In this document: piece after piece, positions 1-40,241 of the stretch | Layout of the letters: each line of letters begins with the position of its first letter | Position numbering within the stretch: the stretch's first letter is position 1 | Assembly (NCBI GenBank): GCA_945903545.1 | Contig: CAMDOO010000024.1 | Location: 1 to 40,241, forward strand | Reading direction: 5' to 3' | Length of the DNA stretch: 40,241 bases | DNA from: Opitutus sp. GAS368 | GTDB lineage: Bacteria; Verrucomicrobiota; Verrucomicrobiia; Opitutales; Opitutaceae | Made by a program: the position numbers and the translations under genes | Notes under the pieces: model-generated | The model's input: only the letters and a program-made list of their open reading frames with translations | Database searches by the model: none | What the model was told of the DNA's origin: nothing

Positions 1-29
1 GTCTCCCCCCGAGAGGACAAAGGCCGGTT

Positions 30-1523
30 TTAAGGTCGCAGCTGATATCCCCGAGCCAGTTCAAGGAAGTCCGCGACCTCGCGTTCCAGCCGGGCCGGCG
101 ACCAGCCCAACGCGGCGCCCATCACTTCGGCCACCGCCGGGGCCACCGCCACAGCCGCCGCCGCATCCAGCAGCAGCGACCGTGTCCGGCGGGAAAGCAC
201 ATCCTCGATCCGCCGGGCCTGTTCCGCCTGCACTGCCCGGAGCACATCGCCCCGGGTGAGCTGAAGGCCCGGGTGCAGCGGTGATTCCCGTCCTGACGCA
301 TCGGGTGCGGACACCGTGAGTTTGAGGGTCGCCGTGCGGCTGTCCTGAGACGGCAGTCCGCCCACCTCCGCCGCGCGCGTCACCGCGTCTTCCGCCATCT
401 TGCGGTATGTGGTCCATTTGCCCCCGGTGATGGTCACGATGCCGCCCGTCCCGACCAGCACGGTGTGGTCGCGCGCAATCGCCGCCGTACGGGCGGACTT
501 GCCGGCAGTCACGAGCGGGCGGATCCCGGCATAGACACTCAGGATGTCACCCGGCCCCGGCCGGCGGTCGAGGTAGTGGGCGGCGTGCTCGAGGAGGAAC
601 TCCACTTCCGAGGCGAGGGCCCGGGGCTCCATCTCGGCCCGGGCGACGTGGGTGTCGGTCGTGCCAAGAATCACGCGGCCCAGCCAGGGCACCAAGAAGA
701 GCACGCGCCCATCGGCGGTCTTGGGCACCAGCATGGCGGCATCGCCGGGGAAGAACTCCGCCGGTAGCACGAGATGTGCGCCCTGACTGTAGGTGAGGAT
801 CGGTTCAGCCGTCGGATCCTCCTGCCGGCGGAGTTCGTCGGTGAAGATGCCGGTGGCGTTGATCACGGTCCGTGCCCGCACCGGGATGATTTCGCCGGTC
901 TCGACGTCGTGAGCCTCGACGCCCACCACCCGATCGCCCTCGCGCAGCAAGGTACCGGCGCGGCAATAATTCAACACCACAGCCCCGTGCGCCGCCGCCG
1001 TCGCGGCCAGCGCCACGGCGAGACGCGCATCATCAAACTGGGCATCGGAGTAAAGCATGCCGCCGCGGAGCGCGCCGGGGCGGACATTGGGGATTCGACC
1101 GAGCGTTTCGGCCCGCGAAAGGTGCCGCGAGAGATGGGGCTGCTGGCCGCGCGCAAGGAAATCGTAGAGCTTCAGTCCGGCGCCAAGGATGGGCCGGTCG
1201 TACCAACGCTCCAGCGGCACGATGAAATCGAGCGGCCGCACGAGCGACGGCGCATTCGCGAGCAGCCGGTTGCGCTCGAGCAGCGACTCGCGGACAAACG
1301 AAAGATTGCCCTGCTTCAGGTACCGCAGGCCGCCATGGACAAGCTTGGTGCTGCGGCTCGAGGTGGCTTGGGCAAAATCGCCCTGCTCCAGCAGCACGGT
1401 GCGGTAGCCGCGCGAGGCGGCGTCCACCGCGGCACCGAGGCCCGTGGCCCCGCCGCCGATCACAAGGACATCCCACGAGGCGGCTGACTCCCGCAGACAG
1501 GCCAGTCCACGGTTCCGATCCAT
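30..1523 (-). CDS. glpD: FAD-dependent glycerol-3-phosphate dehydrogenase
   Basis: Oxidises sn-glycerol 3-phosphate to dihydroxyacetone phosphate and passes electrons to the quinone pool at the inner membrane. The N-terminus has a dinucleotide-binding turn (VIGGGATGLG, residues 21-30) followed by TSSRSTKLVHGGLRYL, a GlpD signature. The middle contains LGTTDTH and the C-terminal part has TGGKWTTYRKMAEDAV, both typical of this family. I chose the ATG at 1523, giving 497 aa, close to the 501 aa of E. coli GlpD. An in-frame GTG at 1550 would add nine residues (MPEGNPVAA). There is no Shine-Dalgarno sequence at either start. It is the last gene on the left edge; the 29 bases after its stop show nothing. 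No glpF or glpK is in view. Confidence 0.95.
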   Translation of the reverse strand: MDRNRGLACLRESAASWDVLVIGGGATGLGAAVDAASRGYRTVLLEQGDFAQATSSRSTKLVHGGLRYLKQGNLSFVRESLLERNRLLANAPSLVRPLDFIVPLERWYDRPILGAGLKLYDFLARGQQPHLSRHLSRAETLGRIPNVRPGALRGGMLYSDAQFDDARLAVALAATAAAHGAVVLNYCRAGTLLREGDRVVGVEAHDVETGEIIPVRARTVINATGIFTDELRRQEDPTAEPILTYSQGAHLVLPAEFFPGDAAMLVPKTADGRVLFLVPWLGRVILGTTDTHVARAEMEPRALASEVEFLLEHAAHYLDRRPGPGDILSVYAGIRPLVTAGKSARTAAIARDHTVLVGTGGIVTITGGKWTTYRKMAEDAVTRAAEVGGLPSQDSRTATLKLTVSAPDASGRESPLHPGLQLTRGDVLRAVQAEQARRIEDVLSRRTRSLLLDAAAAVAVAPAVAEVMGAALGWSPARLEREVADFLELARGYQLRP

Positions 1524-1612
1524 GGCGGCGACTGGGTTTCCCTCGGGCACGGGTCCAGTCAGGACGCCGGTGCCGGTCAGGACAACCGAAACCAGGATGG
1601 AGCCTGACCAAG

Positions 1613-1643
1613 AAAAAGCGGCATGGGCCGGAGCCCATGCCGC
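1613..1643 (-). terminator. Rho-independent terminator after ahcY
   Basis: On the minus strand an 11-bp perfect stem (GCGGCATGGGC / GCCCATGCCGC, 1643-1633 and 1628-1618) with a 4-base loop is followed by five T residues (1617-1613). It lies 50 bases past the ahcY stop, between ahcY and glpD, so it should separate the metK-ahcY unit from glpD. Confidence 0.85.
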
Positions 1644-1663
1644 GTGAATCGATCCGCCAACCC

Positions 1664-1688
1664 GGCGGTCACGGAGTGACCGCCCTAC
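1664..1688 (-). repeat. GTAG-headed hairpin repeat (REP-like), copy 1
   Basis: Read on the minus strand this begins GTAGG at 1688 and contains a perfect 9-bp stem GGCGGTCAC / GTGACCGCC around a TCC loop (1664-1684). It ends five bases from the ahcY stop codon. An almost identical copy lies at 17592-17617 on the other strand. Confidence 0.7.
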
Positions 1689-1692
1689 CGGA

Positions 1693-3123
<1,431 letters not shown>

Positions 3124-3151
3124 AATAGGGGGCGGATGCTGGAGGTTGGGC

Positions 3152-4360
<1,209 letters not shown>

Positions 4361-4536
4361 AGGATTGAAGGGATCACGGAAGCGGGCGCCACTCCGTGCC
4401 GCAAGACGAATATCGTCATATCCGGATGCAACGATGCAAAGCGTCATACCGCGGCCGCACCCCGCCGGTCCCGGCGCCCGGCCATGGCCGCGAGCTTTTT
4501 TCTGGAGATGCCGCCCGGCTTCAATATCCCAGCGCC
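4361..4536 (-). promoter_or_regulatory. metK leader region with several potential hairpins
   Basis: This 176-base gap between metK (minus) and the HPt gene (plus) must hold both promoters. On the minus strand I can fold GACGA-TAT-TCGTC and CACGGA ... TCCGTG close to the metK start, and an imperfect CTGGGAT ... ATCTCCAG hairpin followed by six A residues further upstream. It does not match the SAM-I, SAM-II or SAH riboswitch consensus that I know. A SAM-sensing leader is conceivable from the position only. Confidence 0.2.
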
Positions 4537-4899
4537 ATGCCCCAAACGCCCATCATCGATCCGCAGGCGATCGACAACCTGCGCATGCTGAACCCCGATG
4601 ACGGCGATGAGTTCCTGCGGGAAATCGTGGCCATCTTTGTCTCCGACACCCCGAAACGCCTGACCGAGCTCGACGAATGCTTGGTGAGCGGCGATGCGGT
4701 GAAGTTCGTGCGGGCCGCGCACAGCATCAAGGGCAGCTCCTCGAATCTCGGTGCCACGGCCCTGCGCCAGGCGGCGGACACGCTCGAACAACACGCCAAG
4801 CAGTCGGGCTTGCACAAGGTGGAAACCCTGATCGCCGCGGTGCGCAGCGAGTTCGGCCACGCCGAGCAGGAGCTCGCCCGCCTGATCAAGACACCCTGA
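4537..4899 (+). CDS. HPt domain phosphotransfer protein
   Basis: A single-domain histidine phosphotransfer protein of 120 aa, expected to carry a phosphoryl group between a hybrid sensor kinase and a response regulator. The phospho-acceptor is His62 in the motif [14 protein letters not shown], which matches the HPt signature (H-x-x-K-G-x-S/A); helical segments precede and follow it. I chose the ATG at 4537 ([13 protein letters not shown]); an open extension back to 4396 (about 47 residues) has no domain character and lies in the metK leader. No kinase or regulator gene is adjacent, so its partners are elsewhere. It converges with the downstream glycosylase gene, 18 bases apart. Confidence 0.85.
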
Positions 4900-4917
4900 G
4901 CGGCGGCTAGGCCCGGA

Positions 4918-5832
4918 TTATTTCCCGAGGAAAAACCCCCTCTGGCGGTCGCTGATCTCGAGGCCGGCCTTTTCCATCACCTTCAGCAGGTCCTCCCAGA
5001 TCAGGCGCTTGTTCTGGCTGGACGGCGTGTGCAGCACATAGCTGGGATGGTAGGTCACCATCAGCGGACGGCCGGCAAACGTATGCCAGTGGCCCCGCAC
5101 CTCGCCGAGCGCGCGGAATGTCCCGGCACCGAGCAGCCCCTCCGCCGCCGTCTTGCCCAGCGCTACGATCAGCTGCGGCGCCACCACCTCGATCTGGGCC
5201 GTGAGGTAAGGCAGGCAGTACGCCATCTCCCCGGCAGTTGGCGGACGGTTGCCGTACTGGACGCCACCGGCGGACACCGGCATCTGCGGGCGCCAGTTCA
5301 TGATGTTGCCGATGTAGACATCCGGGCGCTCGAGACCCATGGCGCCGATCATCTTGGTGAGCAACTGACCGGCTGGGCCGACAAACGGCTCGCCCTGCTG
5401 CTCCTCTTCCGCCCCGGGGGCCTCGCCGACAAACATGATGCGCGTCTCGATGTTCCCGACGCCAAAGACGACCTGGCCGCCCGGGCGCACGTTGGCCCTG
5501 CAGGTGGGATCGGACAAGACGAGTTCGCGCAGGGCCGCCCAGCGGTCGGCCTTGTCGCCCTCGGGCAAGCGCACGACCGGGGCGGGCGGCAGGGACGGCT
5601 CGGACTTGGCCGCGGGGGCGGCAACGGCCTTGGCCGGGGCCGAGACCGCCGGAGCCGGCGAAAACGTCGGCGCCGAGACCGGGGCCGGCCGGGGCTGGGC
5701 GGCCGCTGACGTGGCCGGTGCCAGGGCCCGCCGCAGCAACGCCACGCTCTCGTCCGAGATCGAGACCGTGCGCTTCCCCTCCGCCTTGAGGCGCTGCAAT
5801 TCGGAGGTGAGGGCGGCGAGAGACCGTTGCAT
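4918..5832 (-). CDS. Uracil-DNA glycosylase, family 4 type, lacking part of the Fe-S ligand set
   Basis: Predicted to remove uracil from DNA. The core is recognisable: GVGN at 124-127, the active-site motif [12 protein letters not shown] at 136-147, FVGPAGQLL at 150-158, and the second motif HPSYVLH at 262-268. The first 90 residues are a low-complexity Ala/Pro-rich linker after a short helix ([14 protein letters not shown]), so 304 aa is longer than the usual family-4 enzyme of about 200. Family 4 normally binds a 4Fe-4S cluster through four cysteines; here I see only Cys111 and Cys206. The partner of Cys111 is Asn114, and the usual KCRPP motif reads NWRPQ, with Trp180 at the Cys position. 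The start is the ATG at 5832. The gene lies 14 bases after riboflavin synthase on the same strand. Confidence 0.85.
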
Positions 5833-5846
5833 GGCGGAACGAAAGG

Positions 5847-6458
5847 CTAGGAAAGCTTGGGTGCACCCAAGCGGGCCGCGAGCAACTGGTCCACGTACTT
5901 CCCCAGGAGATCGAACTCGAGATTGACCCGGTCCCCCGCCCGGCGGCCGGCGAGATTCGTGGCCGTCCAGGTGTGGGGAATCAGCCAGACTGAGAACTCG
6001 TCGCCCGCGACCTCGCCCACGGTGAGGGAGATGCCGTCGATCGCGACACTGCCCTTCGGCACGAGCAGGCGGCCGCTGCCCGCGGGGGCCCGCACCCGCA
6101 GATGATGGTCCGCCCCGCGGGGCTCGAGCACCACGATCTCGCCGGGGCCATCGATGTGGCCGGTGACGAAATGCCCGCCCAGCTTCCCGCCCACCCGGAG
6201 GCTCGACTCGAGGTTCACCACGGAGCCGGGCTTGAGGTCGCCGAGATTCGTGACGCGCAATGTCTCCTCCAGCAGATCGAACTCCACGGCGTCCGGGCCG
6301 ATCAGGGCCGCGGTCAGGCAGCAGCCGTTCACGGCGATGCTGTCACCCAGCGCGACGGACTTGAGCAGGTCACCCGCCGCCACGCGCAGCCGCCAGCCCG
6401 CGCCGCGCGGGGAGAGATCCCGCACGCGGCCCGCTTCCTCGATGAGACCGGTGAACAT
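5847..6458 (-). CDS. ribE: Riboflavin synthase, alpha subunit type
   Basis: Dismutates two 6,7-dimethyl-8-ribityllumazine molecules to riboflavin and a pyrimidinedione. It shows the two lumazine-binding repeats: [10 protein letters not shown] with [13 protein letters not shown] in the first half, and [13 protein letters not shown] with [12 protein letters not shown] in the second. The length is 203 aa, as expected. The start ATG at 6458 gives the canonical MFTGLIEE. Its C-terminal codons lie in an 18-bp perfect palindrome (5855-5872). It is divergent from leuS with an 84-base gap, and is followed by the glycosylase gene. Confidence 0.96.
5855..5872 (-). terminator. Perfect 18-bp palindrome at the 3' end of ribE, possible terminator
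   Basis: GCTTGGGTG/CACCCAAGC is a perfect palindrome inside the last codons of riboflavin synthase. On the minus strand it is followed by TTTCC and the TAG stop. A hairpin of 7 bp with a TGCA loop would form. The T run is short, so termination would be weak at best; it could also act as a processing or attenuation site before the glycosylase gene. Confidence 0.35.
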
Positions 6459-6542
6459 GGGAGGTGAAGGTCAGGCGCGAACGCCAGTGACCGCGGAGAT
6501 TGACCGACCAGATGAAAGTTTCACAGTGGCTGATTCCATACG

Positions 6543-9149
6543 ATGGCTACCAACAGCAAAGACTACGACTTTCGGCAGATCGAGGCGCACTGGCAATCCT
6601 TCTGGGAGAAAAACCAGTCCTTCAAGGCGGTCGCGGACCCGACCCGACCGAAGTACTACATTCTGGACATGTTCCCCTACCCCTCCGGGGCGGGTCTGCA
6701 CCTGGGCCACTGCGAGAACTACGCCATCACGGACATCATGGCCCGCTATCAGCGCGCCCGGGGCCGCAATGTGCTCTATCCGATCGGCTGGGACGCGTTC
6801 GGGCTCCCGACAGAGAATTACGCCGTCAAGACGGGGCGCCATCCGGCGGACGTCACGCGCGAAAACGTCGCCACGTTCCGCCGGCAACTGAAGTCGTTCG
6901 GCGTCTCCTATGACTTCGGCCGCGAGGTCGACACCACTGACCCTAAGTATTTCCGCTGGACCCAGTGGATCTGGCTCCAGTTGTTCAAGCGCGGCCTCGC
7001 CTATGTGGAGGAGAAACCCGTCTGGTGGTGCCCGGCGCTCGGCACGGTGCTGGCCAACGAGGAAATCATCGACGGCAAGTCCGAGGTCGGAAAACACCCG
7101 GTCGAGCGGCGGCCGCTTCGCCAGTGGGTCCTGCGCATCACCGCCTACGCCGACCGGCTGCTGGCGGGATTGCCCGCGCTCGACTGGCCGGACTCGACCA
7201 AGCGCATGCAGGCTGCCTGGATCGGCCGCAGCGAGGGCAGCGAGGTCGAGTTCGACCTGGAAGGACACCCGGGGCTCCGCCTCAAGGTGTTCACCACGCG
7301 CGTCGACACCCTGTTCGGCGCCACCTACATGGTCGTGGCCCCCGAGCACGCCCTGGTCCCGCAGCTCACCCTCCCGGCGCAGAAGCCCGCGGTGGCCGCC
7401 TACATCCGGACAGCCGCGGGCAAGAGCGATCTCGAGCGCACCGATCTGGCCAAGGGCAAGAGCGGCGTCTTCACCGGGGCGTACGCCATCAACCCCGTCA
7501 ACGGCGCCCGACTGCCCGTGTGGGTCGCCGACTATGTTCTGGCGAGCTACGGCACGGGCGCGATCATGGCCGTGCCGGCGCACGACGAGCGCGACTTCGA
7601 GTTCGCCCAGGAATACAAACTGCCGGTGATCCAGGTCATCGCGCCGAAAGACGGACAGCCGGTGGAATTGCCTTTCTGCACCAAAGGCACCGAGGTCCGC
7701 CTGATCAACTCGGGCGACTGCACCGGCCTCACCCCGCCCAAGGCCAAGGAGCAACTCGACCGCCGTTTCGAAGGCGAAGGCCGCGGGCGCGGTGCCGTGC
7801 AATTCAAGCTGCGCGACTGGCTTTTCTCGCGCCAGCGCTACTGGGGTGAACCGTTCCCCATCGTCTGGGTTTCCGAGGAGGACTATGCCACGGCGGTCCG
7901 CCTGGGTGACGGGACACTTTCCACGCCCGACGAGGCGGTCAGCTGCGTGATCGACGGCGTCAGGCGCATGGCCCTGCCGCTCCCAGAAAGCGCCCTACCC
8001 CTGCGCCTGCCGATAGTGACCAACTACCAGCCCACGGGGACCGGCGAGAGCCCGCTCGCGACCATCACCGAGTGGCTGGAAATCTGGTACCAGCCAGCCT
8101 CGGGCTCCGCGGTGCCCGCCAGCCAGCCCCCACCCGGCGCCGACTGGATCCTCGCCCGGCGCGAAACCAACACCATGCCGCAATGGGCCGGCTCGTGCTG
8201 GTATTACCTGCGTTTCACCGACCCCACGAACGACACCGCCCTGGCCTCGCCCGAGGCGCTGGGCACCTGGGGCATGCCTGACATCTACGTGGGCGGCGCC
8301 GAGCACGCGGTGCTCCACCTCCTCTACGCCAGGTTCTGGCACATGGTCCTGTTCGACCTCGGGGTCGTCCCGGCCGAGGAACCGTTCCGCCGTCTTTTCC
8401 ACCAAGGCATCATCCTGGGGGAAGACGGGGAGAAAATGTCCAAGTCCCGCGGCAACGTCGCCAATCCAGACGACTTCATTTCCAGCCACGGCACCGATAC
8501 GCTGCGGCTCTACCTGATGTTCCTCGGGCCCTTGGAGGCAATGAAACCTTGGAACCCCCGCGGCATCGAGGGTGTGCATCGCTTCCTTCAGAAAGTCTGG
8601 CGCGAGTGCCTCGACCTGGAAGGCGGAGTCAATCCGAAGCTCGCGGACGGCGCGGTCGACGCGCCCGAGACCCTGCGCCTGCTCCACGAGACGATCAAGA
8701 AGGTCTCCGAGGACATCGAGGGACTGCGGTACAACACCGCCATCTCCCAGATGATGATCCTCACCAACGCGCTGCAGAAGGCGCCGCAGGTCAGTCGCGG
8801 AACCATGCGGACCTTCCTCCAGCTGTTGGCGCCCTTCGCCCCGCATATCGCCGAGGAGCTCTGGGCCCGCCTCGGGGGCGCCGCTTCCGTCATGACCGCC
8901 CCTTGGCCGGTCCACGACCCGGCGCGGCTCGCGGTCACCGAGTTCAAGCTCGTCGTCCAGGTCAACGGCAAGCACCGCGGCGAACTGCTCGTGCCGGCCG
9001 ACATCACGGAAGCCGGGGCCGTCGCCCTCGCCACGGCCAACGCGAAGGTCGCACCGTTCCTGGCGGGAAAGCCCGTCAAAAGAGTCGTTTACGTACCCCG
9101 AAAGATCCTCAACCTCGTCGTAGAAGTACCTACCACCGGGAACTTGTGA
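6543..9149 (+). CDS. leuS: Leucyl-tRNA synthetase
   Basis: Charges tRNA-Leu with leucine. The class I signature is present as FPYPSGAGLHLGH (HLGH at residues 53-56) and the KMSKS loop as EKMSKSRGN (Lys631 onward). The CP1 editing domain contains TTRVDTLFGATY and GTGAIMAVPAHDERD, the latter including the Asp that positions mischarged leucine analogues. The length of 868 aa matches bacterial LeuRS. The ATG at 6543 is chosen (MATNSKDYDF); there is no Shine-Dalgarno sequence ahead of it. The gene is divergent from ribE, and the FecR-like gene follows after 60 bases. Confidence 0.98.
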   Translation: MATNSKDYDFRQIEAHWQSFWEKNQSFKAVADPTRPKYYILDMFPYPSGAGLHLGHCENYAITDIMARYQRARGRNVLYPIGWDAFGLPTENYAVKTGRHPADVTRENVATFRRQLKSFGVSYDFGREVDTTDPKYFRWTQWIWLQLFKRGLAYVEEKPVWWCPALGTVLANEEIIDGKSEVGKHPVERRPLRQWVLRITAYADRLLAGLPALDWPDSTKRMQAAWIGRSEGSEVEFDLEGHPGLRLKVFTTRVDTLFGATYMVVAPEHALVPQLTLPAQKPAVAAYIRTAAGKSDLERTDLAKGKSGVFTGAYAINPVNGARLPVWVADYVLASYGTGAIMAVPAHDERDFEFAQEYKLPVIQVIAPKDGQPVELPFCTKGTEVRLINSGDCTGLTPPKAKEQLDRRFEGEGRGRGAVQFKLRDWLFSRQRYWGEPFPIVWVSEEDYATAVRLGDGTLSTPDEAVSCVIDGVRRMALPLPESALPLRLPIVTNYQPTGTGESPLATITEWLEIWYQPASGSAVPASQPPPGADWILARRETNTMPQWAGSCWYYLRFTDPTNDTALASPEALGTWGMPDIYVGGAEHAVLHLLYARFWHMVLFDLGVVPAEEPFRRLFHQGIILGEDGEKMSKSRGNVANPDDFISSHGTDTLRLYLMFLGPLEAMKPWNPRGIEGVHRFLQKVWRECLDLEGGVNPKLADGAVDAPETLRLLHETIKKVSEDIEGLRYNTAISQMMILTNALQKAPQVSRGTMRTFLQLLAPFAPHIAEELWARLGGAASVMTAPWPVHDPARLAVTEFKLVVQVNGKHRGELLVPADITEAGAVALATANAKVAPFLAGKPVKRVVYVPRKILNLVVEVPTTGNL

Positions 9150-9209
9150 CTCCGCGTGACTGATTGCATGTTCAGGCATTCGGAAACCGCGAAGCTAATC
9201 CCTGAAACC

Positions 9210-10181
9210 ATGAATGCCTCGGCCATCAAGCACTCCCCCGCCCTGCCCCGGATGGCCATCATCGGCCTGACCTTGTTGCTCGCGCCCACGCTGCAGGCCG
9301 CCGCGGCAAAGAATCCCGTCGGAAAAATGTAAGTCGCGATCCTCGGCGGCTTGGCCGAACTCACCGGCAACGACCAGATCACCGACCTCGCGAAGAAGAC
9401 GGCCCACTCCGTCAACGGGTCCGTGTTGGAAACCAAGAAGTCGGTCAAAAAGGAAGGAGCCGACGAGGTGAAGGCCGACTACTCGGCGATGGTGTTCTCC
9501 AACGGCACAGGCATGTACGTGGACCCCGATTCACGGCTCGAGGTCAAGAAGTTCGAGCAGGAACCCTTCAAGCCCAACCGCACCGACATGGACGTCGAGC
9601 CCTCCGTCTCCCATACGCAAACCGTGCTGACCCACGGGACGGTCGGTCTTTGCACCCCCAAGATGTCGGTCGGCAGCACCATGGTCTACCAGACCCCGCT
9701 CGGCGCCGTGAACATCCGCGGCCGGCGGGTCGTGATCGAGTCCAATGACGAATACACTCTCGTGTCGATGATCGAGGGTGAAAGCACCGTGCGCTCCGGC
9801 GACGGCTCCGCGCTCGCCCTCGGCGGCCAGGTCTTGAAGGCGGGGCAGCAAGCCACCATCCGCCGGGGCTCGGTCGGCCAGCCGCCCATCGTGCAGATCG
9901 AAACCATCCCGCCGAGCGCGATGGCCGCCCTCGACGACAAGGTGGCGATGGCGTGCATCGCCAAGAAGTCCGTCTATTTCGAAGCCGTCGATCGGAGCGT
10001 TGGCTCGGGTGGCGACGCGGCGACGGATTCGCTGGTGGCCGGCGCCGGCGAGGAAAACCAGGGTGACGCCGGCGTTTCCGCATTTGACGAAAGCCCGGCC
10101 CAGGAGCTCGTCGCCGTGGAGGTTGTGCCGGTGAAACTTCCGGTCGAATTCACCGTCAGCCCCGCCCGTGCCGTCAAGTAA
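9210..10181 (+). pseudogene. FecR-domain secreted protein interrupted by an in-frame TAA
   Basis: One continuous frame runs from the ATG at 9210 to 10181 but carries a TAA at 9330-9332. Codons 1-40 encode a signal peptide (hydrophobic MAIIGLTLLLAPTLQAAAA) plus KNPVGKM. After the stop the same frame continues VAILGGLAELTGNDQI and then a FecR-like core: DPDSRLEVKKF, HGTVGLCTPKM, YQTPLGAVNIRGRRVV. The downstream part alone could only start at the TTG at 9351 and would lack the export signal. In relatives as I remember them the signal peptide runs directly into this core, so a single TAC/TAT to TAA change is the simplest reading. The gene heads the exopolysaccharide block. Function is uncertain; FecR domains sense or bind at the envelope. 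Confidence 0.75.
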
Positions 10182-10209
10182 GACCAACCGCAGCTGCGCT
10201 CCCTCGGGC

Positions 10210-11349
10210 ATGCGAAACCGTGCACTGGTGCTCGTGTCTCTGCTGCTCGGCCTCACCGCCCCGTTGCCCCGCGCCTTCGGCCTGATCCGTCTCGACGAAG
10301 GCCGGAACCAAATCTTCGTGACCGGCTCCTTCACGACCGGTTTCAGCTCCAACATCGGGGCCAGCGCAGGCGGCGCGAGCGACAATTACTACAGCGCGGA
10401 TATCGGGGCCCAGTACCAGCGGCACGCCGGACTGATCGTGATGGATGCGTCGGTGGGTCTGAGCGGCACTTCGTACGCCAAGAACTCGGATGAGAACTTC
10501 CGCGATCCCTCGCTGCGGATGGAGCTCAAGAAGGGCACCGGCCGCACCACCGGCTCCCTGAAATTGAGCGCGGCCCGGGAGAGCCGGGCCGATACCGCGG
10601 CCAACCTCCGCAACGAGTCGTGGGCCTATGAGACCACGCTCGATGCGAAATACCCGATGCTGAACGGCCGCTATGGCTTCATCGGCACCGTCGGGACCTC
10701 GCTGCGCGACTTTGCGGACAACAACGACCTGGCCGACCAAAAGAGCATCTCCAGCAGCCTCGATTTCTACTACACTCTGGACGAACGCAGCCTGCTCGGC
10801 GGCTACCGGTTTCGCCAGGAATCAACCTCCTTTGACACGGGCAGCCGCGATCACTCGATCACGGCCGGGGTCAGCGGCCCCTTGTTGTTCCGGCTCAACG
10901 GCAACTTTCGCGTCGGGTACCAGATCCGGACGCCCTATGGGCTGACCACCGGACGGCAAAACTACACCGGCTGGACCGCCAACGGCTCCAGCACCTTGGA
11001 AGTGACCAAGCGGCTCGACTTCGCCGGGCAGCTCTCCCGCGATTTCTCCACCACCTCGACCAATTTCAGCGTCGACACCCTCGGCGGCACCATTCGGGCA
11101 CAGTATCGCTTCAACACCCAGACGGCCTTCACCACCAGCACGGGCATAACGCGGACCCGCTTCCTGGGCACGGTCGCCGGAAACCGCCTGGACACCGCCT
11201 GGACCTGGGACGTGACCGCCCATCGCAGCTTCTTCAGCCAGCATATCCAACTCTCCGTCAGCTACAGTTTCTTCAGGAATTGGTCGAGTGCCAGCTTCTC
11301 TTCCTTCGACCGCAAGAACCTCACGTTCACAGCCAGCGCCAAGTACTAA
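10210..11349 (+). CDS. Outer-membrane beta-barrel protein of the exopolysaccharide locus
   Basis: A 379-aa protein with a signal peptide (MRNRALVLVSLLLGLTAPLPRAFG) followed by alternating polar/hydrophobic strands rich in Thr, Ser, Tyr and Gly, for example SADIGAQYQ, SLDFYYTLDERSLLGGYRF and FRVGYQIRTPYG. The last residues FDRKNLTFTASAKY end in an aromatic, as outer-membrane barrels do. I chose the ATG at 10210; an in-frame GTG at 10168 would overlap the FecR frame and bury the signal peptide. It sits 28 bases after the FecR-like frame and 15 bases before the Wza-type gene, so a role in polymer export or anchoring is inferred from context. The exact family is not recognised. Confidence 0.75.
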   Translation: MRNRALVLVSLLLGLTAPLPRAFGLIRLDEGRNQIFVTGSFTTGFSSNIGASAGGASDNYYSADIGAQYQRHAGLIVMDASVGLSGTSYAKNSDENFRDPSLRMELKKGTGRTTGSLKLSAARESRADTAANLRNESWAYETTLDAKYPMLNGRYGFIGTVGTSLRDFADNNDLADQKSISSSLDFYYTLDERSLLGGYRFRQESTSFDTGSRDHSITAGVSGPLLFRLNGNFRVGYQIRTPYGLTTGRQNYTGWTANGSSTLEVTKRLDFAGQLSRDFSTTSTNFSVDTLGGTIRAQYRFNTQTAFTTSTGITRTRFLGTVAGNRLDTAWTWDVTAHRSFFSQHIQLSVSYSFFRNWSSASFSSFDRKNLTFTASAKY

Positions 11350-11364
11350 CCCAACGGTGATCCC

Positions 11365-12033
11365 ATGAAGGCCCCCGCCCCCCGTTTCCATTCCCGCTCC
11401 CTCTTGCGCGCCCTGCTCGCCGCGGCCCTGTTCGCAGCCCCCGCCCTGTGCCCGGGTGCCGCGGCCCCCGCTGCAGCCCCGGCAGGTGAAGCCAAGGCCG
11501 CCGCGCAGGTCGTCACCAAGCCGCATGTCCTGGCCCAGACCGAACAGATCAATGTCAGCATTGAGAACGAGCCTGACCTGCAAAAGATCTTGGTCATCGA
11601 CGAGAGGGGCGAGGTGGACCTCAACCTGATCCGGAAGATCAAGCTCGCCGGGCTCACGGTCGAGCAGGCGTGCCGCGCGATTGAGAAGGCTTATGTCGAC
11701 GGCCTCTTTCTCCGCCGGCCCAAGGCCAGCATCACGGTCGAACGCCCGGTCATTCACACCGTCACCGTGCTCGGCCAAGTCAAGAAATCCGGCAAGCTCG
11801 CCCTGCCGCCCAACCAGGATGTCGACATCGTCGATGTGATCATCCTCGCGGATGGATTCAACGACGTGGCCAGGGAATCGGCCGTGAAGGTCACGCGGAT
11901 TCTCGAGGACGGCAGCCAGAAGAGCTGGGACGACATTGATGTCGGGGCCATTCTCAAGGGAAAGAAGGACCGCAAGGATGCGCTGGTAATCCTTCCCGGC
12001 GACATCATCAACGTCCCGATGCGGATCTTCTAA
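11365..12033 (+). CDS. Polysaccharide export protein, Wza/Poly_export family
   Basis: Probable outer-membrane/periplasmic export component for exopolysaccharide. A signal peptide (SLLRALLAAALFAAPALC) is followed by the polysaccharide-export domain: LAQTEQINVSIENEPDLQ, then VIDERGEVDLNLIRKIKLAGLT at about residues 75-97, and a beta-grasp SLBB-like segment (TVTVLGQVKKSGKLALP). The final VILPGDIINVPMRIF is typical of the family. At 222 aa it is shorter than E. coli Wza (379 aa), resembling the short verrucomicrobial and myxobacterial forms. Cys29 lies at the signal-peptide end but the preceding residues are a poor lipobox. It stands directly upstream of the tyrosine autokinase. Confidence 0.88.
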   Translation: MKAPAPRFHSRSLLRALLAAALFAAPALCPGAAAPAAAPAGEAKAAAQVVTKPHVLAQTEQINVSIENEPDLQKILVIDERGEVDLNLIRKIKLAGLTVEQACRAIEKAYVDGLFLRRPKASITVERPVIHTVTVLGQVKKSGKLALPPNQDVDIVDVIILADGFNDVARESAVKVTRILEDGSQKSWDDIDVGAILKGKKDRKDALVILPGDIINVPMRIF

Positions 12034-12060
12034 GCCCTGAAGTTTTTCCATGCCCGAAGC

Positions 12061-12072
12061 CACCCCCCCCCC
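12061..12072 (+). repeat. Poly-C tract (10 C) just upstream of the autokinase start
   Basis: A run of ten C residues (12063-12072) follows an ATG at 12050 that is 16 bases after the export gene stop. With ten Cs the frame from 12050 ends at TGA after about 20 codons. With nine Cs it would run in frame into the autokinase, adding 19 residues before Met12108. Confidence 0.6.
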
Positions 12073-12107
12073 TGACTCCGCCACCCCATCCCGGCCCCAC
12101 CACCGGC

Positions 12108-14237
12108 ATGGGTGACAACGACGATCATGTCGTTGAGCGCCGCTCGCTCCGGGATTATTACATCATCCTTCGGGAAAGGCTATGGATCGCCCTGCCCCTC
12201 GCCCTCCTTGTCTCCGTCAGCATGGGGTATTACCAGTCCCGCGAGACACCGATGTACGCGGCGACCGCCACGATGGAGTTTCGGACGAAGAAGCAGAATG
12301 TTGTGATGCAACAGGGCGTGCAGGACACCGCGGTCCAGTCCGACGTCGATTTCAACAACTACCTTTCACTGCTCCGCAGCGGCCAGATCCATGACAAGGT
12401 GGTCGCCTCATTCAACGCCAGCGACACCAAGATCCTGCAGCGGCCCTACCTGAAGGATCTGGCTACGGGCCAAGCCCCCCCGCCCGTCGGGGCCGTCGTA
12501 CCGCATTGGGAGGTCAACCCGGTCAAGGGCAGCACCTACATCAACATCACGGTCCGCCATCGCGACGGCGAGGCCGCCGCCCTGATCGCCAACCGCGTGG
12601 TGGAACAATTTATCCAATACCTCGACAGCAGTAAAACGGGCATGGATGACCAAGCCATCCGATTGCTCGCCACGAGCGTAAAGGAGTCCCAAGTCAAGGC
12701 CGAGGAAGCCCAGCGCAACCTGAACGAATTCGCCGCGCGGAACAACTTGGGCGCCTCGCTGGACAGCGCCATCGGGCTCGCCGTCACGAAGCAGAATCGA
12801 ACGGTCGAGGAACTGATCAGGACGGAAGCCCAGGTGCGGGCCATCCAAGGCCCGCTCGCCCGGATCGAGCAGTTTCGTCGCGAGAAGCGCGACCTGCTTG
12901 AAATCGCGGAGGTCAAGAATGACTCCGAGGTGATCAGGGCCAGGGAGAATCTCAACCTGTCCACCACCCAATATGAGATCCTTTTCGAGCGCTATGGTCC
13001 CCGCCACCCCCGGATGATCGAGGCGATCGACCGGATGGATGCGGCAAAACGGAACTTCGATGCCGCCGTTGACCACACCGAGGCCGTGCTCAAGTCCAGC
13101 CTCGCTCAGGCAATCAGCAACCGGGATCAAGCTGTTGCCCTCCGCGATCAGGCCGGGCGGGAAGTTTCCGGCCTCAATCCGCTGCAGGTGGAATACAGCA
13201 AGCTCACGTCCGATCTCGCCGTCGCCGAGTCCACCCGCAAAGACCTCTTGAAGCGCCAGCAGGACGTCAACGTGGTCCAGTCCACCGAACAGGTCCCCGT
13301 CATCAGCCGCGACCGCGCCACTCAGCCCGGCGGGCCCTACTCACCCGACCTCAACCGCATCACCCGCACCTGCATCGGCATCGGCATCCTCGTGTTTGTC
13401 GGGGTGGCCATCGGCCTGAGCTTCGTCGACGACCGGATCAAGAGCGCGTGGGATGTCGAGCACTACATTGGCGTCAATCTGCTTGGGATCATCCCCGACC
13501 TCTCCGCCATGAAGGATGAGGAGAAGTACACCATGGTACTGAACAACCGCCAGGTACCGGGTTCCGAGTCCTTTCTCAGCGTCTACAGCGCGGTTAAAAT
13601 CCACTCCAAGCTCGATTTCCCCAAGTCCATCCTGATCACCAGCACCATTCCGGGTGAGGGCAAAACCCTGATCTCCTCCAACCTGGCCGGCAGCTTCGCG
13701 CGCCACGGCAAGAAGACCCTGCTCATCGACTGCGATCTCCGCCGTCCCATGATGCACCGTCATTTTAAGCAGCAGAACAACACCGGCCTGATCACCTGGT
13801 TCGAGGGCGGCGCCAACGTGGAGGGCAACCTGCCCGAGGACCCTACCCTGGGCATCATCAAGGTTGGCGAGGGACTCTCCCTGCTCTGCTCCGGCGGTCG
13901 CTCCAAGAGCCCGACCGAGATTCTGGAGAGCAAGGCCTTCGGGGACCTGCTCGCCCGGCTCAAGCGCTTCTATGACTTGGTGATCGTCGACTCCCCGCCC
14001 CTGGGCGCGGTGACCGACAGTCTCCTCATCGCCCAGCGCACCGATGAGGTGATCTATGTCTGCCGCTTCAACCGCGCCTACAAGAAGCACATTCGACTTT
14101 ACATGAGGGCGCTCCGTAGCGGCCGGAACGAGGTGCTCGGCGTCGTGCTCAACGGCCTGACTCCCCGCCGGATCGAGTACTACTCGAACTACCGGTACTA
14201 CCGGAGCTACAAGAAATACTACGGTTCACAGACCTAG
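12108..14237 (+). CDS. Exopolysaccharide tyrosine autokinase / chain-length regulator (Wzc-like BY-kinase)
   Basis: An inner-membrane protein of 709 aa that sets polymer length and is controlled by tyrosine phosphorylation. A Wzz domain is bounded by membrane segments at about 29-46 and 420-440, with coiled-coil in between. The cytoplasmic kinase has Walker A STIPGEGKT (Lys519), Walker A' LLIDCDLRRP (538-547) and Walker B LVIVDSPP (624-631). The last 20 residues hold eight tyrosines, the expected autophosphorylation cluster. The start is uncertain: Met12108 has no Shine-Dalgarno sequence, and an ATG at 12050 would fuse in frame if the intervening C run were one base shorter. The stop codon lies inside the first of two hairpins. 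Confidence 0.93.
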   Translation: MGDNDDHVVERRSLRDYYIILRERLWIALPLALLVSVSMGYYQSRETPMYAATATMEFRTKKQNVVMQQGVQDTAVQSDVDFNNYLSLLRSGQIHDKVVASFNASDTKILQRPYLKDLATGQAPPPVGAVVPHWEVNPVKGSTYINITVRHRDGEAAALIANRVVEQFIQYLDSSKTGMDDQAIRLLATSVKESQVKAEEAQRNLNEFAARNNLGASLDSAIGLAVTKQNRTVEELIRTEAQVRAIQGPLARIEQFRREKRDLLEIAEVKNDSEVIRARENLNLSTTQYEILFERYGPRHPRMIEAIDRMDAAKRNFDAAVDHTEAVLKSSLAQAISNRDQAVALRDQAGREVSGLNPLQVEYSKLTSDLAVAESTRKDLLKRQQDVNVVQSTEQVPVISRDRATQPGGPYSPDLNRITRTCIGIGILVFVGVAIGLSFVDDRIKSAWDVEHYIGVNLLGIIPDLSAMKDEEKYTMVLNNRQVPGSESFLSVYSAVKIHSKLDFPKSILITSTIPGEGKTLISSNLAGSFARHGKKTLLIDCDLRRPMMHRHFKQQNNTGLITWFEGGANVEGNLPEDPTLGIIKVGEGLSLLCSGGRSKSPTEILESKAFGDLLARLKRFYDLVIVDSPPLGAVTDSLLIAQRTDEVIYVCRFNRAYKKHIRLYMRALRSGRNEVLGVVLNGLTPRRIEYYSNYRYYRSYKKYYGSQT

Positions 14238-14271
14238 CAAAACGGCGGGCTGGGCCCGCCGTTTTGCTAGG
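14233..14271 (+). terminator. 18-bp hairpin overlapping the autokinase stop codon
   Basis: A perfect 18-bp inverted repeat (14233-14250 with 14254-14271, loop TGG) embraces the TAG stop at 14235-14237. The descending arm ends GTTTTGCTAG rather than in a pure T run. Position and strength suggest it ends transcription of the exopolysaccharide block or protects its 3' end. Confidence 0.65.
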
Positions 14272-14295
14272 CCCAAATGGCGCAGCCATTTGGGC
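14271..14295 (+). repeat. Second hairpin abutting the first (GCCCAAATGGC stem)
   Basis: A perfect 11-bp inverted repeat, 14271-14281 with 14285-14295 and loop GCA. It shares base 14271 with the preceding hairpin. The first possible ATG of lpxI (14277) lies inside its left arm, which argues for a later lpxI start. Confidence 0.6.
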
Positions 14296-14330
14296 TTCAA
14301 TCCCGCCAACTCCTGCCGCAACCTGCGTTC

Positions 14331-15200
14331 GTGGCGACCAAGCTGTCCTCCTATCTGCCCGTTGGCTTCGATGCGGCCCGTCCGGTTGCCCTCATCGCCG
14401 GGCAGGGCGTATATCCGCAGCTCGTCGCCGACGCGGTCCGCCAGAGCGGACTGGAGCTTCGGCTGATCGCCTTTGAGGAGGAAACCCCCCCCGGGCTTGT
14501 CGCCTCGGTCCCCGAGGGTCACCGTGAGACACTCAAGGTCGGCCAGATCGGCCGCATGCTGAAGGCGCTGGAGCGCTTCGAAGCCGGCTACGCCCTGATG
14601 GCGGGCCAGATCTCCCCACGGCGCCTTTTCCGCGGCCTCCATCCCGACCTCAAGGCCACCCGGATCCTGCTTTCGCTCAAGCGCCGCAACGCCGAGACGA
14701 TTTTCGGGGCCATCGCCCGCGAGATCGAGGCCATCGGCGTCAGCCTGCTGGATGCCCGCAGCTTTCTCGACGACCACCTGGCGACCAGCGACACCATGAC
14801 CCCGGGAAAGTTTCCCATCGAGCCCGAGCACCTCGCCCACGGCATCCAGATTGCCCGGGAGTGCGCCCGACTCGACATCGGCCAGGGCTGCGTGGTGCGC
14901 AAGGGCACTGTCCTCGCGGTCGAGGCCTACGAGGGCACCGACGAGATGCTGCGGCGGGCCGGGGAGTTCAAGACCGACGCGGCCCTCTTCGTGAAGGCCG
15001 TCAAACCGCGCCAGGATTTCCGCTTCGATGTCCCCTGCTTCGGTGTCCGCACCGTGGGCGCCATGAAGTCGGCCGGGATCATGTCGGCCTCACTCGAGGC
15101 CCACCGCGTGATCATGCTCGACAAGCCGGCCGTCCTGCGGGAGGCCCAGAAGGCCGGCATCCATCTGTTCGGCTTTTCCGGAAATTCCCCCACCCCATGA
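14331..15200 (+). CDS. lpxI: UDP-2,3-diacylglucosamine pyrophosphatase LpxI
   Basis: Hydrolyses UDP-2,3-diacylglucosamine to lipid X in lipid A synthesis, as the alternative to LpxH. Recognisable family features are the N-terminal VALIAGQGVYPQLVADAVR, the middle LMAGQISPRRLF, and the C-terminal motifs DIGQGCVVRKGTVLAVEAYEG, KAVKPRQDFRFDVPCFG and GVRTVGAMKSAGI. The GTG at 14331 gives 289 aa, close to family length. An ATG at 14277 would add 18 residues that look unrelated to the family and would start inside a hairpin. Its TGA overlaps the next gene's ATG (ATGA), so translation is probably coupled. Presence of LpxI fits a Gram-negative with lipid A. Confidence 0.9.
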   Translation: MATKLSSYLPVGFDAARPVALIAGQGVYPQLVADAVRQSGLELRLIAFEEETPPGLVASVPEGHRETLKVGQIGRMLKALERFEAGYALMAGQISPRRLFRGLHPDLKATRILLSLKRRNAETIFGAIAREIEAIGVSLLDARSFLDDHLATSDTMTPGKFPIEPEHLAHGIQIARECARLDIGQGCVVRKGTVLAVEAYEGTDEMLRRAGEFKTDAALFVKAVKPRQDFRFDVPCFGVRTVGAMKSAGIMSASLEAHRVIMLDKPAVLREAQKAGIHLFGFSGNSPTP

Positions 15201-15676
15201 ATCCAGACGTTGTAGTTATTGCGGTTAAAGGGGTGATGCCCACGGACAACGGCTGTGCCATTTTCCTCGGCGACGAGGCCAAGACCTTCGTGATCATCGT
15301 CGACCACTTCGTCGGCCACGCGATCCAGATGACCATGAAGGGCGAGCGCAAGGCGCGCCCCCTGACCCACGACCTGATCGGCAGCATCCTCCTCGGCCTC
15401 GAGACCAAGCTCGAGCGAGTGCTGATCAACGACGTCAAAAAGGGCACCTTCTTCGCCCGCGTCCTGCTCCGGATGGAGAACGAGCTTGGGCGCAAGATCG
15501 TCGAGATCGACGCCCGCCCCAGCGACTCCATCGTGCTGGCCCTCCAGCAGCAGCGGCCGATCCTCGTCGCACGCGCGGTTTACGAGGCCGTCGACGACAT
15601 GACCGAGGAACTCCAGCGCATGCTCAAGCAGCAGGCCGAGCAGGAAGAAAACGAGGGCGGGAGCTCGTCGGCGTGA
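15197..15676 (+). CDS. Bifunctional nuclease family protein (BFN/DUF151)
   Basis: A 159-aa protein of the BFN/DUF151 family. Visible features are NGCAIFLGDEAKTFVIIVDHFVGHAI, the conserved helix LTHDLIGSILLGLETKLERVLIND, and GTFFARVLLRMENE followed by IDARPSDSIVLALQ, the family's most conserved motif. The C-terminus is an acidic Gln/Glu-rich tail (QQAEQEENEGG). Plant members have nuclease activity, but the role in bacteria is not settled. The ATG at 15197 overlaps the lpxI stop, and its own TGA overlaps the GTG of the next gene. Confidence 0.88.
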   Translation: MNPDVVVIAVKGVMPTDNGCAIFLGDEAKTFVIIVDHFVGHAIQMTMKGERKARPLTHDLIGSILLGLETKLERVLINDVKKGTFFARVLLRMENELGRKIVEIDARPSDSIVLALQQQRPILVARAVYEAVDDMTEELQRMLKQQAEQEENEGGSSSA

Positions 15677-16773
15677 CCCTGACCGCGACCGAGTCCAGGC
15701 CGCCCCTGCCCGCCGGACAGCTGCCGGGCTTGCCCCTGACGGCCTTGGCGCCGATGCAGGACGTCACCGACCTCGCCTTCATGCGCGTGATCGCGGCCTA
15801 CGGCGCGCCGGACTACTTCTTCACCGAGTTCCTGCGGGTCCACTCCCAGTCGAAGCCGGAGAAGCACATCGTCCGGTCCATCGTGGAGAACGCCACCGGC
15901 CGGCCGGTCTTTGCGCAGCTCATCGGCGAGGACATCGGCCATCTCGAACGCACGGTCGCCGAGATGCTCAAGCTGCCCGTGGCCGGCATCGACCTCAACC
16001 TCGGCTGCCCCGCGCCCAAGGTCTACAAGAAGAACGTGGGCGGCGGATTGCTGCGCGACCCCGCGCGCGTCGCCACCATCCTGGCCAGCCTCCGAGCCGC
16101 CGTGCCGGGGCTGTTCACGGTCAAGATGCGGATCGGGTTCGACGACACCGCGAACTTCGACCGCCTGCTCGACCTGATCAACGAGCACCGGGTCGACCTC
16201 CTCAGCGTCCACGGGCGCACGGTCAAGGAGATGTACCGCGGCGAGGTCCACTACGACTTCATCGCCCACGCCGTGGCCCGCGTGCGCTGTCCGGTACTGG
16301 CCAACGGCAACCTTGTCTCCGCCACCCGCGCCGCGAGCGTGCTCGCCACGACCAAGGCTGCCGGCGTGATGATCGGCCGCCACGCCATCCGGAACCCCTG
16401 GATCTTCCGCCAGTGCCGTGAGCAGTTCCAGGGCCTGCCCGTCACCAAGCTGACCCTGGGCGACGTCCGCAGCTACGTGGAGCGCCTGTACCACGAGACG
16501 CGCGACGAGGGATTTCCGGAGCGGGCCCACGTGAACAAGATGAAGAAATACCTGAATTTCGTCGGGCAAAGCGTGGACCCGCGCGGCGACTTCCTGCATG
16601 CCATGCGCCGCACCAGCACGGAGGCCGAGCTTTTCGCCGTGTGCGACCGGCACCTGCTCGACCGCGCCGGCGATGAATTTGTCCCCGAGCCCTACCCCGG
16701 CGTCGTCGCCCGGCCCAACTGCGAAGTTGGGCCCGGCTCCGACGGCTGTTCGCTCGAGACGATCACGGCCTGA
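15673..16773 (+). CDS. tRNA-dihydrouridine synthase
   Basis: An FMN enzyme that reduces uridine to dihydrouridine in the tRNA D-loop. The N-terminal motif LAPMQDVTD (FMN binding) is followed by DLNLGCPAPKVYKKNVGGGLL with the active-site Cys112, KMRIGFDD, VHGRTVKEMY and VMIGRHAIRNPWIF near the phosphate-binding end. The length is 366 aa; which of the DusA/B/C groups it belongs to is not clear. The start is a GTG at 15673 overlapping the previous stop (GTGA). The last 20 residues are coded partly by an 8-bp inverted repeat (GGCCCAAC ... GTTGGGCC, 16712-16733) and look like a tail added by a repeat. Confidence 0.93.
   Translation: MTLTATESRPPLPAGQLPGLPLTALAPMQDVTDLAFMRVIAAYGAPDYFFTEFLRVHSQSKPEKHIVRSIVENATGRPVFAQLIGEDIGHLERTVAEMLKLPVAGIDLNLGCPAPKVYKKNVGGGLLRDPARVATILASLRAAVPGLFTVKMRIGFDDTANFDRLLDLINEHRVDLLSVHGRTVKEMYRGEVHYDFIAHAVARVRCPVLANGNLVSATRAASVLATTKAAGVMIGRHAIRNPWIFRQCREQFQGLPVTKLTLGDVRSYVERLYHETRDEGFPERAHVNKMKKYLNFVGQSVDPRGDFLHAMRRTSTEAELFAVCDRHLLDRAGDEFVPEPYPGVVARPNCEVGPGSDGCSLETITA
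16712..16733. repeat. Inverted repeat GGCCCAAC/GTTGGGCC inside the 3' end of the Dus gene
   Basis: A perfect 8-bp stem with a 6-base loop (TGCGAA) in the last coding part of the dihydrouridine synthase. It resembles the GCCCAA...TTGGGC hairpins at 14271-14295 and 39560-39572. Confidence 0.5.
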
Positions 16774-16805
16774 ACCGCGCTGGTTTGATTACTGATCCTT
16801 TGGCT

Positions 16806-16883
16806 CGCAGAGAGCGCAGGGACCGCAGAGACCGGGAGCCTAGGGTTAGGATATCTCCGCGATCCCTGCGGTCTCTGCGTGAA
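16806..16883. repeat. Modular octamer repeat (CGCAGAGA/CGCAGGGA) in inverted arms
   Basis: The left arm reads CGCAGAGA, CGCAGGGA, CGCAGAGA as consecutive, slightly spaced units (16806-16832). The right arm (16862-16883) is the reverse complement of the same series (TCCCTGCGGTCTCTGCG). The 165-base gap between Dus and the SufT-like gene, which converge here, is mostly this element. Confidence 0.65.
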
Positions 16884-16938
16884 CCAATCCGGATCGGGAT
16901 CATCGCGGCGGTTTAAGCATAAATCACCCTGTCTGAGC

Positions 16939-17481
16939 CTACTCCAGTCCCAGCTTCCGGCGGCCGGCCTCGGAGATCATGTGCGGGGTCCAGATCGGGT
17001 CCCACACGATGTGCACCTTGGCGGCGGCCACACCCGGGAGGGCCGCGACCTTTTGCCGGGCATCCTCCGCGATCACCGGGCCCATGCCGCAGCCGGGGGC
17101 GGTCAGGGTCATCTTGATTTCCACCGCATTGCGGCCGGCCCCGTCGGACTCAATGGCCAGGTCGTACACGAGTCCAAGGTCGACGATGTTCACCGGGATC
17201 TCCGGATCGAACACCGCGCGCAGCGCCTCCCAAACATTCGCCTCGCTGAACTCCCCGGCCGGAGCCGCGGCCGTGGCGGCCGCGGCCACCGGGATATAAC
17301 CCTCGATCGCCCCGGCATCCGATCCGGCGATGCGGTACAGGCCATCCGCGGCGCGTACCGTGACACTGCCGCCGAGGGCCTGCACGACCGTCACCTCCGA
17401 ACCGGCGGGCAAATCCACCGTCGTTCCGGCGGGGATCATGGTGGCCGGGCAGGCCCGGGAAAGACGGTGGGTTTGATTCAT
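16939..17481 (-). CDS. sufT: SufT-like Fe-S cluster assembly protein (DUF59/MIP18 family)
   Basis: Likely helps mature iron-sulfur proteins. The C-terminal half is a MIP18/DUF59 domain with DPEIPVNIVDLGLVYDL and LTAPGCGMGP, which contains the conserved reactive cysteine. The N-terminal half (IPAGTTVDLPAGSEVTVVQALGG) is the extra domain that marks the longer SufT proteins. The ATG at 17481 (MNQTHRLSRACPAT) gives 180 aa; an open extension back to 17526 looks non-native. No other suf genes are next to it. It converges with the Dus gene. Confidence 0.85.
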   Translation of the reverse strand: MNQTHRLSRACPATMIPAGTTVDLPAGSEVTVVQALGGSVTVRAADGLYRIAGSDAGAIEGYIPVAAAATAAAPAGEFSEANVWEALRAVFDPEIPVNIVDLGLVYDLAIESDGAGRNAVEIKMTLTAPGCGMGPVIAEDARQKVAALPGVAAAKVHIVWDPIWTPHMISEAGRRKLGLE

Positions 17482-17534
17482 AAAAGGTGGGAGCAGAGTG
17501 TCCTGGGGCGGCGGATCCGCAACCAAACACCGGA

Positions 17535-17712
17535 ACTTTAACCGCGGATTACGCAGATGGCGCGGATGAAGACAGGCTAAGCCCGATCCAGGTAGGGCGA
17601 GTCACTCCGTGACCGCCGAGGTCGGATTCGGGAGACCGGCGCCAACGGAGTCGACGCCCCATCGGGACGGCCTTGTTGCATCTGCGTCATGTGCGACATC
17701 TGCGGTGAAGTT
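17535..17712. repeat. Modular CGCAGATG-type inverted repeat enclosing a REP-like element
   Basis: The left arm (about 17540-17573) reads CGCGGATTA, CGCAGATGG, CGCGGATGA. The right arm (about 17680-17712) reads as the reverse complement series CATCTGCGTCATGTGCGACATCTGCGG. A GTAG-headed hairpin (17592-17617) lies between them. The whole 284-base gap between sppA and the SufT-like gene is built of such elements and I see no gene in it. Confidence 0.55.
17592..17617 (+). repeat. GTAG-headed hairpin repeat (REP-like), copy 2
   Basis: Same element as at 1664-1688 but on the plus strand: GTAGGGCG, one extra A, then GTCAC-TCC-GTGAC and CGCC. The shared stem GTCAC/GTGAC and loop TCC are unchanged. 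Confidence 0.7.
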
Positions 17713-17765
17713 CCGGCCTCTGAATTCCTGCGACCCCCAGAGATCTGGCGGTACAGCGGCGGGAC

Positions 17766-19601
17766 TCAGCGGAGGCGCAGGCCGAAGGGCAGCCGCGCGT
17801 AAACGCCCTGCGGGTCATTCAGCGTCTCCATTACCTTGAGTTCCTGCCCGATCCCCTGCAAGAGCCGCGCCTGGGGTGCCTTTGCGCTGCGGGTCCCGGA
17901 AGGCGCAAAATCATCGATCATCTGCTCCAGCAGCAGGGAAAATTCACTCTTCACCGGATACTCCTGGATCTCGTAGTTCGCCCCGAGCCCGGCCTTGTTC
18001 GCCGTGTACGCGAGGGCGGCGCCGAGGCCGCCAAGCTCGTCCACCAGCCCGAGCCGCTTGGCCTCGGTGCCCGACCAGACCCGGCCCTGCGCGATCTCCT
18101 CGACCGTCGCGGCGGGCAGCTTTCGGCCCTCGGCGACCTTGCGGATGAACTCGCCGTAAATCCAGTCGACCAGTTTCTGCACCACCTCAAGCTCGGCCGG
18201 GGTCTTGGGGCGCGAGATCGTGGTGGCGTCCGCAAACTGGCCCGTCTTCACCCGGTCAAAGGTGATGCCAAAGTCGCGCGCCAGCTTCTCGATGTCGAAC
18301 TGCACGCCGAAGACCCCGATCGAGCCCGTAATCGTGGAGGGCTGCGCAAAGATCCGATCCCCGTAGGCCGCAATCCAGTAGCCGCCCGAGGCCGCATAGT
18401 CGCCCATGGAAACAATCACGGGCTTGGCCCCGCGGGCGAGGCGCAGTTCGCGCTGGATGGCCTCCGAGGCCGAGGCGCTGCCGCCCGGGCTGTTGATCCG
18501 GAGCACGATCCCCTTGACCGAGCTGTCCTGGCGCAATTGCCGGATCTCGCGGGCATAGCGGGCCCCGCCGATCTCGCCGGGGGCGCCATCGCCGTCGACG
18601 ATTTCCCCTTCCGCGTAAATGAGGGCGATCTTGCCCCGGCTCGAGGCACTGCCGCCGTTGGCCGGCGGCGCCCCGCCCGGGCCGTCCGGCCCGGTGGCGA
18701 TCTTGGCGTATTCCTCGAGGCCGATTTGCTTGAAAGTGCGGCGATTGCCCGCGGCCGGCCCGGTTTCCTTCACGAGATCAGCTATGACCTCGTCGATGTA
18801 GGCCGAGCGGTCGATCAGCTTCGCCTCGCGCGCCCTGGCCGGCTGCAGCAAGCCCTCGGCATCCACCACTGCCTGCAGCTGGACGACCGTGATCTTCCGG
18901 CTGTCGGCGATCTGTTCGATGACATCCGTCCAGACATCACCGAGCAGCTTTTGCAGCTGCTCCCGGCTTTCCACGCTCATGTCCGACCGGGTGAAAGGCT
19001 CGATCGCGGACTTGTATTTCCCGACGCGCGTCACCTGGACGCCCACGCCGTACTTCTCGAAGGCCTTCGCGAAGAACATCGGCTCGCTGGCGAGGCCCGG
19101 GAGCTCGAGGACGCCGAAGGGATCCATGATCACATCGCTGCCCGCCGAGGCCAGGTAGTAGTCAGCCGTGCCCGCATTGGACAGGAAGGCGCGGACGGGC
19201 TTACCTGCGGCCCGCACCGCCGCCAGCGCATTCCGCACCTCGCGCAGGGAGGCATATCCGGCGCCCGAACCCGCCGAGGCCAGGCTGCCCTTGACGAACA
19301 CGCCGGCGATCCGGTTGTCGTTCGCCGCCAGCCGAAGCGCGCGGGTCACCGCGTGCAGCTGGACGGACTTCGGGATGCCGCCAAGAGGCAGCGAGCCCAG
19401 ATCCAGACCGGCCGGGCCGTCGGTGATCGGGGTCGAGAGATCAAAGACCAGGTAGGAACCCCTCGCGAGGCTGGGCGTGCTCTCGCCCCCGCCCACGGCC
19501 ACCGCAATGCCGATCAATCCGAGGACCACCACCAGCCCCCCGGCCGCAAAGATCAACAGGGCCGCCAGGCTGCCCAGCATCGAGGTCCAAAAGTTCTTCA
19601 T
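17766..19601 (-). CDS. sppA: Signal peptide peptidase SppA, long (67K) type
   Basis: A membrane-bound serine protease that degrades cleaved signal peptides. An N-terminal membrane anchor (LAALLIFAAGGLVVVLGLIG, about 12-31) precedes two tandem SppA domains. The general base is Lys197 in RVGKYKSAIEPF and the nucleophile is Ser405 in DYAASGGYWIA, equivalent to Lys209 and Ser409 of E. coli. A further motif RINSPGGSASASEAIQ lies just before it. The start at ATG 19601 gives 611 aa against 618 in E. coli; the upstream open frame to 19835 is not coding. The gene is divergent from the 497-aa unknown gene with a 232-base gap. Confidence 0.95.
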   Translation of the reverse strand: MKNFWTSMLGSLAALLIFAAGGLVVVLGLIGIAVAVGGGESTPSLARGSYLVFDLSTPITDGPAGLDLGSLPLGGIPKSVQLHAVTRALRLAANDNRIAGVFVKGSLASAGSGAGYASLREVRNALAAVRAAGKPVRAFLSNAGTADYYLASAGSDVIMDPFGVLELPGLASEPMFFAKAFEKYGVGVQVTRVGKYKSAIEPFTRSDMSVESREQLQKLLGDVWTDVIEQIADSRKITVVQLQAVVDAEGLLQPARAREAKLIDRSAYIDEVIADLVKETGPAAGNRRTFKQIGLEEYAKIATGPDGPGGAPPANGGSASSRGKIALIYAEGEIVDGDGAPGEIGGARYAREIRQLRQDSSVKGIVLRINSPGGSASASEAIQRELRLARGAKPVIVSMGDYAASGGYWIAAYGDRIFAQPSTITGSIGVFGVQFDIEKLARDFGITFDRVKTGQFADATTISRPKTPAELEVVQKLVDWIYGEFIRKVAEGRKLPAATVEEIAQGRVWSGTEAKRLGLVDELGGLGAALAYTANKAGLGANYEIQEYPVKSEFSLLLEQMIDDFAPSGTRSAKAPQARLLQGIGQELKVMETLNDPQGVYARLPFGLRLR

Positions 19602-19833
19602 GGCGCCGCAGGCTAGCCAGCCGAGGCCTTTCAGCCAGTGGAAAAGCGCCGAGAGGCCGGGAGGGCTATTGCCTCCGGCATGGAGGAGCCAGCTGGCAGG
19701 CGATGTTGGAGGTTGCTGACCCAGAATCGCCGGCCAGCAGTCTCCTGCCTTCAAATCCGACCTTCTGCCCCGCGAGGTGGATCGACAATGGTCTAAACTT
19801 TGCTTGGTTCCGGGTCGTAGAACCCTCCTGCCC

Positions 19834-21327
19834 ATGAGCGATCAAAAAGAACTGCTCACCACCAACCGGAAAGCCCTGACCATCAACCTCGATGAGCCGC
19901 GCTACGGCACGTTCGCGGAAATCGGGGCCGGCCAGGAGGTGGCCCGGGTGTTTTTCCAGGTCGGCGGGGCCTCGGGCACGATCGCCAAGACGATCTCCGC
20001 CTACGACATGACTTTCAGCGACGCCATCTACGGGAAGGCGCCGCGTTATGTCTCGCACGAGCGGCTCTCCCTGATGCTCGACCACGAGTACGAGCTCCTG
20101 CTCGAGCGCCTGCAGGCCCAGCGCGGCGACCGGACCACGTTCTTTGTCTACGCCGACACGGTCTCCGCCCGGAACTTCAAGGGTACCAACGAAGCCCACG
20201 GCTGGATGGGCATCCGTTTCCAGACCGAGCCGAACGGCCCGCCGAGTGACATCGTGCTGCACGTCCGCATGTGGGACAAGGAGAACGTCCTCCAGCAGCA
20301 GGCCCTCGGCATCGTCGGCGTGAACCTGATCTACGGAGCGTTCTATTACCATCAGGACCCCCGCAAGCTCATCGAGTCGCTCCTCGACAACCTTTCCGCC
20401 GACCGGATCGAGGTCGACATGCTGAAGTTCAACGGCCCGGCCTTCGCCGACGTCGACAACCGGCTGATGTCGCTCCAGCTCGTGAACTGCGGCCTGACCA
20501 ACGCGGTCATGTTCGGGCCGAAGGGTGATGTCCTGCAGCCGTCCGAGGTGCTCTATAAGAAGTCCATCCTCGTCGAGCGCGGCAGCTTCCGGCCCGTCAC
20601 CCATGTCAACGTCGACATGCTCAACTGCGCTACCGCGCAATTCATTCAGGAGCCGGCGGTGAAGGGCAAGGACGTCGTCGTGCTGATGGAGATCACGATG
20701 AACAACCTGCTCGCCGCGGGTGAGCTGGATGCGCGCGATTTTCTGGCCCGGGTCGACATCCTCGGGGACATCGGCTTCACCGTGCTGATCTCGAACTACC
20801 CGGAGTACTACCGGCTCGGTTCCTATTTCCGCCGTTACACCAAGGAGATGATCGGCGTGGCGATGGGCATCAACAACCTCACCGAGATTTTCAACGAGAA
20901 GTACTACGAGAACCTGGAGGGCGGCATCCTCGAGTCCTTCGGACGGCTCTTCCGGCACAGCGTGAAGCTCTACATCTACCCGATGCGGAAGGATGCATTC
21001 GAGCGCTACCTCGCCACGGGCACCGGCGTGGTCCCCACCACCGTCGTCGGCGGCGGCCATGCCTTCTCCTCCAACGTGCTCATCAGCGCCCGCAACGTCC
21101 ACGTGCCGGCCAATCTCCAGAACCTCTACATGCATCTGGTCGAGAACGACTACATCGACAGCATCGTCGGCTTTGACACCGAGATCCTCGGCATCAACTC
21201 CCGCGACGTGCTGCGCCGGATCAAGGACAACGACGTCACGTGGGAGAACATGGTGCCGACCCAGGTGGCCGACGCCATCAAGCACCGCGGCTTGTTCGGC
21301 TACCACAAGCCGGTCTCACCGGCCTGA
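19834..21327 (+). CDS. Conserved protein of unknown function (GAGQEVARVFF family)
   Basis: A 497-aa soluble protein with no signal peptide or membrane segment. I recognise the N-terminal pattern RYGTFAEIGAGQEVARVFFQ, then GGASGTIAKTISAYDM and SDAIYGKAPRYVSHERL, from a widespread bacterial family that databases label inconsistently; I know of no demonstrated function. Other conserved-looking blocks are FFVYADTVSARNF, GWMGIRFQ and LISNYPEYYRLGSYFRRYT. It has no Walker motif that I can find. The start is ATG 19834 (MSDQKELLTTNRKAL); an in-frame extension to 19777 looks non-coding. It stands alone, divergent from sppA, with YceI 131 bases downstream. Confidence 0.85.
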   Translation: MSDQKELLTTNRKALTINLDEPRYGTFAEIGAGQEVARVFFQVGGASGTIAKTISAYDMTFSDAIYGKAPRYVSHERLSLMLDHEYELLLERLQAQRGDRTTFFVYADTVSARNFKGTNEAHGWMGIRFQTEPNGPPSDIVLHVRMWDKENVLQQQALGIVGVNLIYGAFYYHQDPRKLIESLLDNLSADRIEVDMLKFNGPAFADVDNRLMSLQLVNCGLTNAVMFGPKGDVLQPSEVLYKKSILVERGSFRPVTHVNVDMLNCATAQFIQEPAVKGKDVVVLMEITMNNLLAAGELDARDFLARVDILGDIGFTVLISNYPEYYRLGSYFRRYTKEMIGVAMGINNLTEIFNEKYYENLEGGILESFGRLFRHSVKLYIYPMRKDAFERYLATGTGVVPTTVVGGGHAFSSNVLISARNVHVPANLQNLYMHLVENDYIDSIVGFDTEILGINSRDVLRRIKDNDVTWENMVPTQVADAIKHRGLFGYHKPVSPA

Positions 21328-21458
21328 GTTTGCCCTCGAAGCCGGGTGGATTGTCCTTCACCCGCCCGCCTCAGAGGCATGCTGGGGAACCGGTGGCATT
21401 CGTTTGTTTGCCATTCCCATGTCGGGAATTTTTTCTCGAGGACCTTATCCCACAACCG

Positions 21459-22064
21459 ATGATCAAACCTTCGCTTGCCACCCGCCTGACCAAATTCCTC
21501 CTCGCGACCGCGATGCTCGCGGCCCTCGCCGGCACCGCCCGCGCCGCCGTCGAGACCTACGCGATCGACCCGACCCACTCCTCGGTCGGCTTCTCGATCC
21601 GGCACTTTGTCAGCAAGGTCCCGGGCAAGTTCACCAAGTTCTCCGGCACCATCACGGTCGACCGCGAGAATCTCGAAAAGAGCTCGGCCACCGCCCGGAT
21701 CGAGATCGCGAGCGTCGACACGTCCGATGCCGATCGCGACAAGCACCTGCGCTCCGCGGACTTTTTCGACGCGGAAAAGCACCCGGCGATGACCTTTGCC
21801 AGCACCGGATGGAAGAAGACCGGCGCCGACACCTTCGACGTGACGGGCGACCTCACAATCAAGGGCATCAAGCAGCCCGTCGTCCTCAAGGTCTCGCTGC
21901 TCGGCTTCGCCCCGGGCATGGGCGGGGCCCAGCTTTCCGGCTGGGAGGCGACCACCACGATCAAAAAGGCGGAGTTCGACCTCAAGGGACCGGCCATGCT
22001 CAGCGCCGTCCTGGGTGACGAGGTGACGATCACCATCGCGGTCGAGTCCGTGCTGAAGAAGTAA
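21459..22064 (+). CDS. YceI family periplasmic protein
   Basis: A lipocalin-like beta-barrel protein, exported by a signal peptide (MIKPSLATRLTKFLLATAML ... ARA, cleavage before AVETY). Family motifs are YAIDPTHSSVGFSIRH, GKFTKFSGTI, SADFFDAEKHPAMTF and DLTIKGIKQPVVL. YceI members bind isoprenoid-type lipids such as ubiquinone precursors; the role here is not known. The length of 201 aa is typical (E. coli 191). The start is the ATG at 21459, chosen because it directly precedes the signal peptide although the frame is open back to 21240. Confidence 0.92.
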   Translation: MIKPSLATRLTKFLLATAMLAALAGTARAAVETYAIDPTHSSVGFSIRHFVSKVPGKFTKFSGTITVDRENLEKSSATARIEIASVDTSDADRDKHLRSADFFDAEKHPAMTFASTGWKKTGADTFDVTGDLTIKGIKQPVVLKVSLLGFAPGMGGAQLSGWEATTTIKKAEFDLKGPAMLSAVLGDEVTITIAVESVLKK

Positions 22065-22119
22065 CAGGCAGGGCGGGCTTCCCTTCGGCCTCCGGGCCGA
22101 CCAAGGTCGGGGTCGGACC

Positions 22120-22482
22120 ATGGCCGACCCCGACATCCAGACCCTCATCGACGATGCCTCCTTCGATTTCGCCACGGGCGAAGCCGAGGGGGCACTCGCC
22201 AAGCTGGCGCAGGCCACGGCCGCCGCGCCCGATTCCTTCGAGGCCTGGCATGCCTGCGCCGAGATCAACTTCTCCCTCCGCCGCCTCCAGCCGGCCCTGA
22301 CCGCGGCCGAGCAGGCGCACCGCCTGCGCCCCGGGGACCTGTTCATCAACACGACCCTCTCACGCATCTGGATGGAGCTGGGTGACAAACCCAAGGCCGA
22401 GCACTTCGGCGCCCAGGCCCGCATGGAAAGCTGGAAAGAGGAGTTGAAAACACCGCCCCCGGCCAAACCGGCCGCCAATTGA
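22120..22482 (+). CDS. Small tetratricopeptide-repeat protein
   Basis: A 120-aa protein made almost entirely of helical TPR-like repeats: FATGEAEGALAKLAQATAAA / APDSFEAWHACAEINFSLRR / PALTAAEQAHRLRPGDLF / INTTLSRIWMELGDKPKAE. These match the TPR pattern of W-L-G-Y-A-F-A-P positions for about two and a half units. The C-terminus is a short Pro/Ala/Lys tail. It probably mediates protein contacts; no specific partner can be named. It lies 55 bases after YceI and 32 bases before accA on the same strand. Confidence 0.75.
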   Translation: MADPDIQTLIDDASFDFATGEAEGALAKLAQATAAAPDSFEAWHACAEINFSLRRLQPALTAAEQAHRLRPGDLFINTTLSRIWMELGDKPKAEHFGAQARMESWKEELKTPPPAKPAAN

Positions 22483-22514
22483 CAGCGCCTTCGCGCCCCA
22501 CCTAACCTCGCGCC

Positions 22515-23492
22515 ATGGAAAAGACCACCTACGTCCTCGAGTTCGAGAAGCCGCTCCGCGAGCTGACCCGAAATCTCGACGAGCTGCGCCAGCAGTCGCT
22601 GGAGACCAACGTGAACCTTTCCGAGCAGATCTCAGCGATCGAGAAGAAGATCGAGGCGGCCAAGCGTGAGATCTATTCCAACCTGACTCCCTGGCAGCGC
22701 GTCCAGATCGCCCGCCACCCCCGCCGGCCGTACGCCTTGGACTACATCGGAATGATCTTCGAGGGCTTCCAGGAGCTCCATGGCGACCGCCAGTTCAACG
22801 ATGACCGCGCCCTGATCGGCGGCACCGCCTTCTTCGGGGGCGAGGCAGTGATGATCATCGCCCAGCAGAAGGGCCGGGAAACCAAGGAAAAGATCTCCCG
22901 CAACTTCGGCATGCCCCAGCCCGAGGGCTACCGGAAGGCACTCCGCCTGGCCCGGATGGCTGAGAAGTTCCACCTGCCCCTCATCACCTTCATCGACACG
23001 CCGGGAGCCTACCCCGGCATCGGCTCCGAGGAGCGCCACGTTTCCGAGGCAATCGCGGTCAACCTCCGCGAATTCGCCATGCTCCGCGTGCCCTCCATCT
23101 CGGTGGTCATCGGCGAGGGCGGCTCCGGCGGCGCCCTGGGCATCGGCGTCACCAACCGGGTGCTCATCTTTGAGAACAGCTACTACTCCGTGATCTCGCC
23201 CGAAGGCTGTGCGGCCATCCTGTGGAAGGACGCTGCGGCCGCTTCCAAGGCCGCCTCAGCTCTCAAGCTGAATGCCGAGACGCTCGAATCCCTGGGAGTC
23301 GTGGACGAGGTGATCGCCGAACCCTTCGGCGGGGCGCACCACAATCCGAGCCAGGCCGCCGAGGCACTGCGTTATTCGCTGCAGAAGCACCTCAATGACC
23401 TGCGCGGCCTCGACGACGAGAGCCTGCTCTCCGCGCGCTACGACCGCTTCCGCAAGCTGGGCGTCTACGACGAGCCGGTGGCCGCGCGCTGA
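22515..23492 (+). CDS. accA: Acetyl-CoA carboxylase, carboxyltransferase subunit alpha
   Basis: Transfers the carboxyl group from carboxybiotin to acetyl-CoA, with AccD, to make malonyl-CoA. Motifs include RHPRRPYALDYI, FQELHGDRQFNDDRALIGG, FIDTPGAYPGIGSEERHVSEAI and IGEGGSGGALGIGVTNRV, the oxyanion/CoA-binding region, followed by VISPEGCAAILWKDA. The length of 325 aa fits (E. coli 319). The start ATG at 22515 has no Shine-Dalgarno sequence. No accD, accB or accC is in the window. Confidence 0.97.
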   Translation: MEKTTYVLEFEKPLRELTRNLDELRQQSLETNVNLSEQISAIEKKIEAAKREIYSNLTPWQRVQIARHPRRPYALDYIGMIFEGFQELHGDRQFNDDRALIGGTAFFGGEAVMIIAQQKGRETKEKISRNFGMPQPEGYRKALRLARMAEKFHLPLITFIDTPGAYPGIGSEERHVSEAIAVNLREFAMLRVPSISVVIGEGGSGGALGIGVTNRVLIFENSYYSVISPEGCAAILWKDAAAASKAASALKLNAETLESLGVVDEVIAEPFGGAHHNPSQAAEALRYSLQKHLNDLRGLDDESLLSARYDRFRKLGVYDEPVAAR

Positions 23493-23540
23493 GGGCGACA
23501 GGCGGCAGGGCTGGTCGACGACCCGGCCATGATAGATTCG

Positions 23541-23573
23541 ATCATCGCGGTCGCCTCGTCGAGGCAACCCTAC
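23541..23573 (-). repeat. GTAG-headed hairpin repeat (REP-like), copy 3
   Basis: On the minus strand GTAGG (23573) is followed by a 10-bp stem GGTTGCCTCG / CGAGGCGACC around a single A, then GCGATGAT. It fills most of the 90-base gap between convergent accA and the phosphoesterase gene. It matches 30899-30931 at 31 of 33 positions, and the two differences form one swapped base pair in the stem. Confidence 0.75.
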
Positions 23574-23582
23574 CTCAGTCTT

Positions 23583-24368
23583 TCAACCCTTCCGCACCGT
23601 CACCAGCTCGACCTTCGTCGCCCGGGCCATCGCGGGCTCGATCTCGACCAAGGCGGCGGAGATCCGGACATCCCCCTCGGCCACCTCGAAGCGCCGCGGC
23701 ATGCCATCGAGAAATCGCTCGATCACCGGTTTGACCTCTCGCCCCAGCACGCTCGCATACGGGCCGGTCATGCCCACGTCGCACATGAACGCCGTGCCCT
23801 TCGGCAGCACGGTCGCATCGGCGGTCGGCACATGGGTGTGCGTGCCCAGCACCGCGGTCACGCGACCATCGAGATACCAGCCCAACGCGATCTTCTCCGA
23901 GGTCGCCTCGGCGTGGACCTCGACGAGGATCGCGTCGGCCTGGCCCTTGAGTTTCTCGACCATCCGGTCGGCACAGAGAAACGGGCACTCCGCCTTCAGG
24001 TTCAGATACTGGCGTCCGAGGACCGTGAAAACCGCCACCCGGAAGCCGCGGTTGGTGATCACCACATGATCCAGCCCGGGACAAGATGCCGGCAGGTTCG
24101 CCGGCCGGCAGACGCGGTCCATCTGGGTGATCTCCGTTTCCCAGCCGCGCTGGTCCCAGACATGGTCCCCCAGGGTGATCGCATCGACCCCATTGCCGAG
24201 AATCGAGGTCGCCAGCGACCCGGTGATGCCGGCCCCAGAGGCACAGTTCTCGGCGTTGGCGATGACAAAATCCAGGCCCAGCTCCGTCCGCAATCGCGGC
24301 AGGCGCTCCGCCAGGATGTCGCGCCCGGGGCGCCCCACGATGTCCCCAATGAACAGCAGCTTCAGCAT
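23583..24368 (-). CDS. YmdB/TIGR00282-type metallophosphoesterase
   Basis: A 261-aa dimetal phosphoesterase; Bacillus YmdB hydrolyses 2',3'-cyclic nucleotides and affects biofilm and cell-fate choice. Visible metal-site motifs are [11 protein letters not shown] (Asp9), [11 protein letters not shown] (Glu40, Asn41), [20 protein letters not shown] and [11 protein letters not shown]. The family usually has Asn in GNHTWD; here the equivalent residue is Asp68. The start is ATG 24368 ([10 protein letters not shown]), preceded by the purine-rich AGGGTGGGG, one of the few Shine-Dalgarno-like sequences in the window. The frame stays open upstream to 24623 but without similarity. It is divergent from the acetolactate synthase gene. 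Confidence 0.92.
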
Positions 24369-24510
24369 GGCCCCACCCTGCGGGCAGGACGGCTCCCCCG
24401 CCAACCCGAAAATCCCGGTGCCCCACCTGAAGGGTCCCGCGCCCTTCCGCAGGCTTGCCACCCGGCACCCCGGGCGCTTTTCATACCCGGCTCCGCAAGG
24501 ATCTATCGCC

Positions 24511-26289
24511 ATGAAAAAAGCCCGCACCTCTCCCGCTGCGTTTCCCAAACCCGAAATCGGCCGTGAAATGAAGGGCGCCGACTGCGTCGTCGAGTGCCTG
24601 ATCCGCGAGGGCGTGGACGTCATTTTTGCCTATCCGGGCGGCGCCTCCCAGGAGCTGCACCAAGCCCTGGCCCGCACCGACAAGATCCGCGTGATTCTGC
24701 CCCGCCACGAACAGGGCGGTTCCTTCGCCGCGGAGGCCTACTCCCGGGCCTCCGGCCAGGTGGGCGTCTGCATGGCCACCAGCGGCCCCGGCGCGACCAA
24801 TCTCGTGTCGGCGATCGCCGATGCCTACATGGATTCCATCCCCATGGTGGCGATCACCGGCCAGGTGTACTCGAAGTACATCGGCAAGATGGCGTTCCAG
24901 GAGACCGATTTTTACGGCATGACCCTCCCGGTCGTGAAGCACTCCTACCTCGTGCTCGACGCCAACGAGCTGCCCCGGGTGTTCAAGGAGGCATTCCATC
25001 TCGCCAAGTCCGGCCGCCCCGGTCCCGTGGTGATCGACATCCCGAAGGACGTGCAGCAGGCCAAGATCCAGCCGGTGTTCCCGACCACAGTCGAGTTCCG
25101 CAATCCCACGATCACGGCCGAGTGCCACGCCACTGACGAGCAGCTCAAGCAGTTGATCCCCCTCCTCGCCGAGGCCAAGCGACCGGTGATCTACGCGGGC
25201 GGCGGCATCATCTCCGCCGAGGCCCACCGCGAGCTGAAGGCCTTCGCCGAGAAGACCAACATCCAGGTCGCCACCACCCTGATGGGGCTCGGCGGCTTCC
25301 CGGAAAGCCATGAGCTCTCGCTCCGCTGGTTCGGCATGCACGGCTCCGCCTACGGCAACTGGGCGGTCGACCAGTGCGACCTGCTCATCGGCGTCGGCGT
25401 GCGCTTCGACGACCGCATCACGGGCGACACGAGCAAGTTCGCGACCCAGGCCAAGATCGTCCACATCGACGTCGACGCCTCCGAGCACAACAAGAACAAG
25501 CGCGTGCTCCTGCCGATCACGGGCGACGTGCGCCATGCGCTCGGCCGCCTCAACGAACTGCTCGCCGTCCACAAGTTCACCGCACCCGACACCAAGGCGT
25601 GGCACCAGCAGCTCGGGAAGTGGAAGAAGGACCACCCCTTCTCCTTCGAGAAGAGCAAGCACATCGTGCCGCAGGAGGCCGTGCAGACCCTCTACGAGCT
25701 GACCAAGGGCAACGCCATCATCACGACTGGCGTGGGCCAGCACCAGATGTGGGCCGCGCAGTTCTACCAGTTCCAGGAGCCGCGCCGCTACCTCAGCTCG
25801 CTCGGTCTCGGCGCCATGGGTTTCGGTTATCCTGCAGCGCTCGGCGCCAAGGTGGCCCGACCCGACCTCGAGGTCATCGACATCGACGGCGACGGCTCCT
25901 TCGCGATGAACATCCAGGAGCTCGCCACCGCGCACATCGAGAAGATCGCGGCCAAGGCGATGATCCTGAACAACCAGCATCTCGGCATGGTCGTGCAGTG
26001 GGAGGACCGCTTCTACGGCAGCGTCCGCGGCAACACCATTCTCGGCGATGAGAGCAACGTGGGCAGCCCCGACAACCCCAGCGCCCTCTACCCGGACTTC
26101 GTGAAGATCGCCGAGGGCTACGGCGTCAAGGGCCGCCGCGTGATCAAGAAAAGCGAGCTCCGCGAAGCCATCTCGGAGATGCTCGCGCACGATGGCCCGT
26201 ACGTCCTCGATGTCATCGTGCCCTACACCGAGCACGTGCTGCCGATGATCCCGGCCGGCCGCTCGGTGAAGGAAATGCTGCTCAAGTAA
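24511..26289 (+). CDS. ilvB: Acetolactate synthase, large catalytic subunit
   Basis: A thiamine-diphosphate enzyme that makes 2-acetolactate or 2-aceto-2-hydroxybutyrate, the first shared step of branched-chain amino acid synthesis. The N-terminal TPP domain has [15 protein letters not shown] and [15 protein letters not shown] with the catalytic Glu; the central domain has [12 protein letters not shown]; the C-terminal domain has the Mg/TPP motif beginning GDGS at 460-463 and ending in [11 protein letters not shown]. The length is 592 aa. The start ATG at 24511 follows the divergent gap; in-frame sequence further upstream is antisense to the phosphoesterase gene. No regulatory small subunit gene (ilvN/ilvH) follows; a terminator does. 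Confidence 0.96.
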
Positions 26290-26310
26290 ACCGCTGCAGC
26301 GGAAACTCTC

Positions 26311-26338
26311 AGGCCCGGCGCACACGCCGGGCCTTTTT
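26311..26338 (+). terminator. Rho-independent terminator after ilvB
   Basis: A perfect 10-bp stem AGGCCCGGCG / CGCCGGGCCT (26311-26320, 26325-26334) with loop CACA is followed by TTTTG. It lies 21 bases after the ilvB stop and shows that ilvB ends its transcript without a small-subunit gene. Confidence 0.93.
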
Positions 26339-26399
26339 GTTGTCCCGCGGCCGGAAAGGTGGGGCGCGTTATCACTTTTTGCGCCGGTTTCGACGCAGT

Positions 26400-26428
26400 C
26401 AGGGCCAAAATCCGGCCACCCGCCCTAC
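26400..26428 (-). repeat. Degenerate GTAG-headed repeat
   Basis: On the minus strand GTAGGGCGGGT (26428) is followed by GGCC-GGATTTT-GGCC. Only a 4-bp stem is left, so this is a weak relative of the better copies. It lies eight bases beyond the stop of the LysM gene. Confidence 0.3.
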
Positions 26429-26435
26429 CCTCGAA

Positions 26436-29119
26436 TCACGGGATTCTCAGCTTCTGCCCGGGCTTCAGCGAGGAAGCACCCTTCAGCGTGTCGCCGTTGG
26501 CATCGTAAATATCCTGCCAGCGATTGGGTGTGCCGTAGTAGCGGGTGCTAATCCGGGTCAGCGAATCCCCCTCGGCCACTGTGTGGATTCGCGTCGCGAC
26601 GCCACCGACGGGGACGTTGGAGTTCGGGGCCTGGGCCGTAAGGGTGATCGGGCTCGAACCGCCAGTGGCGCCGCTGATGACGCGGGCAGCGGAGGCGATC
26701 TGGTCCAAGGTGCCCTGGGCTTGGCGCAAGCGGGCGGCGACCGCCGCATTTTCCTGCTCCAGGCGCTGGGTACGCTGGTCGGAGTCCAGCCGCGCCTGCT
26801 CCAACTGGGCCAGGCGCGAGGTATCGGCCCGGACGGAGGAAAGCTGGGTGGCAAGCGTGCTGACCTGCGCCTGCAGATTCTTGTTCTCGGTCGCGAGTTT
26901 CTCGTTGGTGCCGGTGAGATCCGCCACGCTGCTGCCGTGCTGATCCGTGGCCTTCTCCGCCTCGGCCAGCTTCGTCTGGAGAGTCGCCAGCTGGTCCTGC
27001 AGGCGGTCGTTGGCCGTCCCGAGCTCGGCCACTTGCGCGGACTGCTGGGAGGAAACCCGGTCGTTCGCCGTCTGGCGCTGGCGCAAATCCGCGAGATCCG
27101 CCGCCGTCTTGTCCGCGGCGGCCTGCATCTGCCGCAACTGCGTCTGCAGGGTCGCCCGCTCAGAGGTGAGTTTTTCGTTCAGGCCGGTCAGCTCGGCTAC
27201 GGTGGCGTTGTGCGTCGCCGCGACTTTCTCCGAGGCGGCGAGACGCGTGCTCAGGTTGGCAATCTCGGTGCGCGCCTGAACGACGTCCGCCTGGGCCGTC
27301 TGGCCCTGCCGGCTGGCCGCCTCACCGGCCGTGCGCAATTGGACGAGTGAGCGCTCGGCCGCCGTCAGCTTGGTGAACATGTCATCCAGCTGCGCCCGGA
27401 GGTTGTCGCGCTCCTTGGTCCATTCGGTGGAATTCTGCTGGTCCTGCCTCAGCTTTTCGTTGGCCGCCGACATTTCCTTCACCTTCTGGGTCAGGGCCGC
27501 GAGTTCCGCCTTGGTCGTGGAATCGTCGGAGCCCTTGGCCTCCATGAGAGCCCGGTTGGCTTCGGCCAGGGAACGACTGGAATCGCGCGCCGCCCTGAGT
27601 TGGGTCGCCAGCACCGTGACCTGGTCCGCCGAATTCTTGCGATCCTCCTCGATCCGGGCCTCGAGGGCCGTCACCTGGTCCTGCAGCGTCCGCATCTCGA
27701 GCCGCATGGCATCGCCCGGGCTGTTGCGGACCGCGCTCGCCTGGGCCGCCAGCGCGGCGGCGGTGCTCTGCTTGGCCACCTCCAGGTCCTTTTGGAGTTC
27801 GCTGTTCCGATTCGTGAGGTCGGCGATCGACCGGGTCGCGGCCTCGAGCTGCACGGTGGCGCGATCCAGCGAGGTCCGGTCCGCGGCGCGGGCCTGCTGG
27901 AGGCCGGTCAGTTCCGTCTGCAGCTGGGCCAGCTGCGGGCCGGCGGTTGGCGCCGGGGCCGGGGCGGCCGGGGTGCGTGCCACGGCCGTGGCCAGCCGCT
28001 GGTTTTCCATCGTGAGCTGGGCCACGGTCTGCTGGAGCCGTTCCGCGGCTGTCTTCGACTCGTTCAACTGGTTGGAGACGGTGGTTTGGTTCTGCGCGGA
28101 GGCGGATTGGGCCTGGGTTGCCGCAGCTTGGGCCGCCGCCAGTTCCCGGCGGGTGGTTTCGAGGGAAGTCCTGAGCTCGGCCACTTGCGCGGCGCCGGCC
28201 CCCTGGGCCTGCCCGCCGGCGGCGCTCGCGGCCTGGAGCTGCCTCAGCTGCGCGGTCGCGTCGTCGAGCTGGCGCTTCACCTGGATGGCCTGGGCGGCGA
28301 TTTCCTCACTGCCGGAAACCTGCGCCCGGAGCGTCTCGGTCTCGCGCCGGGAGGTCACGAGATTTGTTCGGGCGGCAGTGAGGTCGTCCTCCAGCTGCTT
28401 GACCCGGGAATTGTCCGCCGCAGGAGCCGCCGCTGCCGGTCGCTGTTGCGCCGCGGTGAGGTCGGCCTGGGCCTTCTGCAAGGCGGTCGTGCGGGCGGTC
28501 AGCTCGGCCTCGGCGGTCTGCAAGCGGCGCTGCAGGGCCGCCGCGTCGCCCGAGGCGGCCAGACGGCGGTTTTCTTCGGTCAGCTTCTGATTGGCGCCCT
28601 TCAGGTCCTCGAGATTCCTGGCCAGTTCGGCCAACTGCTGGCTCGAGGCGGCATCTCCCTGCCCCCCTCCCGTCGGCGTCCCGCCGGCCTGGGCTTGGCG
28701 CAGCTCGCGATCCACGCGGGCCAGCTGGAGCATGGACCGCTTCACCTCCTCGTTGAGCCGGGCGTTGTCCTCGATCACCGCTTTCAGGCGGGCCTGGAGC
28801 TCAGAGTCCGAGCCGGAGGTGGCGGCCGTGGTGGTCCTGAGGGTCTCGACCTGGGCGGCCAGGGCCGCGGCTTGCTGGACGTTGGCATCGCGGTCGGCGG
28901 TGAGCCCTGGCCGTTAGCATAGGCATTGCCCATCGCAGTCAGCGCCTCCGGATCGCCGAGATCTGCGCGCATGCTAAGGGCGCTCAGGTCGACCGGGATC
29001 GGGTTTTGCGCGCGCAGGACCAAGGCCGCGGGACCGAGGGCCACCAGCGCTGCCAGCAGCATCGCGCGTCGCTTGGGACTCAGGTAAAACTCACCAGGGT
29101 TTTTGCGGGCGCTCTTCAA
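26436..29119 (-). pseudogene. Secreted coiled-coil protein with LysM domain, frameshifted near the N-terminus
   Basis: Two frames belong together. The first (29119 to about 28905) encodes a signal/anchor segment (AMLLAALVALGPAALVLRA) and GDPEALTAMGNAYANGQG, the front of a Sel1-type repeat. The second (about 28910 to 26436) continues it as LTADRDANVQQAAALAAQ, then some 750 residues of Ala/Gln/Leu-rich coiled coil, and ends with a LysM domain (HTVAEGDSLTRISTRYYG ... LKPGQKLRIP). Restoring one G to the GGG at 28905-28907 joins them into a protein of roughly 880-890 aa. The N-terminal start is either TTG 29119 or ATG 29065. A LysM domain suggests peptidoglycan binding, with the coiled coil as a periplasmic rod. 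The break may be an assembly error or a real mutation. Confidence 0.8.
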
Positions 29120-29371
29120 TTTTCGGGATTTTGGCTACCTGCCATTGCAGTGCATTTACGAATAGGTCGAACCCGCCCTCCAATGCTAGAAAATATGCGG
29201 GCGCAAAATTACTCATACACCTCTAGGGGAACTCACCCCTCGGGTTCTGTTTGGTCCCGCCAGAGCCGGCCTGGTTCGCCGATCCGTTATCCGTCGGGGC
29301 TCGCCCCAGACTTGGGAATGAATTTTGCCAGCGACCCAAAACCTTAACCCCAAAACACCAATGTATCTCAA
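29120..29371. other. Intergenic region upstream of the LysM gene
   Basis: A 252-base gap that is locally more AT-rich than its surroundings (for example around 29195-29225). It should contain the promoter of the LysM gene. I see short hairpins (AGGGG-AACTCA-CCCCT at about 29224-29239; GGGGCTCGCCCC at about 29297) but no clear T-run terminator for the gene to the right and no convincing promoter boxes. Confidence 0.3.
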
Positions 29372-30775
29372 TTATGCGATCCCGCAGGGCAGCAGCGCGG
29401 CGTCCTGCATCCCGTGGATGATCTTCTTATCGGGGGGGCAGAAGGTGGCCAAGGCCCCGGAAAGGCGGGCCTCGCCCTGCACGATGGCATAGTATGGGCA
29501 AAGCCGGAGCCGGCCCGCCCGCACTGCCACGGTGGCCGCCTCCCCAGCGTGAGCCGGCGGCTGGTAAAGGGGATGTTCCAGCCGGCGCGGCTTCCGGTAG
29601 CTCTGCAGGATATGCAGGTTGGCCGGCGCCAGTTCCACCGCCCGGTTGATCCCGACCTGCCATTCCTCGCGGGAGCAGTCGCTACCCAGTACAACGCTGC
29701 GCGCGCCCCAGGCGGTCTCATGGAAACCGCTGATCTTGATGATCAAGTCTCGTTCCTTCTGGGACGCGACGGCCAGGTCCCGCCAGTCCGAGAGCGCCCG
29801 GCCGCCCGCCCGCGGGCCGTCGAGGACGGCCCCCGGCGGCAGCGGCGCGCTGTCCATGATCCAGGTCGCCGGGATGATCCGGCGCAGGCGGGCGAGGGTC
29901 GCGCCCGACAGCGTTTCCGCCCAATAGTCCTGCAGCAGATGATGGTGAAAAAGGGCGAAGCCCAGCTTCTCCTCTTGAAATGGCCGCATGGGCGGGGTCA
30001 CCGCGAGTTCTCCGGCGGCCCAAGCCTCCAGGATATAGGGCGCGGAGCGGATATTGGGCAGGTCGAACAGCTCGAAAAACCGGTAGAGGATGTCGATTTT
30101 CTCCGGGTTGCCCTCGATGTCGAAGCAGAGGCCGCTGCCGAGGGGAAAAAGGTCGTCCGGATGCAGGCAATGCACGCGCTTGCCCGCGAGCTGCAGCTGC
30201 TGGGCCAGCCACTCCATCTCCGGCCGGTAGGTCGCGGCCTCGTCGCTGACCACCAGCGCGATGAGAGGGTTGCGCAGGTCCTTCCGGGCGGCGCTGACGG
30301 CCGCATGGAAATTCAAGATCATGGCGTCCCCGGCCCCGAGGACCCCGTCAGCCGCATAGAGCCGGTTGAGATAGGCAGTCAGGCCGATGCCGCCGGGAAC
30401 GGAGTCCAGCTCGGTCATCACGAAACCCTCGTCCGTGAGCAGCAGGTCGGGCCGGAGCACAGCGGGAATCGCGCCCCGGTTGCGGGCATCGCGGGCATGG
30501 GCGATGAGCGCGGCGGGTTTGCCACGGTCGAGGTACTCGGCCACCCACGGCGCCAGCAGGGGTTTGTTGCGCAGGAGGTTTTTCCCGGCCACGGAACGCG
30601 AATAGAGCGTCTCCAGCGCGGCATGGAACTCGAGGCAGGCGGTGCCGATCTCGTTCAGCTCGACCGCCTGCTCGCGCGTGAGGGGCCACGCCTCGGGCGA
30701 GAGCTGCCAAGTCTTGTCCTCGAACAACGGCTGTCCCGCCAGCGCGGCGCGGATATTTTCGTAGGACAACGACAT
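29372..30775 (-). CDS. Uncharacterised protein, ATP-grasp-like
   Basis: A 467-aa soluble protein that I cannot assign to a known enzyme. Two stretches resemble the nucleotide- and metal-binding parts of circularly permuted ATP-grasp enzymes such as glutathionylspermidine synthase: LLLTDEGFVMTELDSVPGG in the first half, and LIIKISGFHETAWGARSV with ANLHILQSY in the second. The C-terminal block RLRLCPYYAIVQGEARLSG followed by DKKIIHGMQDAALLPC looks highly constrained. If correct it would be a carboxylate-amine/thiol ligase; the substrate is unknown. The start is ATG 30775 (MSLSYENIRAAL). It is separated from prfB by a repeat-containing gap and has no obvious partner gene. Confidence 0.75.
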   Translation of the reverse strand: MSLSYENIRAALAGQPLFEDKTWQLSPEAWPLTREQAVELNEIGTACLEFHAALETLYSRSVAGKNLLRNKPLLAPWVAEYLDRGKPAALIAHARDARNRGAIPAVLRPDLLLTDEGFVMTELDSVPGGIGLTAYLNRLYAADGVLGAGDAMILNFHAAVSAARKDLRNPLIALVVSDEAATYRPEMEWLAQQLQLAGKRVHCLHPDDLFPLGSGLCFDIEGNPEKIDILYRFFELFDLPNIRSAPYILEAWAAGELAVTPPMRPFQEEKLGFALFHHHLLQDYWAETLSGATLARLRRIIPATWIMDSAPLPPGAVLDGPRAGGRALSDWRDLAVASQKERDLIIKISGFHETAWGARSVVLGSDCSREEWQVGINRAVELAPANLHILQSYRKPRRLEHPLYQPPAHAGEAATVAVRAGRLRLCPYYAIVQGEARLSGALATFCPPDKKIIHGMQDAALLPCGIA

Positions 30776-30843
30776 GGCGGAAACGGGAACAGTGAAAGCA
30801 GGTACCGCCGACGCAAGCCGCCGGAGTGAAAGACCGTTGGGCT

Positions 30844-30867
30844 GTAGCCGGCCTCGCGACGGCCGGC
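30844..30867 (+). repeat. GTAG-headed hairpin repeat (REP-like), copy 4
   Basis: Plus strand: GTAG at 30844-30847, then GCCGGCC ... GGCCGGC (30847-30853 with 30861-30867, loop TCGCGAC). With the oppositely oriented copy at 30899-30931 it forms an inverted pair in the gap between prfB and the ATP-grasp-like gene. Confidence 0.6.
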
Positions 30868-30898
30868 GGATCGGACCGCCCGGCGACAGACCACAGGC

Positions 30899-30931
30899 AT
30901 CATCGCGGCCGCCTCGTCGAGGCAGCCCTAC
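30899..30931 (-). repeat. GTAG-headed hairpin repeat (REP-like), copy 5
   Basis: Minus strand: GTAGG at 30931, stem GGCTGCCTCG / CGAGGCGGCC around one A, then GCGATGAT. It is the same element as 23541-23573 with a C-G pair in place of T-A at the third stem position. Confidence 0.75.
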
Positions 30932-31013
30932 CCTCGATCCGTCAATCAGTCCTCCGACCACCGCGGTCGCCGCACTACGTGCGCCGCTCGGAAGAACAGC
31001 CCGCGATTGCGAG

Positions 31014-32157
31014 CTATTCTTCCATCTGGATGTCCTTGTTCCGATGCCGCGGGGAACCAGCGCGCAGCCAAGCATAAATGAAGCGGTCGAGGTCGCCGTC
31101 GAGCACGTCCTGGGTGTCGCTGGTGCTAATGCCGGTACGCAGGTCCTTCACCATTTGGTAGGGTTGGAGCACGTAGCTGCGGATCTGGCTGCCAAAGCCG
31201 ATTTCGCCCTTTTCACCGTAGAACCGCTCCATCTCACTGCGCTGCTCGTCGAGGCGCCGCTCGTAGATGCGGGCCTTGAGCACCTGCATGGCGGCGGCCT
31301 TGTTCTTGATCTGGGAGCGTTCGTTTTGGCAGACGACGACAATGCCGGTGGGCGCGTGCGTGAGTCGGACCGCGGAGTCGGTAGTGTTGACACCTTGGCC
31401 GCCCTTGCCGGAGGAGCGGTAGACGTCGACGCGGATATCGGAGTCGACGAGGTCGACATCGATGTCCTCGGTGATCTCGGCGATCACATCCACGGCGCAG
31501 AACGAGGTGTGGCGGCGCTTGTTGGCGTCGAAGGGGCTGATGCGCACGAGGCGGTGCACACCGCGCTCGGCCTTGACGTAGCCGTAGGCGTTCTCGCCCT
31601 TGATCAGGATGGTGGCCTTGCTGATGCCGGCCTGGTCGCCTGGCTGCACGTCCTGCACCTCAAGGGAAAAACCGCGCCGCTCGGCCCAGCGGGTGTACAT
31701 GCGGAACATGAGGTCCGCCCAGTCGTTCGCCTCGGTGCCGCCGGCGCCGGACTGGATGGAGAGGATGGCGTTATTCTTGTCGAACTGCCCGGTGAGGAAC
31801 GAGGAGATCTCGAGCTGGTCGAGCTCCGCCACGAGGGCATCCACGGTGGACAGGAGTTCCTGCTCGTACATCTCGCGCTCGCCGGCGTCCGCGGACTCGA
31901 CGAGCTCGAGCATCACCCCGACGTCGTCGGCCTTTTTGTGGTAGGCGACGACGGGCAGGATGGTCCGCTTCAGCGTGTTGAGCTTGGTGATGTGCTTCTG
32001 GGCACGGTCATTGTTGTCCCAGAACGCCGGTGCGCCCATCTCGGCCTCCATGGCCTCGATCTCGCGCTGCTTTTGATCGCAGTCAAAGAAACCTCCATAG
32101 ATGCCCGGCGCGCTTCTTGATGTTCTCGATCTGGTTGAGGGTCTCGGGCGAAATCAT
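31014..32157 (-). CDS. prfB: Peptide chain release factor 2, with programmed +1 frameshift
   Basis: Reads UGA and UAA stop codons and releases the peptide. The gene is split: zero frame from ATG 32157 runs 24 codons ([10 protein letters not shown] ... WRFL) to an in-frame TGA at 32085-32083. The +1 frame then runs from GAC at 32084 to the TAG at 31014, giving 380 aa in total. The junction reads GGAGG-TTT-CTT-TGA-C, the classic autoregulatory RF2 site, so low RF2 raises frameshifting. The RF2 anticodon-mimic SPF lies in [12 protein letters not shown] (about 207-209) and the catalytic GGQ in GKGGQGVN (about 252-254), matching E. coli numbering closely. The gene ends in TAG, which RF2 does not read. 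A second-frame-only start at 32051 would miss the N-terminus. Confidence 0.97.
32082..32097 (-). promoter_or_regulatory. prfB +1 recoding site
   Basis: Reading 3' to 5' on the given strand: GGAGG (Shine-Dalgarno-like), a 3-base spacer TTT, the slippery CTT, then TGA followed by C. The spacing is the same as at the E. coli site. TGA is codon 25 of the zero frame. Confidence 0.95.
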
Positions 32158-32320
32158 GATGAAGGGGTGTTGAAAGCCCCGCCGGGCCGCGGTTGCGAGC
32201 AGAATTCACCGGGGCTGAGTAGTTGGGAATTGGTAGTTGGTATTGGGTAATTCGGATTACGACCCTTTTGGGACGGATCTCACCCACTACCAAAGCCCAA
32301 CTACCAACTAGTCCGGCGCT
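32158..32320. other. Gap between mqo and prfB with TAGTTGG-type inverted repeats
   Basis: The 163 bases contain TAGTTGGGAATTGGTAGTTG (from about 32219) and, in reverse complement, CCCAACTACCAACTAG (about 32295-32310). They may pair as an imperfect stem about 80 bases apart. I see no gene or clear terminator here. Confidence 0.35.
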
Positions 32321-33832
32321 TTACGCGCTTGTCAGCTGCAGCGCCCGGACCGCCTTGGCGTGAGCCTCCTCGAAGTAGGCGGCGTGCTCGGGCTGCTTGA
32401 TGTCCACGTCATAGGTCGGGATCATCACCTTCATCCGCGCCTTGCCCTCGGGGGACTGGAGCAGGTGCGGGAAGCAGTTCTTCACGACCTCGAGCACGAT
32501 GTTCACCGAGACGGAGGCGCCCGGCGAGGCACCAAGCAGGGCGGAGATGGTCTTCTCGGGGTTGGTGATGACCTCCGTGCCGTAGTGCACAATGCCAGCC
32601 TCGCCGTCGGTTTTCTTGATCGCCTGCACGCGGATGCCGGCGTCGATCAGCTTCCAGTCCTCGGCCTTCGCGCCCGGGTAGAAGATGTGCATGACCTCCA
32701 TGCGGTCCTTCATGCTCTGCGTGCCCTGCTGGACGAGATAGCGGACCAGCGGGATGTTGCTGGCGCCAATCTTGAGCAGGGTCGCAAGATTGTGCGGCTT
32801 CACCGAGCCGGGCAGGTCCGTCCAGCTGCCGTGGCGATGGAGGAACTTCGTCGTCCAGGCGGCAAAGGGGCCGAACAACAGCGCCTTCTTGCCGTCGAGG
32901 GTGCGGGTGTCCAGGTGCGGCACGGCCATGGTCGGCGCAGCGTCCAGCGCCTGGCCGTAGACCTTGGCGTTGTGCCGCTTGATGACTTCCTCGTTGGTGC
33001 AGATCAGCCACTGGCCGCCGATGGGGAAACCACCGAGCCCCTTGGCTTCGGCAATACCCGATTTCTGGAGGAGATGCAGGCTGCCGCCGCCCGCACCGAC
33101 GAAGACGAACTTCGCCCGGTTTTTCAGGGTCTGCCCAGTCTTGAGGTTCTTGACGATGACATCCCAGCCGTCCGGCCGCTTCGCGAGGTCCACGACGCGA
33201 TGGCCGGACGCGACCGCGCAGCCCTCCTGCTGATGCAGCCAATTGAGCAGCTTGCGGGCGATGTTGCCGAAATTCACATCTGTGCCGCCGTCCATCTTCG
33301 TCGCGGCCACGGGCATCTCCGCGCGCTCTTCGGTAAGCAGCGGTGCCCAGCTGCCGATGGTCTTGCGATCGGTGCTGTAGACCATGGACCGGAAGAAGTG
33401 GTGGGCCGCCATGCCGGCGTGCCGCGCCTTCAGGAAATCCACCTGCGCCTGGCCGTGCACGAAGCTGAGGTGCGGGATCGGATTGATGAACTCCCGGGGC
33501 TGATCGATCATCCCGTCCGCGACCGCGTAGGCCCAGAACTGCAGCGACTGCTCGAACTGCTCGAAGATCTCGATGACCTTCCTCACGTTGACGGTGCCGT
33601 CGTCCTCGCGCTTGGGCGTATAGCTCAGCTCGCAGATGCCGGCGTGGCCGGTGCCGGCGTTGTTCCAGCCATTGGAGGCCTCCTGGGCGAGGGCGGCGGT
33701 CGCCTCGTAGACCTGGATCTGCAGGCGCGGGTCGAGCCGCTTGAGCAGGACGGCCAGGTTGGCCGACATGATGCCACTCCCGACGATGACGACTTCGGGA
33801 TTTTCTATGTGTTTGGAGGAGGAGTCACTCAT
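32321..33832 (-). CDS. mqo: Malate:quinone oxidoreductase
   Basis: An FAD-dependent peripheral membrane enzyme that oxidises L-malate to oxaloacetate and reduces quinone, replacing or assisting NAD-malate dehydrogenase in the TCA cycle. The FAD-binding turn VVIVGSGIMSANLAV starts at residue 14. Family signatures are SNGWNNAGTGHAGICELSYTP, HLSFVHGQAQVDFLKAR, GFPIGGQWLIC and LLGASPGASVSV. The length of 503 aa is normal. The start is ATG 33832. It begins 2 bases after the stop of the rhamnulokinase-like gene on the same strand, so it is probably the last gene of that transcript. Confidence 0.96.
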   Translation of the reverse strand: MSDSSSKHIENPEVVIVGSGIMSANLAVLLKRLDPRLQIQVYEATAALAQEASNGWNNAGTGHAGICELSYTPKREDDGTVNVRKVIEIFEQFEQSLQFWAYAVADGMIDQPREFINPIPHLSFVHGQAQVDFLKARHAGMAAHHFFRSMVYSTDRKTIGSWAPLLTEERAEMPVAATKMDGGTDVNFGNIARKLLNWLHQQEGCAVASGHRVVDLAKRPDGWDVIVKNLKTGQTLKNRAKFVFVGAGGGSLHLLQKSGIAEAKGLGGFPIGGQWLICTNEEVIKRHNAKVYGQALDAAPTMAVPHLDTRTLDGKKALLFGPFAAWTTKFLHRHGSWTDLPGSVKPHNLATLLKIGASNIPLVRYLVQQGTQSMKDRMEVMHIFYPGAKAEDWKLIDAGIRVQAIKKTDGEAGIVHYGTEVITNPEKTISALLGASPGASVSVNIVLEVVKNCFPHLLQSPEGKARMKVMIPTYDVDIKQPEHAAYFEEAHAKAVRALQLTSA

Positions 33833-33834
33833 GG

Positions 33835-35256
33835 TCAGGAACGGGGATTATAAACAACGCTCTGCAGGTGAACGGCGAGCAAAGCACGGAACGCGGCCAA
33901 ACTGGGCACGACACGCAGCGCGGTCAACTGGCTGGCGAGGTTGCCCACCGCGGTGCCCTCGAGGGCAAAGGCATGAACCGGCAGCCCCGCCGCGTCGGCG
34001 GTCGCCTGGCAGAGCACGCGGTTGCGGGCACCGCCGCCGACCAGCAGGATCCGGCGGAAGGTGCGCCCGGAGAGTTCCTGAAAGGTGCGCAGCGCCGCCG
34101 CGTGCCCGACGCCAAGGGAGTCGGAAATCAGGCGCACATAACCTGCCGCCGTGCGGGGCGGCTGCGCCCGATGTCGGCGGAGCTGGGCGTCAATCGCGGC
34201 CCGCATCGAGGCCGGCTTCACAAACGCCGGATCGGTCACATCCAGCAGGCGCGCCGGCCGCGGCCGCGCCGCCGCGGCCTGGAGCAGGGCCGACCACTCC
34301 CGGTCGCTGCGCGGCCGGGCCGCGAAATCCTGCAGGGTCTGTTCCAGGAGCCAGAGCCCGATGACATTCCGCAGCGGGCGGAAACTGCCGTCGCCCATCC
34401 GCTCATTGGCCACATTGGCGGCCAGCGCCCGGGGGCCGAGCAGCGGCCGATCGTGTTCAAAACCGACCAGCGACCACGTGCCGGCACTGATGTAGAGGTC
34501 CCCGCCCCCGGGAGCCGCCGGCATCGCCGCGAAAGCCGAGGCGGTATCATGGCCGGCGACGGCGATCACCTTCACGCCCGCCAGCTCGGGAAAATCGCGG
34601 ACCGGCCCCAGGGCCGTGCCGGCCCTGATGGGGGTCGTGAACCAGCCCGCCGGGATGCGGAAATGATCGAGGGCGGCGCGCGACCAGTCACCCGTGCGCA
34701 CGTCGAGCAATTGGGTGGTGCTGGCACTGGAGATTTCGTTTTCCATGCGACCTGAGAGCAGGAAGTTGAAATAATCGGGCAGCAGCAGGCAGCGCGCGGC
34801 GAGGTCCTCGATCGCCGGGCAGGCGGCGATCGTCTCGCCGAGCTGCAGGCTGGTGTTGAAGAAGATATTCGGGATGCCCGTGGCCGCGTAGATGCGCTCA
34901 AGGGCGGCGCGGGTCCGGCCGAGGCGCTTCAGCCCGGGCTGAGTCCGGGCGTCGCGGTAGGCATGGACCGGGAAGACCACCCTGCCCTGCTCGTTGGTCA
35001 GGACATGGTCCACACCCCACGTGTCGATGCCGATAGAAGCCAACTTGGGGAAACGCCGTTTCGCCGCGATCAGGCCGGTGCAGATTTCCTGCCAGAGTCC
35101 CGGCAGGTTCCAGAAGTCGTGCCCGCCGAGCGACTGGAAGCCATTGGGGAAGCGGTGCACCTCCGTCAGGACCAGGCGGCGGCCGTTCCACGCCCCCACG
35201 ATCACCCGGCCGCTGGTGGCTCCGAGATCGATGGCGGCGCAATGGACGGTTTTCAT
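33835..35256 (-). CDS. rhaB: Rhamnulokinase-like FGGY-family carbohydrate kinase
   Basis: Predicted to phosphorylate a ketose, L-rhamnulose if a true RhaB. The first ATP/sugar domain has AAIDLGATSGRVIVG and SIGIDTWGVDHVL; the second has VAGHDTASAFAAMP, ISAGTWSLVG and the adenosine motif LLVGGGARNRVLCQATADAAGLPV followed by EGTAVGNLASQL, all in the rhamnulokinase pattern. ATG 35256 (MKTVHCAAIDLG) gives 473 aa; ATG 35277 would add seven residues. Neither rhamnose isomerase nor rhamnulose-1-phosphate aldolase is adjacent, so the true substrate is open. It lies between the bicupin gene and mqo, all on the minus strand. Confidence 0.85.
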   Translation of the reverse strand: MKTVHCAAIDLGATSGRVIVGAWNGRRLVLTEVHRFPNGFQSLGGHDFWNLPGLWQEICTGLIAAKRRFPKLASIGIDTWGVDHVLTNEQGRVVFPVHAYRDARTQPGLKRLGRTRAALERIYAATGIPNIFFNTSLQLGETIAACPAIEDLAARCLLLPDYFNFLLSGRMENEISSASTTQLLDVRTGDWSRAALDHFRIPAGWFTTPIRAGTALGPVRDFPELAGVKVIAVAGHDTASAFAAMPAAPGGGDLYISAGTWSLVGFEHDRPLLGPRALAANVANERMGDGSFRPLRNVIGLWLLEQTLQDFAARPRSDREWSALLQAAAARPRPARLLDVTDPAFVKPASMRAAIDAQLRRHRAQPPRTAAGYVRLISDSLGVGHAAALRTFQELSGRTFRRILLVGGGARNRVLCQATADAAGLPVHAFALEGTAVGNLASQLTALRVVPSLAAFRALLAVHLQSVVYNPRS

Positions 35257-35283
35257 CCGGAGCGGAGACGGATGCACGAACAG

Positions 35284-35311
35284 CGGCGCGAGGACCTTCG
35301 TCCTCGCGCCG
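35284..35311. repeat. Strong 12-bp hairpin between bicupin and kinase genes
   Basis: CGGCGCGAGGAC (35284-35295) and GTCCTCGCGCCG (35300-35311) form a perfect stem with loop CTTC. There is no T run on the minus strand, so it is not a standard terminator for the bicupin gene. It may stabilise or partition the message between bicupin and kinase. Confidence 0.6.
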
Positions 35312-35323
35312 TTCTGCGGCGCC

Positions 35324-36688
35324 TTATTTTTTTGCGAGCCGCGGTTTCACCACCAGCTGGCTGCGATCCTGCCAAGACAACACCGGCATGGTCGGATGGT
35401 CCGGACCAAACGTCCGGAGAAGCACCATTTCGGAGTCACCGGTGTTCTTGATGACGACGTCCTTGGCGGTTTGGGCGGGAATGACGAAGCACCAATTGCC
35501 CAGATCGCCCGGCTTGAGGGCGCGCGGCGCCGCCGCCACATGCGTTCCCACGGTTCCAACACCGGCGGTGCAGATCATGTCGCTGCCGACCGGGTCCTTC
35601 ATGCAATACTCCACGCCGGGCTGAAGCACGAGGCGCTTCGAGGCCAGGACCTGGTGATTGTTGTTCCGGCCGAAGGCGCCGTAAATCACCCAGTGGTCGG
35701 TGGCATCCTTGCCGTCCGAGGTCTCTGGATCGAGGATCGGCGTGCACGAGTGCTTCTCGCCATACAGGGGATCGTGCATGTTCTTCCAGTCGAGCGCCTC
35801 GTCCGACACCAGATAGTCGAGCACCTCGTCCCGGTCGATCTTCGCCTCGGCCTCGCCATCGGTCACGCGCAGACGCGCGGGGATCTCGCGGCCGACCAGA
35901 AGGCTGCGCGGAATCTTCGGCATCGGCTCGTACATGCGATAACCGTCGTCGAGATACTGCGGTTCGTAGTGCGGGAGAAACGCGGCCGGTCCGTGAAGGT
36001 TCTGCGTCTTCATGATCATGGCGTTGCCGGGACGCATGTAGAACCAGCGCGCGTGCTGTTTGATCTTCTGCATCGGATTGTTCCAGCCCCCGAGGGTCAG
36101 ATACTTGCGCAGCTCCGCCGGACCGAAATTCTCGTGCAGACCGATCGACATGAAACACTGCTCGTCGAACAGATCGTAATCCGGAATCATGGTCGGCTCG
36201 ATCCAGTAGGCCTCCTCCTTCACGTCGTGTGTGTGGTGCGGCAGTCGGTTCTTGTTGATGAAGAACTTGGAGTACCGAAACATGCCGTGACCCAGCGATT
36301 TCAACTTCGGTCCGAGGATGGCGTCGGGCACGTGGCGGATGAAGTCCTTCAGCGCGACGAGCTGCTTGCGCCCGTCGACCTGGACGACGATGTAGCAGCG
36401 GCCGGAACCGTAGTAGCCATGCTGGCGGAGGAAATCCTCCTCCGAAGTGAAGTCCTCGAAGCCGAACCAGACCTCGTCCCACTCGAACCCGGCAATGGGG
36501 GAACGGTGGGCCGAAATAATCGGGTTGCCGGCGCCCGAGGCGCAGAATGGGCGGCACATCATGGCGGTGTTGGTCGCCAAGGCGCCTCCACCCTTCTTGA
36601 TGGTCGCTTCACACAGGGACTGGAGGTCGTCGCCTTCGAGAATCTCGAAGGGACGTCCGTACATGTTTTGAACTGTAGTCGTGGGCAT
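35324..36688 (-). CDS. Bicupin protein of unknown function in a sugar-catabolic cluster
   Basis: A 454-aa soluble protein with two cupin-like halves. The first has LPHHTHDVKEEAYWIEP, where H-x-H-x4-E fits a cupin metal site. The second has GVGTVGTHVAAAPRALKPGDLGNWCFVIPAQ and NTGDSEMVLL, a cupin-2 motif pair. No signal peptide. It is not homogentisate dioxygenase, whose signature blocks are absent. Candidate roles are a metal-dependent sugar or sugar-acid isomerase/epimerase or a dioxygenase, suggested only by its neighbours: a Gfo/Idh/MocA oxidoreductase 50 bases upstream and an FGGY kinase downstream. The start is ATG 36688 (MPTTTVQNMYGRPFEI). Confidence 0.8.
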   Translation of the reverse strand: MPTTTVQNMYGRPFEILEGDDLQSLCEATIKKGGGALATNTAMMCRPFCASGAGNPIISAHRSPIAGFEWDEVWFGFEDFTSEEDFLRQHGYYGSGRCYIVVQVDGRKQLVALKDFIRHVPDAILGPKLKSLGHGMFRYSKFFINKNRLPHHTHDVKEEAYWIEPTMIPDYDLFDEQCFMSIGLHENFGPAELRKYLTLGGWNNPMQKIKQHARWFYMRPGNAMIMKTQNLHGPAAFLPHYEPQYLDDGYRMYEPMPKIPRSLLVGREIPARLRVTDGEAEAKIDRDEVLDYLVSDEALDWKNMHDPLYGEKHSCTPILDPETSDGKDATDHWVIYGAFGRNNNHQVLASKRLVLQPGVEYCMKDPVGSDMICTAGVGTVGTHVAAAPRALKPGDLGNWCFVIPAQTAKDVVIKNTGDSEMVLLRTFGPDHPTMPVLSWQDRSQLVVKPRLAKK

Positions 36689-36738
36689 CGCAGATTAGCT
36701 TGGAATACTTGGGGCCATGAATTTCGCCGGGGAAGGCT

Positions 36739-37872
36739 TCACTGGCAGCTTTCCCACTGGCCGGTCCGGGCCGACTTGAGCACGGCGTCAGTGACTTTGT
36801 CGGTTTCGAGACCGTCGCGGAACGTCGGGTTGGCCGGCTTGCCGCTGGAGAGGCCCTGAATGAAGTCTGCCACTTGGTGGACGAAGGACTCCTCGTAGCC
36901 GATCTGCAGGCCCGGCACCCACCAGTGCTTCATGTACGGCTGGTCGCCGTCGGTGACGTGGATCGAGCGCCAGCCGCGGACGTAGCCCTTGTCGGCGTGA
37001 TCGAACATCTGGAGGCGGTGCAGATCGTGCAGATCCCATGCGAGGGAGGCGTTCTCGCCGTTGATCTCGAGCGTGTAGAGGGCCTTGTGGCCGCGGGCGT
37101 AGCGGGTGGACTCGAAGGTCGCCAGCGAGCCGTTCTTGAAGCGCGCGAGGAAAGCGGAAGCGTCGTCGATACCGACCTTCTCCATCTTGCCGGTCTCGGA
37201 GTGCTTGCGCTCCTTGACGAAGGTCTCGGTCATGGCGGTGACCTTGTCGATGCCGCCGTTGAGCCAGAGGGCGGTGTCGATGCAGTGCGCAAGCAGGTCG
37301 CCCGTCACGCCGGAGCCGGCGACATTGACGTCGAGGCGCCACGTCCCGGCGCCGCCCTGCGGCACGTCGGCATTGATCGTCCAGTCCTGGAGGAATTTCG
37401 CCCGATAGTGGAAGATCTTGCCGAGCTTACCCTCGTCGATCAGTTGCTTGGCGAGCGCGACGGCGGGAACGCGGCGGTAGTTGTACCAGACCATGTTCGG
37501 CACCTTGGCCTTCTCGACCGCCTCGACCATCTTGAGCGCCTCGGGCGTGTTCATCGCGAGGGGCTTCTCGCAGAGCACCATCTTGCCGGCTTGGGCGGCA
37601 GCGATGGCGATCTCGGCGTGGAGGTTGTTGGGGGTGGCGATGTCGATGACATCGATATCCTTTCGGGCGATCAGCTTTCGCCAGTCGGTTTCGATCGACT
37701 CATAGCCCCAGTTGTCGGCGAAGGCCTTGACCTTCGCGGCGTCGCGACCGGAGACGGCCTTGAGGACCGGGCGGTACTCGAGCGGGAAGAAATTGCTGAC
37801 CTGGCGGTAAGCATTGGAGTGGGTCCGGCCCATGAAGCCATAGCCCACGAGACCGATATTGAGGGGTTTCAT
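36739..37872 (-). CDS. Gfo/Idh/MocA family NAD(P)-dependent oxidoreductase
   Basis: A 377-aa sugar or inositol dehydrogenase type enzyme. The Rossmann fold opens with [17 protein letters not shown] (GxGxxG at about 10-15), [17 protein letters not shown] follows, and the cofactor/substrate motif CEKPLAMN carries the family's catalytic Lys. The C-terminal domain has [19 protein letters not shown], with the conserved Asp/His pair. The substrate is not predictable from sequence; the adjacent TIM-barrel isomerase argues for sugar or polyol oxidation. The ATG at 37872 is 26 bases after the isomerase stop, so they are co-transcribed. Confidence 0.93.
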
Positions 37873-37898
37873 AGTAATTGAACGGTGATTACTGTTAT

Positions 37899-38939
37899 TT
37901 AGGCGGACCAGCCGTGGTTTTCGCGCACGGAAATCATGCCGCTGAGGATATCATTCCAAGTCTGCTGATTGAGCATGACCTCGTTGGAGAACATGCAGCC
38001 ATCCCAGCAGATGTGCTTCATCTTCTTGGTGACGGCGCCCTTCTCGTCGCGCAGCCAGTAGCCGGCGTCGCGGGTGACATTGAGTTTGCCCTTGGGATCA
38101 CCGATCCGGCAGTGCTTGCCGGTTTTCTCGTGGCTGCCGGTACCGTAGGCGGTGCCGTCGTTTTGGGCGACGTGGAAGTCGATCGTCCAGGGACGGAGCG
38201 CGTTGGTCATCTCGGTCATCGCGTCGTGAAACGCACCCGGCTCCCAGTGGAACTCGGCCGGCACGATCCGGTGCTGCTCGGCGTTCGCGCCCAGGATGTA
38301 GAGGTGGGTGTGCGACATGTCGGCCTGGAAACCGACGGTGCCGGGCATCCCGACCGCCTCGAGCGTCTCGATCATGTACCTCCAGCTGTGCATGCCGCCC
38401 CAGCAGATCTCACCCTCGGCGGCGAGGGTCTCGCCGTTGTCCTTCGCGATCTTGCCGGCCTCGCGGAAGGTCTGAGCGATCAGGGCGGTGTTGCCCTTCG
38501 GGTCCTTGTCCCAGTCGGTGACGCCGGAGGCGCTGTCGATGCGGACCGCGCCGTAGGGGCGCACGCCGAGCTCGCGGAGCTTCTTGGCCACGCGGATGGT
38601 CTTGCGCACGCAATCGACCCAGCCGGCGCGCTTGGCGGCATCGCCCATGGCGGTGCCGAAGAACCAGACGGGGGCAACGATCGAGCCGACCACCAATCCC
38701 TTGGCCTGGATCTTGGAGGCAAGGGCCTTGATGGCGTCGTCCGAGAGGTCGATGTTGATGTGCGGATCGTTCAGAAAGAGGTCGACGCCGTCGAACTTGA
38801 CGCCGTCGACTTCCGCCTTCGCGGTGAGGTCGAGCATCGTATCGAGGGCAATATCGGACTCGGTGCCACCCATGCACTTCTTGCCGACGAGGCCGGGCCA
38901 CATCGCATTGTGCAGTTTGGGAAAATTATTAGCGGGCAT
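37899..38939 (-). CDS. Sugar phosphate isomerase/epimerase-type TIM barrel (AP-endonuclease 2 family)
   Basis: A 346-aa protein of the xylose-isomerase-like TIM-barrel superfamily. Metal-ligand-like residues are visible in [15 protein letters not shown] (Glu/His), [16 protein letters not shown] (Asp/His) and [12 protein letters not shown] (Asp-x-His), and a final acidic/His segment is near MKHICWDG. In other Verrucomicrobia and Planctomycetes such proteins sit beside Gfo/Idh/MocA enzymes in sugar breakdown, as here. The start is ATG 38939 ([13 protein letters not shown]). It is the first clear gene of the minus-strand run ending in mqo. Confidence 0.88.
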
Positions 38940-38957
38940 GTTTGGATGTTTTGGGAG

Positions 38958-39095
38958 TTAGGAGTTGGGACGATCAGAACCTGTTGTCCTCGAGGGCGAG
39001 AGACGCAGAAGACCACCGGTTTCCCGGAGGGTGTCTTCAACGAAGCTCTTGCCGTTGGATTTGAGCGTTTTGAGGTCGAGTACGGAGGAAGGCAT
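38958..39095 (-). CDS. Short ORF or remnant of a gene start
   Basis: A 45-codon frame starting MPSSVLDLKTLKSNGKSF and ending just 18 bases before the isomerase gene. Its first 32 residues look like a normal protein N-terminus (amphipathic, low in rare codons), whereas the last 13 (SPSRTTGSDRPNS) do not. It may be the surviving start of a deleted catabolic gene, a small leader peptide, or chance. No family is recognised. Confidence 0.3.
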   Translation of the reverse strand: MPSSVLDLKTLKSNGKSFVEDTLRETGGLLRLSPSRTTGSDRPNS

Positions 39096-39182
39096 AGGGG
39101 TTAGCTATCTCGCGGGAACGAACGCGACCCGCGGCGAAATGCAACGGGCGAACGGACGAACACAGAAGTGGAAACAGCCAAA

Positions 39183-39545
39183 ATGAGTCAAGCCCCGGAG
39201 CCCCTCAGGAAGAAAAACTTGCGCATGAAAATTCACGAATTTTCGCCGCCATTGGACCAGAAAACTACCCCCGCCAGTAACTACGGTCCGGACTGGCGAA
39301 ATCAGCCAGACCGGCAATACTTCCCCACCATGATTGTCATCCGGCGCCTGGTCGACCGCCAGCGGGCCTACACCGCCATCTTCCTGCCCGGGGAAGAGCC
39401 GCGGATCTTTCCCTCCACCGAGTATGAGCACGGCAGGATCCTCCAGATCTACAAACAGGACCGCCCCTACGACGGGATTATCAACGATTTTTCCGACGAC
39501 TACCCCCCGCCGGTCGCCCCGAAGCGTTCCCGAAAAGCAACGTGA
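39183..39545 (+). CDS. Small hypothetical protein
   Basis: A 120-aa basic/acidic protein with no signal peptide. A short beta-rich core (FPTMIVIRRLVDRQRAYTAI, then RILQIYKQDRPYDGII) is flanked by a polar N-terminus and a Pro/Lys-rich tail (PPPVAPKRSRKAT). I do not recognise the family. The start may be ATG 39183, GTG 39168 or ATG 39225 (MKIHEFSPPL); none has a Shine-Dalgarno sequence. It is divergent from the sugar-catabolic run and precedes the pseudopilin gene by about 230 bases. Confidence 0.55.
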   Translation: MSQAPEPLRKKNLRMKIHEFSPPLDQKTTPASNYGPDWRNQPDRQYFPTMIVIRRLVDRQRAYTAIFLPGEEPRIFPSTEYEHGRILQIYKQDRPYDGIINDFSDDYPPPVAPKRSRKAT

Positions 39546-39774
39546 TCAATCCCAGCCTCGCCCAAGTTGGGCGGCGATCCATCGCGGAAATTCCACTGGT
39601 GAACGGAGTACGCTTTCCCTCCTGAAAGATGCGAATCCTGCTAGGTAATTTCCGGCCTACCAAGGGTCATTTCACGATCTTCGCCCGGAAAGGCTTGGGC
39701 AGAACTCCAATTCAATCACCAAAGTTTCCTTTCGTCAGATTCCCATCATCAGATCCCAAGCACGAAATCATTTC
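39546..39774 (+). other. Gap upstream of the pseudopilin gene
   Basis: 229 bases with no gene that I can support. It includes the small palindrome GCCCAAGTTGGGC (39560-39572), related to the GCCCAA/TTGGGC hairpins elsewhere, and a relatively AT-rich stretch (39700-39775) that may hold the pilin promoter. I could not identify clear sigma-70 or sigma-54 boxes. Confidence 0.3.
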
Positions 39775-40116
39775 ATGCATCAAACCGGGGTTTCACCCTC
39801 GTCGAAATCATGATCGTCGTTGTCATCATCGGCCTTCTGGCCGCGATGGCCATCCCAGCCTTTCAAAAGGTCCGCTCCAGCTCCCAGGACAAGGCGGTCA
39901 CGAACAACATGCGCCAGCTCGGTGCGGCGGCCGACCAGTACTTCCTCGAGAACGGCACCTCCACGGCGGCTCTCACCTCCCTCATCGGTTCCGCCGCCTA
40001 CGTGAAGGCCCTGAAAACGGTGGGCGAACGAGGCCTACCCGGTCAGCTTCACCCACGGTGAGGCCATCATCGTGAGCGGCATCGCCGGCGCCCGCACGCT
40101 GACCTACCTGCAGTAA
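39775..40116 (+). pseudogene. Type IV pilin-like/pseudopilin (GFTLVE) gene with two frameshifts
   Basis: The prepilin-peptidase site and hydrophobic helix are clear: GFTLVEIMIVVVIIGLLAAM, followed by AIPAFQKVRSSSQDKAVTNN and RQLGAAADQYFLENG. This frame (39789 to about 40022) has no start codon. ATG 39775 (MHQT) would join it if one C were added at 39785-39786. At the other end, removing one G at 40022-40024 restores ANEAYPVSFTHGEAIIVSGI ... TYLQ and a stop at 40114. The repaired protein is about 113 aa, the size of the many small verrucomicrobial pseudopilins. Two opposite single-base indels at homopolymers in one gene suggest assembly error. A terminator follows. Confidence 0.8.
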
Positions 40117-40146
40117 ACAATCCGGGCCACCCCCGGGATCATTCCT

Positions 40147-40173
40147 GGCCGCGCTCCAAGGCGCGGCCTTTTT
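40147..40173 (+). terminator. Rho-independent terminator after the pseudopilin gene
   Basis: A perfect 8-bp stem GGCCGCGC / GCGCGGCC (40147-40154, 40161-40168) with a 6-base loop is followed by TTTTT. It lies 31 bases after the repaired pilin stop. The 68 bases after it reach the window edge; a frame there (from TTG 40172) is open but too short to judge. Confidence 0.9.
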
Positions 40174-40241
40174 GCTCCTTGGCGCGGCGGTTTCCTCCCT
40201 GATCCCCGATCCCGGCTCGCCGGAGTTCACGGTGGTGTGCC

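Follow-up and report, generated by a model that had tools for sequence, protein, structure and literature searches.

GTAG-headed hairpin repeats and their flanked RAYT genes in an uncultured member of the Opitutaceae

Repeat copies in the analyzed window

The stretch of DNA analyzed here (the window; 40,241 nucleotides) is contig C24 of the genome of an uncultured member of the Opitutaceae (G000; 3,083,619 bases in 122 contigs). The accA of this genome is most similar to records from Opitutaceae and Opitutae (identity of up to 79%) in a collection of named records from which near-identical entries may be missing. Direct inspection of the sequence confirmed the letters and coordinates of the repeats reported in an initial annotation, which had listed five hairpins headed by GTAG together. 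All five are indeed GTAG hairpins, but they do not form a single family, being divided instead between class A (23541 and 30899), class B (1664 and 17592), and class E (30844). Two further copies in the window, at 23505-23533 (plus strand) and 17638-17661 (minus strand), had been missed. The class names A to F are labels of our own and not published family names. Class A is represented by GTAGGGYTG with the tail GCGATNAT, class B by GTAGGGCG with a CTCCG loop region, and class E by the pair GTAGCTGGCCTCG / GTAGCCGGGGTCG, while class C begins with GTAGGGGCGCGTGTCCCC; further classes of GTAG hairpin in a 440-kb sample of the genome were D, F, and a GTAGGAGC type. The window harbors the following features.

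1664..1688, minus strand: class B REP with a perfect nine-pair stem (direct sequence and GTAG-hairpin scan)
17592..17617, plus strand: class B REP with one additional stem base (by eye against the 1664 copy)
17638..17661, minus strand: decayed class B partner of the 17592 copy (by eye)
23505..23533, plus strand: decayed class A partner opposite the 23541 copy (weak match, 19.5 bits, E 0.006)
23541..23573, minus strand: intact class A REP of the T-A subfamily (56.5 bits; included among the model rows)
26400..26428, minus strand: probably what is left of a class A pair that has collapsed (in G002 the same gap contains such a pair in intact form)
30844..30867, plus strand: partly decayed class E REP (28 of 32 letters, spacer included, in common with L126:12257)
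30868..30898, no strand: spacer and, tentatively, the decayed second half of a class E pair
30899..30931, minus strand: intact class A REP with GTAG head, nine-pair stem, three-base loop, and GCGATGAT tail

The 30899 copy scored 57.5 bits against the class A covariance model (R1), but is itself one of the 21 rows of that model. According to a crude gene caller it falls within a minus-strand frame of 567 residues that gave no Pfam match; in G001 and G002, two genomes of the same genus, conservation of this frame ends ahead of the 30899 stretch. The 30844 and 30899 copies face each other, as had been described; because they belong to different classes (E and A, respectively), they do not, however, constitute the one mosaic element that had been proposed. 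Since the 30844 copy corresponds to one half (the first) of a class E pair together with its spacer, the partner to be expected for it is the decayed stretch ahead of 30899, which has a GGATCGGA spacer like that of L126:12257 and whose remainder was judged by eye. Neither 30844 nor 26400 was among the class A model matches in the window at E ≤ 10. The latter, formerly listed as a weak sixth copy, is probably the remnant of a pair that is intact in the sister species G002.

Five copies identical to that at 23541 occur among 31 genome pattern matches (see below). The region of the 17592 and 17638 pair (about window positions 17581-17668) has composite matches in G001, and a separate, terminator-like hairpin adjoins the 1664 copy at 1618-1643. 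At 16899-16942, GTAGG is separated from CGCGATGAT by 30 bases, in which no hairpin could be made out; this model match (16.3 bits), attributable to chance or to a remnant, was excluded from the counts.

Abundance, fold, and genomic arrangement

A genome-wide covariance search of the kind that had been recommended for these repeats, in which 150 candidates were scored, returned at least 151 class A matches at E ≤ 1, a high copy number of the kind by which GTAG-tagged REPs are recognized, as is the unpaired GTAG head found immediately 5′ of a short hairpin. The pattern GTAGGG-(4 to 30)-CCGCGATGAT matched the genome 31 times, against none when reversed, and a version with a looser tail matched 46 times, again against none. 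Within the 440-kb sample, which comprised the window and bases 1001-21000 of contigs 1-20, the class A model had 25 matches at E ≤ 0.024, corresponding to approximately 175 if scaled to the genome. An excess over chance was also apparent in this sample for strong hairpins following GTAG, of which there were 63, compared with 3 to 16 following nine other tetramers and 0, 0, and 0 in three Markov-1 simulations; at a looser hairpin threshold, the corresponding values were 82 for GTAG and 13 to 45 for the comparison. A scan of all tetramers returned GTAG 59 times (3.6 expected) and TAGG, which is GTAG shifted by one base, 34 times (1.7 expected), with AAAA being likewise enriched (39 versus 3.7 expected).

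The class A fold was assessed from the 28 of 31 pattern matches that are 33 bases long (the three longer ones were omitted), which yielded 21 distinct rows. These copies were chosen without reference to the fold, the middle being left free in the pattern search, while stem pairs 5-25 and 6-24 were fixed by the search pattern itself. The nine-pair stem was formed in 96.8% of cells, and six of the nine pairs were changed on both sides (36 cells), so that further copies do carry paired stem changes of the kind that had been sought. The covariation score of 0.554 was reached by none of 500 shuffles, and slid versions of the alignment attained at most 0.134; two weaker measures were matched by shuffles, namely, the number of pairs with changes on both sides (26 of 500) and that of further pair types (55 of 500). 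A U-G pair was present at columns 8-22 in 16 of the 21 copies. For class C, the aligned copies were picked on the basis of their hairpins and one row is out of register, and the counts from this alignment are thus only supportive.

This covariation across 21 distinct copies is better evidence for the fold than the single difference on which the initial annotation relied. The copies at 23541-23573 and 30899-30931 do match at 31 of 33 bases, with both differences falling in one stem pair (T-A versus C-G), but the change is not the direct evidence of a selected fold that it was taken to be. Instead, it separates two subfamilies (7 and 14 of the 21 distinct copies) and for that reason carries little weight, which illustrates that, in the presence of subfamilies, one paired stem difference between two copies says little about whether a fold is selected.

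With respect to arrangement, 19 of 22 pairs of neighboring copies within 260 bases of one another had their heads pointing outward, the inverted-pair layout of BIMEs and REPINs, while two were in tandem and one pair had its heads inward. Twelve of the 75 hairpins in this survey were unlabeled by the class patterns, several of them being class B by eye and some probably due to chance. The copies were mostly extragenic: 54 of the 75 lay outside called genes and 21 inside, though the simple codon-usage caller employed, which also places 30899 inside a frame, assigned 90% of the sample to coding sequence. Among copies with genes on both sides, 23 of 53 were situated between convergent genes, compared to 44 of 238 gaps overall.

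RAYT genes and the distribution of class A

RAYTs are REP-associated tyrosine transposases, which are HUH enzymes. Six matches to the RAYT model NF047646, for which the curated cut-off is 80 bits, were identified in the genome.

C46: RAYT, 95.1 bits, above the cut-off, flanked by GTAGGAGC repeats
C18: RAYT, 85.9 bits, above the cut-off, flanked by GTAGGAGC repeats
C86: RAYT, 85.5 to 87.3 bits, above the cut-off, flanked by class A
C26: RAYT, 84.3 to 85.3 bits, above the cut-off, flanked by class C
C83: RAYT, 69.3 to 71.8 bits, below the cut-off, flanked by class B
C44: longer Y1 protein, 49.5 bits, below the cut-off, flanked by GGGGTTG inverted repeats

PF01797 alone had retrieved three genes in this genome, none of which was flanked by class A, B, or C. 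The reading to which this gave rise, that classes A to C are without a transposase here, was overturned by the NF047646 matches.

A RAYT gene bordered by the same repeat as the class A copies of the window, which the initial annotation had suggested be looked for, was thus found in C86, where GTAGGGTTGGGCCGCTGGCCCGACCGCGA (class A) lies on both sides in the same orientation, the upstream copy being cut by the contig end. A second such arrangement, which is that of a REPtron, is present in G002, whose RAYT (C34, 88.7 bits) has on each side the first 26 letters of the 30899 copy (window 30931..30906). The class A RAYT of C86 (151 residues) retains both the His-X-His motif and the tyrosine, and its sole relative of solved structure is TnpArep (PDB 4er8; E 1.6e-6). 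The downstream class B repeat of C83 overlaps the end of the frame, and one class C repeat of C26 overlaps the uncertain start of its frame. As read from draft contigs, the class B RAYT (L275:1441-1911) has Ser where the catalytic Tyr is expected, and the class C RAYT (L271:1486-2034) has Arg in place of the first His of HxH; REPs of both classes are still numerous.

REPs of the GTAGGAGC type flank the C18 and C46 RAYTs (L165:3830-4611 and L166:1821-2503) and occur elsewhere in the genome. By manual count, the repeat flanking C46, GTAGGAGCCTGCTTGCAGGCGAT, differs at 2 of 23 letters from Pseudomonas PF4 as given in the passages compared from PMC3686654, and transfer from another lineage is possible for this type, which is close to Pseudomonas fluorescens REPs. 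The inverted repeats around the longer Y1 protein of C44 (L164:1920-3345) resemble those of TIR-flanked transposases described in a portion of PMC3733652.

None of the six NF047646 matches in this genome is flanked by class D, E, or F; RAYTs bordered by repeats resembling class E do occur elsewhere in the family. Among 30 RAYT loci fetched from other genera of the family, a GTAG hairpin was present within 400 bases in 26 (on both sides in 20, on one side in 6, and on neither in 4), with 10 of the 30 bearing GTAGGGCG and 6 bearing GTAGCCGGGGTCG repeats. Of 252 genomes examined in the family, 197 gave RAYT matches at E ≤ 1e-15, 138 of them over the cut-off. In G001, the assembly of which is about 92% complete, no short RAYT was found, the only relative being a longer protein that, at 63.3 bits, did not reach the cut-off.

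High numbers of class A copies were confined to this genus. When 125 candidates were scored in each of 57 genomes, the three belonging to the genus had at least 126, at least 118 (G001), and at least 93 matches, compared with 0 to 2 in the other 54. Across the family, with 28 candidates scored per genome, 19 of 252 genomes had a class A match at E ≤ 1e-4, those outside the genus having one to three each; in one of them, G087, a class A match lies approximately 90 bases from a RAYT.

Individual sites were compared between sister species. Both flanks were located in 12 of 18 comparisons, a GTAG-type element or variant being present at six and absent from six. A second set of 24 comparisons was reduced to 22 by dropping L351:8564 and L172:1920 as likely chance hairpins, with one site (L127:17796 / L316:1068) counted twice; a perfect REP was in place in 8, and some of the other 14 had imperfect REPs. 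Where the element is missing, the alignment is also lost over tens of bases in the flanks, leaving no clean empty site, and insertion and deletion are therefore indistinguishable there. The accA-ymdB gap contains a class A pair in G000 (one member decayed), a class B pair in G001, and, in G002, a class A copy whose stem is different.

Probable mode of spread of the repeats and possible replacement of their stems

The initial proposal that the window repeats are REPs of the RAYT kind is borne out by their many copies, mostly extragenic positions, inverted pairs, and class-matched RAYTs in the same genome. It is very probable that they have spread as passengers of RAYTs, with classes A, B, and C each having a flanked RAYT of its own, a reading that draws on the observed copy number, covariation, pairing, RAYT flanking, and sister-species differences. 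By analogy with the systems treated in passages of PMC8266576, the RAYT would act on single-stranded DNA, where it would recognize the folded repeat together with its GTAG head, cut beside the repeat, and rejoin it elsewhere. New copies would come to lie mainly in intergenic positions, in many cases as inverted pairs whose heads point outward, and would later decay. Cutting and joining by these particular RAYTs, as well as recent activity of class A, are likewise presumed. Counting against this proposal are the richness of G001 in class A, despite its lack of a detectable short RAYT; the class B RAYT, which falls below the cut-off with Ser for Tyr; the class C RAYT, with Arg for His; the lack of a flanked RAYT for classes D, E, and F in this genome; and the fact that absent sites are not clean. 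Persistence of REPs after RAYT loss has been reported in the part of PMC3686654 considered, and such persistence would fit the pattern of G001 and of classes B to F.

It is most unlikely that the hairpins are instead transcription terminators or RNA elements that are kept for their effect on neighboring genes and are not products of mobility. The frequency of copies between convergent genes would be in line with such a role, and the covariation is compatible with a functional fold; against this, terminator scans returned no site at 1664, 17592, 23505-23573, 26400-26428, or 30844-30931 (sites were predicted nearby at 1618-1643 and 26311-26334), and such a role would account neither for the conservation of an unpaired GTAG head nor for the flanking of RAYTs. 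Intrinsic terminators, in which a G+C-rich hairpin is followed by a T run, were considered and rejected, there being no T runs at the window copies, and the window gave no Rfam match at the gathering score. Similarly remote is the prospect that the repeats are REPs of which class A was moved by another enzyme, either the GTAGGAGC-type RAYTs of C18 and C46 or the longer Y1 protein of C44. G001, in which class A is plentiful and the only protein found is of the long type, would suit such an enzyme, but C18 and C46 are flanked by their own repeats and C44 by unrelated ones, and G000 and G002 both encode a RAYT with class A on each side.

A further alternative concerns how stems change and is compatible with REP identity. 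The paired changes may reflect hairpin-templated repair or copying off other REPs and not selection on the fold, an explanation that is a credible contender, albeit not the favored one. At L127:15589, the flanks match G001 on both sides, while the G001 hairpin differs and has an ATAG head, with three stem pairs altered in both partners and a fourth in just one; this G001 hairpin is identical to one elsewhere in G000 and so belongs to an existing subfamily. At two sites where the element is clearly kept in both species, L127:17796 and L033:414, stem changes are one-sided. Set against these observations, few sites were compared, and the need of the RAYT for a fold would yield the same overall covariation. 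Taken together, the block change at L127:15589 and the one-sided changes at kept sites indicate that block replacement may explain some of the paired changes. We accordingly entertain, as a speculative proposal, that the hairpin of an occupied REP site can be rewritten as a block through conversion or RAYT strand exchange, with flanks and tail kept and the stem taken from another subfamily. L127:15589 is the best case for such rewriting, with stepwise change, or several insertions into the same site, as possible alternatives. Were it true, many "compensatory" differences would represent copy replacement. L025:1501 is a further site with fairly tight flanks and different stems between species, while accA-ymdB, L128:11301, and L347:13337 are other candidates with loose flanks.

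Returning to the REP/RAYT assignment, several families of GTAG REPs have been reported in Opitutus terrae (Verrucomicrobia), a species described as especially rich in such repeats (Di Nocera et al. 2013, PMC3733652). In the sections of that paper compared, the REPs are like those described here in having a GTAG head on a 6- to 13-bp stem, in forming inverted dimers, in lying downstream of genes and between convergent genes, in showing alternative complementary stem residues within families, and in comprising several families, each with its own RAYT, in one species. The present host belongs to another genus of the same family. In the passages compared from PMC3686654, RAYTs of Pseudomonas and Stenotrophomonas are tied, as here, to a cognate REP class, with several classes per genome, and nothing resembling classes A to C was encountered. 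The Escherichia coli TnpAREP (PDB 4er8; PMC8266576, in part), to which the class A RAYT matches, has a GTAG head and hairpin in common with class A, but E. coli REPs have a bulged stem, whereas class A stems are near perfect and closer to the group 3 REPs of that source. Literature searches joining Opitutaceae with REPIN, or "Opitutus terrae" with "repetitive extragenic palindromic," retrieved no paper from the collection searched, that for Verrucomicrobia and RAYT found PMC3733652 alone, and a search of PMC6006769 for Verrucomicrobia and Opitutus gave no occurrence.

The system is thus of a familiar, ordinary kind, though represented with unusual completeness in a little-studied bacterial group, with the possible block replacement of stems as the one point of wider interest. 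A 3.1-Mb genome of a poorly studied lineage encodes five short RAYTs, and each of the genes is bordered by the REP type proper to it. In two of the five a catalytic residue seems to have been replaced, with REPs of the corresponding types still present, and two congeners are available for comparison. It represents a natural series for how REP specificity follows the RAYT and for the fate of REPs upon decay of the enzyme.

Two sites had further peculiarities. At L127:15560-15640, a REP lies between complementary flanks (TCTTTCTCCCGATC / GATCGGGAGAAAGA), as if within a larger palindrome, and in the REP pair shared between L033:414-486 and L350 of G001, one of the G001 hairpins has a 39-base insertion in its stem.
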